Below are positions 1-64,000 of a stretch of DNA of 64,000 nucleotides, in pieces. How positions within the stretch are numbered: position 1 is the first letter of the stretch; every line of letters starts with the position of its first letter. The stretch is from Streptomyces asiaticus (GTDB lineage Bacteria; Actinomycetota; Actinomycetes; Streptomycetales; Streptomycetaceae): the NCBI RefSeq assembly GCF_018138715.1, contig NZ_JAGSHX010000006.1, forward strand, positions 4,402,001 through 4,466,000, written 5' to 3'. The translations under genes and the position numbers were made by a program. The notes under the pieces were generated by a model. The model searched no databases and had not been told where the DNA came from. It saw nothing but the letters and a program-made list of their open reading frames with translations.

Positions 1-1189
1 CACCGGCTCCACCGCCCAGGCCGCCCGCGAGGGCCCCGCGCTCCAGCCGCTCCAGCCGCGACTGGACGGACCGCTCATCGTCGAAGGCGGCGGGCAGCAA
101 CACCCGGGCGCAGATCAGCTCCAGCTGGAGCCGCGGCGAGGTGGCGCCGCGCATCTCCGTAAGACCCTCATTGACCAGGTCCGCCGCGCGGCTCAGCTCG
201 GCGCCGCCGAAGACCGACGCCTGCGCCTGCATCCGCTCCACCACATCGGCCGGGGCGTCGATGAGCCCCTTCTCCGCCGCGTCCGGCACGGCGGCGAGGA
301 TCACCAGATCGCGCAGCCGCTCCAGCAGATCGGCGACGAAGCGCCGGGGGTCGTTGCCCCCCTCGATCACGCGGTTGACGACCTCGAAGGCCGCCGCCCC
401 GTCGCTCGCCGCGAAGGCGTCCACGATCGAGTCCAGCAGCGAGCCGTCCGTATAACCGAGCAGCGAGGTCGCCATGGCGTACGTCACGCCGTCGTCGGCC
501 GCGCCCGCGAGCAGCTGGTCCATCACCGACATCGAATCCCGCACGGACCCGGCCCCGGCCCGGACCACCAGCGGCAGCACCCCGTCCTCGACCGGAATCG
601 CCTCGCGCCCGCAGACCTCCCCCAGATAGTCGCGGAGCGTCCCGGGCGGCACGAGCCGGAACGGATAGTGGTGCGTACGCGACCGGATCGTGCCGATGAC
701 CTTCTCCGGCTCGGTGGTCGCGAAGATGAACTTGAGGTGCTCCGGGGGCTCCTCGACCACCTTCAGCAGGGCGTTGAACCCCGCCGAGGTGACCATATGG
801 GCCTCATCGATGATGTAGATCTTGTAGCGACTGGACGCGGGCCCGAAGAACGCCTTCTCCCTCAGCTCACGGGCGTCGTCCACACCACCGTGCGACGCGG
901 CGTCGATCTCGATCACATCGATCGACCCCGGCCCGTTCCGCGCGAGGTCCTGGCACGACTGGCACTCGCCGCACGGCGCCGGGGTGGGACCCTTCTCACA
1001 GTTCAGACAGCGGGCCAGGATGCGCGCACTGGTCGTCTTGCCACACCCTCGGGGGCCGCTGAAGAGATACGCGTGGTTGACCCGGTTGTTGCGCAGCGCC
1101 TGCTGCAACGGGCCGGTGACATGCTCCTGCCCGATGACCTCCGCGAAGGTCTCGGGGCGGTAGCGGCGGTACAGCGCGAGGGACGACAC
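1..1189 (-). CDS. dnaX: DNA polymerase III subunit gamma/tau (3' end outside window)
   Basis: This is the clamp-loader ATPase that loads the beta sliding clamp at the replication fork. About 396 codons are visible and the gene runs off the left edge, so the C-terminal tau region is not seen. The GTG start gives an N-terminus reading VSSLALYRRYRPETF, the standard DnaX opening. Walker A GPRGCGKT is at about residues 45-52, four zinc-ligand cysteines at about 64-79, and the DEAH-type Walker B (IIDEAHM) near 122, followed by an SRH-like arginine region. The SRP RNA gene lies just upstream on the same strand, the usual actinobacterial arrangement. No strong ribosome binding site precedes the GTG, but family alignment from memory supports this start. 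Confidence 0.95.
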   Translation of the reverse strand, partial: MSSLALYRRYRPETFAEVIGQEHVTGPLQQALRNNRVNHAYLFSGPRGCGKTTSARILARCLNCEKGPTPAPCGECQSCQDLARNGPGSIDVIEIDAASHGGVDDARELREKAFFGPASSRYKIYIIDEAHMVTSAGFNALLKVVEEPPEHLKFIFATTEPEKVIGTIRSRTHHYPFRLVPPGTLRDYLGEVCGREAIPVEDGVLPLVVRAGAGSVRDSMSVMDQLLAGAADDGVTYAMATSLLGYTDGSLLDSIVDAFAASDGAAAFEVVNRVIEGGNDPRRFVADLLERLRDLVILAAVPDAAEKGLIDAPADVVERMQAQASVFGGAELSRAADLVNEGLTEMRGATSPRLQLELICARVLLPAAFDDERSVQSRLERLERGALAGGLGGGAG

Positions 1190-1280
1190 GCTTACGACGA
1201 TATCGGGGACCACGGACAACGGGCCCACACCCACATCCCCACACCCCCCGCGGCCCCCCGCACCCCCCCAAAGACGCAAG

Positions 1281-1376
1281 GGGCCCCTCACGCACCCGCC
1301 AGAGCTCACTTACCCTTGCTGCCTTCCGGCCCTGGGGGAGTTCGGTGAGATAGCGCCACGTGAGGGGCTGGCCCCC
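1281..1376 (-). ncRNA. ffs: Signal recognition particle RNA, small bacterial type (4.5S)
   Basis: The minus strand carries the invariant SRP domain IV, with the GGAAGGCAGCAAGGG-type tip (GNAR loop and asymmetric internal loop). It is enclosed by a long stem in which CCCCTCACG near the 5' end pairs with CGTGAGGGG near the 3' end. The RNA binds Ffh and directs membrane proteins to the translocon. Ends are set by the outer stem and may be off by a few bases. It lies about 90 bp upstream of dnaX. Confidence 0.93.
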
Positions 1377-1407
1377 ACCCTAGCGGATAGACCCGGGTGG
1401 GAACGAG

Positions 1408-1438
1408 TTCGCAAGCACTCCCGATCGTCTTGTAGAGT
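1408..1438 (+). promoter_or_regulatory. Candidate promoter of tRNA-Ser(GGA)
   Basis: A TAGAGT hexamer at 1433-1438 ends 7 bp before the first base of the tRNA, the distance expected for a -10 box. A TTCGCA at 1408-1413 is a weak -35 candidate with a long 19-bp spacer. The call rests on position more than on match quality. Confidence 0.35.
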
Positions 1439-1445
1439 CTCCAGC

Positions 1446-1530
1446 GGAGGATTCGCCTAGAGGCCTAGGGCGCACGCTTGGAAAGCGTGTTGGGGGCAAC
1501 CCCTCACGAGTTCGAATCTCGTATCCTCCG
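1446..1530 (+). tRNA. tRNA-Ser (anticodon GGA)
   Basis: The acceptor stem GGAGGAT pairs with ATCCTCC. The anticodon loop reads CTTGGAAAG (anticodon GGA), followed by a long variable arm typical of class II tRNASer and a TTCGAAT T loop. CCA is not encoded. The 3' 53 bases, from the anticodon loop onward, are part of a 55-bp repeat found again at 7540-7594, so this gene is the attachment site of an integrated element that rebuilds the full tRNA on insertion. Confidence 0.96.
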
Positions 1531-1532
1531 CA
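1478..1532. repeat. attL-type 55-bp direct repeat
   Basis: Identical over all 55 bases to 7540-7594. It begins in the anticodon loop of tRNA-Ser(GGA) and ends 2 bases past the tRNA. Flanking bases diverge immediately on both sides. Confidence 0.92.
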
Positions 1533-1534
1533 GC

Positions 1535-1584
1535 CGCCTGAACAGGCGAAACGAGGAGCTGGACCGCAACGAGCGGTCCAGCTC
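1535..1584 (+). terminator. Hairpins downstream of tRNA-Ser, inside the island
   Basis: Two inverted repeats follow the tRNA. One is a short CGCCTG/CAGGCG hairpin at about 1535-1548. The other is a 12-bp perfect stem, GAGCTGGACCGC at 1556-1567 with its complement at 1573-1584 and a 5-base loop. They probably end tRNA transcription and come from the island, replacing the host terminator now displaced to 7614-7647. Confidence 0.6.
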
Positions 1585-1598
1585 TTCGGCGTGCCTTG

Positions 1599-1616
1599 GT
1601 TGCAGTTTCGGTTGCA
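1599..1616. repeat. Paired GGTTGCA heptamers near attL
   Basis: GGTTGCA occurs at 1599-1605 and 1610-1616. The same pair, with 12-bp instead of 11-bp periodicity, occurs at 7425-7443 just inside attR. Their symmetric placement and helical spacing suggest arm-type recombinase binding sites. Confidence 0.45.
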
Positions 1617-1630
1617 TCTATATACGACAT

Positions 1631-1855
1631 TTAAGATATTCCCTCAAGCAGGAAAGGCGCACGCTCACGTCCTATGGGGCGACCGGCGCAGACTGCGGGG
1701 AGCCACACCAGCTGACGGGATACGTCACGACGGTTACCGGCCGCCAGGACCCACACGATGAGTCGGCCGTCCTCAACGGCGTGGACGAAGAGGCAGTCGC
1801 CGCCCCGAGCCGCCAGCAGGCATTGCACCCCGCGGAGTTTCTGCACCGAACGCAG
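1631..1855 (-). pseudogene. RelE/ParE-type toxin, C-terminal remnant
   Basis: A minus-strand frame of about 74 codons reads QKLRGV, then VEDGRLIVWVLAAGNRRDV. This is the layout of the C-terminal half of RelE/ParE ribonuclease toxins, where a KLxGV motif, a GDYRVxY strand and a DGxLxVLVLxVGHRRDVY strand follow one another. The usual GDYRVVY has become GGDCLFVH, and HRRDVY has become NRRDVS. The N-terminal half is absent, because an in-frame stop lies just upstream at 1856-1858. No antitoxin gene is attached. It is most likely a dead toxin-antitoxin relic in the island, and I infer no activity. A chance resemblance cannot be excluded given the short match. Confidence 0.4.
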
Positions 1856-1968
1856 TCATGCTCCCGCATCCGTCGATGCCTGGTTCCCCCATCACGAGTG
1901 GGCCTGCGGCGACTCTGGCCTCGGCGGATCCACACGGATCTGTCCATGGTCCCGGGACGATGTCGCGG

Positions 1969-2370
1969 TCACAGCCCGATCATCCGGGCCTTGCTGCCGC
2001 ACAGCCGGGTCATGTCATCGACATCCGACGTGAGGATGGCGACCGGGCCGGGCTGGCGCAAGGCCGCTTCCGCGACGGTGGCGTCGATCGCGTACTTGTA
2101 TCCGTGCAGACCGGCGTCCTTGAGCAGTTGGGCCGCCGCCTTGGCCGCCGCCTCCGTGACCGGCTCCACCTTGACCCGGGAGAGCGCCCATTGCAGTCGG
2201 GCCAGGTTCACCCGGGCGTGGCTCACCTCCACGATGGTGTTGGCGCTGACGACAAGGTCCGCTCCCATGTCGTGGAACACCTGGAACATCGCCAGAACCT
2301 TCCGGTTCTGCGCCACCCAGGCCGACAGCCCCTCGCTGTCCAGGACGACGGTCTCGATGTGCCCGCTCAC
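1969..2370 (-). CDS. PIN-domain ribonuclease, VapC-like toxin
   Basis: A 133-residue single PIN domain, the usual size for VapC toxins, which cleave RNA (often tRNA) with Mg2+. The acidic quartet is visible: D11 (VVLDSEG), E48 (NTIVEVS), D96 (YAIDATVAE) and D116 with D118/119 (LTSDVDD). The GTG start overlaps the stop of the upstream ribbon-helix-helix gene by 4 bp (GTGA), so the two are translated together, antitoxin first. It lies in the tRNA-Ser island, where such pairs often stabilise the element. Assignment to a PIN nuclease is firm; the VapC role is inferred from size and partner. Confidence 0.85.
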   Translation of the reverse strand: MSGHIETVVLDSEGLSAWVAQNRKVLAMFQVFHDMGADLVVSANTIVEVSHARVNLARLQWALSRVKVEPVTEAAAKAAAQLLKDAGLHGYKYAIDATVAEAALRQPGPVAILTSDVDDMTRLCGSKARMIGL

Positions 2371-2615
2371 GCGGCGCTCGCGCCGCCGGCGGCCGACGTC
2401 GTGCCGAAGATCCGCGCCCGCGCTTCGGCCAGCTCTTCCTCGCTGAAGGCCCCGTGCTCGTCTGTGTGGCTGCGCAGGTCGGCTCCCAGGAGCTGGTGCC
2501 GGATCTGTCTGGCGACCGCCTCGGCCACGTAGCCGGAGATGTTGTCCATGATCTTCTTCAGCTCCGCCACCTGCTCGGTGGGGAGTGTCACCGTGATGCG
2601 TGTGGTGTCAGCCAT
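2367..2615 (-). CDS. Ribbon-helix-helix antitoxin (CopG/VapB-like)
   Basis: The first 45 residues read as a ribbon-helix-helix domain: the strand TTRITVTLP is followed by helices with VAELKKIMDNISGYVAEAVAR. An acidic C-terminal tail (DEHGAFSEEELAEARARIF) would wrap the toxin. RHH antitoxins bind their promoter as dimers and neutralise the partner nuclease. I start at the ATG at 2615 (82 aa). An ATG four codons upstream sits inside the palindrome at 2624-2639 and would give 86 aa. The 3' end overlaps the PIN gene by 4 bp, making a two-gene operon, presumably autorepressed through that palindrome. Confidence 0.85.
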   Translation of the reverse strand: MADTTRITVTLPTEQVAELKKIMDNISGYVAEAVARQIRHQLLGADLRSHTDEHGAFSEEELAEARARIFGTTSAAGGASAA

Positions 2616-2623
2616 AGCCGCAA

Positions 2624-2639
2624 GCATACTGCGGTATGC
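2624..2639. promoter_or_regulatory. Candidate operator of the RHH/PIN operon
   Basis: The inverted repeat GCATAC-N4-GTATGC has perfect 6-bp arms and lies 8 bp upstream of the antitoxin ATG. Its size and position suit autoregulation by an RHH dimer pair. Confidence 0.5.
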
Positions 2640-2739
2640 GCGCTACGTGCTGTCCGTTCCCCGCAGTCCCTCCGGTCAGCGGCAGTCGAACTGTCCGTTC
2701 GAGCAGGGGCTCAGCCGGGCAGTTGTACGACGCGCCAGT

Positions 2740-3051
2740 TCAGCGGGCCCAGTAGCGGTATGCCTCGATCCATTGCGAGCCCTCGGGGGCGGGTTCCGGC
2801 AACGGCAGGTCCAGAATTCCGATGTCCTGTCGGACCGACCCCCGGGCGCAGCGTGCGACCAGGCGCCCGTCCTCGGCCAGGTCGACACCGACCACGCTCA
2901 CCTCGACGCCGAGAACAGTCGTGGTGAACGGCACGGCAAGACTCTCCTCGATCACCGTGAAGAAGCCGGTGAGCTGCTCGTCCTCGCCGTAGGCATCGAC
3001 GGTGGCCTCTTCGATCAACGCCTCCAGCGCGGCTGGGTCCCAGGTGCTCAT
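2740..3051 (-). CDS. CcbP-like calcium-binding family protein
   Basis: A 103-residue acidic protein with no signal peptide or membrane segment. Its central part (LTGFFTVIEESLAVPFTTTVLGVEVSVVGVDL) and the ending (ILDLPLP, then EAYRYWAR) match my memory of a compact family related to cyanobacterial CcbP, a low-molecular-weight Ca2+ buffer of heterocyst cells. In actinomycetes the role is unknown. It starts at an ATG at 3051 and is transcribed away from the helicase gene, sharing the intergenic region at 3052-3189. It lies inside the tRNA-Ser island, so it is probably transferred cargo. Family assignment is from recall, not from a search. Confidence 0.6.
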   Translation of the reverse strand: MSTWDPAALEALIEEATVDAYGEDEQLTGFFTVIEESLAVPFTTTVLGVEVSVVGVDLAEDGRLVARCARGSVRQDIGILDLPLPEPAPEGSQWIEAYRYWAR

Positions 3052-3189
3052 AGCCTCACCGTAGCGCTGCGCCCGTACGGTTGAGGACCGGTGTGTTCAG
3101 CAGCGGCGTATCCGTCGTGGCACCGTCACCGGCAGTCAAGCCAAGGCCCCCGGTTGCCAGGGTGTGACATCGCCTGGTGGGGTTCGGTA

Positions 3190-6123
3190 GTGAGCGGCCC
3201 GGGGAGGGTCCGGCAAGCGACAGGGCGGAAGAGAGTGGCACGAGTCGTCGTACGAGAGCCGAGTACGGGCGCGAGGGGCGCACCGCCGCTGGCCCGGCAG
3301 GAAACGTCCGCCTTCGTGAGGGAGCTGCTCGGCGCCGGCTGGGCGGCGGTGTTCCTGCCCGGTGAGCCCGCCCGCCTTGGGCGGCTGCTGCTGTGGAAGC
3401 CGACCGGGGCAGCAGCCGGAGACAGTATGGCGCCCACCGGCTTCGAGACCGAGGCGGTGAAGCTGGTCCTGCCGCACGGCCGCTCGGTCAGGCGGCGCCG
3501 GGTCGAGGGTTACGCGCTGCCTGTCGCCGTCGCTGTCTCCGTCCTGGCCGATGCGGAGCCGACGCATCCCTCCGGCGCCGCCTGGCAGGCCGCCACTCGC
3601 TTCGCGCTGCGGCTGCTCGCCGACGGCCGCCTCCACCCGGCCCTCACCCCCGCCGGTTACGACACCTGGCAGGTGGGTCCTTTCACCGCCGCCCAGCGCC
3701 AGACGCTGGACGCCCTGGCCGCCGCCTTCCCGCCCCACGCCCACTGCCTGCCCGAGCCAGGCCCTGCGCCGGTACGGATCGCCGAACCGGCTGCGCTGGT
3801 ACGCCAGTTCTGCGACGCGGTCGCCGATGATCTGGTCCGTACCCCGGCCGCGCCGCTCGCCATGGGAGCGCTGCCGTACGCCTGGCGCGAGGCCCGTGCC
3901 GTGCCCACCTTGCGTGAATGGGCCGAGGAAACCCAGGCGGCGCTCACCGCCGAGGTCAGTGTCTCCCTGCGCGTCGACGTACCCGAAGGACGCCGACGGC
4001 AGTTCCGGGCGGTCCTGCAACTGCACACCGCGGCGGACCCGGCGCTCGTCATCGAGGCCGCACGGCTGTGGAGCGAGCCGACCGAAGTGGAGCGGCTGCT
4101 CGGCCCGCGCGCCGAGACCGAGACCCTGCTCGCCCTGCGCCGCGGCGCCCGCGCCTGGCCCCCGCTGCGGAGGCTGCTCGACGATGCCGCTCCCGATCAG
4201 CTCCGGTTGACCGACGACGAAGCCTTCGATCTCCTCGGGGACGCCACAGACGCGCTGCGCACGGCCGGTGTCGACGTGCACTGGCCGCGCGACCTGGTCA
4301 AGGCACTCACCGCGACCGCGGAGATCGGGCAGCGCACCGCCCCCGGTTCCACCGCGGGCGGCCTGCTGGACACCGAGGCCCTCCTCGACTTCCGCTGGCA
4401 GGTCTCCCTCGGCGGCGAGCCGCTCACCGAGGCCGAGATGGATGCTCTCGCGGAGTCACGCCGTCCCCTCGTCCGGCTTCGCGACCAGTGGATGGTCGCC
4501 GACCCGAAGCTGGTGGCCCGCGCCAAGCGCCGCCGGATGGAACCGCTCACCCCCATGGAGGCGTTGAGCGCCGCGCTGACCGGCGAGGTCGAGCGGGACG
4601 GCGACCGGGTCCCCTGCGCGGCGGTCGGTGCGCTCGGCGACCTGGTCGCTCGTATCCGCGCCCCCGAGTCCCGCACCCCCGTGCCCCAACCCGCCGCCCT
4701 CAAGGCCACGTTGCGCGAGTACCAGAAACGGGGCCTGGCCTGGCTGGCCGAGATGTGCGCACTCGGCCTCGGCGGCTGTCTCGCCGACGACATGGGTCTG
4801 GGCAAGACCGTCACCTTGCTCGCTCTGCATCTGCACCGCCAGAGCGATCCCACCACCGCGGGCCCCACCCTTGTCGTCTGCCCGGCCTCCCTGCTCGGCA
4901 ACTGGCAGCGCGAGGCCGCCAGATTCGCACCGCTCACCCCCGTACGCCGATACCACGGCGGCGACCGCCACCTGGGGGACCTGGCCGGCGACGAGATCGT
5001 CCTGGTCACCTACGGGGTGCTGCGCCGCGACCGCGAAGTGCTCGCCGAGACAGCCTGGTCGCTGGTGGCCGCCGACGAGGCCCAGCACGTCAAGAACCCC
5101 TACGCCGTCACCGCCCGCGAACTGCGTGCCCTGCCCGCCCGCGCCCGTGTCGCTCTCACCGGCACCCCCGTGGAGAACAACCTCTCCGAGCTGTGGGCAC
5201 TGCTCGACTGGACCACTCCCGGGCTGCTCGGCACACTCACCGCCTTCCGTGACCGGCATGCCCGTGCCATCGAGGCGGGCGAGGATCCCGAGGCAGCCGA
5301 GCGCCTGTCCCGTCTCGTACGTCCCTTCTTGTTGCGCCGCAAGAAGTCCGACCCCGGCATCGCGCCCGAACTGCCGCCCAAGACCGAGACCGACCACGTC
5401 GTTCCGCTGACGGCCGAGCAGACCAGCCTGTACGAGGCACAGGTCCGCGAGACCATGGCGAAGATCGCGGAGTCGGAGGGCATCGCCCGACGCGGTCTGG
5501 TACTCAAGCTGCTCACCGCGCTGAAGCAGATCTGCAACCATCCCGCCCAGTATTTGAAAGAGCACGGCCTGCGCCAGTCCACTCCCCTGCGGGGCCGCTC
5601 CGGCAAGCTCGACCTGCTCGACGAACTTCTCGACACCATCACAGCCGAAGGTGAATCCGTGCTGGTCTTCACGCAGTACAAACAGATGGCGGCCCTGCTG
5701 GAGAAGCATCTCGCCGAGCGCGGCGTCCCCGCGCTCTTCCTGCACGGTGCTACCCCTGTCGCGCGGCGCGAGGAGATGGTGGACCGCTTCCAGCGCGGTG
5801 GAGTGCCGGTGTTCCTGCTGTCGTTGAAGGCGGCGGGCACCGGACTCAACCTCACCCGCGCCAGCCACGTCGTGCACTACGACCGCTGGTGGAACCCGGC
5901 CGTCGAGGAGCAGGCCACCGACCGCGCCTACCGCATCGGCCAGGACAAACCCGTCCAGGTGCACAAGCTCCTCGCGGAGGGAACCGTGGAGGACAAGGTA
6001 GCGAAGCTGCTCGAGGCCAAGCGCGCCCTCGCCGACGCCGTCGTCGGCTCCGGCGAGGCAGCCCTGACCGAACTGTCCGACGCCGACCTCGCCGAACTCG
6101 TCGCCCTGGGAAGGCAGTCATGA
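3190..6123 (+). CDS. SNF2/Rad54-family DEAD/DEAH-box helicase
   Basis: About 977 residues. The N-terminal ~500 form the bacterial SNF2-associated region with no recognisable motif. The helicase core follows: Walker A DDMGLGKT at about 533-540, DEAQ box at 629-632, motif III LTGTPVENN, and the C-terminal half with AAGTGLNL and QATDRAYRIGQ at about 908-918. It is a DNA translocase that probably remodels protein-DNA complexes; bacterial members are tied to transcription recycling or phage defence. The frame is open from 3091; the GTG at 3190 leaves room for divergent promoters with the CcbP-like gene, and a GTG at 3235 after GGAAGAGA is also possible. Its TGA overlaps the ATG of the SWIM gene (ATGA), so the two proteins are made together. 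It is cargo of the tRNA-Ser island. Confidence 0.93.
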   Translation: MSGPGRVRQATGRKRVARVVVREPSTGARGAPPLARQETSAFVRELLGAGWAAVFLPGEPARLGRLLLWKPTGAAAGDSMAPTGFETEAVKLVLPHGRSVRRRRVEGYALPVAVAVSVLADAEPTHPSGAAWQAATRFALRLLADGRLHPALTPAGYDTWQVGPFTAAQRQTLDALAAAFPPHAHCLPEPGPAPVRIAEPAALVRQFCDAVADDLVRTPAAPLAMGALPYAWREARAVPTLREWAEETQAALTAEVSVSLRVDVPEGRRRQFRAVLQLHTAADPALVIEAARLWSEPTEVERLLGPRAETETLLALRRGARAWPPLRRLLDDAAPDQLRLTDDEAFDLLGDATDALRTAGVDVHWPRDLVKALTATAEIGQRTAPGSTAGGLLDTEALLDFRWQVSLGGEPLTEAEMDALAESRRPLVRLRDQWMVADPKLVARAKRRRMEPLTPMEALSAALTGEVERDGDRVPCAAVGALGDLVARIRAPESRTPVPQPAALKATLREYQKRGLAWLAEMCALGLGGCLADDMGLGKTVTLLALHLHRQSDPTTAGPTLVVCPASLLGNWQREAARFAPLTPVRRYHGGDRHLGDLAGDEIVLVTYGVLRRDREVLAETAWSLVAADEAQHVKNPYAVTARELRALPARARVALTGTPVENNLSELWALLDWTTPGLLGTLTAFRDRHARAIEAGEDPEAAERLSRLVRPFLLRRKKSDPGIAPELPPKTETDHVVPLTAEQTSLYEAQVRETMAKIAESEGIARRGLVLKLLTALKQICNHPAQYLKEHGLRQSTPLRGRSGKLDLLDELLDTITAEGESVLVFTQYKQMAALLEKHLAERGVPALFLHGATPVARREEMVDRFQRGGVPVFLLSLKAAGTGLNLTRASHVVHYDRWWNPAVEEQATDRAYRIGQDKPVQVHKLLAEGTVEDKVAKLLEAKRALADAVVGSGEAALTELSDADLAELVALGRQS

Positions 6124-7355
6124 GCCCCGCTGTCCCCGGACCGCGCCATGCGCCCGCCCGCGGCAAGCGAGCCTTCGCAGCGACCTGGTGGGGCCAGGCA
6201 TGGGTGGCCGCCCTGGAGGACTCCACCCTGGACGCCGGACGGCTCTCGCGCGGACGCACCTACGCCCGCAAAGGCATGGTCGGCCCGGTCACCGTCGCTC
6301 CGGGCAAGGTCAATGCCGCTGTCCAGGGCAGCCGCCCGCGCCCGTACCGCTCCTCAGTCCACCTGCCCGTCCTCACCAACCCGCAGTGGGACACCCTGCT
6401 CGACACGATCGCGGCCCGCGCCGGACATCTCGCAGCACTTCTCGACGACGAGATGCCCGCCGAACTCGTGGACGACGCCCGGCACGCAGGCGTCCCACTG
6501 CTCCCACTGCCCACCGAGCTCGATCCGGAGTGCTCCTGCCCCGACTGGGGATACCCCTGCAAGCACGCCGCCGCCCTCTGCTACGCCATCGCCGCCACCA
6601 TCGACACCGACCCATTCGTGCTCTTCGCGCTGCGCGGCCGCGGTCGCGAGGAGGTCTTCGCCCAGCTGCGCGCACTCCGTACGGCAGCACAGGACACCTC
6701 CGCCCCACCGGCACCGGCCGGCATCCCGGCCGCCGCCGCGTACGCCCACTGGGCCGAAGAGCCCCCCGAACTGCCCGAACTCCCGGAACCCGCCGCCCAC
6801 ACCACAGCACTGCCCGTCGCCCCGCCGCCCGGCAGCGGCCTGGCCGCCGCGGACCTGGAACGCCTCATGGCCGACGCCACCGCGCGCGCCGCCCGGCTCC
6901 TCACGGGCGACACCGCCGACCTGCACCTGACCCAGCACCAGGACGCCGTCCGCATCGCCGCAAGCAACCCCGGACCCGAGTGGTTCCACCACCTGATCCA
7001 GAACACCGGCACCAACCCCACTGCCTTCGCACGCCTCACCCGCGCCTGGCGCCACGGCGGCCCCACGGGCATCACCGTCGCCGAACAGCCCTACACCCCC
7101 GACCCGACGGTGATGAAGGCCGCCCGCACCGCCCTGGGCACGGCCCTCTCCGAGATGACCGACTCCGCCACACACCTCAGAGCCTGGCGCAACCGCCTCA
7201 CCCTCACCGACCACGGCATCCAGCTGCGTCTGGGCCCCGACGCCCGCTGGTACCCCTACCTCCAGGACGACGACGGCGAATGGTGGCCCGCGGCACCAGC
7301 CGACAGTGACCCAGTCACCGCGCTCACCGCGGCCTGGTCGCAGAACGGGGAGTAA
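6120..7355 (+). CDS. SWIM zinc-finger protein, partner of the SNF2 helicase
   Basis: 411 residues. The SWIM motif C-x-C-x6-C-x-H is at about 138-149 (CSCPDWGYPCKH), a zinc-binding fold found beside SNF2 ATPases in bacteria and in eukaryotic DNA-associated proteins. The N-terminus contains a WWGQAWVAALE segment typical of these partners. A Pro/Ala-rich linker near 195-240 leads to a C-terminal helical half without recognised motifs. The ATG start overlaps the helicase stop by 4 bp. The likely role is DNA or protein contact for the translocase; this is inferred from the pairing, which also occurs elsewhere (B. subtilis YwqA/YwqB, from memory). It ends about 185 bp before attR. Confidence 0.88.
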   Translation: MSPAVPGPRHAPARGKRAFAATWWGQAWVAALEDSTLDAGRLSRGRTYARKGMVGPVTVAPGKVNAAVQGSRPRPYRSSVHLPVLTNPQWDTLLDTIAARAGHLAALLDDEMPAELVDDARHAGVPLLPLPTELDPECSCPDWGYPCKHAAALCYAIAATIDTDPFVLFALRGRGREEVFAQLRALRTAAQDTSAPPAPAGIPAAAAYAHWAEEPPELPELPEPAAHTTALPVAPPPGSGLAAADLERLMADATARAARLLTGDTADLHLTQHQDAVRIAASNPGPEWFHHLIQNTGTNPTAFARLTRAWRHGGPTGITVAEQPYTPDPTVMKAARTALGTALSEMTDSATHLRAWRNRLTLTDHGIQLRLGPDARWYPYLQDDDGEWWPAAPADSDPVTALTAAWSQNGE

Positions 7356-7424
7356 CGAGGCGATTCCCCGCTGCCCAGGAATCACGAGCAGAGGCTGGAC
7401 ACACTCACGCTGCTCCACTTCCGT

Positions 7425-7443
7425 GGTTGCAGTTCTGGTTGCA
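7425..7443. repeat. Paired GGTTGCA heptamers near attR
   Basis: Copies at 7425-7431 and 7437-7443 mirror the pair near attL at 1599-1616. They are candidate arm sites of the missing recombinase. Confidence 0.45.
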
Positions 7444-7539
7444 TTCACCGGCGTACAGCACCGTTCAGAACCCCTGCCCGGACCAGCTGCACCGCAGGTC
7501 AGGACATTGCCGTACGCCCCAGAACCCCCGGACGAACAT

Positions 7540-7594
7540 TTGGAAAGCGTGTTGGGGGCAACCCCTCACGAGTTCGAATCTCGTATCCTCCGCA
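7540..7594. repeat. attR-type 55-bp direct repeat (partial tRNA-Ser)
   Basis: An exact copy of 1478-1532, containing the 3' half of tRNA-Ser(GGA) with no 5' half, so it is not a functional tRNA. It marks the right junction of the island. Confidence 0.92.
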
Positions 7595-7613
7595 CCCGCC
7601 CGCGAGGGCAGCC

Positions 7614-7647
7614 GAAGGGCCCGGACCGATCACGGTCCGGGCCCTTC
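7614..7647. terminator. Bidirectional terminator, original tRNA-Ser terminator
   Basis: A 15-bp perfect stem (GAAGGGCCCGGACCG with its complement) closes a 4-base loop. Before integration this hairpin would have followed the tRNA directly. It now separates attR from the convergent flavoprotein gene. Confidence 0.75.
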
Positions 7648-7679
7648 GTGATCTTCCGACTCGGCCCACGTCTCAGTCC

Positions 7680-8201
7680 CTAACTCAGCAGTTCCAGCGC
7701 TTGCTCCCACCGGAAGGTGTCGCGACCGCCGCCGGCCTTCGGCTGGTGCGGCTCGTAGTCGGCGATCAGCACGCCCATGCCCCGTAGCCGCTCCAGACTC
7801 TGCTGGTAGGCGGGGTGGGCGGCCTGGGCGGCGTTCAGATAGGGCAGGGCAACAGTTGGGACCCCCAGCCCGTACGCCTCACACAGGATGCCCACCGCCA
7901 GAGTGTCCGAGATCCCGGCGGCCCACTTGTTGATCGTGTTGAAGGTCGCCGGGGCGACAGCGATGGCATCGGGAGGCGGGAGGGGGCGCGGGGCGCCGGG
8001 CGAGCGCCAGGCGGAGCGTATGGGGTAGCCGGTCTGGGCCTCGACGGCCTGGGCGTCGATGAAGCCAAGGCCCTGCGGGGTGGCGATGACGCCGACGTCC
8101 CAGTCCCGCTCCTGCGCCGCGGTGATCAGCTTCCCGACGTCATCGGCGATCCCGGCCGCACAGACGACGACGTACAGGAACGGCTTGCTGCGCTCGCTCA
8201 T
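7680..8201 (-). CDS. Flavoprotein, PPCDC/HFCD superfamily
   Basis: 173 residues with the Rossmann-like fold of FMN-binding decarboxylase-type flavoproteins (CoaC/EpiD superfamily). There is an N-terminal LYVVVCAAG strand-turn, a central PPDAIAVAPATFNTINKWAAGISDTLAV segment matching the conserved APATxNTxxKxAxGxxD signature, and an ALPYLNAAQAAHPAY region. Stand-alone members like this are common in Streptomyces beside XRE-type regulators and their substrate is unknown. Its start overlaps the upstream regulator fragment by 4 bp, so the pair formed an operon. The promoter side has been cut by the ISL3-family element, so expression may now be altered. Confidence 0.85.
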   Translation of the reverse strand: MSERSKPFLYVVVCAAGIADDVGKLITAAQERDWDVGVIATPQGLGFIDAQAVEAQTGYPIRSAWRSPGAPRPLPPPDAIAVAPATFNTINKWAAGISDTLAVGILCEAYGLGVPTVALPYLNAAQAAHPAYQQSLERLRGMGVLIADYEPHQPKAGGGRDTFRWEQALELLS

Positions 8202-8499
8202 GCGGGCACTCCCAGTTGTCGGCGGAAGTGATGCAGCTCAGGCACAGCCCTGCGGCGCTCACGGGCAGCCATGTCCGCCACCAGCTCACGTACGGCCGGC
8301 CTCCGGATGTCCTGGGCCGCGCAGCCCTCGGCGACACGCAGGGCCCGGTAGCCGTCGGCGAGCCTGCCTTGCTGACTGTACGCACGGGCGGCATCGACCC
8401 ACAGGGCCGCACGCCGCTCGGGGACGGGGATCGGCCGACGCATCAGCGGAACGTCCTTTGGCGCGATTTGGCCCGATGACTTTATCGAGCAGTAGTGTG
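8198..8499 (-). pseudogene. XRE-family regulator, C-terminal remnant cut by IS
   Basis: Only about 100 codons remain, of which 81 follow the first ATG (8443). The segment AALWVDAARAYSQQGRLADGYRALRVAEG, then VRELVADMAARERR, matches the TPR-like C-terminal domain of Streptomyces helix-turn-helix regulators that precede flavoprotein genes. The reading frame stays open upstream until the IS terminal repeat at 8500, and no HTH region exists, so the N-terminal half was lost at the insertion. It overlaps the flavoprotein start by 4 bp. A residual peptide could still be made from the 8443 ATG. Confidence 0.65.
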
Positions 8500-8531
8500 G
8501 GTTCTGGCACAGATCTTGGGGAGCGGTCGCG
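8500..8531. repeat. ISL3-type terminal inverted repeat, left
   Basis: A 32-bp perfect inverted match to 10271-10302. The transposase stop codon lies 6 bp inside it. Confidence 0.9.
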
Positions 8532-8536
8532 CAGGG

Positions 8537-10141
8537 TTACTGAAGCAGGATCATCTTGCGGAGTAGTTCGAATCCGGCTCGTCCGTAGAGCTGCCTTTTG
8601 ATCTTTTTGATGCGGTTCACGGCGCCTTCGGTGCCGCCGGAGCTCCAGTGCAGAGTGAGGCCAGCGGTCACGGCGTCGAGGTCGCGGAGCATATGAAGTG
8701 CGAAGTTGGTGAGGCCGGGCAGCTGGCTGGCGTCGACGGCGTTGATCCAGGCGGGGAGCGTGGGGCCGAGGCGGTTGGTGAGGATCTCGCCGAAGTCGCG
8801 GACGTGTCCGGCCGCGGTGTCCAGTTCGGGGCAGCGGGCAAGGACGTCCTTCAGCGCGGCGCGCTCTTCTTCGCTCAAGGCCGTGGGGTGGCGGGTGAGC
8901 CAGCCAGTGACCTGCCGCACCGTCGGCGGCGGAGGCGGCGCCTGTGGCGGGGCGGCGCGAAGGGTGGCGATGTAAGCACGGACCATCTGGTAGGTGACGG
9001 GGGCGTTCTCGGTGAGGAGTTCGCGGTGCAGACGGGTGACGCTCGTGCATCCCGCGGCGAACCGCCGTTCCAGGTAGGGCTTGTAGGGGTCCAACCGGCT
9101 GGGCCGGGGCCGGTTTTCGCGGAGGGTGTCCTGCCAGTGTGCGGCCCGCGCGTATCGAAGCACGGTGTTGAGGCCCCAGCCCAGGTGGCGGGCGATTGCC
9201 CGGCGCGAGTGGCCCTGGGCGAGCAGTTCATGGACCAAGGCGTGCGCGGCCTTCTTGCGCTGGGCCCGTCGACCTTCAAAGGACGGGACAACGGGCTCCG
9301 AGTCGTCCAGTGGCATGTCAGCGTTCGTCGGGCTGATCGGTGCCGGAGTGCGCAGGCACTCGCGGTGGGCGGCGACGCAGGTCTCCACGGCCCGGCCGAT
9401 GCCTTGCCACAGGTGGAACCGGTCGGCGACCTGGAGCGCGTTGGGGGCGCCCAGCCGGGCTCCTTCGGCGTAGGCGCCCGCACGGTCCCGGCAGATGATC
9501 TCCACGCCCGGATGGGCGGTCAGCCAACCAGCCAGTGGACCCGCCTCGCGGGTCGGGAGCACGTCGATCATGCGATGGGTTTCTCCGCAGGTCAGGACGG
9601 TGGAGTAGGTCTGGCCCCGGCGGATGGCGAAGTCGTCCACGCCCAGCACGCGCGGAGTGCCGGCCTGCGGGTCGGGCAGCGCGATGATCCTGCGTAACAA
9701 GGTCATCCTGCCTGCGCAAAGGCCGAGTTGACCAGCCAGCCGGGCGCCGGCCCGACCGGCGAGTGCGAGCCCGACGCGCTCCAGGACGCGGTTGAGCCGT
9801 GTGGTGAAACGCGAGTACGGAGTCGTCAACTGCGCGAACTGCTCGGCGAACGTACGACGCGGGCAGTTGTCCGCGCCGCAGATGAATCGCCGGACCGTCA
9901 GATGGATCACGACGCTCTGCCCACCGAGCGGCAGATCCTTCAGTTTGCGCAGGTAGGAGTCATGCACCCGGTCCGAGGAGCGGCCGCAGTCGGGACATGC
10001 GGCATTGGCCGCCCGGCCTCTGGCCCTCATGTCGATCGTGCCGAAGGCGGCTGTCGCCGCCTCGAGGTCCACGTCGTCGATCCCGTCGAACACGAGAGAG
10101 TCCCAGAACGATGCGTCGGCCTGCATGACCAGCACCGTCAC
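8537..10141 (-). CDS. ISL3-family transposase
   Basis: 534 residues. The N-terminal zinc ribbon is seen as CPDCG and later CGADNCPRRTF. The DDE catalytic core follows: first Asp in VLGVDDFAIRRGQTY, second in IICRDRAGAYAEGA, and Glu in SSGGTEGAVNRIKKIKRQLYGRAG, the ISL3/DUF-type DDE_Tnp signature. A helix-turn-helix insertion (HSRRAIARHLGWGLNTVLRYAR) lies between the second Asp and the Glu, as in many actinobacterial copies. GTG at 10141 and ATG at 10126 are alternative starts. The frame is complete and the catalytic residues are intact, so the element may still move. Confidence 0.93.
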   Translation of the reverse strand: MTVLVMQADASFWDSLVFDGIDDVDLEAATAAFGTIDMRARGRAANAACPDCGRSSDRVHDSYLRKLKDLPLGGQSVVIHLTVRRFICGADNCPRRTFAEQFAQLTTPYSRFTTRLNRVLERVGLALAGRAGARLAGQLGLCAGRMTLLRRIIALPDPQAGTPRVLGVDDFAIRRGQTYSTVLTCGETHRMIDVLPTREAGPLAGWLTAHPGVEIICRDRAGAYAEGARLGAPNALQVADRFHLWQGIGRAVETCVAAHRECLRTPAPISPTNADMPLDDSEPVVPSFEGRRAQRKKAAHALVHELLAQGHSRRAIARHLGWGLNTVLRYARAAHWQDTLRENRPRPSRLDPYKPYLERRFAAGCTSVTRLHRELLTENAPVTYQMVRAYIATLRAAPPQAPPPPPTVRQVTGWLTRHPTALSEEERAALKDVLARCPELDTAAGHVRDFGEILTNRLGPTLPAWINAVDASQLPGLTNFALHMLRDLDAVTAGLTLHWSSGGTEGAVNRIKKIKRQLYGRAGFELLRKMILLQ

Positions 10142-10270
10142 CGGTTATGGCCGACCGTGACCGAGTTGGCCGCATGCCTGACGGCGCGTCACCCTCGCCT
10201 GGTAGGCGGCATGGCGTACGCGGTCTCACGCCAACCCGAACCCTCGCAATCGAACACCGCGGTGACGCTC

Positions 10271-10302
10271 CGCGACCGCTCCCCAAGATCTGTGCCAGAA
10301 CC
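10271..10302. repeat. ISL3-type terminal inverted repeat, right
   Basis: Perfect 32-bp inverted partner of 8500-8531. Confidence 0.9.
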
Positions 10303-10552
10303 TCTCGGAGATCAACGAAGCCAGCCCGACGATGCTTGCCCCGCCACGTGTGGTCGAGTTGGGCGTCGAGACGTTCCGTACCGTCCGAACACTGCGCGAC
10401 CTACTGGCGGACGGTGCGCACATCACAGACGGGGCGTTCCAGACCGCACAGCACACGTACTACAGAGGCGTCCGGCTTCAGCGGCCGCCATGCATGAAGA
10501 ACTCGGCATCCCCGAGCTTCCGTTCGTCCCCCTCTGCCGCACGGCCTCGTAA
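10303..10552 (+). pseudogene. Unidentified gene fragment next to IS, frameshifted
   Basis: Directly after the IS end the plus strand reads LSEINEASPTMLAPPRVVELG and then TLRDLLADGAHITDGAFQTAQHTYY, protein-like in composition. The frame then appears to shift near 10478, continuing as AAAMHEELGIPELPFVPLC to a stop at 10552. The 5' part is missing at the IS boundary. I do not recognise the family. Together with the truncated regulator on the other side, it indicates that the IS replaced or deleted host DNA. Confidence 0.35.
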
Positions 10553-10618
10553 AACCGCTTGGTCGGCCGCCCTTCGTGGGCGGTACGTTGGCCGGCATGA
10601 CCAGCTGTCGAAAGGGGC
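10553..10618. other. Short spacer before the DUF-like gene
   Basis: With the broken fragment, the interval 10303-10618 contains no intact gene. It holds a small GC-rich inverted repeat (GGCCGCCCTTCGTGGGCGG) that may end transcription from the left. Confidence 0.3.
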
Positions 10619-11050
10619 ATGCCGCGTAGGCGCCCATCAGCCCTGCGGGGCGACATTCCGGTCCGTCTCCTGAGGCGGCGGCGGTATCCGCCGATCGACC
10701 GTCTCTCGGGGGCCTGCGCCGCCGATCTGCGTCGGCTCGAGCGCACCCGCTTCTGGCCCGAGGCGGTCGAGGAAGCCTTCTGGCACTGGAGGGCCCTGGC
10801 CCACGGTCCGCTCAGAGGTGTGACCGACGCTTTCTGGGGGCCTCGGTGCGGAATTTATGAGTGTGGCTGCGATCCCGGATCTTTTCGCGACATCCTCGAG
10901 ACCGCGCTCCACGCCCTGCCCAAGAAGAGCGCGCGCGAGCTGCGGGCTCTCATCTGGGCCCTCGACGCCAAGATCACGGCGAGGGCCAGGACCGTTCGCG
11001 TGGACGCTCCGGACAGTCGGTGGTGGCGGGGGATGTCCGAGGTGAGGTAG
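10619..11050 (+). CDS. Conserved hypothetical protein, Arg/Trp-rich
   Basis: 143 residues with no signal peptide or membrane helix. The end (ELRALIWALDAKITARARTVRVD, then WWRGM) resembles a short Streptomyces family I remember only as hypothetical. It is basic at the N-terminus, with CGIYECGCDPG in the middle that could bind metal. ATG start at 10619; no clear ribosome binding site. It converges on the small membrane protein gene at 11067-11234. Confidence 0.55.
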   Translation: MPRRRPSALRGDIPVRLLRRRRYPPIDRLSGACAADLRRLERTRFWPEAVEEAFWHWRALAHGPLRGVTDAFWGPRCGIYECGCDPGSFRDILETALHALPKKSARELRALIWALDAKITARARTVRVDAPDSRWWRGMSEVR

Positions 11051-11066
11051 GTGCCGGGGCACCCGG

Positions 11067-11234
11067 TCAGGCGGTGCGGCGGGCGCGGGTCAGGTAGAGG
11101 GCCGTGGCGGAGGCGATGGCGGTGAGGCCGGTGACGCTGCTGATCAGGATCTGCTCGATGCCGTCGAAGGCGAAGCTGGAGGCGACGTTCACGATGGCGG
11201 CGAGGGCCAGGACCAGCCAGAGCAGGGACTTCAT
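11067..11234 (-). CDS. Small membrane protein, 55 aa
   Basis: Start ATG at 11234 is preceded by AAAGGACC at good spacing. The translation begins MKSLLWLVLALAAIVN, has a second hydrophobic stretch (ILISSVTGLTAIASATALYL) and ends in the positively charged TRARRTA. Two transmembrane helices are predicted with the C-terminus inside. Proteins of this size and shape are common downstream of Streptomyces two-component loci; function unknown. It is divergent from the histidine kinase gene at 11457. Confidence 0.7.
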   Translation of the reverse strand: MKSLLWLVLALAAIVNVASSFAFDGIEQILISSVTGLTAIASATALYLTRARRTA

Positions 11235-11456
11235 GAGGGGGTCCTTTCGGAGGGGCCCTTGGCGGGCCGGTGGGTGGTCGGGGGTTCGGGGGTTCGGTCG
11301 TTCGTTTGCTGAGGTCTACGATTCCGGGTTCGCCTCGCCCGCTCGATGGGCCGCGCCCCCGGATCCGTGGTGGAGCGGGCTACACCCCCACCGATTCACC
11401 TGTCGGTCGGCCCACTCCGCTCCCGCGGGCCCGGCCGGTCGCTTAGCCTGACGGCC

Positions 11457-12623
11457 ATGCGGGAGACGGTGCGGCGGGCGGGGTGGGCCTCGGTCGAGTT
11501 GCTGCGAGCGGCCGGGCTGGCGCTGGCCTCGTACTTGTCCATCGGGGTGGTGATCTTCGCCGCCGTGGCCATGGCCACCGTCGTGGGGGCCGGGGTGCTG
11601 CCCGAGTCGGTGTTGCTCCTGCGCAGGACGGCCGGGTACAAGCGGCGGCTGGTGGGTGCCTGGACGGGCGAGCCGGTGCCCGAGGCGTACCGGCCGCTGA
11701 CCGGGGAGGCGTTCGCGCGGGCGCGGGCGGCGGTCGGGGATCCGGCCACGTACCGCGATCTGCGCTGGCTGGTGGCCCACGCGGCTTACGGCTGGCTGCT
11801 GGTCTGCTGTGCGATGCCGGTGTGGGTGTACGGGCTGCTCGTGGACGGGGTGTGGTGCGGGCTGCTGAAGCAACGGGCCGTGGTGCTGCCGCTGATCGAG
11901 CGGCTGGTGGACCTCGACGCGGCGTGGTCGCGGGCGCTGCTCCTGCCGTCGCCGGAGGCGCTGCGCAGCGCCCGGCTCGCCGAGCGGGTGGAGGAGCTGT
12001 CCGAGACCCGGGCGGGCGCCGTCGCCGCGCACGGGGCGGAACTGCGGCGCATCGAGCGCGATCTGCACGACGGTGCGCAGGCGCGCCTGGTGGCGCTCTC
12101 GATGCGGGTGGGGCTGGCCCGGCGCGCGTACGAGAAGGACCCCGACGCGGCGCACAAGCTGCTGGCGGACGCCCAGGACCAGGCGGAGGAGGCGCTCACC
12201 GAGCTGCGCCATGTCGTGCGCGGCATCCATCCGCCGATCCTCACCGACCGAGGGCTCGTCGGCGCCGTACGGGCGCTCGCGGCGGGCAGCGGGCTCGAGG
12301 TGTCCGTACGGGACGACGGGGTGGAGGACGGGCCCCGGGCCCCGGCGGCGGTCGAGGCGGCCGCGTACTTCGTGATCGCGGAGGCGCTGACCAACGCGGC
12401 CAAGCACAGCGGGGCGCGACAGGCGTCGGTCGGCCTCGTCCGGATGCCCGATAGGTTGAGGGTCGCGGTACGGGACGAGGGGCGGGGCGGGGCCGATCCC
12501 TCGGGCGGCAGCGGGCTGCTCGGCATGCGGCGCCGGGTCGCGGCGCTCGACGGGACCGTGGAGATGACCAGCCCCGTCGGGGGGCCGACGCTGATCGAAG
12601 TGGAGCTGCCGTGCGTGTGGTGA
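11457..12623 (+). CDS. Sensor histidine kinase, NarL/DesK type
   Basis: 388 residues. Hydrophobic segments near residues 18-45 and 100-125 give a membrane-bound sensor with little extracellular domain. The HisKA_3 dimerisation box reads ERDLHDGAQARL, with the phospho-accepting His at about 203. The ATPase domain has the N-box EALTNAAKHSGA and G-boxes VRDEGRGG and GSGLLGMRRRV. The ATG at 11457 is chosen because the upstream frame is Pro-rich and unlike the family. It overlaps the response regulator start by 13 bp. The divergent ABC exporter operon at 13588-16952 is a probable target of the pair, as in LiaSR/BceSR-like loci; this is inferred from proximity. Confidence 0.92.
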   Translation: MRETVRRAGWASVELLRAAGLALASYLSIGVVIFAAVAMATVVGAGVLPESVLLLRRTAGYKRRLVGAWTGEPVPEAYRPLTGEAFARARAAVGDPATYRDLRWLVAHAAYGWLLVCCAMPVWVYGLLVDGVWCGLLKQRAVVLPLIERLVDLDAAWSRALLLPSPEALRSARLAERVEELSETRAGAVAAHGAELRRIERDLHDGAQARLVALSMRVGLARRAYEKDPDAAHKLLADAQDQAEEALTELRHVVRGIHPPILTDRGLVGAVRALAAGSGLEVSVRDDGVEDGPRAPAAVEAAAYFVIAEALTNAAKHSGARQASVGLVRMPDRLRVAVRDEGRGGADPSGGSGLLGMRRRVAALDGTVEMTSPVGGPTLIEVELPCVW

Positions 12624-13288
12624 TCGCCGAGGACAACGCTCTGCTGCGGGAGGGCATGGTCCTGCTGCTGAACTCCGCCGGGCACGAGGTGGCGGCCGTC
12701 GCCTCCAGCGGCCCCGAGGTACTGCCCGCCCTCCTCGAACACCGCCCGGACGCGGCCGTGCTCGACGTCCGCATGCCGCCGGGATTCCGCGACGAGGGGC
12801 TGCGCGCGGCGCTCGCGGCGCGGCGGGAGATGCCCGGTCTGCCGGTGCTGGTGCTCTCGCAGTACGTCGAGGAGACCTACGCGGCCGAGCTGCTGGCCGA
12901 CGGGGCGAGCGGGCTCGGCTATCTGCTGAAGGACCGGGTGGGGCGGGTCGAGGAGTTCCTGGACGCGCTGGAACGGGTGGTCGCGGGCGGTACGGCGCTG
13001 GACCCGGAGGTCGTCAAGGAGCTGATGACCCGGCGCCGGAACGATCCGGTGGACTCCTTGACGCCGCGCGAACGCGAGGTGCTGCACCTGATGGCGGAGG
13101 GCCGGGACAACGCGACGATCGCCGGCACGCTGGTGGTCTCGGAACGCGCGGTCAGCAAGCACATCGGCAATGTCTTCGCCAAGCTCGGCCTGCCGCCGAG
13201 CGACAGCGGGCACCGGCGGGTGCTGGCCGTCCTCGCGTATCTCAACAAGGGGGCGACGAGCGCGGGGGAGTCGGCGGACAGGCGGTGA
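12611..13288 (+). CDS. LuxR/NarL-family response regulator
   Basis: 225 residues. The receiver domain starts MRVVIAEDNALLREG, with acidic pocket ED, phospho-Asp in AVLDVRMPPGF at about 53 and Lys in YLLKDRVG. The LuxR-type HTH at about 150-212 reads LTPREREVLHLMAEGRDNATIAGTLVVSERAVSKHIGNVF. It starts with GTG inside the end of the kinase gene, so the two are coupled. It probably controls the adjacent ABC exporter. Confidence 0.93.
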   Translation: MRVVIAEDNALLREGMVLLLNSAGHEVAAVASSGPEVLPALLEHRPDAAVLDVRMPPGFRDEGLRAALAARREMPGLPVLVLSQYVEETYAAELLADGASGLGYLLKDRVGRVEEFLDALERVVAGGTALDPEVVKELMTRRRNDPVDSLTPREREVLHLMAEGRDNATIAGTLVVSERAVSKHIGNVFAKLGLPPSDSGHRRVLAVLAYLNKGATSAGESADRR

Positions 13289-13587
13289 GGCCGAGGCCGG
13301 TGCGGGTCTTGGCCCCGGCGAGGATCGCGGCCCCGGCCCCAGCGGGAGTCTCGGCCCCAGCGGAGGTCTCGGCCCCAGCGGAGGTCTCGGCGCCAGCGGC
13401 GTTCGCGGCGCCAGCGGCGTTCGCGGCCCCGGCCGGGATCGCGGCCGGGGCGGCGATCCCGGCCGTGTGAGCCGTGGCTTTCCCCGCCCCGCCCCTTCCC
13501 GAAAGAGGGGGCTCCGCCCCCTCACCCCCGCCGGGGCTCTGCCCCGGACCCCGCTCCTCAATCGCCGGAGGGGCTGGAAACGTGCCC
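13289..13587. repeat. Non-coding repeats between TCS and ABC operons
   Basis: About 300 bp. The first part has imperfect 15-bp tandem units (CCCCAGCGGAGGTCT-like at about 13345-13395, then GCCAGCGGCGTTCGC-like at about 13392-13425). The second part is the common Streptomyces intergenic motif CTCAATCGCCGGAGGGGCTG, present twice near 13558 and 13588, together with GGGGCTCCGCCCCCTC hairpins that likely terminate both converging operons. A 61-codon Ala/Pro frame starting at 13285 is a product of the repeats. Confidence 0.6.
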
Positions 13588-16179
13588 TCAATCGCCGGAG
13601 GGGCTGAAGACCTTCCGCGGATACCGTCCCCGCAGCGTTCCCCACACCGGTGGCAGTGAGCCCGCCGCCGCCGTGGTCACCACCACCGTGACGATCGCCG
13701 CGGCCTGGAGCGGCGGCAGGTACGGCAGTGTGCCCGCCGTGGCCACGCTGAAGGCCAGGAGTGGTACGGACGCCACGGCCGCGCCCACCACCAGGCCGGT
13801 CACCACCGTGGCCGCCGCCTCCAGCCGTAGCATGCGGCGCAGTTGGCGGCGGCCCGCGCCCGCGAGCCGGAGCAGGCGCAGTTCGGGGCGGCGTCCGGTG
13901 GCGATGAGGGCGAGGGTGCTCAGGACGGCGATCACCGTGAAGGCCCCGATCGCCGCGACCACCGCCACCGACACCACCCCGGCCAGCGCCTCGCCCGCCG
14001 CCTCGCCCCTTACGGGCACCGGGTCCCGCTCCACCCGGGCCCCGGGAACCGCCCGCGCCAGGGCCTTCGTGAGCGCCTTACGGTCGGCATCGGGCGCGGC
14101 CGCGACCAGGATCCGACCCGCGCCGGGCAGCGATGTGTGGCGCAGCAGCTCATCGCGGGCGAGGAGGAAGTCCCCGAGCGCGATGGAGCGTTCGTACGTC
14201 GCCACGACCCGCAGCCGCGCCTCCTGGCCGTCACCGAACCGCAGGGTCACCGTGGAGCCGGGCCGGGCGCCGAGGGAGTCCGCGCGGTCGGCGCCGATGG
14301 CGACCGTGCCGGGGCGCAACCGGGCGAGGTCCCCGTTCCGGACGCCCGGGTCGAGGGTGCGCGTCAGCCGTTCCGGGGTGACGCCGAAGACGGGCAGCCG
14401 CTCGAGTTCCGGCGAGCCGAGCTCGCTGCGCGCCAGCAGCACCGTGCCGGGGACGACCTCCGTCGCCGCCCGCACCCCGGGGAGCTCGCGGATCCGCTCC
14501 ACCGCACCGGCCGTAAGGCCGCCGTCCGCGCGCACCGCCATGTCGGCGCGCAGCATCCGGTGGGCCTGGGCGTCCGCCGCGTGGGTCATCGTCGCGCCGC
14601 CGGAGAGCTGGACCCCGGCGAACGCGGTGACCAGCACGACCGGGGTGATCGCCGCGCCCAGCCGGTGGGCGGACGCGGCGCAGTTGGCGGCGGCGAGGCG
14701 GCCGCCGGGGCCGAACAGCCGCAGCGGGGCGCCGAGCAGCCGCATCGCCCCCTCGGCGATCCACGGCCCGAGCACCGCGCAGGCGATCACCATCGTCACC
14801 GCCGCCGCACCGGCCGCGGCCGCCGCGGTCGCGCCCTGCTGGAGGGCGGCCGTTCCGGCCGAACTCGCGCCCACGCCCAGCAGCACAAGACCGGTGATGC
14901 CCCGGGCCCTGCCGGGTGCCCGTTCGCGCAGCGCCTCCGCCGGGCGCGCCGTGGCGGTCCTGGAGCAGCCGATGAGCGCCGCGATCCGGGCCACCAGGAC
15001 GGTGACGGCGGCGGTGACCAGGGGCGCGGGCCACAGCAGCGGGGACAGCGTCAGCTCGAGCCCGGTGGGCAGCGCGCCCCGCGCGTCCAGCAGCGCGCGC
15101 AGCCCCAGGTACGCGGGGACCGCCCCGGCCGCGCCCACCAGCGCCGCCCAGGCCGCGACCCGCCCGACCTCCCGGCCCACCGCGCCGCGCAGCTGCCCGG
15201 GTGTGGCGCCGACCGCCCGCAACAGGCCCAGTTCATGGGAGCGTTGACGCAGCGCCTGGACGATGGTCGAGGACACGACGAGCAACGCCACGAGGACGAC
15301 GGCTCCGGCCACGGAGCCGAGCGCCGCCAGCAGCTCGCCACGGGCGGGCCCGGCCGCCAGGAACTCGGCCTCGCCACGCTCGCCTCCGGCCAGGACGCGC
15401 ACGGCGGCCGGGTCGCCGTCCGCACGGTGCCCGATGCCGGTGACACCGGCCGTGTCCAGGGCCTTCCCCACCCGTCCGGCCAGCTCCGCCTGGTCCGTGC
15501 CGGGTTCGGCGACGACCCCGATGGCGTCCAGGGCTTCCGGGTGGCCGGACAGGCGCCGGGCCTCGGCGCCGGTGAACCACACGACCGTACGGGGGCCGTC
15601 GGCGACGCCCACGACGGTGTACGCCGCGTCCCGGCCGCCCACGCGCAGCGTCAGCCGCGCGCCGATGTGGCCCACGCCGCCACGGTCCGCCTCGGCACTG
15701 TCCGCGCCGCCGCGGCCCGCTCCACCGCCCACCACCACCTCGTCCGCCCGCTCCGGGGCGCGGCCCGTCCGTAGTGCGTAGGGCGCCAGGCGGGCGGTCT
15801 CCCAGGGGTGGCCGGTGGCGGCCCGGCCCGCGAGGCCCACCCGGAATTCCGTGTCGGCGACGGCCGTCCGCACCCCGGGCACCCCTCGCACCGCGCTCAG
15901 CGCCGTCCGGGGGATACGGACCCGCTCGGTGAGCCCGGCGCTCGCGGTCTCGCGCTCGCCCAGGGACGTCGCGCTGAAGCGGGTGGTCTGGTCGCCGGCC
16001 ACCACGAGATCGGCCCCGGCGTACCGCTCCACCCGTGGCTGCGCGCTCCAGGCCGAGACGAGGGTCAGCCCGAAGGCGCCGAGCAGCAGGGAGGTGAGGG
16101 CGAGCGCGGCGAAGACCGCGGTCCACGCCTTACGGTGGGCACGAGTGGCGCGCGCGGCCAGGAGGGCGGACACCTTCAT
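13588..16179 (-). CDS. FtsX-like ABC transporter permease
   Basis: 863 residues. One transmembrane helix near 24-45 is followed by a large extracellular domain. Two FtsX modules, each with three to four helices, are found near 270-400 and 770-855 with further helices around 410-500, the ten-helix layout of MacB/BceB-like permeases. The stop of the ATPase gene overlaps this ATG by 4 bp. With the ATPase it would form an exporter or mechanotransmission complex for envelope-active compounds or lipoproteins. The substrate is not readable from sequence. Its 3' end contains one copy of the CTCAATCGCCGGAGGGGCT repeat. Confidence 0.9.
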   Translation of the reverse strand: MKVSALLAARATRAHRKAWTAVFAALALTSLLLGAFGLTLVSAWSAQPRVERYAGADLVVAGDQTTRFSATSLGERETASAGLTERVRIPRTALSAVRGVPGVRTAVADTEFRVGLAGRAATGHPWETARLAPYALRTGRAPERADEVVVGGGAGRGGADSAEADRGGVGHIGARLTLRVGGRDAAYTVVGVADGPRTVVWFTGAEARRLSGHPEALDAIGVVAEPGTDQAELAGRVGKALDTAGVTGIGHRADGDPAAVRVLAGGERGEAEFLAAGPARGELLAALGSVAGAVVLVALLVVSSTIVQALRQRSHELGLLRAVGATPGQLRGAVGREVGRVAAWAALVGAAGAVPAYLGLRALLDARGALPTGLELTLSPLLWPAPLVTAAVTVLVARIAALIGCSRTATARPAEALRERAPGRARGITGLVLLGVGASSAGTAALQQGATAAAAAGAAAVTMVIACAVLGPWIAEGAMRLLGAPLRLFGPGGRLAAANCAASAHRLGAAITPVVLVTAFAGVQLSGGATMTHAADAQAHRMLRADMAVRADGGLTAGAVERIRELPGVRAATEVVPGTVLLARSELGSPELERLPVFGVTPERLTRTLDPGVRNGDLARLRPGTVAIGADRADSLGARPGSTVTLRFGDGQEARLRVVATYERSIALGDFLLARDELLRHTSLPGAGRILVAAAPDADRKALTKALARAVPGARVERDPVPVRGEAAGEALAGVVSVAVVAAIGAFTVIAVLSTLALIATGRRPELRLLRLAGAGRRQLRRMLRLEAAATVVTGLVVGAAVASVPLLAFSVATAGTLPYLPPLQAAAIVTVVVTTAAAGSLPPVWGTLRGRYPRKVFSPSGD

Positions 16180-16952
16180 GCGGTCCGCCCTCCCAGGTCC
16201 TTGAGGACGCGGCGGATGTCGGCCGCTTCCGGCCGCTCCTGCCGCCAGACCAGCTTCCCCCGCATCAGGAACAGCGCCTCGTCGGCCCAGGCGGCGGCGA
16301 ACGGGTCGTGGGTGACCATGACGACCGTATGGCCGTCACGGTCGACGGCCTGCCGCAGCAGCGTCAGCACCTCCTCCGCGGCGGCGGGGTCGAGCGCCCC
16401 GGTCGGCTCGTCGGCGAAGACGATGTCGGGCGAGGTCACCAGCGCGCGGGCGATGGCCACCCGCTGGCTCTGCCCACCGGACAGTTCGTACGGCATGGCA
16501 CCGCCCCGGTCCCCCAGCCCGACCGCCGCGAGGGCCCGCAGATCCCGGCCGTCGACGCTGTGGCCGCCGAGCATCAGCGGCAGGGAGACGTTCTCCGCGA
16601 CGCTCAGCGACGGCACCAGGTGGTGCGCCTGGAAGACGAAGCCGATCCGCTCCCGCCGCAGCCGGGTCAGCGCCGCCTCGTTCAGCGAGGACAGCTCCGT
16701 GCCGCCGATGCGCACCGTGCCCGCCGTCGGCCGGTCCAGCCCGGCGGCGCACTGGAGCAAGGTCGACTTCCCGCATCCCGAGGGACCCATCACGGCGAGG
16801 AACCGTCCGCGCGGCACCGTCAGATGGATGGGGTGCAGCGCCACGGCCCCCGGCTGGTACTCCCGGGTGACCCCGTCCAGGGTCAGCGCATGGTGCCAGG
16901 TCCCCGTCCGCTCCGCGGTGGCCGTCGTACGGCCGCGCCACTGCCGGTTCAT
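16176..16952 (-). CDS. ABC transporter ATP-binding protein, MacB/LolD type
   Basis: 258 residues. Walker A GPSGCGKS at 56-63, Q-loop FVFQAHH at about 106-112, signature LSGGQSQRVAIARAL at 157-171, Walker B IVFADEP at 177-183 and H-loop MVTHDP near 213. The first ~20 residues are an unstructured extension. It energises the FtsX-like permease encoded immediately downstream (4-bp overlap). No obvious operator is seen upstream. Confidence 0.93.
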   Translation of the reverse strand: MNRQWRGRTTATAERTGTWHHALTLDGVTREYQPGAVALHPIHLTVPRGRFLAVMGPSGCGKSTLLQCAAGLDRPTAGTVRIGGTELSSLNEAALTRLRRERIGFVFQAHHLVPSLSVAENVSLPLMLGGHSVDGRDLRALAAVGLGDRGGAMPYELSGGQSQRVAIARALVTSPDIVFADEPTGALDPAAAEEVLTLLRQAVDRDGHTVVMVTHDPFAAAWADEALFLMRGKLVWRQERPEAADIRRVLKDLGGRTA

Positions 16953-18677
<1,725 letters not shown>

Positions 18678-18774
18678 GCCGATCCGTCCAAGATCCGTCT
18701 GAACCGATCCGTCGGAGGCGCTGAGCGGGCCATACGGGTCGCGGGGGCACGGGCCACGCCGACCGCGCATCCGC

Positions 18775-19890
18775 TCACGCCGACGGCACATCCGCCACCC
18801 CGCGCACCGCGCCCAGCACCGGCTTGCGGAGCAGCAGCAGCGCCGCGTCGTCGTGCAACCGGCCGCCCACATGGGACAGCAGTTCGTCGTGGAGCGCGGC
18901 GAGGGTGCGGGACGGCTCGTCGCAGAGGTGCCGCGGCACCCGTTCCAGCAGCGGGAAGTACTCCCGGCCGCGGTCCCGCGCCTCGATGACCCCGTCGGTG
19001 TAGAGCAGCAGCTGGTCGCCCTCGGCGAACGGCACCACCTGGAGGCTGGGCAGTTCACCGCCCAGGGAGGCCAGACCGAGCGGCGGGGCCGGGCGGGTGG
19101 GCTCGACGGCGACGATGCCGGTCTCGCCGACCAGCAGCGGCGGGGCATGTCCGCAGTTGACGAGCTCCATACGGCCCTCGCTGGCGTATCCCGCGACCAC
19201 GGCGGTGACGAAGTCGTCGGGCGCCAGGTTGCGGGACAGGCTGCGCTCGATCCTGGCGACGACGTCGAGCAGGTTCGGCTCGTCGTAGGCGGCCTCGCGG
19301 AAGACGCCGAGCACCAGGGCGGCGGTGCTCACCGCGGGCAGCCCCTTGCCGCGTACGTCGCCGACGATCAGCCGCACCCCGTGCGGGGTCGGCAGCAGGG
19401 CATAGAGATCGCCCCCCACCCGTGCCTCCGCGGCGGCGGCGCTGTAGCGGACCGCCACCTGGAACTGGCCGACCCGGGCGGGCACCGGTGTGAGCAGGGC
19501 GTTCTGGGCGGCCTCGGCGACCGAGCGGACGGCGGCGAGTACCCGCTCACGGCGTCTGCGCAGGGCGCTTGCCCCGCAGCTCGCCAGGGCCACGGCGGCG
19601 GGCGTGGCCAGGATGATCGCCTGGGTGCGCATCGATTCATCGCCCTGGGTGCCCAGCAGCGCGCCCACCACCACGGCGAGCAGGCCGATCCGCATCACCC
19701 CGTACGGTCCGGAGTGGGCAGCGGCGAGCGCCGGGCCGACGGCGAGCAGTGGCAGCCAGGCCAGCCCCTCCGAGGTGACGAGGGCGAGCAGAGCCACGCC
19801 AATGATGATGATGACGGGGACCGCGGGGGCTATGCGCCCAGCGCCGTCCGGCTGGTCCGGGTCGTACGGGCGGAGTCGGGCCGGGAACAT
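18775..19890 (-). CDS. Membrane-anchored PP2C (SpoIIE/RsbU) phosphatase
   Basis: 371 residues. Three to four hydrophobic helices in the first ~105 residues are followed by a cytoplasmic PP2C/SpoIIE domain. Metal-binding aspartates are in ARVGGDLYALL (D161) and LIVGDVRGKG (D178), with LYTDGVIEARD and HDDAALLLL at the end. Such phosphatases dephosphorylate anti-anti-sigma factors in partner-switching systems that release SigB/SigF-type sigma factors. SigF- and SigN-like genes lie about 28 kb away, but no direct link is shown. ATG start at 19890. Confidence 0.9.
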   Translation of the reverse strand: MFPARLRPYDPDQPDGAGRIAPAVPVIIIIGVALLALVTSEGLAWLPLLAVGPALAAAHSGPYGVMRIGLLAVVVGALLGTQGDESMRTQAIILATPAAVALASCGASALRRRRERVLAAVRSVAEAAQNALLTPVPARVGQFQVAVRYSAAAAEARVGGDLYALLPTPHGVRLIVGDVRGKGLPAVSTAALVLGVFREAAYDEPNLLDVVARIERSLSRNLAPDDFVTAVVAGYASEGRMELVNCGHAPPLLVGETGIVAVEPTRPAPPLGLASLGGELPSLQVVPFAEGDQLLLYTDGVIEARDRGREYFPLLERVPRHLCDEPSRTLAALHDELLSHVGGRLHDDAALLLLRKPVLGAVRGVADVPSA

Positions 19891-19992
19891 GACCTGCTTC
19901 GCTGCTCTCTCTCCACGGGGGCAAGTGATACCGAGTTTGTCCGTTTCATCCAGAGAAACAGCGATTCGATAGGTTCGGCAAGACCCGCGTTT

Positions 19993-20772
19993 TCAGATAG
20001 TGAGCGAGAGGTTCCTGCTCACCCGGCTCGCCGTCGGCACCAGGCGGGTCCGGAACAGCTCACGGTGCGGATCCATCTCCGCCAGCCGGGCCAGCCGGTC
20101 CGCCCGCAGCGAGATCCCGAGCGAGCCGAGCCGATCCCCGTAGTAAATCGGCACCGCGAAGCAGACCGTGCCCAGGGCGTACTCCTCCAAGTCCGCGACC
20201 AGGGGACTTCCGGTCGGGGAGTCGAGGCGGCGGAGCAGATCGTCGGAGCGGGTGACGGTGCGCGGGGTGAGATCGACGAGCGGATGGCGGGAGAGATAGT
20301 CGTGGCGGGCCTCGTCGTTCAGCTCGCGCAGTACGCATTTGCCCAGCGCGGTGGCGTGCCCGGCGTCCTCGCACCCCACCCACAGATCGACCCGGGGCGC
20401 CTGTGGGCCATCGACGATCTCCGCGACCCGGATCTCGCCCTCGTTGTAGAAGGTGAGATACGCGGCGGCCGAGAGCTCGTCGCGCAGCGCGGCCAGCGTG
20501 GGCCGGACCCGGGCGAGCATCGCCTGCTCACGGCTGCCGGACTCGAGGGCGCGCAGCTTGTCGCCGATCACGAAGCCGCCGTCGTCCAGCCGGGACACAT
20601 AGCCCTCATGGGTCATCGTCCGCAGCAGGTGGTACGTGGTCGCGAGCGGCAGCCCGGTCTCCCGGGCGAGACGCTTGGCCGGCGCACCGCCCTCGTGCGC
20701 GCCCACTGCCTCCATCAACCGGAAAGCCCGCTGAACGGATGAGATCAGCGTAGGCGCCGTTTGAGCACCCAT
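19993..20772 (-). CDS. IclR-family transcriptional regulator
   Basis: 259 residues. The N-terminal winged HTH at about 8-70 reads SSVQRAFRLMEAVG, then PAKRLARETGLPLATTYHLLRTM. The C-terminal IclR effector domain contains GHATALGKCVL and a cofactor-pocket region ending CFAVPIYYGDRLGSLGISL. ATG 20772 is chosen by family fit; the open frame runs further upstream without similarity. AGGAG about 11 bp upstream could serve as the ribosome binding site. Targets are unknown; catabolic genes are typical. Confidence 0.9.
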   Translation of the reverse strand: MGAQTAPTLISSVQRAFRLMEAVGAHEGGAPAKRLARETGLPLATTYHLLRTMTHEGYVSRLDDGGFVIGDKLRALESGSREQAMLARVRPTLAALRDELSAAAYLTFYNEGEIRVAEIVDGPQAPRVDLWVGCEDAGHATALGKCVLRELNDEARHDYLSRHPLVDLTPRTVTRSDDLLRRLDSPTGSPLVADLEEYALGTVCFAVPIYYGDRLGSLGISLRADRLARLAEMDPHRELFRTRLVPTASRVSRNLSLTI

Positions 20773-20849
20773 ATATTCAGCTTGCTCCTGATGTGACCGG
20801 ATGAGCAAGAGTGTGATCTCGCTGGATCCGATCTCCACCGGAGACGCGC

Positions 20850-20884
20850 GCGAGGGCGCCGACCGCTGCGGTCGGCGCCCTCGC
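20850..20884. terminator. 16-bp perfect hairpin terminator
   Basis: GCGAGGGCGCCGACCG pairs perfectly with its complement across a 3-base loop. It lies downstream of the SRPBCC gene (minus strand) and upstream of the IclR gene, so it insulates the two. Confidence 0.75.
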
Positions 20885-20959
20885 GGGCTTGCGGACTCAT
20901 CCTCGCGGACGTGCCCTTGCGGGTTATGGATCGGTTCGGTCCGGTGCGGTGCGCCGCGC

Positions 20960-21418
20960 TCAGCCGGGGGAGATCCGGCCGCGCCAGGCGCCTTCCGCCT
21001 CACCGCGGTGCTCGATGAAGTCCTTGAACCTCCGCAGGTCCCCCTTCACCCGCCGGTCGAGCGTCCCGGTCATGTCCGCGGCCTTCTCCGCCATTCCGCT
21101 CGGCTCGAAGACCAGGGCCAGATTGACCCGGGTGTGGCGCTCGTCCAGGGACTCGAAGGTGACCAGGCCCTGCTGCTGGACGTCACCGGAGGTGGTGCGC
21201 CAGGCGATGCGCTCGTCGGGCAGCTGATCCACGATCTCGGTGTCGAACTCCCGGTGCACACCGGCAATGGAGGTCGCCCAGTGGTTATGGCGATCGTCCA
21301 CCTGGGTGACCTGGTCCACACCTTCCATGAACCTCGGGAACTCGGTGAACTGGGTCCACTGGTTGTACGCGGTGTGGAGCGGAACCCCAACCTCGACGGA
21401 CTCCCGCACGGTGCTCAT
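20960..21418 (-). CDS. SRPBCC (START-like) family protein
   Basis: 152 residues. It begins MSTVRESVEVGVPLHTAYNQWTQFTEFPRFMEGV, the typical opening of the polyketide-cyclase/dehydrase-like SRPBCC family in actinomycetes. Later parts read DERIAWRTTSGDVQQQGLVTFE and end in a DLRRFKDFIE helix. These small stand-alone versions are common in Streptomyces and lack a known substrate; some are stress-induced. AAAGGAG 7 bp upstream of the ATG at 21418 fixes the start. Cytoplasmic. Confidence 0.88.
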   Translation of the reverse strand: MSTVRESVEVGVPLHTAYNQWTQFTEFPRFMEGVDQVTQVDDRHNHWATSIAGVHREFDTEIVDQLPDERIAWRTTSGDVQQQGLVTFESLDERHTRVNLALVFEPSGMAEKAADMTGTLDRRVKGDLRRFKDFIEHRGEAEGAWRGRISPG

Positions 21419-21512
21419 CGGTGACTCCTTTCGACGTTGTCGCGTCGCGCACCACGGCGGGTTTCCGGGACCGCCGAGCCGAAACATGAACGGTCGGGGA
21501 GAGCGGTTCCGC

Positions 21513-22781
21513 TCAGCGCAGGGGGTGCAGCGGGGCCAGTTCGGCCGGGGAGGCGCCGGTCGCGATGGCGTCCGCCAACAGCCGTCCGCTGAGCGGGCCG
21601 AGGGCCACGCCCCACATGCCGTGCCCGCCGTTGACGTAGACGCGCGGCGAACCGGTCGGGCCGATCAGCGGCAGTCCGTCCGGGGTGCAGGGGCGGGCGC
21701 CGACCCAGGTGTCCGTACGGGCCTCCCAGTCGATACCCCGCAGCAGCGGACGGGCCGCCGCGATGATCGCCTGTATGCGGCGCGGGTCCACCGGCCGGTC
21801 CGCGGGGGCCAGCTCCATCATTCCGGCGACCCGCACCCGGCCCTCGCCCAGCGGGGTGCAGACGACCTTCTGGGCGGCCAGATACGTGGGGCGGGTGGGG
21901 GCGCCCTCGGCCGGGACGCTGAAGCTGTAGCCGCGTCCGGCCTGGACCGGCACCCGGACCCCGAACGGGCGGACCAGCGGGCCCAGCCAGGCGCCGGTGG
22001 CCACGACGGCGACGTCCGCGCGGAGTTGGCCCCCGGGGGTGGCGACGGCCACGCCCGCCCGCCCCAAGTCCCGGATACCGGACACCTCCGTCCGCTCCAG
22101 GATCTCGCCGCCGCGCTTGCGCACCGCGTCGGCGAGGGCGCGGACGAAGTTCCCGGGGTTGAGATAGCGCTGGCCGTGGAGTTCCACGGCCGCGCCGATG
22201 CCGTCGCCCAGCGCGGGCTCCAGCGCCCGGGCGCGATCCCCGTCGATCCGCTCGTACGCGATTCGGAAACCGGCCGCGCGAGCGTGCTCCAGCTCCTCGA
22301 CCATCGCGGCGCGCTCGGCCGCGGTGCGGAACGCGATCAGACAGGGTTCGGCGGGCCGGGTCGGCTCGGCGACGCCGTCCGCGGCGAGCGCGTCGTACGC
22401 GTCCAGCGCATGGCGGTTCAGCGTGGCGAACGTGGCGGCCAGGACCCGCCAGCGGCGCGGGGTGCAGTTCCGGGTGAAGGTGAGCAGGAAACGGGCGAGC
22501 CGGGGGTCGGGCCGGGGCGGGATGTAGACGGGCGACTCGGGGGAGACCAGGCCGCGCAGCCCATAGCGGAGCGCCGCCGGTTCGGGCAGCGGCAGCGTCA
22601 GGGCCGGGGACAGCCAGCCGGCGTTCCCCCAGGACGCCCCGGCCGCGGGGTGGCGCCGTTCCACGACGGTGACCTCGACGCCGTGGTTCCGCAGCGACCA
22701 GGCGGTGGCGAGACCGACCATGCCCGCACCGATGACGACGGCGCTGCGCGGTGGGCGGGACGGACCGATGGCAGTGGGCAC
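21513..22781 (-). CDS. FAD-dependent oxidoreductase, D-amino-acid dehydrogenase-like
   Basis: 422 residues. The dinucleotide-binding motif VVIGAGMVGLATAW is at about 15-28, and a DAO/DadA fold follows with ASWGNAGWLSP, LNPGNFVRALADAV and the C-terminal VYVNGGHGMWGVALGP FAD-contact segment. DadA enzymes oxidise D-amino acids to 2-oxo acids; glycine- and sarcosine-oxidase-like activities are possible alternatives. I place the start at GTG 22781 because AAGGAG lies 7 bp upstream. The ATG at 22799 sits before that ribosome binding site. Confidence 0.88.
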   Translation of the reverse strand: MPTAIGPSRPPRSAVVIGAGMVGLATAWSLRNHGVEVTVVERRHPAAGASWGNAGWLSPALTLPLPEPAALRYGLRGLVSPESPVYIPPRPDPRLARFLLTFTRNCTPRRWRVLAATFATLNRHALDAYDALAADGVAEPTRPAEPCLIAFRTAAERAAMVEELEHARAAGFRIAYERIDGDRARALEPALGDGIGAAVELHGQRYLNPGNFVRALADAVRKRGGEILERTEVSGIRDLGRAGVAVATPGGQLRADVAVVATGAWLGPLVRPFGVRVPVQAGRGYSFSVPAEGAPTRPTYLAAQKVVCTPLGEGRVRVAGMMELAPADRPVDPRRIQAIIAAARPLLRGIDWEARTDTWVGARPCTPDGLPLIGPTGSPRVYVNGGHGMWGVALGPLSGRLLADAIATGASPAELAPLHPLR

Positions 22782-23390
22782 GGATGCGCTCCTTCCCATG
22801 GGTGAAACGCCATCATCGGGGGAGCGGGCCGGACACCGCACTGGCCCGGAGGCCGAGAGCGCACGGTCTGCCGGGCGCTGGGGGCTGACGGTACACCGGG
22901 ACTCCGGCAGCTGACAGTCTGCCGGGCTCCGGCAGCTGGTGGTCTGCCGCGGACCGGCGGCTCACGGTCTGCCGCGGACCGGCCGGGCCCGGCCGGTCAT
23001 GGCCTGGGCCCTGGCCGGTGGATCCTCGCGCGTGTGACACCAGCGGATGGCGCCGCGGGGCCCGTGATGTCTGGTGCGGGGGACATCTCCCTGTGGTAGC
23101 CGGGGCACCGTGTCAGTCGTCGCGGGCCCGCTACGGGGTATCCGGCGGACCACGCGGCGGAGCTTCACCCCGGGACCCCCGGGACCCCGGGGTCGGGGGC
23201 GGAGCCCCAGTTGTGGGAAGGGGCGGGGAGGGGAACAGCCCGCCGCAGGCGTCAAGATCCGCCCGAGGCGTCGTCCTACGGGGAGTCGTCGTACATGGCT
23301 CCTCCGCTCATCAGCGCCAGTGGTCGCCGGGGCACTACCCGGGCCCGTTCACTCTGATGCGCGGAGGCACGGATGATCCAGGGGCGTGCG
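22782..23390. other. Long intergenic region with GC-rich repeats
   Basis: 609 bp without a supported gene. It contains GGTCTGCCGCGGACCGG-type repeats (about 22940-22985) and a run of CCCGGGACCCC palindromes at about 23160-23205 ending in GGGGGCGGAGCCCC, probably a terminator for the amidase operon. Open frames here have no family-like composition. Confidence 0.5.
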
Positions 23391-24821
23391 CTACTCGATC
23401 CCCGCCGGGCGCCGCCGCCAGTGCCCGGTGGCCCGCTCGAAGGCGTGGCCGACCTGGAGGACCGCGAAGTCCGCCCGGTGCGGCCCGACGATCTGCACCC
23501 CGACGGGGAGCCCGCCGGGCGTGAACCCGGCCGGTACGGACAGCGCCGGACTGCCGGTCGAGCTGATCAGATACGCCGAGCGCATCCAGTCCAGATAGTC
23601 GTCCATGGCCACCCCGGCGACCTCGGTCGGGTATTCGATGCCGACGTCGAACGGCACCACCTGGCTCACCGGCAGCAGCAGCACGTCATAGTGGCCGAAG
23701 AACTCCCGGACGCGGTGGAAGAGCAGGGTGTGCAGCACCTCCGCGCGGCCGATGTCCGGCCCGGTGAGCTTGCGCCCCTCCTCGGCGTTCTCCCGGATCG
23801 CCCGCTTCAGCCCGTCCGGGTGGCGGTCCATGAGCGGGCCGAAGGTGACCTCGAAGACCGAGGCGCGCAGCGTGCGGAAGACCTCCTCGGCCTCGGTCAG
23901 GTCCGGGCAGGCCCGCTCCACGGCACAGCCGAGACCGGTGAAGACCTCCGCCGCCGACTCGACCACCGCGGCCACCTCGGGCTCGACCGGCACCAGCCCC
24001 CCGAGATCCGGGGACCAGGCCACCCTCAGCCCCGTCAGATCGCGGTCCAGGGGGCGGGCGAAGCGGGCGCCGGGCTCCTCCAGGGCGATCGGCGACCGCG
24101 CGTCGGGCCCGGCGATGGCGGACAGCAGCAGGGCGGTGTCGGCCACGGTACGGGCCATCGGCCCCTTGACGCCGAGGGTGCCCCAGGCGGTCAGGGAGGG
24201 CCAGTTGGGGACGCGCCCTGGCGATGGGCGCAGACCGACGACATTGCAGAACGAGGCCGGGTTGCGCAGCGAGCCGCCGGTGTCGCTGCCGTCCGCGATC
24301 GGGACCATGCCGGAGGCCAGCGCGGCCGCCGCGCCCCCGCTGCTGCCGCCCGCGCTGCGGCCCAGGTCGTGCGGGTTGTGGGTGGCGCCGAATATGGGGT
24401 TGAAGGTGTGCGAACCGGCCCCGAACTCGGGCACGTTGGTCTTGCCGAGGGTGATCGCCCCGGCGGCCCGTATCCGCTCGATCAGCAGATCGTCCTGGTC
24501 TGGCACGCCGTCGGCGAGCGGCGAGCCATGGCTGGTGCGGATGCCCGCGGTGTTGTGGAGGTCCTTGTGGGCGATGGGCAGCCCGTGCAGCGGCCCGAGC
24601 TCCTCCCCCGCCGCGATCCGCTCATCGGCCCGCCGCGCGGCCTCGCGGGCGCGGTCCGCGACGAGGGTGACGATCGCGTTGACGGCCGGGTTGACCCGTT
24701 CGATACGGGCCAGATGGGCCTCGAGCAGCTCGCGCGCGGACAGCTCGCGGGAGCGCAGCAGCGCGCTGAGGTCCAGTGCGGTCCTGAAGCAGAGATCGTC
24801 GTCCGTCGTCGTCACGGTCAC
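23391..24821 (-). CDS. Amidase, amidase-signature family
   Basis: 476 residues, a full-length amidase-signature enzyme hydrolysing amides to acid plus ammonia. The catalytic Ser-cisSer-Lys triad is visible: Lys86 in LPIAHKDL, cis-Ser160 in GRSAGGSSGGAAAAL and nucleophile Ser184 in GSDTGGSLRNPA. The substrate cannot be read. The GTG start overlaps the end of a decayed symporter frame by 4 bp (GTGA), so an uptake-plus-hydrolysis operon once existed here. The remaining copy of the amidase appears intact. Confidence 0.93.
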   Translation of the reverse strand: MTVTTTDDDLCFRTALDLSALLRSRELSARELLEAHLARIERVNPAVNAIVTLVADRAREAARRADERIAAGEELGPLHGLPIAHKDLHNTAGIRTSHGSPLADGVPDQDDLLIERIRAAGAITLGKTNVPEFGAGSHTFNPIFGATHNPHDLGRSAGGSSGGAAAALASGMVPIADGSDTGGSLRNPASFCNVVGLRPSPGRVPNWPSLTAWGTLGVKGPMARTVADTALLLSAIAGPDARSPIALEEPGARFARPLDRDLTGLRVAWSPDLGGLVPVEPEVAAVVESAAEVFTGLGCAVERACPDLTEAEEVFRTLRASVFEVTFGPLMDRHPDGLKRAIRENAEEGRKLTGPDIGRAEVLHTLLFHRVREFFGHYDVLLLPVSQVVPFDVGIEYPTEVAGVAMDDYLDWMRSAYLISSTGSPALSVPAGFTPGGLPVGVQIVGPHRADFAVLQVGHAFERATGHWRRRPAGIE

Positions 24822-25430
24822 TCGCCTTCCTCGGTGGTCATCGCTGCGCGGGTCTTCGGACCGCAGGTCCCGTAAGACTCGCCGTCCTTACGGAGCTCAC
24901 GGTCCCCACGGAACCCAGGGGCGGAATCCATGGTTGGGGAAGCGGCCGGGCGGCGGAAGAGCGCCGTCACGGCGGCCGCCACCAGCACATTGACCGCCAG
25001 CGCGACCAGGCCCGCGTTCACATGGTGGGTCTCCGCCTCGGCCTGGGTCAGCCAGGTCACCACCGCCTCACCGGTCACCAGGCCCGCCAGCGCCCCCGGG
25101 GCGGTCAGCAGCCCCGGCCGCAGGATGCCGAGGGTGAGCGCGAGCCCGATGGCCAGGACGACCACGCTGTGGTTGACCGCCATCCGGGCCGCCTTCCGGC
25201 GGGCGGGCAGCAGATTCCGTGCCACCAGGGTCGAGATGCCGACGCACATCGCCCCGGCCGGGCCATCGCGGACGCCGCCGCGGCCACCACGACCAGCCCG
25301 GTGGCCCAGCCCGGTGGCCCAGCCCGGCAGGGCGCCCTGGGCGAGCATCAGCAGAATCCCGTCCGCGTCCCCGGCCCCGCCCCCGCCCGGCCGGGCCACC
25401 AGCATCCCGGTGAACGGAGGCGGGGGCGGG
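24818..25430 (-). pseudogene. Sodium:solute symporter (SSS) C-terminal relic
   Basis: The last ~150 codons resemble the final helices of SSS transporters: CVGISTLVARNLL, the helix VVVLAIGLALTLGIL, and NAGLVALAVNVLVAAAVTALFRR. The N-terminal ~350 residues expected for the family are missing. A 13-bp tandem duplication (25295-25307 and 25308-25320) shifts the frame after LPGWATGL. An apparent 1-bp deletion near 25256-25263 restores it, leaving about 25 nonsense residues. Removing both lesions gives LVVVAAAASAMAPAGAMCVG, a credible SSS helix. It is coupled to the amidase start. Confidence 0.7.
25295..25320. repeat. 13-bp tandem duplication
   Basis: AGCCCGGTGGCCC occurs twice in direct succession and is followed by a partial third AGCCCGG. 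It breaks the symporter reading frame. Confidence 0.9.
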
Positions 25431-25575
25431 GGTGACGCCGGGGTCCGGACCGGGGCTCGGGCTGCCGGGGTCTTCGGCTGCGGCCGACACGCTACCTCCA
25501 GGGCGCGAGGGGACTGCGCGGCATTCAACAGGCCACCCCGCGCGCCGGGCATCGTGCCGGACGGCCAACAAGCGG

Positions 25576-25612
25576 CCGCCCCGCCTTGTCCCGGCCGACA
25601 AAGGCGGGGCGG
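25576..25612 (-). terminator. Terminator after geosmin synthase
   Basis: CCGCCCCGCCTTGTC at 25576-25590 pairs with GACAAAGGCGGGGCGG at 25597-25612 with a one-base bulge and 6-base loop. It lies 36 bp past the stop codon of the cyclase gene. Confidence 0.75.
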
Positions 25613-25647
25613 TCCGTTCCCGAGGACCTTACGGTCCCTACGGGGCC

Positions 25648-28143
<2,496 letters not shown>

Positions 28144-28178
28144 TCACACGAGTGCGCTCCCGTGACCGAGTGCGCGGA

Positions 28179-29273
28179 TCATCCGTCGCGTCTCCGGAAG
28201 GCCCACTCCATCCGCGGCTCCATCGCGAACCGGAACGCCCGCTGGACGGGTGGCGCGCACAGGGCCGTCACCACGGCCACCGCCACCGCCGTCACCACGA
28301 TCTCCCCCAGCGGCCGGTGCAGCCACGGGTGGTCGTACCAGTCCCAGAAGCGGGAGCCCTTGGCGAGGAAGCCGTGCAGCAGATAGCCGTACAGCGTCCC
28401 GGCGCCGAGCACCGTGAACCACATCCGGCGCCGGGGCACCCAGGCGAGGAAGCACACGGTGAGCACCATGGAGCAGCCGAAGAGGGCGAACGTCATGACC
28501 GTCCCGACCCACCACGGCGCACCGAGCTCCTGCGCGCTGTCCCGGCGGTAGAACCACGCCGGGTTCATCCGCGGCACGGCCCAGTAGGCGAAGACCACCG
28601 CGGCCGCGACCACCGGCACCGACAGCCATCTGACCGCGCGCCGCCGCATCAGCCGGAAGTGCTCCGGCCGCATGTGCAGCCCCAGCACGAAGAAGGGCAG
28701 GAACTGAAGCACCCGCTGTAGATCGAGGTCGTCACCGATATTCGGTGAACAGGCGGCGAGCGCGGCGATGATGAGGGCCAGCGCCACCGGCCACCGCGCG
28801 ATCCGCCACAGCGGCGTGGTCAGCCGCCAGACGAAGAGCGCGATCAGAAACCAGGTCAGATACCAGGGGTCGAGCAGACTGATCGGATAGGACGGATCGT
28901 CGTCCGCCCACCGTTTGAAGAAGGTGTACGCGACCTCGAAGAGGACGTAGGGAACGGCGACACCCGTGATCAGACGCTTGAGCCGGTCCGGCCGGAGATC
29001 GAAATTCCGCGAGAAGTACCCGGAGATGAGAATGAACGCCGGCATATGGAACGTGTAGACGGTCATATAGAGCGCGGATGCCGCTCTGCTGCCGCCTCGC
29101 AGTGGCTCCCACGCATGCCCCATGGCGACCAGCACGATCGCCAGGTATTTGGCGTTGTCGAAGAACGCGTCGCGTTGTTTCGGCGCGGGGGACGGAGCCG
29201 GTGCCGCCTTGGCGGGCGAGGACGCCGGTGTGCGCCGCGCGGGCAGTGTCGGCAGTAAGTGCGAGACGTTCAT
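28179..29273 (-). CDS. Acyltransferase family 3 membrane protein
   Basis: 364 residues with about ten hydrophobic helices. The family opening RDAFFDNAKYLAIVLVAMGHAWEPL contains the His (in the AMGH segment) typical of OafA/OpgC-like acyltransferases, which transfer acyl groups to extracytoplasmic glycans or lipids. A Pro/Ala-rich cytoplasmic N-tail of about 35 residues precedes the first helix. ATG 29273 is preceded by GGGAGG at 9 bp. It lies 149 bp upstream of geoA on the same strand, but cotranscription is uncertain. The substrate is unknown. Confidence 0.88.
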   Translation of the reverse strand: MNVSHLLPTLPARRTPASSPAKAAPAPSPAPKQRDAFFDNAKYLAIVLVAMGHAWEPLRGGSRAASALYMTVYTFHMPAFILISGYFSRNFDLRPDRLKRLITGVAVPYVLFEVAYTFFKRWADDDPSYPISLLDPWYLTWFLIALFVWRLTTPLWRIARWPVALALIIAALAACSPNIGDDLDLQRVLQFLPFFVLGLHMRPEHFRLMRRRAVRWLSVPVVAAAVVFAYWAVPRMNPAWFYRRDSAQELGAPWWVGTVMTFALFGCSMVLTVCFLAWVPRRRMWFTVLGAGTLYGYLLHGFLAKGSRFWDWYDHPWLHRPLGEIVVTAVAVAVVTALCAPPVQRAFRFAMEPRMEWAFRRRDG

Positions 29274-29344
29274 CACATATGCCCTCCCGGGAAACCTGCG
29301 GGGAAAATCTGGGCTCTTTCCGAGTTTCGGCGGAGGGTTGCGGA

Positions 29345-29358
29345 GTGGAACATTCCAC
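29345..29358. promoter_or_regulatory. Palindrome GTGGAA-CA-TTCCAC, candidate operator
   Basis: Perfect 6-bp arms around a 2-bp centre, 72 bp upstream of the acyltransferase start. The binding protein is unknown. Confidence 0.35.
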
Positions 29359-29543
29359 GCACCATAGTGGCGCTCGCGAGCCCGCGCCCCGAAAGGCTCA
29401 GCTCTCGCGTACGAGGGTTTAGGTCCAGTCCAGCGCATCCGTCACCTCCTCAACTTGGGAACTTCTTTACCTCTCCGGTCAGTTCACAGAGTGCTGAAGA
29501 GGGGCCGATCCGCCCGGCCTTGACCGACCCCGCCTGCTAGCTT

Positions 29544-29557
29544 CTACACAACTGTAG
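29544..29557. promoter_or_regulatory. CTACA-N4-TGTAG dyad upstream of TerB
   Basis: An inverted repeat 26 bp before the TerB start, overlapping the expected promoter. TACA/TGTA half-sites resemble BlaI-family operators and a BlaI gene lies 1.5 kb away, but the 4-bp spacer is atypical. Confidence 0.3.
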
Positions 29558-29582
29558 ATCCTAACGACCCTATGGAGTGTGA

Positions 29583-30044
29583 GTGGCCATGGCCCTGTGG
29601 GACCGCATCAGGGAGTCCGCCCAGACGATGCAGACTCAGCTCGTCTCGAAGAAGAACGACTTGAAGAGCGGCGCCTTCCGCGACGCGAGCATGGCGATGT
29701 GTGCCCTGGTGGCGGCGGCGGACGGCTCGGTCGACCCGTCCGAGCGGCAGCGCGTCGCCCAGCTGATCGCCACCAACGAGGTGTTGCAGAACTTCCCGGC
29801 CGACGATCTGCAACGCCGCTTCAACGACTACGTCAACAAGCTCACCACGGACTTCGACTTCGGCAAGGTGAGCGTGATGCAGGAGGTCGCCAAGGCCAAG
29901 AAGAAGCCCGCCGAGGCGCGCGCCGTGATCCAGATCGGCATCGTCATCGGTGGCGCGGACGGCAACTTCGACAAGACCGAGCAGGCCATGGTCCGCGAGG
30001 CGTGCTTCACGCTGGAGCTCCCGCCGGCCGAGTTCGACCTGTAA
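29583..30044 (+). CDS. TerB-family tellurite-resistance protein
   Basis: 153 residues forming a TerB-type helical bundle: AMCALVAAADGSVDPSERQRVAQLI near 38-62 and IGIVIGGADGNFDKTEQAMVREACFTL near 117-143, each with the acidic D-G-x-(V/F)-D metal site. TerB binds divalent metals and works with TerD/TerC at the membrane in stress responses. No other ter genes are adjacent. GTG at 29583 follows GGAG by 5 bp; ATG 29589 is a nearby alternative. Confidence 0.92.
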   Translation: MAMALWDRIRESAQTMQTQLVSKKNDLKSGAFRDASMAMCALVAAADGSVDPSERQRVAQLIATNEVLQNFPADDLQRRFNDYVNKLTTDFDFGKVSVMQEVAKAKKKPAEARAVIQIGIVIGGADGNFDKTEQAMVREACFTLELPPAEFDL

Positions 30045-30094
30045 GACGGGGCAAGGCGGAAAAGCCGTAAGGCGACCCCGCAAGCCATAAGCCG

Positions 30095-30118
30095 GTACGG
30101 CCGCCCCGCCGGCCGTAC
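30095..30118. terminator. Bidirectional hairpin between convergent genes
   Basis: GTACGGCCG at 30095-30103 pairs with CGGCCGTAC at 30110-30118, between the TerB and M56 peptidase stops. Confidence 0.6.
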
Positions 30119-30133
30119 GGGCGCGCCCCGGAG

Positions 30134-31081
30134 CTACAGCGGGGTCGCGGCGTGCAGGACGAGGACCAGGGCGACCGCCGCGTTCGCCGAGGACAGCGCG
30201 GACGCGGCGGTGCCCACCGCCGCGATCCACAGGGCCAGCCCCGCCGCCGTCCACGTGGGCGGCCAGTGCCGGGACGGCGGAACGGGCTCCAGCAGCGCCG
30301 CGACCCGGCGCGGCACCGGCCCCGGCGCGGCGAATCCGGCGAGCGCCGGCCCCGGTGTGCCCCGGGAGACCAGGGCGGCCTTGCCGACCGCCCGCGCCGT
30401 GACCCTGCGGTCGCCGACCTCCCGGGCCGCCTCCTCGTCCGCCCAGCGCTCGGCGCAGTAGTCCACCGCGGCCCGCAGCGGCCGCAGCAGCGGGTTGGCC
30501 CGCGCGGCGAGCCGTGCGGCCAGCAGATAGCGGTGGTGGTGTGCGGTCAGATGGGCGCGCTCATGCGCGATCAGGGCCCGCCGCTCACGGGGCTCAAGGC
30601 TGTCCAGCATCCCGGTGGAGACGACGATCCGGCCCGGCTTCCCGGTCCGCCCCGAGGTCCCGGGCAGGGCGTACGCGTACGCCCTGTCGTCCGGCAGCAC
30701 CGCGACCGGCGACTCCGGCAGCCCGGCGAGCGCGAGCCGGGCCTCCCGCCGCACCCGGCCATGCCGCAGACAGGTGGCCGTGCAGGAGACGGCCACCGCC
30801 GCCAGCGCGCCGATCGCCGCCTTCCCGGCCACCACGTCAAAGGGCACCGCCGCCCGTACCTCGGGGTCCGACCAGCTGTCCGGCAGTGGGTTGCCCGGCA
30901 GCTGCGCGGTGCCGACGACCATCAGCAGCCCCAGGCACAGCGTCGAGCACACCGCGAGGACGGTGCCGACGAGCGTCAGCAGCCGGGTGGCGGTGCGCGG
31001 ATGGAGATGTTGCTCGGCGAGCCGGGCGATCGGCAGCGCCGTCAGGGGCAGAACCAGCGGGAGGAAGACGAAGACGCCCAT
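30134..31081 (-). CDS. M56-family membrane metallopeptidase (BlaR1-like)
   Basis: 315 residues with hydrophobic helices near 5-20, 35-58, 88-104 and about 285-312. The zinc site HERAH is at 173-177 with a third acidic ligand in the ERWADEEAARE segment near 211. There is no C-terminal penicillin-binding domain, so it is not a classical beta-lactam sensor. It follows a BlaI-family repressor gene by 3 bp, and the pair presumably works as a signal-triggered protease that relieves repression. The inducing signal is unknown. Confidence 0.88.
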   Translation of the reverse strand: MGVFVFLPLVLPLTALPIARLAEQHLHPRTATRLLTLVGTVLAVCSTLCLGLLMVVGTAQLPGNPLPDSWSDPEVRAAVPFDVVAGKAAIGALAAVAVSCTATCLRHGRVRREARLALAGLPESPVAVLPDDRAYAYALPGTSGRTGKPGRIVVSTGMLDSLEPRERRALIAHERAHLTAHHHRYLLAARLAARANPLLRPLRAAVDYCAERWADEEAAREVGDRRVTARAVGKAALVSRGTPGPALAGFAAPGPVPRRVAALLEPVPPSRHWPPTWTAAGLALWIAAVGTAASALSSANAAVALVLVLHAATPL

Positions 31082-31084
31082 CGG

Positions 31085-31495
31085 TCAGTCCTCCGGCTCC
31101 TCCGCCACGTCGCTCAGCAGGTCGCGCAGCAGCCGCTCGTCGTCCTGGGTCAGCCCGGTCACGAAGCTGGCCAGGACCGCCTCGCGGTCGTCCTGGCCGT
31201 CCAGCACCCGGCGCATCCGCAGCGCCGCGAGCCCCGCCTCGTCCGACGCCGCCCGCCAGACGAAGGAGCGGCCCGCGCGCTCACGGGTCACGGCCTGTTT
31301 GGCGTGCAGCCGGGACAGGATGGTCATGACCGTGGTGTAGGCGAGCTCGCCCTCGATCCGCTCCTGCACCCATGCGGCGGTCACCGGCCCCGGCGCCCGG
31401 CTCAGCGCCACGAGCACCTGCGCCTCCAGTTCGCCCTGGCCACGCCGACGGGGGCGGCGGGGCCAGCCGGGCCCGCCGGTCCGGTCGTGGTCCAT
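31085..31495 (-). CDS. BlaI/MecI-family transcriptional repressor
   Basis: 136 residues. The winged HTH reads GELEAQVLVALSRAPGPVTAAWVQERIEGELAYTTVMTILSRLHAKQAVTRERAGRSF in pieces across 24-85; the helical C-terminus allows dimerisation. ATG 31495 follows AAGGAG at 7 bp. The gene is upstream of, and almost abuts, the M56 peptidase gene, and is divergent from the P450 gene, whose promoter it could also control. Confidence 0.92.
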   Translation of the reverse strand: MDHDRTGGPGWPRRPRRRGQGELEAQVLVALSRAPGPVTAAWVQERIEGELAYTTVMTILSRLHAKQAVTRERAGRSFVWRAASDEAGLAALRMRRVLDGQDDREAVLASFVTGLTQDDERLLRDLLSDVAEEPED

Positions 31496-31661
31496 CGCAC
31501 CGTCTCCTTCCCCACCGCACGCGCCCGGCGCGCGGCGCTCCATCGTAGCGAGCGGGCCACGGTCGCGCGTTCGCCCCTTTGGCCTGGCTGTACGCGCGGG
31601 CCCGGACCGCCTCACCGATGCTGAGCAAGGGGACGACCCCGACGAAGGAACGCACTCCGCC

Positions 31662-32966
31662 ATGACGCAGACGCAAGGCTCGCTCGTACGGCAGATCACC
31701 GACTACGCCCATCGAGCCGACCCCTACCCGATCTACGCCGAGCTGCGCAAGACGCCCGTGGCGCACGACGAGAAGGGGCCGTACATCGTCTCCACCTACT
31801 GGGAGATCCACGGTCTGCTGCACGACCCCCGACTCAGCTCCGACGCGCGCAACCTGGACCCCCGGGCCGCCTCGGAGCTGGCCGAGGAGGACGACGACCC
31901 GGGGCTGCCGCCCAGCTTCCTGAGGCTGGACCCGCCCGAGCACGACCGGCTGCGCCAGCTCGCGACGGCGCCCTTCGGCCCGCCGCACACCCCACGCCGG
32001 CTCCACGAGATGCGCGGTGAACTCACCCGTATCGTCGGCGAGCTGATCGACGGCTTCGAGGGACGGGACCGGATCGATCTCGTCGACCACTTCTCCTACC
32101 CCTTCCCGGTGACCGTGATCTGCCGGCTGCTCGGGGTGCCACGGGAGGACGAGCCGCGCTTCCACGCCTGGGCCGACACCCTCGCCGCCAGTCTGGACCC
32201 CGGCCCGGACGCGGACGCCGCCGAGCGGCGGCGGATCACCCGGCAGGCCCGGACGGAACTGGCGACGTATCTGTCCGAGCTGATCGAGGAGCGCCGCCGC
32301 GCACCCGGCGACGACATGCTCTCGGCCCTGGTCGGCGGGGAGGGTCCGGGCGGGGAGGGTCCGGAGGGGCGGATGAGCCGGGTGGAGCTGCTGAGCACCG
32401 CGGTGCTGCTGCTGGTGGCGGGGCACGAGACCACCGTCAACCTGATCACCAACGGGATGCTGACCCTGCTGCGCAACCCCGATGTGCTCACCCGGCTGCG
32501 CAAGGATCCCCATCTGGTCGTCCCGCTGGTGGAGGAGTTGCTGCGGTTCGATCCGCCGGTGCAGATGCTCCCCCGGCGCACCCCGCTCTCGGAGATCGAC
32601 ATCGCGGGTGTGACCATCCCCCAGGGGGCGTCCGTCTGGCTGCTGCTGGCCTCGGGCAACCGCGATCCGCAGCGGTTCCCCGACCCCGACCGGTTCGATC
32701 CGCAGCGCAGGGACAACCAGCACCTCGGCTTCGGCAGCGGCGTCCACAGCTGTTTCGGCGCCCCGCTGGCCCGGCTGGAGGCGCAGATCGCGCTGACCGA
32801 GCTGGTCCGCCGGCTGGAGGAGCCCCGGCTGCTGGAGGACCCGCCGACCTACCGGCGCAACGCGGTGCTGCGCGGGCCGCGGCATCTGCCGCTCGCCTTC
32901 GAGGGGCTGCGGCCGGGCGGGTCTCCGAACGGATCCCGGAACCGCTCCCCGAACGGGTCCCGGTGA
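31662..32966 (+). CDS. Cytochrome P450
   Basis: 434 residues, a soluble class I bacterial P450. I-helix oxygen-binding motif AGHETT at 253-258, K-helix ExxR within EELLR (291-295), and heme loop FGSGVHSCFG with the Cys thiolate at 364. It resembles CYP107/105-type enzymes, but no ferredoxin gene or biosynthetic cluster adjoins it, so the substrate is open. AAGGA lies 11 bp before the ATG. The C-terminus ends in an odd repetitive GSPNGSRNRSPNGSR tail produced by tandem DNA repeats that continue past the stop codon. Confidence 0.94.
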   Translation: MTQTQGSLVRQITDYAHRADPYPIYAELRKTPVAHDEKGPYIVSTYWEIHGLLHDPRLSSDARNLDPRAASELAEEDDDPGLPPSFLRLDPPEHDRLRQLATAPFGPPHTPRRLHEMRGELTRIVGELIDGFEGRDRIDLVDHFSYPFPVTVICRLLGVPREDEPRFHAWADTLAASLDPGPDADAAERRRITRQARTELATYLSELIEERRRAPGDDMLSALVGGEGPGGEGPEGRMSRVELLSTAVLLLVAGHETTVNLITNGMLTLLRNPDVLTRLRKDPHLVVPLVEELLRFDPPVQMLPRRTPLSEIDIAGVTIPQGASVWLLLASGNRDPQRFPDPDRFDPQRRDNQHLGFGSGVHSCFGAPLARLEAQIALTELVRRLEEPRLLEDPPTYRRNAVLRGPRHLPLAFEGLRPGGSPNGSRNRSPNGSR

Positions 32967-33120
32967 CGGCAGGGTTCAGCGGCCCCGGACCAGCGGGGTT
33001 CAGCGGCCCCGGACCGGCCGGGCCGACCGCGTGGTTCAGGCGCCCCGGACCAGCGGGGTTCACCGGACGCGGGACAGTGGGGCTCACCGTACGCGGGGCA
33101 GTGGGGCTCACCGTACGCGG
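32967..33120. repeat. 24-bp-period tandem repeats after P450
   Basis: Units such as GGGTTCAGCGGCCCCGGACC and GTGGGGCTCACCGTACGCGG recur with 24-bp spacing through the P450/SDR convergent junction and into the last codons of the SDR gene. Confidence 0.75.
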
Positions 33121-34688
33121 AACGCGGACGCTCTCGTCCCGGCCGCGTCCTTCCCGCCCCTGCCCGTCCCGGCCTCGCCCCTCTCGGCCCGGGCGGCGAT
33201 GTTCCGGGCCATACCGCCGAAGACGAGCGCGTGCCACGGGGCCACCGACCACCAGTACAGATGCCCGGCGAGGCCGCGCGGATGGAACAGCGCCCGCTGC
33301 CGGTACACCGTCCCGCCCCGCGCGTCCCGGTCGACCACCATCTCCAGCCATGCCAGGCCCGGCAGCCGCATCTCGGCCCGCAGCCGCAGCAGCCGGGGCG
33401 GCAGGACCTCCTCCACCCGCCAGAAGTCGAGGCTGTCCCCCACTCTGAGCCGCGCCGCGTCCCGGCGGCCCCGGCGCAGCCCGACGCCGCCCACCAGGGT
33501 GTCGATCCAGCCGCGCAGCGCCCACGCGAGCGGCAGCGAGTACCACCCGTTCGCACCGCCGATCCCCTCCACCACCCGCCAGACGTCCCCCGGTGAGGCG
33601 TCCACCGCGCGCTCGCGGCGGTCCTGGTAGAGGCTGCCGCCCGACCAGTCGGGGTCGGTGGGCAGTGGATCGCTGGGCGCGCCGGGGGTGGCGGCGGAGG
33701 ACCAGCGGGTGGCCACCTCCGCGTCGCGGATCCGCCGCAGGGCCAGCTCCAGCGCCCGGTCCACGCCGAGCGGCCCGCCCGGCGGGTCCGGCACATAGCG
33801 GGTGATGTCCCGTTCGGCGCACACCACTTCATGGCGCAGCGACTCCACCAGCGGGCGGGCGATGGCGCCGGGTACGGGGGTGACCAGGCCGACCCACAGA
33901 CTGGAAAGACCGGGGGTGAGCACCGGCACCGGCACGATCAGCCGCCGCCGCAACCCGGTCACCCGCGCGTACCGCCGCATCATGGCGCGGTAGGTGAGGA
34001 CGTCGGGGCCGCCGATGTCGAAGGTCCGGTGCACCTCGTCCGGCAGCGCGGCGCAGCCCACCAGCAGCCGCAGCACATCGCGGACGGCGATGGGCTGGGT
34101 GCGGGTGCGCACCCAGCGGGGCGTCACCATCGCCGGCAGCCGCTCGGTGAGGTAGCGCAGCATCTCGAACGAGGCCGAGCCCGAGCCGATGATCACCCCG
34201 GCCCGCAGCACGGCCGTCGGCACCCCGGAGTCCAGCAGCACCCGGCCCACCTCGGCCCGGGACCGCAGATGGGGCGAGAGCGCGCGCTCGGGGACGCCCT
34301 CGGGGGTCAGCCCGCCGAGGTAGACGATCCGGCGCACCCCGGCGGCCCGGGCCCGCTCGCCGAAGATCCGGGCGGCGCGGCGGTCGGTCTCCTCGAAGCC
34401 GGATCCGGTGCCCAGCGCGTGGACCAGGTAGTACGCGACGTCCACGCCCTCCATGGCGGCGCGCACGGACTCCTCGTCGGTCACATCGCCGCGTACGGTC
34501 TCCACCCGCCCCGCCCAGGGCTGGTCGCGCAGTTTCCCGGGCGAGCGGGCGACACACCGCACCTGATGCCCCGCGGCCAGCAGCTCGGGGACCAGTCTGC
34601 CGCCGATGTAGCCGGTGGCGCCGGTGACCAGACAGCGGCGCGGCTCCGGCGCGCCGTGAGGGCCCGGCGGGCGCTGGGGAACGGCCAT
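33108..34688 (-). CDS. SDR/NmrA-like NAD(P)-binding protein with DUF2867
   Basis: 526 residues. The Rossmann motif CLVTGATGYIGGRLVPEL is at about 19-36, an extended-SDR epimerase-like domain runs to about 300, and a C-terminal SRPBCC-like DUF2867 domain follows (residues near 340-500, with GWYSLPLAWALRG, HPRGLAGHLYWWSVAPWH). Such fusions are frequent in actinomycetes without known substrate. The ATG at 34688 is chosen, with a GTG at 34712 possible. The last codons fall within the 24-bp repeats. Confidence 0.85.
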   Translation of the reverse strand: MAVPQRPPGPHGAPEPRRCLVTGATGYIGGRLVPELLAAGHQVRCVARSPGKLRDQPWAGRVETVRGDVTDEESVRAAMEGVDVAYYLVHALGTGSGFEETDRRAARIFGERARAAGVRRIVYLGGLTPEGVPERALSPHLRSRAEVGRVLLDSGVPTAVLRAGVIIGSGSASFEMLRYLTERLPAMVTPRWVRTRTQPIAVRDVLRLLVGCAALPDEVHRTFDIGGPDVLTYRAMMRRYARVTGLRRRLIVPVPVLTPGLSSLWVGLVTPVPGAIARPLVESLRHEVVCAERDITRYVPDPPGGPLGVDRALELALRRIRDAEVATRWSSAATPGAPSDPLPTDPDWSGGSLYQDRRERAVDASPGDVWRVVEGIGGANGWYSLPLAWALRGWIDTLVGGVGLRRGRRDAARLRVGDSLDFWRVEEVLPPRLLRLRAEMRLPGLAWLEMVVDRDARGGTVYRQRALFHPRGLAGHLYWWSVAPWHALVFGGMARNIAARAERGEAGTGRGGKDAAGTRASAFRVR

Positions 34689-35074
34689 GAGGCCATGGTG
34701 CGCGGGCGGCACGGAACTCGCGAGGCGGGATTCCCGCGCAGGACAAAACCTGCGAGGTGGGCTCCCTTCGGCGGCATTGTCCGTATCAGGTGTTGGAGGT
34801 CGCTCTCAGGTCTCCCCGACCTTCGAGCCTCTCAGCCCGGCCATCTAGAAGACGTTCTCTTCGGAGGACTGACGTCCTCTGTCCTGAGCGCCTCTCCGGT
34901 CGAGCTCCCTCGCTCGCCCCGCAGGCTGTTATTTACGTTACTCCGGGCCTCCATGAGCGCCTAGCCCCTTTCGGGAATTTTTTCCTATTTTCCGAGTTCG
35001 GCGGGGCCCGGCTCCGGCCCGGCACTCGGGCGCCTTGGCTGCGCCGGGAGGGGCTTGCCCGGTAGGCTTTCCGT
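34689..35074. other. Intergenic region, relatively AT-rich
   Basis: 386 bp between divergent genes. It has a long stretch with lower GC (about 34840-35000) and a T-run after a weak hairpin near 34960. No gene or known RNA motif was recognised. Confidence 0.4.
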
Positions 35075-35374
35075 GTGATCTTCAAGCGCATCGGAAACGG
35101 TCGGCCCTATCCCGACCACGGCCGGGAAAGCACCCGCCAGTGGGCGGATGTCGCCCCACGCCCGGTACGTCTTGACCAGTTGGTCACGACGAAGCAGCAA
35201 CTCGACCTGGAGACGCTGCTCGCCGAGGACTCCACGTTCTACGGGGACCTCTTCGCCCATGTCGTGAAATGGCAGGGCGACCTCTATCTGGAGGACGGGC
35301 TGCACCGGGCGGTGCGCGCCGCCCTCCAGCAGCGTCAGGTGCTGCACGCGCGCGTTCTGGAGCTCGAGGGCTGA
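35075..35374 (+). CDS. Conserved VapB-family-like protein
   Basis: 99 residues. It starts MIFKRIGNGRPYPDHG and ends VRAALQQRQVLHARVLELEG. I recall this very conserved actinobacterial protein being labelled a type II antitoxin of the VapB family, yet no toxin gene accompanies it here, so a housekeeping DNA-binding or scaffold role is more likely. The GTG start lies only 6 bp past a TAGGCT hexamer (35063-35068), suggesting a leaderless mRNA. It is followed by a LytR_C protein and upp, a core chromosomal neighbourhood. Confidence 0.75.
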   Translation: MIFKRIGNGRPYPDHGRESTRQWADVAPRPVRLDQLVTTKQQLDLETLLAEDSTFYGDLFAHVVKWQGDLYLEDGLHRAVRAALQQRQVLHARVLELEG

Positions 35375-35504
35375 CCGCGCCCCGCCCCGGTGACCGATCG
35401 CCGTTGATCGACTTCCGATCCGTGTTGACCCTTTCGGGTTGGTCTGAGCACCAACCATTGATCATTTAGTAGGCATCGCCACCTGGCCGCACTACGCTGC
35501 GCAC

Positions 35505-36200
35505 ATGAGCATGCTGACCCCTCCCGGCATGGGCGGAAAGTACCGCATTACGGGCGATCGCTACCCGCGGATGAGCCGGCCCCGGAGCCGCCGGCGGCTG
35601 ATGTTCACCGCCTTCGGCTCGGTTCTGGCGCTCGGCCTGGTCGGGTGGGGAACACTTCAGCTCATCGACGTCTTCTCCGGCGACGGCGGCGGCCAGAAGG
35701 TCCGCGCGGCGCACGGCACCGGGGACTGCGAGCGCGGCGACAAGCACCCCGACGGGAACGCCAAGTCCGGCCGGTCCGACAGCGGCCAGAGCGGCCAGGG
35801 CGGCCGTACGGGCGGGAAGCTGCCGAAGCCCTCCCAGATCACGGTCAACGTCTACAACGCGACCACGCGCTCCGGCCTCGCCAAGGACACCGCCAAGGAG
35901 CTGGAGAAGCGCGGTTTCAAGATCGGGAAGGTGGGCAACGCCCCGACCCAGTACGACAAGAAGGTCAAGGCCACCGGGATACTGCTCGGCGCGCCCGGCG
36001 CCGGCGACGGAGCCTTCAATGTGCTCGGCACGCAGCTCGCCGGCGCCAAGACCAAGAACGACGCGCGCGACGGCAAGGACATCGACCTGATCATCGGCAA
36101 CGGTTTCAAGGACCTGGTCGAGCAGAAGGACGCGGACAAGGCGCTGGCCGCCCTGGCCAAGCCCTCGCCCGCGTCCTCCGGATCGCCCTGCCGTTCCTGA
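35505..36200 (+). CDS. LytR C-terminal domain envelope protein
   Basis: 231 residues. The cytoplasmic N-tail ends in RPRSRRR, a transmembrane anchor covers about 32-53, and a Gly/Ser/Lys-rich stalk of about 50 residues follows. The LytR_C domain then starts near 110 (ITVNVYNATTRSGLAKDTAKELEKRGFKI in pieces) and runs to about 210. The domain is found at the end of LCP ligases and alone, and is thought to act at the cell wall. ATG at 35505; no strong ribosome binding site, possibly leaderless. Confidence 0.88.
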   Translation: MSMLTPPGMGGKYRITGDRYPRMSRPRSRRRLMFTAFGSVLALGLVGWGTLQLIDVFSGDGGGQKVRAAHGTGDCERGDKHPDGNAKSGRSDSGQSGQGGRTGGKLPKPSQITVNVYNATTRSGLAKDTAKELEKRGFKIGKVGNAPTQYDKKVKATGILLGAPGAGDGAFNVLGTQLAGAKTKNDARDGKDIDLIIGNGFKDLVEQKDADKALAALAKPSPASSGSPCRS

Positions 36201-36212
36201 GTCGGGTGGGGC

Positions 36213-36848
36213 TCAGCCCGCGGTCCCGTACATCCGGTCGCCCGCGTCGCCGAGCCCCGGCACGATGTACCCCTGCTCGTTGAGCCGCTCGTCGACGGAC
36301 GAGGTGACCACCGTCACCGGCGCCCCGGCGAGCTCGCGCTCCATGAGCTCGACGCCCTGGGGCGCCGCCAGCAGACACAGCGCGGTCACATCGTCGGCGC
36401 CCCGCGATATCAGCTCCCTGATCGCCGCGACCAGCGTCCCGCCGGTGGCGAGCATCGGGTCCAGGACGTAGACCTGACGGCCGGAGAGGTCCTCGGGCAT
36501 CCGGGTGGCGTAGGTGGACGCCTGGAGCGTCTCCTCGTCACGGATCATGCCCAGGAAGCCGACCTCGGCGGTGGGCAGCAGCCGCACCATGCCGTCGAGC
36601 ATCCCGAGACCGGCCCGCAGGATCGGCACGACCATGGGGCGCGGATGGGACAGCCGTACCCCGGTCGTGGCCGTCACCGGGGTCTCGATGTCGACCTGCT
36701 CGGTGCGCACATCGCGCGTGGCCTCGTACGCGAGCAGGGTCACCAGCTCGTCGGCGAGCCGCCGGAAGGTGGGGGAGTCGGTGCGCTTGTCGCGCAGCGT
36801 GGTGAGTTTGTGCGCCACCAGCGGGTGGTCGACGACGTGGATCCGCAT
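36213..36848 (-). CDS. upp: Uracil phosphoribosyltransferase
   Basis: 211 residues, the standard length. It converts uracil plus PRPP to UMP in pyrimidine salvage. The PRPP loop reads [18 protein letters not shown] at about 127-143 and the uracil-binding end is [17 protein letters not shown]. It starts at ATG 36848 ([16 protein letters not shown]). It is convergent with the LytR_C gene, with only 12 bp between stops. Confidence 0.97.
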
Positions 36849-37026
36849 GGCAACGACACTAACCGAGCACCCGGAGCCCGGCTCCCGCCGGTGACGCCCT
36901 CCGTGCGCCGCCCCGCGCTCGACCGTCTGCCGCCGTAGTGGCATCAAACCGCTGATTCGGGGGAAAGTGGGCAACAGCGCCCGGGCTCCCACCGGGCGAC
37001 ACCTCGGCACCGAGGAGTGAGTGACC

Positions 37027-37194
37027 ATGGCCGACGCGACCGCGAGGGAAACCGCCGCGGACCGCCGCCGCCGTCGCGACCGCTTCCTGCGCGCGCTGAA
37101 CGAGGCCCGGGCGGTGCGGGACCAGGTGCGTCCCCGGCAGGCCCGCGCGGCCCGGATGCGCCGGGCGATACACATGCGGACGTTCTCCTGGTGA
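37027..37194 (+). CDS. Small Arg-rich conserved protein, 55 aa
   Basis: ATG 37027 is preceded by GAGGAG at suitable spacing. About a quarter of the residues are arginine ([22 protein letters not shown], then [14 protein letters not shown]). No hydrophobic segment. The codon third-position GC is high and the ribosome binding site is good, which supports a real gene. It lies 200 bp before the tadA-associated gene. Function unknown; nucleic-acid binding is possible from charge alone. Confidence 0.6.
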
Positions 37195-37396
37195 GCCCTG
37201 GTGAGCTTCCGCCGAACCGCCGGAGACGGTTTCCGCGTGTTTCGATTCCGTCCGCGTGAGCCACATCTCTTTGGACTGGTGCACGACGCAGCGTGGAAGA
37301 CCTCTCGCGAAGCGACGGTTTCTGCCACGATTCCGATTGGGGCGGGACACTGTCCCGCCCGCCCCCGGCACGCCTATGACCAGTGGGAGAGTCACG

Positions 37397-37912
37397 GTGT
37401 ACTTCGCCGCATTGCTCGCGCGCACCGCAGAAGGGTGGGAAGCGAGCGACACAGAGCTCGATGACGTGGAAACCCTGACGGACTTGATCGAACTGGCCCG
37501 TCTGGCCTCCAAGGACGACGACACGGTACTGGCCTTCATCGAGCACGAAGACGCGTGGTTCGGCGTCGTCCGCGTGGACGGCGAGGACGACCCGCACATC
37601 TATGTATCGGACGCGGCAGCCGCCGCCCGCACCTCGTACGGCTCGATGCTCACCGACGAGCTGCTCGGCCGGGACCCCGACGACGATCTGGACAGCCTGG
37701 TCGACCTGGACGGCACCGAGGACGGCGAGCCGGACCGGGACGACGAGGACGCGGACGACGCGCCGGTCCCGATCGGCCCGCTCGGCGACGCCGACATCCT
37801 GGCCGACCTCGGCATGGACGAGAAGGAGCTGAAGGCCCTCGACGGGGACGCCCTCGAATCGATCGCCGAGATGCTCGGGTGCAGCATGGAGGGGCTGGAG
37901 GCGGTGCGCTGA
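37397..37912 (+). CDS. tRNA adenosine deaminase-associated protein
   Basis: 171 residues, very acidic (central DDDLDSLVDLDGTEDGEPDRDDED in part). The opening VYFAALLARTAEGWEASDTELDDVETL is diagnostic of the actinobacterial family named for its constant position before tadA. The GTG at 37397 with GGGAGA upstream is preferred to an ATG at 37376. It is followed 18 bp later by tadA, so they form an operon. Biochemical role unknown. Confidence 0.9.
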   Translation: MYFAALLARTAEGWEASDTELDDVETLTDLIELARLASKDDDTVLAFIEHEDAWFGVVRVDGEDDPHIYVSDAAAAARTSYGSMLTDELLGRDPDDDLDSLVDLDGTEDGEPDRDDEDADDAPVPIGPLGDADILADLGMDEKELKALDGDALESIAEMLGCSMEGLEAVR

Positions 37913-37930
37913 CCGCCGCACACTGATGTC

Positions 37931-38431
37931 ATGACCGATCCGCTGACCGGCCTCCTGCCCGGCCCCGACCCCGACCCCCTGCGCGACCCCTGGCGCGAAC
38001 CGATGCGCCTGGCGCTGGAGGAGGCGGTGCGGGCACCCGAGACGGGAGATGTGCCGGTCGGCGCCGTCGTGCTGGGCCCGGACGGCTCCGTACTCGGCCG
38101 CGGCCGCAACGAGCGCGAGGCCCACGGCGACCCCACGGCCCACGCCGAGGTCCTCGCCCTCCGAGCCGCCGCCCACCACCTCGGCGGCTGGCGGCTGACC
38201 GGCTGCACCCTGGTGGTCACCCTGGAGCCGTGCACGATGTGCGCCGGCGCGATCGTCCTGTCCCGCCTGAACCGGCTGGTCTACGGCGCCGTGGACGAGA
38301 AGGCCGGCGCGGTCGGCTCCCTCTGGGACGTCGTCCGTGACCGCCGCCTCAACCACCGTCCCGAGGTCATCGGGGGCGTCCTGGCGGAGGCCTGCGCGGC
38401 CCCCCTGACCGCCTTCTTCCGCAAACCCTGA
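37931..38431 (+). CDS. tadA: tRNA-specific adenosine deaminase
   Basis: 166 residues. It makes inosine at wobble position 34 of tRNA-Arg(ACG). The zinc site is HAE at 71-73 and PCTMC at 100-104, with TLEPCTMCAGAIVLSRLNRLVYGA typical of TadA. The N-terminal ~20 residues are a Pro/Asp-rich extension. ATG start. The tRNA-Ser(CGA) gene lies 93 bp downstream. Confidence 0.96.
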   Translation: MTDPLTGLLPGPDPDPLRDPWREPMRLALEEAVRAPETGDVPVGAVVLGPDGSVLGRGRNEREAHGDPTAHAEVLALRAAAHHLGGWRLTGCTLVVTLEPCTMCAGAIVLSRLNRLVYGAVDEKAGAVGSLWDVVRDRRLNHRPEVIGGVLAEACAAPLTAFFRKP

Positions 38432-38524
38432 GCCTCGCCCTGAGCCTCGCCCTGAGCCCCGTCGCGCGGGCCGGTCCCGGAACCGATTTCGGTTCCCGGC
38501 CACCCGTCCGCTAGGCTCTCCCTC

Positions 38525-38611
38525 GGTAGCGTGTCCGAGCGGCCGAAGGAGCGCGCCTCGAAAGCGCGTGAGGGGGCAACTCCTCCGTGGGTTCAAATCC
38601 CACCGCTACCG
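38525..38611 (+). tRNA. tRNA-Ser (anticodon CGA)
   Basis: The acceptor GGTAGCG pairs with CGCTACC. The anticodon loop CTCGAAA gives CGA. A long variable arm and the TTCAAAT T loop complete a class II serine tRNA. No CCA is encoded. Confidence 0.96.
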
Positions 38612-38616
38612 CTCAC

Positions 38617-38659
38617 ACACCCTCCTGATCTGTGGAAACGCGGGTCAGGGGGGTGTTTT
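38617..38659 (+). terminator. Rho-independent terminator after tRNA-Ser(CGA)
   Basis: A 12-bp stem (ACACCCTCCTGA with TCAGGGGGGTGT, one wobble) encloses a 16-base loop and is followed by TTTTG. Confidence 0.85.
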
Positions 38660-38728
38660 GCATAGGGACACGTCCACCAGTCGGGTGGAACCGTCCAGCT
38701 ACGTGAGCCCGCACGCCCCCAACTGGCC

Positions 38729-39406
38729 TCATTCCTCCGCGTCACGGACCAGGAGTGCGATCTGCACCCGGTTGTCGACCGCCAGCTTGGCGAACAGGCT
38801 GCCTATGTGTGCCTTGACGGTCGCGACGCTGATGTACAGCCGCTCGGCGATCTCCGGGTTGCCCAGCCCGTCCGCGATGGCCCGAGCGGTGTCGAGTTCT
38901 CGTGTCGTCAGGGTGGACAGCTGTTTCCGCGCTGCTTCGCGGGATGAGTCGCGAGCGTGAGCGGACCGCGGGCTGGTGGCCGCGGCGATCACCCGTGCCG
39001 TGGCGGCCGGACCCAGCACGGGGTTGCCGTCCGCGACGGTCCGCACCGCGTCGAGAAGCCGCGGCGGTTGGGTGTCCTTGAGGACGAACCCGAGTGCTCC
39101 GGCGTGCAGTGCGCCGAGCACCAGATCGTCGGAGTCGAATGTGGTCAGCATGAGCACCCGCGGCGGCGCCGGTCGGGTGAGGAGTTCCCGGGTCGCGCTG
39201 AGACCGTCGCGGCCGGGCATCCGCACGTCCATCAGGACGACGTCCGGCCGCTGCTCGTCCACCACGGTGAGCGCGGCGTCCCCGTCGGCCGCCTCCGCGA
39301 CGACGGTCAGGTCCGGTTCGCCCTCGATGACGAGTCGCAGCGCCATCCGCACCAGTTGGTCGTCGTCGACGATGACGACGCGCACCGGCTCCCGCTCGGT
39401 ATCCAC
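38729..39406 (-). CDS. LuxR/NarL-family response regulator
   Basis: 225 residues. Receiver with VVIVDDDQLVRM, phospho-Asp in VVLMDVRMPGRDG near 60 and Lys in GFVLKDTQ. The LuxR HTH near 160-215 reads LTTRELDTARAIADGLGNPEIAERLYISVATVKAHIGSLFAKL in two parts. The GTG start is immediately after the kinase stop (TGA then GTG), so they form one translation unit. No obvious target gene is adjacent on this strand. Confidence 0.92.
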   Translation of the reverse strand: MDTEREPVRVVIVDDDQLVRMALRLVIEGEPDLTVVAEAADGDAALTVVDEQRPDVVLMDVRMPGRDGLSATRELLTRPAPPRVLMLTTFDSDDLVLGALHAGALGFVLKDTQPPRLLDAVRTVADGNPVLGPAATARVIAAATSPRSAHARDSSREAARKQLSTLTTRELDTARAIADGLGNPEIAERLYISVATVKAHIGSLFAKLAVDNRVQIALLVRDAEE

Positions 39407-40582
39407 TCATGCTCTCTTTCCGTGGGTGGGGTTCGGCCAGGGTAGCCGCGCGGTGAGGAGGTATCCGCTGTCGGGCGTGGGGTGGTGGTCGAGTTGTCCG
39501 CCGGCGAGGGTGATGCGTTCGGTGAGGCCGAGCAGGCCGAATCCCGATGCCGGGGGTGGTGCGGTCGCCGTGGTGGCCGGGGAGTTGCGGACGCTGACGT
39601 TGAGACTGTCGCCGACGGTCCCCTCGAGGGTGATGTGTACGTGTGCGCCCGGGGCGTGTTTGGCGGCGTTGGTCAGTCCTTCCTGGACGATCCGGTAGCA
39701 GGTGCGTCCGACGACGTCGGAGGGTGTCCCCGTCACCGTGGTGGTGAGCGTGACGTCCAGTCCGGACGTGCGGGCGTCGGCCACCAGGTCGGGGATGCGG
39801 TCGAAGGAGGGCTGGGGTGGTTCCGGGCGGCCCGGGTCGGCCCGGAGCACCCCGAGGACATCCCGTAGTTCTTCCAGGGCCTGGTGGGAGCCTTCGGCGA
39901 TGCCGCGGACCAGCACGCGGTTCTCCTCGGCGGTGAGGTCGCCGCGGTGGTCCAGCACTCCGGCCTGCATGGCGACCAGGGAGATCCGGTGCGCGAGCAC
40001 GTCGTGCATCTCGCGGGCGATCCGGTTCCGTTCCAGGGCCCGTGCCTGCGCCGCCCGTGCGGTCTGTTCCCGTTCCGCGCTCTCCGCCCGGTCCCGCAAG
40101 GACCGCACTTCGACGCGCCGCGCCCCGATGGCCATGCCCACGGCCACGGCGATGCCCGCGATCAGCGCCGGGAACGCGAGTGCGAGCCACAGTGGGCCGG
40201 GCGGGGTCGGGTAGAACCCGCCGGCGAACTGTGACGCGGTCACGAGGGCCAGCCCGACGACCGCGCTCTCCACCGGACGACGACGCGTGGAGAGCGAGAC
40301 CAGCGCCAGAAACGCGGCGCCGGAGGCGAGTGCCGACGCGGTCGAGGCGATCGCGACTGTCATGGCGACGCCGAGCGGGAACCGCCGCCGCCACAGAAGC
40401 GCCGTCAGACAGCCGAGAGCCACCAGCGGATCACCGATGAAGAACCACGAGCCGGTTCCTGTCGACTGTCCCCGCATCACCACACCGATGGAGAGCCAGA
40501 GCGGTATGCCCACCGCCGCGGCCGCCATCAGCCGCCAGGTCTGCTGCCACCACCCGAGCCGTGGCGCGACGTCCGTGTTCAC
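39407..40582 (-). CDS. Sensor histidine kinase, NarL/DesK type
   Basis: 391 residues. Five or more hydrophobic helices in the first ~155 residues form the sensor (the segment resembles DUF7134-like N-terminal domains of Streptomyces kinases, from memory). A coiled coil precedes the HisKA_3 box RIAREMHDVLAHR, with phospho-His about 193. N-box EGLTNAAKHAPGA and G-box GFGLLGLTERI are intact. It is upstream of and contiguous with its regulator gene. Confidence 0.92.
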   Translation of the reverse strand: MNTDVAPRLGWWQQTWRLMAAAAVGIPLWLSIGVVMRGQSTGTGSWFFIGDPLVALGCLTALLWRRRFPLGVAMTVAIASTASALASGAAFLALVSLSTRRRPVESAVVGLALVTASQFAGGFYPTPPGPLWLALAFPALIAGIAVAVGMAIGARRVEVRSLRDRAESAEREQTARAAQARALERNRIAREMHDVLAHRISLVAMQAGVLDHRGDLTAEENRVLVRGIAEGSHQALEELRDVLGVLRADPGRPEPPQPSFDRIPDLVADARTSGLDVTLTTTVTGTPSDVVGRTCYRIVQEGLTNAAKHAPGAHVHITLEGTVGDSLNVSVRNSPATTATAPPPASGFGLLGLTERITLAGGQLDHHPTPDSGYLLTARLPWPNPTHGKRA

Positions 40583-40771
40583 CTGGTCAGTATCGCGACA
40601 CGGTGCGGCCGGTGATTCGGCCCGCGGGATGACGCACCCTCGACCGGAGTCGAATCACCACCCCGCCTTGGGCCGGAGGCGAGGCGAGCCGCCGGGCCGA
40701 TGTGCCTGCCGGGCCGCACGGACAGACTCGTTCACGTGCCGAGACGACCGAACACCAGGCGGAGAAGCGCG

Positions 40772-41398
40772 ATGCGCAAGGGTGGCTTTGTGGCCCTTGA
40801 GGCGGTCGGGATGGTGATCACGGCCCTGGCCGTCCAAGCGATGATCCGCGCCCTGCTCGACCAGGACTTCGAGCCGCTGTGGGGCAATCTCACCTGGGTC
40901 CCCGGCGGACTCCCCGGCCAGATGATCCTCCTCGGACTCATCGCGCTCGTCGCCATGGTGTCCGGTGGCTGGGCACATACCCGCAAGGAACCGGCCACCG
41001 AGCGGGCCGGACATCCCGGGGGAATCCGCGACCGGGAACGACCTGACGCCCATCCGGACGACAGACCCGCGTCTACGGCCGTACGTGCCCCACAGGAGGA
41101 CATCGGATGCGCAGATCTCTGCCCCTCGCCCTCGCCGCCACCGCGGTGGCGGCGACCGCGGTCACGGGAGTGTCGGCGGTGGCGACGCCGGACAGGGCGG
41201 CCGCGAGGCCGGACACCGTGGAGTGGGGTCCGTGCCCGGAGAAGACCGCCTCACCCCTTAAGGCCGACTCACCCCGTCTCCAGTGCTCCACGCTCGAAGT
41301 CCCGCTGGACTACCGCGATCCCGACGGCCGGCAGATCGAGATCGCGATATCCCGGCTGGCGAGCAAGAACCCCTCGAAGCGCCGCGGCGTACTGCTGA
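40772..41398 (+). CDS. Membrane protein with two helices; long 3' overlap
   Basis: Translation from ATG 40772 (GGAG upstream) starts MRKGGFVALEAVGMVITALAVQAMI and has a second hydrophobic segment (MILLGLIALVAMVSGGWA), which is convincing protein. The frame then continues for about 115 residues of Pro/Arg-rich sequence and overlaps the peptidase gene by 292 bp. The native C-terminus was probably near residue 80-110, and the extension reflects a lost stop or a frameshift. Function unknown. The next gene has its own strong AGGAGG. Confidence 0.5.
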   Translation: MRKGGFVALEAVGMVITALAVQAMIRALLDQDFEPLWGNLTWVPGGLPGQMILLGLIALVAMVSGGWAHTRKEPATERAGHPGGIRDRERPDAHPDDRPASTAVRAPQEDIGCADLCPSPSPPPRWRRPRSRECRRWRRRTGRPRGRTPWSGVRARRRPPHPLRPTHPVSSAPRSKSRWTTAIPTAGRSRSRYPGWRARTPRSAAAYC

Positions 41399-42603
41399 CC
41401 AATCCGGGCGGCCCCGGCATCACGGGACTCGGCTACCCGGCCGTTCTCGCCGCCTCCGGGCTGCCGCAGAAGGTGCTGGACTCCTACGACGTGATCGGCC
41501 TCGACCCGCGCGGCTCCGGCCGCAGCACGCCGGTGACCTGCGATCTGACGCCGGAACAGCGGAACCGCGGCAACACCCCGCCGTACGCGCACACCGCGGC
41601 CGATGTCGCGCGGGAGGCGGGGAACGCGCGGACCATCGCCAAGCAGTGCGCCACCTCGCGCACGGCGTGGATGCTGCCGCACACCACCACCGCGAACACC
41701 GCGCGCGACATGGACCGGATCCGGGCGGCGCTGGGCGAGCCGAAACTCTCGTACCTCGGTGGGTCCTACGGCTCCTACCTCGGCGCGGTGTACACGACGC
41801 TGTTCCCGGGGCGCAGCGACCGGATCGTACTCGACAGCAACCTGGGCCCCGGCGGCTCCGACGTCACGGCCATGCGGTCGCTCGCCCGTGGACTGGAGGA
41901 CCGGTTCCCGGACTTCGCCGCGTTCGCCGCCGCACACCCCGAGTACGGTCTGGGCACCACACCGCAGCGGGTGACCGCGAAGTTCTTCGAGCTCGCGAGG
42001 CGGTTGGAGGCGAGGCCGGTCCGGGGCATCGACGGGACGTTGTTCCGCGGGATCACCTTCGACCGCCTCTACAGCGATGCGTCCATGCCCTCGGTGGCCG
42101 AGATGTGGCAGGCGCTCGACAAGGATCGGCCGCTGCCGCCCGGCACTCCGCCGTCAATGGAGAACATGGAGAACTTCATGGCCGCCCGTTTCTATGTGAT
42201 CTGCGGTGATTCACGCTGGCCGGGGACGGTCCGGGAGTATCAGCGGAATGTCGCGGTCGACCGGCTGAGGTACCCGATGCTGGGCGGGTCCACGGCCGGC
42301 ATCGGACCGTGCGCGTTCTGGCCGGACAAGCGGGTCGAGCCGCCGGTGCGCATCGGTGACCGGGGCCCGTCGAACGTGCTCATGGTGCAGAACGAGCGCG
42401 ACCCGGGGACCCCGCTCGCCGGAGCCCGGGAGCTGCGGCGGGCGTTCGGGAAGCGGGCCACGATGGTGACGGCCGACCAGGGCGGACACGGCGTCTATCC
42501 GTTCGGCCGCAACACCTGCGCGAACGACGCGGTGACGGCATTCCTGACCGCCGGACAGCGCCCGTCGCGGGACCTCGCCTGCGCGGCGGAGCCGAGCGAG
42601 TAG
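41107..42603 (+). CDS. Secreted alpha/beta-hydrolase, tripeptidyl aminopeptidase (S33) type
   Basis: 498 residues. An N-terminal signal peptide (MRRSLPLALAATAVAATAVTGVSAVA) predicts secretion. The fold opens with VLLTNPGGPGITG (oxyanion region), followed by DVIGLDPRGSGRS and the nucleophile elbow GGSYGSYLG. Asp is in NERDPGTPLAGA and His in QGGHGVYPFGRNTC, with the TAP-like C-terminal domain before it. Such enzymes remove tripeptides from protein N-termini outside the cell (SlpD/Tap family of Streptomyces). AGGAGG precedes the ATG. Confidence 0.93.
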   Translation: MRRSLPLALAATAVAATAVTGVSAVATPDRAAARPDTVEWGPCPEKTASPLKADSPRLQCSTLEVPLDYRDPDGRQIEIAISRLASKNPSKRRGVLLTNPGGPGITGLGYPAVLAASGLPQKVLDSYDVIGLDPRGSGRSTPVTCDLTPEQRNRGNTPPYAHTAADVAREAGNARTIAKQCATSRTAWMLPHTTTANTARDMDRIRAALGEPKLSYLGGSYGSYLGAVYTTLFPGRSDRIVLDSNLGPGGSDVTAMRSLARGLEDRFPDFAAFAAAHPEYGLGTTPQRVTAKFFELARRLEARPVRGIDGTLFRGITFDRLYSDASMPSVAEMWQALDKDRPLPPGTPPSMENMENFMAARFYVICGDSRWPGTVREYQRNVAVDRLRYPMLGGSTAGIGPCAFWPDKRVEPPVRIGDRGPSNVLMVQNERDPGTPLAGARELRRAFGKRATMVTADQGGHGVYPFGRNTCANDAVTAFLTAGQRPSRDLACAAEPSE

Positions 42604-42615
42604 CGGGAGGGAGGC

Positions 42616-43269
42616 ATGTTCAAGGAGTGGCGGCACCGTCGGGCCGTACAGCGGGTCAAGCCCGGGGACGGGCGACCCCTGAAGCGCTTCCGCTGGTGGC
42701 AGATGCTTACCCGCGCACTGTTCCACCTCCGGCTGATGAACGACGACGGCCGGCAGACGGTCTACGCCGTCGACGTCAAGCATCAGAACGCGTCGGACGG
42801 CTACGTCAAGGCCCATCTGTACCTCGATGGCAGGCATCACGCCGAGTCCAGAGTCCCCGCCGTCTTCCCCGTCCAGGGCGGCACCGTCGAGGTGAAGGCG
42901 AGCGGCTTCGGGCTCAAGCGCTGCCACTACGTCACCGCCGAGGGGTCGGAGTTCCAGCTCATCCCGGACCCCGCCTCCGCCGAGGGGCGCCGCGCGCGCT
43001 TCGAAGGGTCGCACCCCGCGCTGAGCCGCTGGATCGGTTTCCTCTCGGTGCTCGTGCTCGTCATCGGCCTGGTTCTCCTGATCCTCCAGCTTGCCGAACA
43101 GGTCACCCGGGATCCGGAGGGCTTCGCCCAGTACGTCGGGACCTTCACCTCGCCCATCGATCTGTCGGCGTGGGGCAACACCGTGGTCGGGCTCGTCACC
43201 GTGGCGGCCAGCACCGAGCGGGCGCTGCGGCTGCGCTGCCACTGGCTGCTCGACGGCGGGGTGGGATGA
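42616..43269 (+). CDS. Hypothetical membrane protein
   Basis: 217 residues, starting 12 bp after the peptidase stop with GGGAGG upstream. A basic N-terminus is followed by a soluble beta-rich segment (YAVDVKHQNASDGYVKAHLYLDGRHHAES and TVEVKASGFGLKRCHYV), then one strong helix (FLSVLVLVIGLVLLILQLAEQV) near 140-162 and a weaker hydrophobic stretch near 187-200. I do not recognise the family. Spacing suggests co-transcription with the peptidase. Confidence 0.72.
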   Translation: MFKEWRHRRAVQRVKPGDGRPLKRFRWWQMLTRALFHLRLMNDDGRQTVYAVDVKHQNASDGYVKAHLYLDGRHHAESRVPAVFPVQGGTVEVKASGFGLKRCHYVTAEGSEFQLIPDPASAEGRRARFEGSHPALSRWIGFLSVLVLVIGLVLLILQLAEQVTRDPEGFAQYVGTFTSPIDLSAWGNTVVGLVTVAASTERALRLRCHWLLDGGVG

Positions 43270-43296
43270 CCCCGCCCCGCCCCCGGGCCGGCCCCG

Positions 43297-44625
43297 TCAG
43301 GGACCGGACGGGGGCGGCTGCTGCGGGGGCTGTTGCTGGTTGGGGTCGGGCTGGGGCTGCTGGGGCGGGGGCTGGTTCGGGGGCGGTTGGTTCGGGGGCG
43401 GTTGGTTGGGCGGCGGCTGGTTCGGCGGGGGCTGGGGCGGCGGAGGCGGGTTCGGCGGGGGCTGGTTCGGCGGGGGCTGCGGTTGCTGCTGCTGGCCAGG
43501 GTCCGAGGGCTGATCCTGCGGCTGCTGCTGAGCCGGGTCCGACGGCTGATCCTGGGGCTGCTGCTGGCCCGGGTCCGACGGCTGATCCTGGGGCTGGTCC
43601 TGCGGCTGCTGACCGGGGTCCGAGGGCTGGTCCTGGGGCTGCTGCTGGCCCGGGTCCGACGGCTCGTCGGAGGGCTGCGACTGCTGCGAGGGGGTTCCGG
43701 ACGGGCGCTCGGTCTCCAGCGGGGTGAACCGGTCCGACGGCTTCATGGTGACCTTCGGCGCCTCCCGCAGCCGCGGGGCGTGCTGCTCGCCCGGCATCGC
43801 CAGGTACTTGGGGTAGTCGGCGCGGGCCAGCACCGTGTCCCGCGGGTCACCGCTGCCGTCGCCGTCACCGAGCGGGCGCTTCAGGAGCTCGGCCTTGCCG
43901 ATCCCCACCAGGACGAGGTGCTTGGCGTTCTTCGTGGCCGGACGGATGACGGTCACCGTGCTACGGGAGAAACCGTTCCACTCGGGCCCGGTGAAGGTCG
44001 GCTTGGCGTTGCGCGGCGGGGCCGAGACCCTTACCGGGTTTCCGGAGTCGCACTTCACGACGGGCAGACCGCGCGCATCGACGAAAACCGCCGTTCCGGC
44101 CTGGAGAACGGCGGACACCGGCTTCACCCCACCGCGGTAGCCGTAGGTCTTCGCGTAGGTGTCGGAGCGCAGAGTGACGCTCGTGAGCCGGTTGACGAAA
44201 TCGGGGATGCCGTCGGGCGAGATGTGCTGGACCTTGCTCCAGGCGGCGCCCTTCTGCTTGTCGGCGTCGAGGTCATGGAGCAATCCCTGCCGGTCACAGG
44301 GCTGCCGGTTCCGGACACCGGCGTAGAGACCGGGGGTGTTGCCGCGGAAGGCGCGGCCCCCGTTGGACGGCGAGACCACATGTGTGCGGTCCCGGCCCAC
44401 GGAGGAGGTGAACGCGGGGACCGAGGTCTTTCCGACGGGTTCCCGCCGGTATTCGACCGTCGAGGCATATCCGGGGGCTTCGCCGGGCGCTTCCTTGGAG
44501 GCTTCCCCGGATGCCTTATCGGAGGAGGAGACCATCCCAAGGACCACCACGACGGCGACCACGACGACGAAACCGACGACGAATGCTGAACGACGCGAGG
44601 TGAGGTGCCATGAGATCGAGCGCAT
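43297..44625 (-). CDS. DUF6777 protein with Pro/Gln-rich C-terminal tail
   Basis: 442 residues. One N-terminal membrane anchor (FVVGFVVVVAVVVVLGMV, about 14-32) and a ~230-residue extracytoplasmic domain match DUF6777 as I remember it: a C-D-x-x segment early, ISPDGIPDFVNRLTSVTLRSDT, GYRGGVKPVSAVLQAGTAVFVD, then a CDSGNP loop. From about 316 the protein becomes a repeat tail with QPQDQPSDPGQQ units and then PPPNQPPPN units to the end, plausible as a wall-spanning stalk. AAGGAGAGG precedes ATG 44625. Function unknown. Confidence 0.82.
   Translation of the reverse strand: MRSISWHLTSRRSAFVVGFVVVVAVVVVLGMVSSSDKASGEASKEAPGEAPGYASTVEYRREPVGKTSVPAFTSSVGRDRTHVVSPSNGGRAFRGNTPGLYAGVRNRQPCDRQGLLHDLDADKQKGAAWSKVQHISPDGIPDFVNRLTSVTLRSDTYAKTYGYRGGVKPVSAVLQAGTAVFVDARGLPVVKCDSGNPVRVSAPPRNAKPTFTGPEWNGFSRSTVTVIRPATKNAKHLVLVGIGKAELLKRPLGDGDGSGDPRDTVLARADYPKYLAMPGEQHAPRLREAPKVTMKPSDRFTPLETERPSGTPSQQSQPSDEPSDPGQQQPQDQPSDPGQQPQDQPQDQPSDPGQQQPQDQPSDPAQQQPQDQPSDPGQQQQPQPPPNQPPPNPPPPPQPPPNQPPPNQPPPNQPPPNQPPPQQPQPDPNQQQPPQQPPPSGP
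43340..43690. repeat. Repetitive coding tract for Pro/Gln tail
   Basis: The plus strand is an almost unbroken series of GGTTCGGGGGCGG- and GGGTCCGACGGCTGATCCTG-type units, which encode the tail of the DUF6777 protein. The G-rich strand has many GGGG runs. Confidence 0.8.
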
Positions 44626-44944
44626 TTCCCTCTCCTTCCCTTACCTCGCCCCCATCCTGCGCTCGCTCCACACACCCCCGCTTCCCCCGAAACCTTGACA
44701 TCTCACCCCACCTTTGGGGGACTTGGGCCGCGTTTGCCCGTCGCCGCTCGCAGAGCCGCCCCCGGTCCGGGTGCAAACCCGGACCGGGGGCGGTCACTAC
44801 CCCTCGCGGTCCATGCGCGGCGAATCCTCCGACCATGTCGGATCTTCGTCGCGTATCTAGACTAAACGGACGTGCTCCAGTTGGCATCAGAACGGACAGA
44901 AGATACGGACCGGAGTTCCGGACCAGGCAGCCGAGGAGGACCGG
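44626..44944. other. Divergent promoter region with a strong hairpin
   Basis: 319 bp between the DUF6777 gene (minus) and the universal stress protein gene (plus). It contains the 17-bp hairpin at 44756-44793 and an isolated TTGACA at 44693. A TAGACT at 44858-44863 could be a -10 for the stress protein gene. Confidence 0.45.
44756..44793. other. 17-bp perfect hairpin with GCAA tetraloop
   Basis: CCGCCCCCGGTCCGGGT pairs perfectly with its complement around GCAA. It sits in the middle of a divergent promoter region, where a terminator is not expected. No T-run follows. Confidence 0.7.
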
Positions 44945-45829
44945 ATGAGCGGCCCTGTCGTGGTGGGGGTCGACGGCTCCCGGCGCAGCCTTACGGCGGC
45001 CGAGTGGGCCGCACGGGAGGCGGCGCGGCGCGGGGTCGCGCTGCGCCTCGTGCACGCCTGTCCGCCGCTGCCGCGCAGGGTCTCGCCGGTGCCCGGGGTG
45101 GACGCCTGGCAGAACGTGGGCGAGCAGATGCTCGGGCAGACGGTGGCCGACTTCCGGGCACGCCTTCCGGAGCTCGCGATCGACGGGGAGCACACCGCCA
45201 CCGAACCGGCCGAGGTCCTGCTCACGGCCGCCGCGAGCGCCGGGCTGCTGGTGGTCGGGGCCCGGGGCTGGGGTGGCTTCGAGGGGCTTGCGGTGGGCTC
45301 CGTGGCGCTGCGGGTGGCGGCGATGGCGGACTGCCCCGTCGTCACGGTGCCGGATGAGCGCCATACGGGCGCCGGGTGGGACGGTACGGATACGGACGAG
45401 GTGCAGCTCGGCTTCGACGCGCACGCCCCGGCGGAGGCGCCGACCGCCTTCGCGTTCCGCGCCGCCCAGGAGCGGGGCGTCCCGCTGCGGGTGGTGCACG
45501 CGTGGGCGCTGCCCCCGGCCTCCCCGTCGGCCTGGATGCTCACGGTGCTGGAGGAGGACCGCGCGATGTGGGAGGACCAGGAGAGCCAGGTGGTCTCCGA
45601 CGCCCTGCGGCCGTGGCGGGAGGGCTGCCCCGAGGTCACCGTGGTGCCGGATGTCGTTCTGCTCAATCCGGCGGAGGCGCTGGTCAGGGCCTCGGAGCGG
45701 GCCGGCCTGCTGGTGATCGGGCGCCGTACGGCCACCCGGCCCACCCAGCTGCGGCTGGGGCCGGTGGCCCATGCGGTGCTGCATCACGCCCGCTGCCCGG
45801 TGGCGGTCGTACCGCACCCCGGGCCCTGA
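44945..45829 (+). CDS. Universal stress protein, two Usp domains
   Basis: 294 residues comprising two UspA domains of about 145 each. Domain 1 opens VVVGVDGSRRSLTAAEWAAREA and has the nucleotide-binding GARGWGGFEGLAVGSVALRVA segment. Domain 2 has VIGRRTATRPTQLRLGPVAHAVLHHARCPVAVV. Tandem Usp proteins bind ATP or act in stress and dormancy adaptation. GAGGAGG lies 5 bp before the ATG. Confidence 0.93.
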   Translation: MSGPVVVGVDGSRRSLTAAEWAAREAARRGVALRLVHACPPLPRRVSPVPGVDAWQNVGEQMLGQTVADFRARLPELAIDGEHTATEPAEVLLTAAASAGLLVVGARGWGGFEGLAVGSVALRVAAMADCPVVTVPDERHTGAGWDGTDTDEVQLGFDAHAPAEAPTAFAFRAAQERGVPLRVVHAWALPPASPSAWMLTVLEEDRAMWEDQESQVVSDALRPWREGCPEVTVVPDVVLLNPAEALVRASERAGLLVIGRRTATRPTQLRLGPVAHAVLHHARCPVAVVPHPGP

Positions 45830-45866
45830 GCCCACCCCCGCGCCCTGAGCCCGCACCCCGCGGCGC

Positions 45867-46892
45867 TCAGCCGAAGAACACCCCGAATTCCGAGTACAGC
45901 GCGGGATCGACGCCCTTGGTGCCCACCGTGGCGTCCGCGAGCGGTATCCGCACGATGTCCGTGCCGCGCAGCGCCACCATCGTGCCGAAGTCCCGATCCT
46001 TGACCGCGTCGATCGCGCGCAGCCCGAAGCGGGTGGCCAGCCAGCGGTCGAAGGCGCTGGGCGTCCCACCGCGCTGGATATGGCCCAGGACCGTGGTGCG
46101 GGCCTCCTTACCGGTGTGGTCGGCGATCTCATGGGACAGCCACTCGCCGATACCGGACAGCCGGACATGGCCGAACTCGTCCAGGCTGGAATCCTTGACC
46201 ACCATCTGGCCCTCCTTCGGCACGGCCCCCTCCGCCACCACCACGATCGGTGCGTATCTGATCGTGAAGCGGTTCTCCACCCAGGCGCAGACCTGGCCGA
46301 TGTCGAAGGGCTGCTCGGGGATCAGGATGACGTTGGCACCGCCCGCGATGCCCGAGTGCAGGGCGATCCAGCCGGAGTGCCGCCCCATGACCTCGACCAC
46401 CAGGGTGCGGGTGTGGGATTCGGCGGTGGTGTGCAGCCGGTCGATCGCCTCGGTGGCGATATTGACGGCGGTGTCGAAGCCGAAGGTGTAGTCGGTGCCC
46501 GCCACATCGTTGTCGATCGTCTTGGGCACCCCGACCACCTGGATGCCCTCACCCACCAGCGCCGCGGCGACCCCGAGCGTGTCCTCGCCGCCGATCGCGA
46601 TGAGCGCGTCCACCTCGTACTCGGCGAGCGTCTCCCGCACCCGGTCGACCCCGCCCTCGCCGGCCAGGGGGTTGGTCCTGGAGGAGCCGAGGATGGTGCC
46701 GCCACGCGGCAGGATGCCGCGCACGGCCGGGACGTCCAGCGGCACGATGGCTCCTTCGAGCGCGCCGCGCCAGCCGTCCCGCACCCCGACGAACTCGAAG
46801 CCATGGACCTCCACGCCCTTCCGGACGATGCCGCGGATCGCGGCGTTGAGCCCGGGGCAGTCACCGCCGCCGGTCAGCACACCGACACGCAT
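45867..46892 (-). CDS. pfkA: 6-phosphofructokinase, PPi-type active-site residues
   Basis: 341 residues, group III PFK. The N-terminus reads MRVGVLTGGGDCPGLNAAIRG, with substrate motif PKTIDNDV and GRHSGWIAL. The two residues that set the phosphoryl donor are Asp104 in AIGGEDTLG and Lys124 in GVPKTIDND. ATP enzymes have Gly at both places, while PPi-dependent actinomycete enzymes such as that of Amycolatopsis methanolica have Asp/Lys. The donor is therefore predicted to be pyrophosphate. GGGAGCGGAG precedes ATG 46892; a longer upstream open frame is not needed. Confidence 0.93.
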   Translation of the reverse strand: MRVGVLTGGGDCPGLNAAIRGIVRKGVEVHGFEFVGVRDGWRGALEGAIVPLDVPAVRGILPRGGTILGSSRTNPLAGEGGVDRVRETLAEYEVDALIAIGGEDTLGVAAALVGEGIQVVGVPKTIDNDVAGTDYTFGFDTAVNIATEAIDRLHTTAESHTRTLVVEVMGRHSGWIALHSGIAGGANVILIPEQPFDIGQVCAWVENRFTIRYAPIVVVAEGAVPKEGQMVVKDSSLDEFGHVRLSGIGEWLSHEIADHTGKEARTTVLGHIQRGGTPSAFDRWLATRFGLRAIDAVKDRDFGTMVALRGTDIVRIPLADATVGTKGVDPALYSEFGVFFG

Positions 46893-47121
46893 CTCCGCTC
46901 CCTCCGCGACGGCGCTCGCCGCTGCCGTCGCCGCTCCTTCCGGCGCCATCCTTGCTCCCCCTCTTTCTCCAGAATCCACCCATATGCAGCGCGGCGCCCA
47001 CAGCGGCGTAGGGGTGTCCCCACAACACCGATCTGTTCATCCGACTGGTACGACTGATGCGCCAGAGGTGTGGATAGACTCTCGCAACTGCACAAGGGCA
47101 CAGCGGGGAGAGGCAGCACAG

Positions 47122-47286
47122 ATGGCCCAGGCGAAGAAAATCGCGCTCTATATGCTGATCGTCTTCGTGCTGTACACGATCATCAAGACGCCGGCCCGGG
47201 CAGCCGACCTCGTCCAGGTGGGTTTCGAGGGCATATCGGACGCCGCCAAAAGTGTCGGCGAGTTCATGACGGAACTGACCAACTAG
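47122..47286 (+). CDS. Small membrane protein, 54 aa
   Basis: ATG 47122 follows GGGGAGAGG at good spacing. It begins MAQAKKIALYMLIVFVLYTII, a positive N-tail with one transmembrane helix, then an amphipathic region (LVQVGFEGISDAAKSVGEFM) ending ELTN. This looks like a conserved Streptomyces microprotein rather than noise. Function unknown. It lies 163 bp upstream of sigF. Confidence 0.72.
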   Translation: MAQAKKIALYMLIVFVLYTIIKTPARAADLVQVGFEGISDAAKSVGEFMTELTN

Positions 47287-47448
47287 CCTCGCGCCCCTCC
47301 CGCCCCCACCCTCGAACCCCCGCCCTCTTCCGTCCTTTATCGGGCGATTTCTCTACCAACACGTGGTAAAGCGGTGCTTGCACACAGTGCACATGTCTTG
47401 TGATGCTATGACCGCTTTTGCCGGGTGAGTGCATCGTGAAGGGGTGGC

Positions 47449-48282
47449 GTGACCGTGTCGGCCCGTACCGCGCCCAGAACCCCGCCCCAGGGCGATGGCG
47501 GCAGCGAAAGCGGCAGAAGCCGCGGGGCTGACGCCAGAGCGCTCACCCAGGTGCTCTTCGCCGAGCTCTCGGGCCTCACCCCAGGAACCCCCGAGCACGC
47601 CCGCGTGCGCGCCGCGCTGATCGAGGCCAATCTGCCGCTGGTCCGCTACGCCGCGGCCCGCTTCCGCAGCCGCAATGAGCCCATGGAGGACGTGATCCAG
47701 GTCGGCACCATCGGCCTGATCAACGCGATCGACCGGTTCGACCCGGACCGCGGGGTGCAGTTCCCGACCTTCGCCATGCCGACCGTCGTCGGCGAGATCA
47801 AGCGCTACTTCCGCGACAACGTCCGCACCGTCCACGTCCCGCGCCGGTTGCACGAGCTATGGGTGCAGGTCAACGGCGCGACCGAGGACTTGACCGTGCT
47901 GCACGGCCGCTCCCCGACGACGGCCGAGATCGCCGAACGGCTCAAGCTCAGCGAGGAGGAGGTGCTGGCCTGCATCGAGGCGGGCCGCTCGTATCACGCC
48001 ACCTCCCTGGAGGCCGCCCAGGAGGGCGACGGGCTGCCCGGTCTCGTCGACCGGCTCGGCTACGAGGATCCCGCACTCGCCGGAGTCGAACACCGCGATC
48101 TGGTGCGCCATCTGCTCGTACAACTGCCCGAGCGCGAGCAGCGTATCCTTTTGCTCCGTTACTACAGCAACTTGACGCAATCTCAGATCAGCGCCGAGCT
48201 CGGTGTCTCCCAGATGCATGTGTCCCGGCTGCTGTCCCGGAGCTTCGCCAGGCTGAGATCCGCAAACCGGATCGAGTCCTGA
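47449..48282 (+). CDS. sigF: Sporulation sigma factor SigF
   Basis: 277 residues, SigB/SigF/SigG type. Regions 2 to 4 are complete: [37 protein letters not shown] in region 2, [17 protein letters not shown] in region 3, and [25 protein letters not shown] as the region 4 HTH. The N-terminal [15 protein letters not shown] and the ending [10 protein letters not shown] agree closely with my memory of S. coelicolor SigF, which acts late in spore maturation. Starts at GTG 47449 with AAGGGG upstream. A close paralogue follows 188 bp downstream. Confidence 0.9.
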
Positions 48283-48470
48283 TCCTTGCGAGGGACCTCC
48301 GTCCCGGGGCCTCAAGGCTGTAATGTCGACATGGCGCTACAGCGTGTTGCCGACATGTGACATTCTGCGTGAACCGCGTTTGCCGCGGCCCGACCTCCGG
48401 TATTCAGGGGGAGGCTGCGTCGGACGCGAACCGCGCAGCTGGGATCCGTCCGCGACCTCTAGGGGGTGGC

Positions 48471-49301
48471 ATGTCCGTAGAACTGGGCAGCTCGAAGGTG
48501 CTCAACAACGACGCACCGCTCATGCCTGACGACTGCGACGCCATCGACACCCGCACCCTCTCCCGCTCCCTCTTCCTGCGGCTCGCCACACTCGACAAGG
48601 ACAGTGCGGAGGCCGGCTACGTCCGTGACACCCTCATCGAGCTGAACCTCCCGCTCGTCCGCTACGCGGCGGCCCGGTTCCGCAGCCGTAATGAGCCGAT
48701 GGAGGACATCGTCCAGGTCGGCACCATCGGCCTGATCAAGGCGATCGACCGCTTCGACTGCGAACGGGGTGTGGAGTTCCCGACGTTCGCCATGCCGACC
48801 GTCGTGGGCGAGATCAAGCGGTTCTTCCGCGACACCAGCTGGTCGGTGCGGGTCCCGCGGCGGCTCCAGGAGCTGCGGCTGGCCCTCACCAAGGCCAGTG
48901 ACGAGCTGTCTCAGAAGCTCGACCGCTCCCCGACCGTCACGGAGCTCGCCACGGCGCTGGGCGTCTCCGAGGAGGACGTGGTCGACGGGCTCGCGGTGGG
49001 CAATGCCTACACGGCCAGCTCGCTGGACTCCCCGTCCCCCGAGGACGACGGCGGCGAGGGGTCGCTCGCCGACCGGCTGGGGTACGAGGACAGCGCACTG
49101 GAGGGCGTGGAGTACCGCGAGTCGCTCAAGCCCCTGCTGGCCAAACTGCCGCCGCGCGAGCGCCAGATCATCATGCTGCGCTTCTTCGCCAATATGACGC
49201 AGTCGCAAATCGGCGAAGAGGTCGGGATCTCCCAGATGCATGTCTCCCGGCTGCTCACCCGGACCCTGGCCCAGCTGCGCGAGGGCCTGATCTCGGACTG
49301 A
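48471..49301 (+). CDS. sigN: SigB-type sigma factor, SigN-like
   Basis: 276 residues, a paralogue of the preceding SigF, sharing [33 protein letters not shown] and [24 protein letters not shown]. It differs in region 3 (SWSVRVPRRLQELRLALTKA) and in an acidic SPSPEDDGGEGSLADRLGYED segment. The ATG at 48471 follows AGGGGG. In S. coelicolor the sigF neighbour is sigN, involved in sub-apical development; the symbol rests on this order from memory. Control by anti-sigma/anti-anti-sigma switching is expected, but no such gene adjoins. Confidence 0.75.
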   Translation: MSVELGSSKVLNNDAPLMPDDCDAIDTRTLSRSLFLRLATLDKDSAEAGYVRDTLIELNLPLVRYAAARFRSRNEPMEDIVQVGTIGLIKAIDRFDCERGVEFPTFAMPTVVGEIKRFFRDTSWSVRVPRRLQELRLALTKASDELSQKLDRSPTVTELATALGVSEEDVVDGLAVGNAYTASSLDSPSPEDDGGEGSLADRLGYEDSALEGVEYRESLKPLLAKLPPRERQIIMLRFFANMTQSQIGEEVGISQMHVSRLLTRTLAQLREGLISD

Positions 49302-49367
49302 GCCGTCACCGGCCGGTCCCCTGCCGGATCCCTGTACACCTGACGGGTCGTCAGCCACACTGGCCCG

Positions 49368-50213
49368 ATGCGATACGCATGGAGCCGGACAACGGGCCGC
49401 CGAGGCACGGCAATCGCCTCCTCGGCGGCCGCGCTGTGCCTGGGGGCACTCCTCAGTGGCTGCGGCGGTGGCGGCGACGGCTATGTGGCCGCCGGAGCGG
49501 CCGGACCCGATGGCCAGCGGACCGCGAACGCCGTGCCGCCCAAGGGCGACGTCGACCTGGTGCCCCTGGACGAGGACGGTACGGACGACGATCGCGGCGG
49601 TAAGGGCGGTAAGGGCGGCACGGACGGGAAGCGCGATCGGGGCGCGGCCGGACCCACCGCCACCACGGACGGCGGAACGGACGGACCGGCCTCGCGGGCG
49701 CCCTCGGCGTCCGCGAAGGCCCCCGGCCGCACGGACGGATCGGGCGACCCGGGCGGCGGGAAGGGCGGATCCGGGGCCCCGGGGCGTACGGACGACGGCC
49801 CCAAGGGCGACGACGGGCCCAAGGGCGGCGAACCCGGCGAGCCCTCGCCCTCCGGCCCGGGCTCGGGTTCCTCGGACCCCTCCGGCACCCCCACGCCCAC
49901 CGGACCGGCCGCTCTCAAGGTCGGCAAGCCGGAGCGCACGGCGACCGATGAGCGCTGGTGCGAGAAGGTGAAGGTCGAGTTCCGCAACACCGGAGGAGCG
50001 CCGATCGCCTCGGGCACCGTCACCTTCGGAACGCATGTGATCGACGCGCTCGGCATCGACTGGGCCACGCTGGAGTCCAAGGAAGAGCTGCCCGCGCCGA
50101 TCGGCGCGGGCCAGAAGAAGGAGAAGACCTGGACGGTGTGCGTGGACGACTGGCGGGTGCCGCTGGGCATGCATATCGAGACACAGGACGTCTCGGTCAG
50201 CTGGAAGCCGTAA
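49368..50213 (+). CDS. Lipoprotein with long disordered linker
   Basis: 281 residues. The signal peptide ends in the lipobox LLSGC (Cys about 32), so it is lipid-anchored. About 120 residues of Gly/Asp/Lys/Pro-rich repeats (KGGKGG, GPKGDDGPKGG) form a linker. A C-terminal ~90-residue globular domain holds two cysteines (WCEKVKVEFRNTGGAPIASGTVTFGTHVIDALG and VCVDDWRVPLG), immunoglobulin-like in pattern. Function unknown. It lies 66 bp after sigN and may be transcribed with it. Confidence 0.8.
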   Translation: MRYAWSRTTGRRGTAIASSAAALCLGALLSGCGGGGDGYVAAGAAGPDGQRTANAVPPKGDVDLVPLDEDGTDDDRGGKGGKGGTDGKRDRGAAGPTATTDGGTDGPASRAPSASAKAPGRTDGSGDPGGGKGGSGAPGRTDDGPKGDDGPKGGEPGEPSPSGPGSGSSDPSGTPTPTGPAALKVGKPERTATDERWCEKVKVEFRNTGGAPIASGTVTFGTHVIDALGIDWATLESKEELPAPIGAGQKKEKTWTVCVDDWRVPLGMHIETQDVSVSWKP

Positions 50214-50235
50214 GGCCGACCCGGCAGCCGTAAGC

Positions 50236-50436
50236 TCAGCCCAGCGCCAGCCAGGCCACCGCCGCGACGATCACGACCGCCGCGACCACACCGACGATCA
50301 GGCCGACGCGCGAACCGCCGCCCGATGCGGTGGACGTCTGAGGCTGCCGAGTGCCCTCGTCGACGAAGGCGCGGAACATCTGTGTGGAGCCGGCCGGGTC
50401 CTGGTTCCCGTTGGGACTCTGGGGGTTGTTCGCCAT
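50236..50436 (-). CDS. Small tail-anchored membrane protein, 66 aa
   Basis: ATG 50436. About 40 polar residues rich in Asn, Gln and Ser are followed by one C-terminal membrane helix (VGLIVGVVAAVVIVAAVAWLALG). Similar tail-anchored microproteins recur in Streptomyces. It converges with the lipoprotein gene (22-bp gap). Function unknown. Confidence 0.65.
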   Translation of the reverse strand: MANNPQSPNGNQDPAGSTQMFRAFVDEGTRQPQTSTASGGGSRVGLIVGVVAAVVIVAAVAWLALG

Positions 50437-50599
50437 GAGCCCCGACCCTAGCGAACGAGCGGATTCTGGGACACCCCCGGGTCTCAGCAGTCTCTTGCAC
50501 CTCAGCCGCCCCGCTTGACCGACTCCAGGGGGACTCTTTAACGGCAATTTACCGCCCAGATCATCCTTTCATTTGCCTGTAGCAACTAACTTCTTCTAT

Positions 50600-50616
50600 G
50601 GTTGCCTTAAGCAACC
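50600..50616. promoter_or_regulatory. Palindromic operator upstream of marR
   Basis: GGTTGC-CTTAA-GCAACC has perfect 6-bp arms 30 bp before the MarR start, typical of a MarR autoregulatory site. A half-site-like GTAGCAAC lies 15 bp upstream. Confidence 0.6.
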
Positions 50617-50646
50617 GACCTTCTGATCAATCCCACTGGGGGTGCC

Positions 50647-51135
50647 GTGGCCACGCAGCGCCACTATGAGGAGCTGGCCCGGCAGCTCAGCGCCATCGGC
50701 ACCGTCAAGCGCGGGCTCGGGCGCGCTCTGCCGGCCGACTGCCCGTCGGGCTCCGCCGTCGTCCTGATGCTCCTCGACCGCTACGGCGAGATGCGCATGG
50801 GCAGGCTCGCCGAGCTGCTCGACATCGACATGTCGGTGACCAGTCGGCATGTTGCGCACGTCGCGGACCGCGGCTGGGTGGACCGCAAGCCCGACCCGCT
50901 CGACCGGCGGTCGCGGCTGCTGAGCATCAACCCCAGCGGTCGAGCACTGCTCGGTCAGGTCTCCGAGCGCTACACGAACGCGCTCGCCAGCTGTCTGAGC
51001 GACTGGTCGGACGAGGACGTCGACCGCCTCAACGAACTTCTCGCCCGGTTGCGGTCGAGTTTCGGGGACACCCGTTCCCGGGCTCTGCCGCATCAGGCGG
51101 AGACCAGCATCACCCGTACACCTTCGCAACGTTAA
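50647..51135 (+). CDS. MarR-family transcriptional regulator
   Basis: 162 residues. The winged HTH spans about 45-110: GEMRMGRLAELLDIDMSVTSRHVAHVADRGWVDRKPDPLDRRSRLLSINP in successive pieces. Helices at both ends allow dimerisation. It lies 8 bp upstream of an MFS exporter gene, so it probably represses that operon through the GGTTGC palindrome. The GTG start at 50647 has GGGGG nearby. Confidence 0.92.
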   Translation: MATQRHYEELARQLSAIGTVKRGLGRALPADCPSGSAVVLMLLDRYGEMRMGRLAELLDIDMSVTSRHVAHVADRGWVDRKPDPLDRRSRLLSINPSGRALLGQVSERYTNALASCLSDWSDEDVDRLNELLARLRSSFGDTRSRALPHQAETSITRTPSQR

Positions 51136-51143
51136 GGAACTTC

Positions 51144-53783
51144 ATGGCAACGACCACACCGGACGGCGGTGTGCGGGGACCCGCGGGGCACCCCGCCCAC
51201 GCCAAGCACGGCGGAGGAGGCCACAGAGGCCAGCACGGCCACGACGCGGGCTCCTCGGCCCCGATGACCCACCGGCAGATCATGGAGGCGCTCTCCGGGC
51301 TGCTGCTGGGGATGTTCGTCGCGATCCTGTCGTCGACGATCGTCTCCAACGCGCTGCCCGAGATCATCTCCGATCTCCACGGCGGCCAGTCCGCCTACAC
51401 CTGGGTCGTCACCGCCACCCTGCTGGCCATGACCGCCGCCACCCCGCTGTGGGGCAAGCTCTCCGATCTCTTCAGCAAGAAGCTGCTGGTCCAGATCGCC
51501 CTGCTGATCTACGTCGCCGGCTCCGTGGTGGCCGGTCTGTCGCAGAACCCCGGCATGCTGATCGCCTGCCGTGTGGTGCAGGGCATCGGCGTCGGCGGTC
51601 TGTCCGCCCTCGCCCAGGTCGTCATGGCGGCGATGATCTCCCCGCGTGAGCGCGGCCGTTACAGCGGCTACCTCGGCGCGACTTTCGCCGTCGCGACCGT
51701 CGGCGGTCCGCTGCTGGGCGGCGTGATCACCGACACCTCCTGGCTGGGCTGGCGCTGGTGCTTCTACGTCGGCGTCCCGTTCGCCGTCATCGCGCTGATC
51801 GTCCTTCAGAAGACCCTGAAGCTCCCCGTGGTGAAGCGGGACGTCAAGGTCGACTGGTCCGGCGCCTTCTTCATCAGCGCCGCGGTCTCGCTGCTGCTGC
51901 TCTGGGTCACCTTCGCCGGTGACAAGTACGACTGGATCTCCTGGCAGACCTACGCCATGGTCGGCGGATCGATCGTCCTCGGTCTGATCTTCGTCCTGAT
52001 CGAGTCCAAGGCGAGCGAGCCGATCATCCCGCTGCGGCTGTTCCGCAACAAGACGATCACTCTCGCCTCGCTGGCGTCGCTCTTCGTCGGTATCGCGATG
52101 TTCTCCGGCACCGTGTTCTTCAGCCAGTACTTCCAGCTGGCGCGCGGTGAGACGCCCACGATGTCCGGCGTCATGACCATCCCGATGATCGGTGGCCTGT
52201 TTATCTCCTCGACCGTCTCCGGTCAGGTCATCACCAAGACCGGTCGCTGGAAGGCATGGCTGGTCATCGGTGGTGTGCTGGTGACCGCGGGCCTCGGGCT
52301 GCTGGGCACCATCCGGTACGACACCCCGTACTGGCACATGGCGATCTACATGGCGCTCATGGGCCTCGGCGTCGGCATGATGATGCAGAACCTGGTGCTG
52401 GCCACCCAGAACCAGGTGGCCCCGCAGGACCTCGGCGCGGCCAGTGCCGTCGTCACCTTCTTCCGCTCCCTGGGCGGTGCGGTGGGCGTCTCGGCGCTCG
52501 GCGCGGTGCTCGCCAACCGCGTCACCCACTACGTCAAGGACGGCGTGGCCGACCTCGGCCCCAAGGGCGCCGCGCTGGGCCACGGCGGCACCGGCGGCGG
52601 TGGCATCCCCAACGTCGAGGCGCTGCCCGAGCCGATGCGCACGATCATGGAGAGCGCCTACGGCCACGGTGTCGGGGACGTCTTCCTCTTCGCCGCCCCG
52701 GCCGCGTTCCTCGGTCTGCTGCTGACCCTGTTCATCAAGGAGGTCGCCCTGAAGACCAACTCCGGCTCCCAGCAGGCCGCCGCGGCCACCTCGGACGCCC
52801 CGGCCGCCGACGCGGCCCCGGCCGGCTCGGTGGCGGCCACGGCGGCCACCGGGCAGGTCGCCGACCTCGAGCCCGCGCTCGTGGGCGCCCCGGCCGCCGA
52901 GGTGCACGAGCCGGACGCCGACGGTGCCCTCGCGGCCACCGCCTCGCAGACGGCCATCGCCCCGCAGCGCCTTGCGGCCTTCGCCTCCGCCGGGGGCGAC
53001 GGCGCGGACCGTCAGCCCCGGCAGGGTGTGCACGGCTTCGTGCGGAACGCGGAGGGCGGCCCCGTCACCCGCGCCGCGGTGACGCTGATCTCGCTCGCCG
53101 GGCGGCAGCTGGGCCGTTCGGTGGCGCACCCCGACGGCTCGTACGCCCTGGACGCGCCGGGCTCCGGCTCGTACGTCCTGATCGCGGCGGCCGACGGCCA
53201 CCAGCCGCAGGCCTCCACGGTCGTGGTCGGGGACGAGCCGCTCGGCTTCGACATCGTCCTGGCGGCCACCAGCGGTCTGGTGGGCACCGTGCGCGGTGCC
53301 GCCGACGGCCGGCCGGTGGACGCGGCGATGGTCGTGGTCACCGATGTCCGCGGTGAGGTGCTGGCCACCGGGAAGACCGGTGAGCAGGGCGACTTCGGCT
53401 TCGAGGAGCTGGTCTCCGGGACCTTCACGGTCGCGGTGAACGCGCCGGGCTACCGGCCCGCCGCCCTGCCCGTCGAGGTGGGCGCCCAGGGGCTGACCCG
53501 GGTGGAGATAGCGCTCCAGGCCGGCGCCCGGGTGCAGGGCATAGTCCGGGCCGGTGCCGACCGGCGGCCGCTGCCCGACGCGCGGGTCACCCTCGTGGAC
53601 TCGGCCGGGAACGTGGTCGCCACCGCCACCACCGGTGAGGACGGCGCGTACGCCTTCACCGACCTGGACGCGGGCGACTACACGGTCATCGCGAGCGGCT
53701 ACCCGCCGGTCGCGGGGGCGCTGACGGTCTCCGGGCCCGGCGTCGACGGCCACGATGTGGAGCTCGCCCACCCGGGCGAGTGA
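51144..53783 (+). CDS. DHA2-type MFS exporter fused to three CarboxypepD_reg-like repeats
   Basis: 879 residues. The first ~540 form a 14-helix drug:H+ antiporter of the EmrB/QacA group (LLLGMFVAILSSTIVSNALPEI, then WGKLSDLFSKK in loop 2-3). After an Ala/Pro-rich linker, three beta-sandwich repeats follow at about 628-711, 712-796 and 797-879, each with a G-x-V-x2-A/G...D-G-x-Y/F pattern of carboxypeptidase-regulatory-like domains. Such tails on MFS proteins are unusual. AAGGAA precedes the ATG, 8 bp after marR. The substrate is unknown. Confidence 0.92.
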   Translation: MATTTPDGGVRGPAGHPAHAKHGGGGHRGQHGHDAGSSAPMTHRQIMEALSGLLLGMFVAILSSTIVSNALPEIISDLHGGQSAYTWVVTATLLAMTAATPLWGKLSDLFSKKLLVQIALLIYVAGSVVAGLSQNPGMLIACRVVQGIGVGGLSALAQVVMAAMISPRERGRYSGYLGATFAVATVGGPLLGGVITDTSWLGWRWCFYVGVPFAVIALIVLQKTLKLPVVKRDVKVDWSGAFFISAAVSLLLLWVTFAGDKYDWISWQTYAMVGGSIVLGLIFVLIESKASEPIIPLRLFRNKTITLASLASLFVGIAMFSGTVFFSQYFQLARGETPTMSGVMTIPMIGGLFISSTVSGQVITKTGRWKAWLVIGGVLVTAGLGLLGTIRYDTPYWHMAIYMALMGLGVGMMMQNLVLATQNQVAPQDLGAASAVVTFFRSLGGAVGVSALGAVLANRVTHYVKDGVADLGPKGAALGHGGTGGGGIPNVEALPEPMRTIMESAYGHGVGDVFLFAAPAAFLGLLLTLFIKEVALKTNSGSQQAAAATSDAPAADAAPAGSVAATAATGQVADLEPALVGAPAAEVHEPDADGALAATASQTAIAPQRLAAFASAGGDGADRQPRQGVHGFVRNAEGGPVTRAAVTLISLAGRQLGRSVAHPDGSYALDAPGSGSYVLIAAADGHQPQASTVVVGDEPLGFDIVLAATSGLVGTVRGAADGRPVDAAMVVVTDVRGEVLATGKTGEQGDFGFEELVSGTFTVAVNAPGYRPAALPVEVGAQGLTRVEIALQAGARVQGIVRAGADRRPLPDARVTLVDSAGNVVATATTGEDGAYAFTDLDAGDYTVIASGYPPVAGALTVSGPGVDGHDVELAHPGE

Positions 53784-54082
53784 CGGAACCCCGGGCCCGG
53801 GGCGCGCAAGAGCGGAGACGCGCCCCGGGCCCGGCCGGGCGGCGGATTTCTCGGCCGGACCCGGAACCCGGATCCCGGCGGCGGTGTAGTGAAGGCAGGG
53901 GACGGCCTGACGCCGCCGCCCGGATCCGGCGCACAGACACGACGAGTACCACCAGCCCGACGAGTACCACCAGCACGACAGCACAACAGCACGGCGCGCA
54001 CGACCAGCGCGCCGGGCGACACGAGCAACGCGCCGAGCAGGACGAGCAACACGGCGACACCCGAGCGGGAGCGAAACGCGGC
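53784..54082. repeat. Spacer with short direct repeats
   Basis: 299 bp between the MFS and YceI genes. It contains ACGAGTACCACCAG twice (53940-53968) and ACGAGCAAC-like units near 54022-54054. An open frame passes through, but its Thr/Gln/His-rich translation looks repeat-derived. Confidence 0.55.
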
Positions 54083-54934
54083 ATGACGACCACAGGAGCA
54101 GGAGCAGGCGGGGGAGCGGGGCTGCGGGCCCGGATCCACACCCGCGACGGCTGGGCGATCCAGCACGCGGTGCTGACCGTCACCGATATGACGGGCGCCC
54201 AGGTGCTGCGCGCGCAGGCCGACACGGACGGCGCCGTGCGGACCGACGAGCCGCTGCCGCCGGGGCCGTACACGATCATCGCCACCGCGGTCGGCTACGC
54301 CCCGGTCGCGTCCACGGCGATCGTCACGGCCTCCGGGCGGGCCGACGTGGGCACGGTGGTGCTGGCGCGCCAGGGCGGGGTGGAGCTTCCGCCGCCCGGG
54401 GCATGGACGATCGACCCGGCGCATTCGACGGTGGCCGCGGTCGCCCAGCACCTCGGGATCTCCAGCGTCCACGGCCGGTTCACGGAGTTCAGCGGGCGGA
54501 TCGAGGTCGCCGAGGACATCGAGAAGTCGCGCGTCGAGGCGGTCATGCGGGCCGCCAGCATCGACACCGGAAACGCCATGCGGGACGGCCATCTGAAGTC
54601 GCCCGACTTCCTCAATGTGGAGGAGTTCCCGGAGCTGACGTACCGGAGCACGCATCTGAGCACGGCCGGGGCCGACCGCTGGACGGTCCATGGCGAGCTG
54701 TCGATGCACGGCGTGGTCCGGGACGTGGATCTGGACCTGACGTACCTGGGCACGGGCCCCGACCCCTGGGGCGGGGTGCGGGCGGCCTTCCGGGCCGTCG
54801 CCGAGCTGCGCCGCGAGGACTTCGCGATGAACTACAACCAGGTGGTCGCGGCGGGCATCGCGGCGATCGGCACGACCCTGCGGGTGGAGCTGGACATACA
54901 GGCGGTGCAGGGCGAGGAGCTCCCCACGGCCTGA
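54083..54934 (+). CDS. YceI-family protein with N-terminal CarboxypepD_reg-like domain
   Basis: 283 residues. Residues about 10-100 are one carboxypeptidase-regulatory-like beta domain (LRARIHTRDGWAIQHAVLTV, then DGAVRTDEPLPPGPYTIIATAVGY). The lipocalin-like YceI domain follows (about 108-280): WTIDPAHSTVAAVAQHLGISSVHGRFTEFSG, MRDGHLKSPDFLNVEEFPELTY and the closing MNYNQVVAAGIAAIGTTLRVELDIQ. YceI proteins bind isoprenoids. The same extra domain type is on the preceding MFS protein. ATG 54083; no signal peptide seen. Confidence 0.92.
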   Translation: MTTTGAGAGGGAGLRARIHTRDGWAIQHAVLTVTDMTGAQVLRAQADTDGAVRTDEPLPPGPYTIIATAVGYAPVASTAIVTASGRADVGTVVLARQGGVELPPPGAWTIDPAHSTVAAVAQHLGISSVHGRFTEFSGRIEVAEDIEKSRVEAVMRAASIDTGNAMRDGHLKSPDFLNVEEFPELTYRSTHLSTAGADRWTVHGELSMHGVVRDVDLDLTYLGTGPDPWGGVRAAFRAVAELRREDFAMNYNQVVAAGIAAIGTTLRVELDIQAVQGEELPTA

Positions 54935-54959
54935 CGCCCGGCCCGCCCGCCACCGCGCG

Positions 54960-55742
54960 CTATCGCTCTCTCAGGGCTTCGATACCGGCGATCGCGAGGT
55001 CCAGGGCGAAGGTGAAGTCGCGGTCCTGCATCTCCTGGACCGTGCCGCCGCCCCGAGCCTCCATGATCTTCCGCGCCTCGTCGAACTCCATACGGTCCTC
55101 GACGGTGCCCATCATCTCGTGGAACAGCTCCTCCTGGGTGACTCCCGACGCCCGGCAGCGGGCGGCGAAGCGGCCCTCGATCGTGCCGAAGCCGTAGACG
55201 AACTGATAGACGAGGGACAGCCCGCTGGTGATCCTGTCGTCCGGCAGTCCACTGTTGCGCATCACGGCCAGCGCGGCGTTCTGGAAGACCACCGCGTTGG
55301 GCCCGATGTTGAGATACTCCCCCAGCAGCGCCGACAGCCAGGGATGGCGCACCAGCACCCGCCGGTACTCGGAGGCGACCTGGCGGAGCTGCTCACGCCA
55401 GTCCCGCGGCTCGGCCGGGGTGTGCTCGAGGCCCTCGGCGGGGCCGACGGCCTCGATGGGCAGCGCCATCTCGCCCATGGCCGCGTCGAGGGCGAGTTCG
55501 AGCAGATGGTCCTTGGTCTCCACGTACCAGTAGACCGACATGGCGGTCACCCCGAGCTCCGCCGCGAGCCGTCGCATCGAGAAGCCCGAAAGCCCCTCGG
55601 CGTCCAGCAGCCGCATCGTCGCCGCGACGATCTTCAGATGGTCGAGCCCGACGGGCTGCTGGTCGCCCTTGCGCTTGGGGGTTTTGCGCTCGGAGAGCCA
55701 GACACTGGACCGCGGGCGGACGGTGCGGCTGCCGGTTGCCAT
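54960..55742 (-). CDS. TetR-family transcriptional regulator
   Basis: 260 residues. The HTH at about 32-80 reads IVAATMRLLDAEGLSGFSMRRLAAELGVTAMSVYWYVETKDHLL in pieces, the TetR/AcrR signature. The C-terminal domain has the TetR_C-like GFGTIEGRFAA segment. The N-terminus is unusually long and basic (VRPRSSVWLSERKTPKRKG). It is encoded 81 bp downstream of an MFS gene on the same strand and probably represses that operon at the palindromes near 57375-57433. Confidence 0.92.
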   Translation of the reverse strand: MATGSRTVRPRSSVWLSERKTPKRKGDQQPVGLDHLKIVAATMRLLDAEGLSGFSMRRLAAELGVTAMSVYWYVETKDHLLELALDAAMGEMALPIEAVGPAEGLEHTPAEPRDWREQLRQVASEYRRVLVRHPWLSALLGEYLNIGPNAVVFQNAALAVMRNSGLPDDRITSGLSLVYQFVYGFGTIEGRFAARCRASGVTQEELFHEMMGTVEDRMEFDEARKIMEARGGGTVQEMQDRDFTFALDLAIAGIEALRER

Positions 55743-55823
55743 GGCGGCGCCTCTCTTTCTCCGGTGCGCTGGCGCCACATACGTCCCGGGCCCGGGCACG
55801 CGGCACCTCACTACTTGAAGATG

Positions 55824-57347
55824 CTATGCCGCCGGGGCCTCCTGTGAAGATCGTTCGGCCCTGCTGAGCAGCAGCGCGGCCAGCACTCCACCCGCCAGCA
55901 CGGCCGCCGCGCCGACCAGCTGGCTGGTCTCCACACCGGAGGCGAAGGCGTCCGCGACGGCCTCGCGGTCCTCGGGGGTACGGGCCGCGGCGAGGGCGGC
56001 CGGAAGCGAGCCCGCTCCGGTGGCGACGGCGGGCAGCAGTGAGCCGAAGCGGGAGTTGAGCACGGCGCCCAGGACGGCGACACCGAGCCCGTTGCCGCAT
56101 TCGGTGAGCGTGCCGTTGACCCCCGCGCCCACCCCCGCCTTCTCCGGCGGGATGGCCGACATGATGGCGTTCGCCATCGCGGGCATGGCCAGCGCGATAC
56201 CGGCCCCCATCACCACCAGCCCGAAGAGCATCCCGCCATAGCCATGCGCGCCGAGCGTCGCGATGGCGGCGAGACCGGCCGCGAGCAGCCCCATCCCGCC
56301 GACGATGGTCACCGGGGTCCCGAGCTTGGGCAGCAGCCGCGCCCCGACACCGGTGAGATTGAGCGCGACGATCACCAGCGCGAGCGGCGCGGTGCGCAGC
56401 CCCGCGTCCAGCGCGTCATAGCCGAGCACGAACTGTAGATGCTGGGTGAGCAGGAAGAGCGAACCGCCCATCCCGAAGGCCACCAGGATGCCGCCCGCCA
56501 CCGCGCCCACGAACCGGCGGTTGCGGAAGAAGTGCATGTCCAGCATCGGATACGGGATATGACGCTCCCACAGCGCGAAGCCGGTCATCACGGTGACGCC
56601 GATGAAGGCCGACAGCAGCACCCGGCTGGAGGTCCAGCCGTGCTCCGGCCCGGAGATGATCGCGAAGACGACGCCGGTCATGCCGACCGTGGACAGCAGC
56701 GCGCCGAGCAGATCGGGGCGGTCGCTGGTCGGCGCCTTCGACTCCGGCACCAGCCAGACCACGGCCACCAGCCCGAGCAGCGCCACCGGGATATTGATCA
56801 GGAAGATCGAGCCCCACCAGAAGTGCTCCAGCAGCGAGCCGCCGATCAGCGGCCCCGCGGCGAAGCCGAGCGAACTGACCGCACCCCACAGCCCGATGGC
56901 CTTGGCCCGTTCGCCCTCGTCGAAGACCTGCACCACGACCGCGAGCGTCGTGGTCATCAGCAGCGCCCCGCCGATGCCCATGCCCGCGCGGGCGGCGATC
57001 AGCTGGCCGGGGTCCTGCGCCATCGACGCCGCGAACGAGCCGATGCCGAACAGGGCGAGCCCGGCGACCAGCAGCTTCTTCCGGCCATAGCGGTCGGCGG
57101 CGCTGCCCGCGGTGAGCAGCAGCCCCGACTGGACCAGCGAATAGGCGTTGATCATCCACTGGATGTCGGCCGTGCGGGCATCCATCTCCCTGGCCAGGGA
57201 GGGGACCGCCACATTGAGGATCGTGTTGTCCAGCAACACGGTGAGCTGGGCGAGGCAGATCACGGCGAGGATCAGCCAGCGCTGGGGATGGCCACCCGGG
57301 GACTGATCGGGTGGCGCGGAGGCGGCGTCGGCGGTCGAGACCGTCAT
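55824..57347 (-). CDS. DHA2-family MFS multidrug exporter
   Basis: 507 residues with 14 predicted helices. Family motifs: LDNTILNVAVPSLAREM in helix 1, GSAADRYGRKKLLVAGL in loop 2-3, and the antiporter motif C region GAVSSLGFAAGPLIGGSL. Substrates are unknown, with antibiotics typical. ATG 57347 is chosen; a longer open frame overlaps the operator region. The following TetR gene is its likely repressor. Confidence 0.93.
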   Translation of the reverse strand: MTVSTADAASAPPDQSPGGHPQRWLILAVICLAQLTVLLDNTILNVAVPSLAREMDARTADIQWMINAYSLVQSGLLLTAGSAADRYGRKKLLVAGLALFGIGSFAASMAQDPGQLIAARAGMGIGGALLMTTTLAVVVQVFDEGERAKAIGLWGAVSSLGFAAGPLIGGSLLEHFWWGSIFLINIPVALLGLVAVVWLVPESKAPTSDRPDLLGALLSTVGMTGVVFAIISGPEHGWTSSRVLLSAFIGVTVMTGFALWERHIPYPMLDMHFFRNRRFVGAVAGGILVAFGMGGSLFLLTQHLQFVLGYDALDAGLRTAPLALVIVALNLTGVGARLLPKLGTPVTIVGGMGLLAAGLAAIATLGAHGYGGMLFGLVVMGAGIALAMPAMANAIMSAIPPEKAGVGAGVNGTLTECGNGLGVAVLGAVLNSRFGSLLPAVATGAGSLPAALAAARTPEDREAVADAFASGVETSQLVGAAAVLAGGVLAALLLSRAERSSQEAPAA

Positions 57348-57374
57348 GGGGACTCCAGGCGAGGCAGGGGCTTC

Positions 57375-57433
57375 TACGGTGTATGGCGACGTACTGGGTC
57401 TTACACCGTACAAGTGCCGCTGTACGGCGTACA
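57375..57433. promoter_or_regulatory. Operator cluster upstream of MFS-TetR operon
   Basis: TACGGTGTA (57375-57383) is inverted at 57402-57410 as TACACCGTA, and a 13-bp palindrome TGTACGGCGTACA follows at 57421-57433. Position 30-90 bp upstream of the MFS start and symmetry suit TetR binding. Confidence 0.6.
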
Positions 57434-57526
57434 GCGAATTATGTGCGCGCGTCGCATACGCGTACGGGCCGGTGATCGCGGGGGTGAACCCGCGACCACC
57501 GGCCCGTGCCCTCCAGGGCTCCGGCG

Positions 57527-59839
57527 TCAGTCGGAGGACTTCGCGGTCTTGGTCGCCTTCTGGGTCAGGTCATAGAGCGTGGAGTTGCCCACGGTGACCT
57601 TCTTGTAGGTGGACTCGATCCAGGAGGTGATCTGGGACGAGGTCCCCTGGCCGCCACCCGGCCCGCCGCCCATGCCGGTGCCCGAGGAGATGAAGTAGTG
57701 GATCCTGCCCTGCTTCACATACTCCTTGAACTGGGCGAGCGTCGGGGACGGGTCGCTGCCGTTGAAGCCGCCGATGGCCATCACGGGCTTCTCGGTGGCG
57801 AGTTGGTAGCTCGCGGCGTTCTGGGAGCCGATCGCCGCGGCCGCCCAGGTGTAGTCGTCGGCGTTCTTCGCCAGCTTGGCCTCCACCTCGGCGTCGACCT
57901 GCTGGCCGTCGAGCAGTCCGCCCATGCCGCCGCCACGGCGACCGCCCTCGCCCGTGCCGCCGCCGGGCGGCATGCCCGGCCGGCCGTTCTGCCCCTGGCC
58001 GCCCTGCGCGTTGCCCGTGCCGTTCCGCGGGGCCTGGCCGCCGCCCGGGAAGCCACCGCCGGGGAGGCCGTTCTGGCCACCACCCGGCTGACCGGCGCCG
58101 GTGCCTCCGCCGGTGCCGCCACCCGGCATGCCCTGCGGACCGCCCTGGCCCTGCCCCTGCTGACCCTGACCACCCTGGTTGCCCTGCCCCTGCCGGCCCG
58201 CGCCCTGGCGTCCGTTCTGCGTCCCCGGCGGACCGCCCCGGCCGCCGCCCGGGAAGCGGCCACCGGGGCCGCCCATACCGCCCGCCACCGACGGTCCGGC
58301 CGTCACGATGGAGCCGTGCTTCGGGGTTTCCACCGTGTTGAGCGTGTACGCGACCGGTCCCGCCAGCCCCGCCGCGAGGCCGAGGCCCGCCGCGGCCAGC
58401 GCCGCCCTCCGGCCCAGGCGCGCCGTCAGCAGCAGCCCGGCCGCCGCCGCGAGCCCGCCGATCAGCACCGCCCAGCGCAGCCAGGGGTGCCAGTCCGGCG
58501 ACCGCCCCAGCAGGACGTACGACATGTACGCGGTGACCGCGACCGTGAGGGCCAGCACCGCCGAGGCCACCGCCCCCGCCCGGCCGCCCTCGCTCCGCCG
58601 CTCCCACAGCAGGGCCGCGCCCATGCCCACGAGCGCCGCGATGTAGGGCGCCAGGGCGATGTTGTAGTACTGGTGGAAGATCCCGGACATGAAGCTGAAG
58701 GTGGCGAACGTCATCAGCAGCGACCCGCCCCACACCAGGAAGGCCGCGCGCCGGGTGTCCGTGCGCTTCGCCCGCCAGGTCAGCCAGATCCCCGCCGCCA
58801 GCAGGATGAACGCCGCGGGCAGCAGCCAGGCGATCTGACCGCCCATGTCGGAGCCGAAGAGCCGGTCGATCCCGGTCTCGCCCCACCGGCCGCCACCGCC
58901 ACCACCCGGGCCGCCCCCGCCGACGCTCCCGGTCTCATTGCCGTTGATCCGGCCCAGTCCGTTGTAGCCGAAGGTCAGCTCCAGGAAGCTGTTGTGCTGC
59001 GAACCGCCGATGTACGGGCGCGAGGACGTCGGCCACAGCTCGACGATCGCGACCCACCAGCCGCCGGAGACCACCATCGCGAGCCCCGCGAGCAGCAGCT
59101 GCCCGATCCGCCGGCCGAACTTCGCCGGGGCGCACACCGCGTACACCACCGCGAGCGGCGGCAGGATCAGCCACGCCTGAAGCGTCTTGGTGAGGAAGCC
59201 GAGGCCGAAGCAGACCCCTGCCAGCAGCAGCCACTTGGTGCGCGCGTACTCCAGGGCGCGCAGCACGCAGGAGACGGCCGAGACCATCAGCAGACACAGC
59301 AGCGCGTCGGGGTTGTTGAAGCGGAACATCAGCGCCGCGACCGGGGTCACCGCGAGCGCCGCGCCCGCGATAAGCCCGGCGGCCGCGCCGAACCTGCGCC
59401 GTACGGCCGCGTACAGCACCCCGACCGTCGCGACGCCCATCAGCGCCTCGGGCGCGAGGACCGCCCAGGAGGAGAGGCCGAAGAGCCGCACCGACAGGGC
59501 CATCGGCCACAGCGCGGCCGGGGGCTTGTCGACGGTGATGGAGTTCGCGGCGTCGGAGGAGCCGAAGAAGAACGCCTTCCAGCTCTCGCCGCCCGCCTGC
59601 ACGGCGGCCGAGTAGAACTGGTTGGCGTAGCCGGACGCGCCCAGGCTCCACAGATAGAGCACGGTGGTGGCGGCCAGCAGGGCCCACAGGGCGGGCCGCG
59701 CCCAGCGCGGGTCCTCCGGCCGTCCTCTCCAGGCCCGCGCCAGGCGCGAGCCGCCCGGCGCCCGCTGCCCCGGCCGGGGAGCGGCGGCGGGGGTCGGCGG
59801 CGGCCCGGCTTCGCGGGTGCCGTAGTCGTAGGTGGTCAT
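57527..59839 (-). CDS. GT39-family membrane glycosyltransferase (ArnT/YkcB-like)
   Basis: 770 residues. A multi-helix GT-C core (about 50-500) begins with GASGYANQFYSAAVQAG; the loop DKPPAALWPMALSVRLFG contains the catalytic Asp-Lys-Pro-Pro signature of polyprenyl-phosphate-sugar transferases. A Gly/Gln/Pro-rich disordered segment (about 515-635) leads to a C-terminal extracytoplasmic domain (WAAAAIGSQNAASYQL, then IGGFNGSDPSPTLAQF) found in YkcB-like enzymes. It likely transfers a lipid-linked sugar to a wall polymer or protein. ATG 59839 overlaps the GT2-GtrA stop by 4 bp. Confidence 0.9.
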   Translation of the reverse strand: MTTYDYGTREAGPPPTPAAAPRPGQRAPGGSRLARAWRGRPEDPRWARPALWALLAATTVLYLWSLGASGYANQFYSAAVQAGGESWKAFFFGSSDAANSITVDKPPAALWPMALSVRLFGLSSWAVLAPEALMGVATVGVLYAAVRRRFGAAAGLIAGAALAVTPVAALMFRFNNPDALLCLLMVSAVSCVLRALEYARTKWLLLAGVCFGLGFLTKTLQAWLILPPLAVVYAVCAPAKFGRRIGQLLLAGLAMVVSGGWWVAIVELWPTSSRPYIGGSQHNSFLELTFGYNGLGRINGNETGSVGGGGPGGGGGGRWGETGIDRLFGSDMGGQIAWLLPAAFILLAAGIWLTWRAKRTDTRRAAFLVWGGSLLMTFATFSFMSGIFHQYYNIALAPYIAALVGMGAALLWERRSEGGRAGAVASAVLALTVAVTAYMSYVLLGRSPDWHPWLRWAVLIGGLAAAAGLLLTARLGRRAALAAAGLGLAAGLAGPVAYTLNTVETPKHGSIVTAGPSVAGGMGGPGGRFPGGGRGGPPGTQNGRQGAGRQGQGNQGGQGQQGQGQGGPQGMPGGGTGGGTGAGQPGGGQNGLPGGGFPGGGQAPRNGTGNAQGGQGQNGRPGMPPGGGTGEGGRRGGGMGGLLDGQQVDAEVEAKLAKNADDYTWAAAAIGSQNAASYQLATEKPVMAIGGFNGSDPSPTLAQFKEYVKQGRIHYFISSGTGMGGGPGGGQGTSSQITSWIESTYKKVTVGNSTLYDLTQKATKTAKSSD

Positions 59840-61164
59840 CGATCGGTCCTCGGGTCGTGGTCGGTCGTGGCCCCGCTGTCCGACGGGAAGACCCAGGCCC
59901 GGAAGAGCAGGAAGCGCAGAACGGTGGCGGCGAGGTTCGCCGCGATCAGCACGGCCAGTTCGGTGCCGTGCGAGGCGGTGCCGGGGACGGCGTCCAGGGC
60001 GGCGAGGGAGCCGCTGGTCAGCGCCAGACCGATGCCGAAGACGACCAGCCCCTGAGCCTGGTGGCGCATCGCGCGGTCCCGGCCGCGTACGCCGAAGGTG
60101 AGCCTCCGGTTGGCCGCGGTGTTGCCGAGCGCCGACAGCAGCAGCGCCAGCGCGTTGGCCACCTGCGGTCCCGTGCCCATCCGGAAGAGGGAGTACAGCA
60201 GCAGATAGACCAGTGTGCTCAGCGCGCCGACCACACAGAACCCGACCAGCTGGCGGGCCAGTCCCCTCGGCACCCCGCTCAGTTCCCGGTCGCGCGGATC
60301 GTCGCCGAACGGACGGCGCACCCGGTCCAGCGGCAGCGCACCGGTGGCCAGCGCGCGCCCCACCCGCCACACACCCTTGAGATCCTCGGTGGCCGTCCTC
60401 ACGATGTGGACCGTGCTGTTGGGGTCGTCCACCCAGTCCACCGGCACCTCGTGGATGCGCAGCCCGGCCCGCTCGGCCAGCACCAGCATCTCGGTGTCGA
60501 AGAACCACCCGGTGTCCTCGACCAGCGGCAGCAGCCGCTCCGCGACGTCCTTACGGATCGCTTTGAATCCGCACTGGGCGTCGGAGAAGCGGGCGGCCAG
60601 GCTGCCGCGCAGGATCAGGTTGTACGCCCGCGAGATGAACTCCCGCTTGGGCCCGCGCACCACCCGTGAGCTGCGGGAGAGCCGCGATCCGATCGCCAGG
60701 TCGGAGTGCCCGGAGATCAGCGGGGCCACCAGCGGCAGCAGCGCCTTGAGGTCCGTGGACAGATCGACGTCCATATAGGCGAGCACGGGCGCCTCGGACA
60801 GCGACCACACGGTGCGCAGCGCCCGCCCGCGCCCCTTCTGCTCCAGCCGGACCGCCGTCACCTCCTCGATGCTCTCGTCCAGGTAGGCCGCGAGGTCGGG
60901 CGTGCGGTCCGTGCTGGCGTTGTCGGCGATGGTGATCCGGAAGCCGTACGGGAAGGTGCGGGACAGATGGTCGTGCAGCCGTCGTACGCACCGCTCGAGG
61001 TCCGCTTCCTCGTTGTAGACGGGGATGACGACGTCCAGCACCGGACGGCCGCGCACGACCGTCACCGGCCCGCGCACGGGCAAGGTTTGGAGAGGTGTCT
61101 CGGGCGGAGCCCCGAGAGGGGTGTCGGTTCGCATGGGGTCGACAGTCGCGAGCCGCGCTGTCAC
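59836..61164 (-). CDS. Fusion of GT2 polyprenyl-phosphate glycosyltransferase and GtrA flippase-like domain
   Basis: 442 residues. The GT2 domain (about 42-290) opens DVVIPVYNEEADLERCV, with nucleotide-sugar DxD at D132-D134 (YMDVDLSTD) and GSRLSRSSRVVRGPKREFISRAYN typical of dolichyl-/polyprenyl-phosphate mannose or glucose synthases. A four-helix GtrA domain follows (about 310-430; LVGFCVVGALSTLVYLLLYSL), which moves lipid-linked sugar across the membrane. It thus supplies donor to the GT39 enzyme encoded next. GTG 61164 overlaps the kinase stop by 4 bp. Confidence 0.92.
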   Translation of the reverse strand: MTARLATVDPMRTDTPLGAPPETPLQTLPVRGPVTVVRGRPVLDVVIPVYNEEADLERCVRRLHDHLSRTFPYGFRITIADNASTDRTPDLAAYLDESIEEVTAVRLEQKGRGRALRTVWSLSEAPVLAYMDVDLSTDLKALLPLVAPLISGHSDLAIGSRLSRSSRVVRGPKREFISRAYNLILRGSLAARFSDAQCGFKAIRKDVAERLLPLVEDTGWFFDTEMLVLAERAGLRIHEVPVDWVDDPNSTVHIVRTATEDLKGVWRVGRALATGALPLDRVRRPFGDDPRDRELSGVPRGLARQLVGFCVVGALSTLVYLLLYSLFRMGTGPQVANALALLLSALGNTAANRRLTFGVRGRDRAMRHQAQGLVVFGIGLALTSGSLAALDAVPGTASHGTELAVLIAANLAATVLRFLLFRAWVFPSDSGATTDHDPRTDR

Positions 61165-63245
61165 GGCTGTGTGGTCAGCCTGTGGCCTGCCTGTGAGTCC
61201 GTCACGCCCTGGTGAACGACCCGGTGCACGGGCAGGTGGACGCCGAACACGGTGCGCCCGGGCACGCTGTCCACCGTCACCTGCCCCTCGTGCGCGGCCA
61301 CGACCGCGTGCACGATGGCCAGGCCGAGCCCCGTGCTGCCCGCGGCGCGGGAGCGCGAGGCGTCGCCGCGCGCGAACCGCTCGAAGACATGCGGCAGCAG
61401 TTCGGGCGGGATGCCCGGACCGTCGTCCTCGATCTCCAGCGAGACGTACGAGGGCGGCCGCGGCGGGCCGAATGCCCCGGCGGCGCGGGCGGCCGCGTAC
61501 GGGGAGCCGTGGGGCGGGGAGCCGTGGGGCGGGGGGTACGGCTGGGGCTGCGGCTGGGTGCGCGGCGGGGCGTATGTCTGAGCGTGAGGCTGGGCGTACG
61601 GCTGGGCGTACGGCGAACCGCGCTCCTTACGGTGGCTATGGGAGGACACCCCGTAAGGCATCCCATAGGAGAGCCCGTACGGCGCCAGATACGGCGAGGG
61701 GTACGGCGACGCCTGCGGCCCGCCCCACAGCACCCGCGCCGTGACCGTGGTGCCGGCCGGGGTGTGCGTCCGCGCGTTGGCGAGGAGGTTCACCAGCACC
61801 TGGCGCAGCCGGGCGTCGTCGCCGTGGACGACCGCCGGTTCATCGGGCAGCTCCAGCCGCCACTCGTGGTCGGAGCCGACCGCCCGCGCGTCGCTGACCG
61901 CGTCCACGACCAGCGGGGACAGATCGACCTCCGCGCATTCCAGCGGCCGTCCCGCGTCCAGCCGGGCCAGCAGCAGCAGGTCCTCGACCAGCCCGGTCAT
62001 CCGCCCGGCCTCGGACTCGACCCGGCCGAGGGCATGCCGGGTGTCGGGCCCGATCTCCTCCCGGCCGCGCCGGGTCAGCTCGGCGTAGCCGCGGATCGAG
62101 GCGAGCGGCGTACGGAGCTCATGGCTGGCGTCGGCGACGAACTGCCGCACCCGCGTCTCGCTCTCCTGGCGGGCCGCGAGCGCCGACTCCACATGGCCGA
62201 GCATGCGGTTGAGCGCCGCGCCCACCTGGCCGACCTCGGTGCGCGGATCCGCCTCCGAGGCCGGCACGCGCTCGCGCAGCGCCACCTCGCCGCTGTGCAG
62301 GGGGAGTTCGGAGACCCGGGTCGCGGTCGCGGCCACCCGGCGCAGCGGGCGCAGCGAGATGCCGACCATCGCGGCCCCGGCGATCCCGGCCGCGACCAGC
62401 CCGGCCGCGGCCACACAGACCTCCACGAGGATGAGGGTGTTGACCGTCTCCTGCGTCTGGTCGAGCGGGAAGGCGAGGATGATGCCGCCGTCCCGGTGGT
62501 CCGACTGGGCCACCGCCCGATAGCCGCCGAGGCCGGGCAGCTCGATGGTGTGCACGTCCCCGTCCAGGGGGACGGCGGCGATCGCCTTCTGCTGACCGCT
62601 GGTCAGGGGGTCCACCCGGCTCTCGGCGTCGACCTCGTTCGTCATGGGCGAGTCATTGCTCTTGCCCGACATGGAGATCTCGCCGTTCTGGCCGAACCGC
62701 GCCCCGACCGTGCCGATGGGCTGACCGGGCGAGGCGACGAAGAGCACATCGTCCCGGGGGAGTTCGCGCTCCGGTCCCGGCTTGTTCAGGAACCGCCCGA
62801 TGGACGCGCGCAGATCGTCGTCCACCTGGCCCTGGAGGTACGAGTGCAGAGCGAGGGTGGTGACCGTGCCGATCACCGCGCAGACCACCGCGATCAGCGC
62901 GACGGCCGAGACGACCAGGCGGGTGCGCAGGGACCAGGGACGGCGCCCGGCCCGCTGAGTGCGCCCGGCTCGTTGAGCGGTCCCGGCTCGCTGGGCGCTC
63001 CCCGCCCACTGAGCGGTCCCGGCCCGCTGAGCGCGTCCCGCCCGCTGAGCGCGCCGGGCGTGCGCGCGCCCCCGCGCCGCTCCCGCGCCCGGGGGCGGCT
63101 GGGGAGCGCCGGACACCGTGGCGGCACCAGGCGCCGCGGCGGCATCGGGCGTCTCGGCGGCATCGGGCGTCTCGGGGACGCCAGGCACCCCGTGGGCGCC
63201 GGCCGGCTCGGGGCCCCGGGGCGGCCGGGGCGGAGGGTGCGCCAC
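61161..63245 (-). CDS. Sensor histidine kinase with insertion in ATPase domain
   Basis: 694 residues. N-terminal ~105 residues are disordered with AQRAG-type repeats (65-101). TM1 is about 108-133, an extracellular sensor covers about 135-268 and TM2 is about 271-295. HAMP follows, then the HisKA H-box VADASHELRTPLASI with His375. The ATPase domain has N-box NLLANARTH (487-495), G1 DDGPGIP (607-613) and G2 STGLGLAIVHAV (637-648). Between N and G1 lies an unusual ~90-residue Pro/Tyr/Gln-rich insertion (508-599). The response regulator gene is 6 bp upstream, and the GT2 gene is coupled downstream. Confidence 0.93.
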   Translation of the reverse strand: MAHPPPRPPRGPEPAGAHGVPGVPETPDAAETPDAAAAPGAATVSGAPQPPPGAGAARGRAHARRAQRAGRAQRAGTAQWAGSAQRAGTAQRAGRTQRAGRRPWSLRTRLVVSAVALIAVVCAVIGTVTTLALHSYLQGQVDDDLRASIGRFLNKPGPERELPRDDVLFVASPGQPIGTVGARFGQNGEISMSGKSNDSPMTNEVDAESRVDPLTSGQQKAIAAVPLDGDVHTIELPGLGGYRAVAQSDHRDGGIILAFPLDQTQETVNTLILVEVCVAAAGLVAAGIAGAAMVGISLRPLRRVAATATRVSELPLHSGEVALRERVPASEADPRTEVGQVGAALNRMLGHVESALAARQESETRVRQFVADASHELRTPLASIRGYAELTRRGREEIGPDTRHALGRVESEAGRMTGLVEDLLLLARLDAGRPLECAEVDLSPLVVDAVSDARAVGSDHEWRLELPDEPAVVHGDDARLRQVLVNLLANARTHTPAGTTVTARVLWGGPQASPYPSPYLAPYGLSYGMPYGVSSHSHRKERGSPYAQPYAQPHAQTYAPPRTQPQPQPYPPPHGSPPHGSPYAAARAAGAFGPPRPPSYVSLEIEDDGPGIPPELLPHVFERFARGDASRSRAAGSTGLGLAIVHAVVAAHEGQVTVDSVPGRTVFGVHLPVHRVVHQGVTDSQAGHRLTTQP
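61449..61724. repeat. Repetitive DNA encoding the kinase insertion
   Basis: TACGGC/TACGG- and GTGGGGCGGGGAGCC-type direct repeats (for example a 15-bp unit twice near 61500-61530) encode PYAQPYAQ and HGSPPHGSP. They expand the kinase ATP-binding domain. Confidence 0.75.
62940..63062. repeat. 15-bp-period tandem repeats in kinase N-terminus
   Basis: CGCTGAGCGGTCCCGGC-like units recur at about 15 to 18 bp and encode AQRAG/TQRAG pentapeptides before the first membrane helix. Confidence 0.75.
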
Positions 63246-63251
63246 GGCCCC

Positions 63252-63986
63252 CTACTCCCCGGGCTTGATCAGATACCCGGCGCCCCGCCGGGTGTGGATC
63301 ATCGGGCTGCGCCCCGCGTCGATCTTGCGCCGCAGATACGAGATGTAGAGCTCGACCACGTTGGCCTGGCCGCCGAAGTCATAGCTCCAGACCCGGTCGA
63401 GGATCTGCGTCTTGCTGAGCACCCGGCGCGGATTGCGCATGAGATAGCGCAGCAGCTCGAACTCGGTCGCGGTGAGATGGATCTCCTGTCCCCCGCGCGA
63501 CACCTCATGGCTGTCCTCGTCCAGGATCAGATCGCCGACGGCCAGCACCGACTCGCTGCGCGCGGCCGCCGCCCCCGACCTGCGCAGCAGCCCGCGCAGC
63601 CGGGCGACGACCTCCTCCAGGCTGAACGGCTTGGTGACGTAGTCGTCGCCGCCCGCCGTCAGCCCCGCGATCCGGTCCTCCACCGCGTCCCGCGCGGTCA
63701 GGAACAGCACCGGGACATCGGGCAGTTCGCGGCGCAGCCGCCCCAGCACCGCGAGCCCGTCCATATCGGGCAGCATGATGTCCAGGACCACCGCGTCCGG
63801 GCGCAGCTCACGGGTGATCCGGATCGCCTCCGCGCCGTCGCCCGCGGTGCGCACCTCCCACCCCTCGTAGCGCAGGGCCATCGACAGCAGGTCGGCGAGC
63901 GCCGACTCGTCGTCCACAACCAGCACCCGGACGGGGCTCCCGTCGGGGCGCAGCAGCTCGGTACGCCCATGAGGCGAGGTCGGCAT
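63252..63986 (-). CDS. OmpR/PhoB-family response regulator
   Basis: 244 residues. Receiver: VLVVDDESALADLL, phospho-Asp69 in VVLDIMLPDMDG and Lys in DDYVTKPFSLEE. The winged-helix output domain (about 145-240) has LTATEFELLRYLMRNPRRVLSKTQILDRVW and ends YISYLRRKIDAGRSPMIHTRRGAGYLI. The second of two adjacent ATGs (63986) is 5 bp from GGAGG and preferred; ATG 63989 and GTG 63998 are alternatives. First gene seen of the RR-HK-GT2/GtrA-GT39 operon. Confidence 0.94.
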   Translation of the reverse strand: MPTSPHGRTELLRPDGSPVRVLVVDDESALADLLSMALRYEGWEVRTAGDGAEAIRITRELRPDAVVLDIMLPDMDGLAVLGRLRRELPDVPVLFLTARDAVEDRIAGLTAGGDDYVTKPFSLEEVVARLRGLLRRSGAAAARSESVLAVGDLILDEDSHEVSRGGQEIHLTATEFELLRYLMRNPRRVLSKTQILDRVWSYDFGGQANVVELYISYLRRKIDAGRSPMIHTRRGAGYLIKPGE

Positions 63987-64000
63987 CATGACCTCCACCC

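Follow-up and report, generated by a model that had tools for sequence, protein, structure and literature searches.

A recurrent integrase-less island at tRNA-Ser(GGA) in Streptomyces: a candidate CIME-like element served by AICE integrases

INTRODUCTION

The concept of the cis-mobilisable element (CIME), accretion of elements at tRNA genes and the existence of defective elements in Streptomyces are all established. CIMEs are defined in PMC5704250, where the available text describes them as arising by decay of ICEs or IMEs. For Streptomyces, the accessible parts of PMC9513070 and PMC3218068 describe accretion at a tRNA gene, actinomycete integrative conjugative elements (AICEs) and defective AICEs (DAICEs). 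According to the portion of PMC9513070 at hand, the AICEs and DAICEs counted there carried traB, in regions 11.9-36.2 kb long. A literature search with most subscription journals outside its scope found no recurrent, horizontally spreading integrase-less units with shared termini at tRNA-Ser(GGA), nor any report for an 'integrase-less' genomic island in Streptomyces.

Here we describe an island at tRNA-Ser(GGA) in a 64-kb stretch of Streptomyces asiaticus DNA (the window). Like the CIMEs of the available text, it retains attL and attR, and genes for integration and transfer are absent: its five genes carry other domains and no integrase remnant was found. Again as in CIMEs, it shares its site with conjugative elements in a tandem arrangement, co-residing in S. 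bluensis with an AICE of the integrase clade called D below. The island differs from those CIMEs in two respects: units with unrelated cargo have a common left-end sequence that is absent from clade-D AICEs, and one gene set recurs in about 20 species. As to an origin by decay, its right end is common to a clade-D AICE but its left end is not. With AICEs and DAICEs the island has in common the type of hotspot and, with clade-D AICEs, the core, arms and right end; it differs in having no integrase (by HMM) and no other AICE gene, the Pfam domains of its five genes being unlike those of replication or TraB proteins.

RESULTS

The Island and Its Ends

Upstream of the island lie dnaX and a small SRP RNA gene (1276-1372, minus strand). 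The features of the locus are:

1446..1531, plus strand: intact tRNA-Ser(GGA), the integration target (ARAGORN)
1478..1532, plus strand: left att repeat (attL core), the tRNA 3' half, identical to 7540-7594
1598..1617, plus strand: left arm-like site GGTTGCAGTTTCGGTTGCAT, at a constant distance from the core in many units
1625..1632, plus strand: left-end box CGACATTT, 9 nt past the left arm
1969..2370, minus strand: PIN-domain toxin-like protein (PIN 23.1 bits, slightly below the Pfam cut-off of 23.6)
2367..2627, minus strand: CcdA-like antitoxin (21.0 bits against a cut-off of 22.4)
2740..3051, minus strand: CcbP-like protein (24.3 bits against a cut-off of 21.5)
3091..6123, plus strand: SNF2 helicase of the SCO1167/SCO6262 family, with DUF3670 (Pfam/NCBIfam)
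6120..7355, plus strand: SWIM zinc-finger protein (Pfam)
7425..7444, plus strand: right arm-like site GGTTGCAGTTCTGGTTGCAT (repeat search and comparison of units)
7493..7506, plus strand: right-end block CGCAGGTCAGGACA (alignment), present too in the right end of the integrase-bearing clade-D element G189
7540..7594, plus strand: right att repeat (attR core), with CGAACAT, the clade-D type of flank, directly before it

The preliminary description of this DNA had read the locus as a site-specific island bounded by repeats of a tRNA half 6,062 bp apart and without a recombinase of its own. Both points stand. The two direct repeats, compared within the window, are identical over 55 nt, with starts 6062 nt apart; they begin at the anticodon loop of tRNA-Ser(GGA), which is intact. 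A 22-mer from the 3' end of the repeat, with up to three mismatches, has 2 sites in the 64 kb vs 0 expected from shuffles. Six-frame peptides of at least 25 residues from the first 12 kb of the window, scanned by HMM, contained no integrase and no integrase remnant. Within both island ends (1598-1617 and 7425-7444) are copies of a repeat, GGTTGCAGTTNNGGTTGCAT, of which 2 were found and 0 expected and which looks like an arm-type integrase site. These arm-like repeats had been missed in the preliminary description.

One relative, G188, is free of the island: it has a single tRNA core, 97% identity across the 100 bp around the tRNA and, over the 8 kb that were compared, no gene of the island. 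Its flank is colinear with the window from 10538 onward, at 85-94% identity. The site in G188 is not empty in the strict sense: 3.4 kb of other DNA, of which 47 bp match the flavoprotein gene of the window, lie between tRNA and shared flank, and the corresponding stretch of the window holds that gene and an ISL3-type insertion sequence. The right flank of the window had no match over 200 bp in the other 24 loci. The exact 27-bp core is present in 195 of 199 Streptomyces genomes (the window's own genome being G000 in this sample), and about 70 of these, by hand count of a table, have at least two copies. The site is therefore an insertion hotspot, with many genomes single-copy.

AICEs at the Same Site

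The tRNA-Ser(GGA) gene beside dnaX is a hotspot for AICEs. Longer, integrase-bearing neighbours, anticipated in the preliminary description, are present at this site in other genomes (site mapping, HMM). Eighteen integrases were compared and fell into four clades by sequence identity:

Clade A: G129, G209, G073, G184, G019, G010 (first unit)
Clade B: G007, G205, G173, G179, G217
Clade C: G032 (broken), G106, G160 (twice)
Clade D: G189, G081, G010 (second unit)

These are tyrosine integrases located about 0.1-0.6 kb from the left core in clades A-C and 1.5-9 kb from it in clade D. The motif ACAT precedes the right core in all five integrase-bearing clade-D units whose right end is visible (G189, G010, G081, S. 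bluensis, G237) and in none of 14 units of clades A, B and C; the window's island has it. Clade-D units with an integrase and both cores measure 22 kb (G081), 24 kb (G189), 32 kb (G010), 36 kb (S. bluensis) and 48 kb (G237). The S. bluensis array (NZ_BMVM01000015.1) joins the two kinds of element: the tRNA is followed by a clade-B AICE of 11.1 kb, a clade-D AICE of 35.9 kb, a clade-A AICE of 19.8 kb and then an SNF2/SWIM island of 5.8 kb.

At this site partial or decayed integrases are frequent (G164, G013, G193, L171, L168). Their frequency favors a reading by plain decay, in which an AICE was stripped here of its integrase gene and of its genes for replication and transfer, and what remained was inherited vertically. 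We consider this very unlikely in view of the recurrence and termini of the island, to which we now turn.

Recurrence and Horizontal Spread

SWIM relatives of at least about 78% occur in nine of the 199 genomes beyond the window's own. Two of the nine carry the island at tRNA-Ser(GGA), with the right core mutated in G195 and missing in G174; no tRNA-Ser core was present in the stretch taken for the other seven, among which G142 is an 8.6-kb contig and G012 has its SWIM gene split over two places. A scan of named genomes (L handles), which may overlap with the 199-genome sample (G handles), gave 77 loci, 22 of them with the att sequence. At these 22 loci SNF2 is present in 22, PIN in 18, the antitoxin in 17 and CcbP in 19. 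A left core was found at 20 loci and a right core at 15, the two together at 13; 16 loci have both arms. Eight loci are core-bounded at 5.5-6.05 kb (L162, L165, L166, L170, L172, L182, L207, L211). Five have core-to-core spans of 7.2-13.3 kb (L168, L171, L200, L202, L227), where a neighboring core has probably been lost or another unit fused. Three loci are decayed (L214, L227, L234), and the sole core of L187 lies 5 kb rightward. The hosts include S. tailanensis, S. olivaceoviridis, S. purpureus, S. adelaidensis, S. alanosinicus, S. typhae, S. bluensis and S. tuirus, and close copies occupy the same tRNA site in about twenty other species.

The defects among these copies also speak for plain decay: besides those of G195 and G174, the right core was not found in 7 of the 22 att loci. 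Against it, no integrase or integrase remnant lies between the arms at any of the 22. The one remnant between cores is that of L171, which lies on the outer side of the left arm; at L166 and L168 integrase sequence is found in the neighboring units.

The case against vertical inheritance comes from sequence divergence, for which dnaX was the sole core-gene yardstick. Loci with a dnaX, SNF2 or SWIM piece below 85% of length were dropped, and the remaining 10 gave 45 pairs, which are non-independent. Nucleotide identity is 88.1% for dnaX, 94.0% for SNF2 and 93.5% for SWIM, exceeding dnaX in 45/45 pairs for SNF2 and in 42/45 for SWIM. At 4-fold sites the values are 62.9, 87.6, and 88.8%, with both island genes higher in 45/45 pairs and no positive correlation with dnaX (r = -0.20). 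Synonymous-site identity this far above dnaX in every pair, and independent of it, is most simply explained if the island moved horizontally, between species after their split.

Plasmids carry pieces of the island. Part of it is matched by 23 plasmid records, none over 80% of its length; two large linear plasmids have a copy that lacks an internal part but keeps the right end and att, and two other plasmids have about 66% of the island at 86%. A phage satellite was considered as a separate candidate and set aside: a near-match search of phage records gave no match, and viral contigs had no arm-plus-ATTYA, searched as one exact pattern.

The Cargo

The naming of the cargo in the preliminary description (PIN protein with antitoxin, CcbP, SNF2, SWIM) agrees with Pfam, the PIN and CcdA-like matches being slightly sub-cut-off. 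The first two resemble a VapBC-type toxin-antitoxin in that a PIN protein has a small overlapping upstream gene; they differ in that the antitoxin resembles CcdA. The PIN translation has acidic residues at what we take to be the expected positions, the helicase has GLGKT and DEAQ, and the SWIM protein has CxC...CxH, which we assume to be the typical motifs. The true start of the helicase is probably 3235 instead of 3091, because relatives align only from about residue 38-49. A comparable neighborhood of SNF2, SWIM and VapBC genes presumably exists in mycobacteria.

Most of these genes are kept. Among the 24 other copies (22 att loci, G195, and G174), 22 have an intact SNF2 gene and 20 an intact SWIM gene; for PIN and antitoxin the count is 19 each. 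CcbP is intact in just 10 and is therefore probably dispensable. SWIM proteins are 87-95% alike among att-bearing loci, except for the decayed L227, and 45-51% in many of the chromosomal copies listed.

What the SNF2/SWIM pair does may be approached from its relatives. Its helicase exceeds the cut-off of the NCBIfam SCO1167/SCO6262 family (NF058637; 1468.1 bits, cut-off 1200), and the closest known arrangement is such a helicase next to a SWIM protein; the window's pair differs as an island-borne branch. The nearest solved structure by sequence is 1z63, an SNF2/Rad54 helicase. The window's own genome has a second SNF2/SWIM pair, a paralogue at 70% DNA identity. This paralogue lends weight to the possibility, which we hold tentatively, that the pair is a branch of the usual chromosomal one, similar to YwqA of Bacillus subtilis, and rides the island as passive cargo. 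In a PcrA pull-down, YwqA was enriched alongside subunits of RNA polymerase, and it is listed as an RNA polymerase interactor, as stated in the available text of PMC3797733 and PMC7385302, respectively. By this analogy YwqA, as an RNA-polymerase-associated SNF2 translocase, may be the nearest functional lead. The comparison takes YwqA as an orthologue, however, and passive carriage gives no account of why the genes stay intact on the island.

The preliminary description had suggested an unrecognised defence unit. Indeed, the helicase core resembles ZorD and DpdE, the PIN gene lies divergently upstream at 18 of 22 att loci and at 9 of 23 non-att loci with SWIM at 75% or more, and an ATPase from a sister unit (G219, below) matches the PADLOC candidate PDC-S27 (E 3.6e-17). 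One sentence in the accessible part of PMC5512222 places SWIM-associated SNF2 ATPases widely among mobile conflict systems. An anti-phage or anti-element unit of SNF2/SWIM and PIN on a small defence island nevertheless seems unlikely. The helicase reaches the cut-off of a known family and falls below the curated ones for ZorD (306.9 vs 1500), DrmD (70.7 vs 610) and DpdE (46.8 vs 500); the PADLOC match is limited to its helicase core. SWIM relatives are near-universal in the genus (196/199 genomes), the PIN linkage fades to 2/32 in more distant SWIM relatives, CcbP is often broken as noted above, and a near-match search of phage records, which does not test function, gave no island match. The suggestion was thus not borne out, and a defence role is weakly supported at best.

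Integrase-Less Units with Other Cargo

The arm pattern occurs at 46 sites in 30 of the 199 genomes, and its reversed control at 0. Six loci (L114, L116, L117, L119, L129, L136) have an arm but no core in the fetched stretch; the arm alone is therefore no proof of an island at tRNA-Ser(GGA). Beyond the window's island (G000, 6.06 kb) there are 13 further integrase-less units of 2-8 kb that are core-bounded, have ACAT before the right core and carry other cargo:

G219: 6.15 and 3.3 kb
G022: 7.6 kb
G130: 3.1 kb
G151: 4.4 kb
G086: 8.1 kb
G109: 3.6 kb
G168: 4.7 kb
G063: 3.6 kb
G006: 2.0 kb
G069: 2.5 kb
G164: 3.2 kb (with integrase remnants of 18 and 38 residues) and 3.6 kb

A 4.1-kb unit of G193, also with ACAT, retains a 225-residue integrase remnant, and G204, G120, G207 and G099 have core-bounded, integrase-free units without ACAT.

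Ten proteins of the other-cargo units were scanned with Pfam and ten with PADLOC. The first G219 unit carries VapB and PIN genes (Pfam), and ORFs in G022 and G063 are similar by eye, as is a VapB-like ORF in G109. Helicase_C_3 and WYL proteins occur in G151 and G063, and a 2OG oxygenase with a Helicase_C_3 protein in G219. G130 has DUF234, above its cut-off, with AAA domains. The second G219 unit and G164 have ATPase_2 matches below cut-off, with similar ORFs, judged by eye, in G086 and G006.

The right ends of the integrase-less units align over about 150 bp with that of the clade-D AICE G189. The shared elements in the alignment are, in order, the arm, TTCAC...CGT.CAGC, CGCAGGTCAG.AC and CGAACATTTGG. 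The left ends differ. Directly past the arm, AGTT is found in 9/9 integrase-bearing clade-D elements vs 0/12 integrase-less units (p 3e-6), whereas a form of the left-end box (CGACATT[C] with at most one mismatch, at offset 9) is found in 8/12 integrase-less vs 0/9 integrase-bearing ones (p 0.005); both p-values are optimistic, as the units were hand-picked and are partly related, several with common cargo. The 12 leave out G069, G193, G195 and the first G164 unit. The box is absent from the second G164 unit, G109 and G168, and the G151 match is weak and shifted. The left end of G193 is AGTC, close to the integrase-bearing type. Beyond the nine, integrase-bearing left ends have AGTT in S. bluensis and G237 and AGTC in Streptomyces sp. 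SM11. Another 14 SNF2/SWIM islands have CGACATT after the arm, 10 of them as an exact match and 4 with one mismatch. A strict left-end pattern gives no census: it hit 6 of 392 genomes and did not recover even G000.

This left-end difference is the main hint that the integrase-less units may be a separate lineage, as against independent deletions. Together with the varying position of the island within tandem arrays, it also tells against plain decay. It is conceivable, if short of probable, that the integrase-less units at tRNA-Ser(GGA) form a family of AICE satellites, with a terminus of their own (the arm, then approximately ATTTATAGGCGACATT), the right end and arms of clade D, and exchangeable cargo (PIN pair with SNF2/SWIM; VapBC with helicase/WYL; AAA ATPase/DUF234), and that they capture the integrase and transfer functions of clade D.

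The Helper Recombinase

The preliminary description had proposed reliance on a recombinase in trans, which gains support from att and arm sites common to one AICE integrase clade. In the window's genome no clade-D integrase was found among the 9 of 37 first-look candidates that were scored (best E 8e-23). Full-length clade-D integrases (at least 78%) occur in 10/199 genomes. Of 22 other hosts searched (20 att-bearing, L169, and L192), four have a full-length one (77-86%) and one more a broken one. A helper present in some hosts and not found in most is expected of a dependent element but also of a relic, and so accords with plain decay as well.

DISCUSSION

We regard the window's unit as quite probably a non-autonomous, CIME-like island whose movement depends on the integrases of clade-D AICEs, acting in trans or within a tandem array. 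The island retains attL, attR and both arm-like integrase sites, and genes for recombination and transfer are absent. A clade-D tyrosine integrase using the same core and arms would excise and integrate it in trans; alternatively, the island may leave within a tandem array, as one unit. Transfer would proceed via the machinery of the clade-D AICE or via movement of larger DNA. The cargo would travel along: the PIN pair probably acts as a stabiliser that penalizes loss of the island, and the SNF2-SWIM pair probably as a translocase on DNA or stalled transcription complexes. The data show directly the ends, the lack of an integrase, the recurrence and horizontal spread, the sites in common with clade D and the tandem arrangement with a clade-D AICE in S. 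bluensis; the choice of integrase, the transfer route and the roles of the cargo are deduced from these.

Two observations count against current mobility, the missing right cores and the scarcity of the helper. Given the right-core losses and the defects of G195 and G174, many copies may be fixed, and since the left end past the arm is unlike that of integrase-bearing clade-D elements, recognition by a clade-D integrase is uncertain.

Elements without a recombinase are usually taken as dead remnants. Here one has spread through a genus with its genes mostly intact, and its termini are common to integrase-less units with different cargo; trans mobilisation by AICE integrases is therefore directly testable in harmless laboratory strains of Streptomyces. 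Surveys with traB or an integrase as their starting point, like those in the available text of PMC9513070 and PMC3218068, would miss such units. If the satellite reading is true, these units would spread between Streptomyces species on the integrase and transfer functions of clade-D AICEs.

Surroundings of the island in the window

Just beyond the right att core of the island lies an insertion sequence of the ISL3 type, in which a transposase was recognised and which is bounded by 41-bp terminal inverted repeats (93% complementary). It is adjoined by a flavoprotein gene, and the window holds a second tRNA-Ser gene.

7680-8201, flavoprotein gene
8500-10302, ISL3-type insertion sequence
38525-38612, tRNA-Ser (CGA) gene

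Arm variants and integrase orientation

The arm-like repeat that lies beside the att core inside each unit end varies in sequence. In some units one or both ends carry GGTCTC...GGTCTC instead of GGTTGC, and the units of genomes G022 and G168 are mixed for the two types. The clade-D elements of G025, G202, and G035 have the same GGTCTC...GGTCTC variant on their left side. The ends concerned are those of loci L079, L094, L080, L096, L140, L141, and L142. Two other AICEs of this integrase clade have the integrase gene distant from the left core and, relative to the tRNA, in the opposite direction to that of G189 and G081:

G239:C15, about 75.1-76.9 kb (L243), clade-D AICE integrase gene, reversed
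G237:C49, about 21.5-23.2 kb (L250), clade-D AICE integrase gene, reversed

Cargo, its relatives and its rearrangement

At this tRNA, further units that lack an integrase encode AAA ATPase proteins (L084, 7025-8545; L081, 4784-6367; L133, 8965-11337), one of which contains DUF234; that of L084 matches the PADLOC candidate PDC-S27.

The PIN/antitoxin stretch of the island has a relative in the window's own genome (G000:C6:4804026-4804666, L145; 78% DNA identity), and the surrounding 9 kb contains no tRNA-Ser core. Internally deleted copies of the island are present on two linear plasmids, where PIN/antitoxin abuts the island's right end with its arm and att, and SNF2 and SWIM are almost wholly absent:

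L264, 8001-9042, deleted copy, Streptomyces sp. NBC_01136
L265, 8001-9025, deleted copy, Streptomyces sp. NBC_01384

The SWIM gene of genome G012 is in two pieces (C1:7475539-7476228 and 6402488-6403072); these lie 1.07 Mb apart, and the split suggests a large rearrangement through the cassette.
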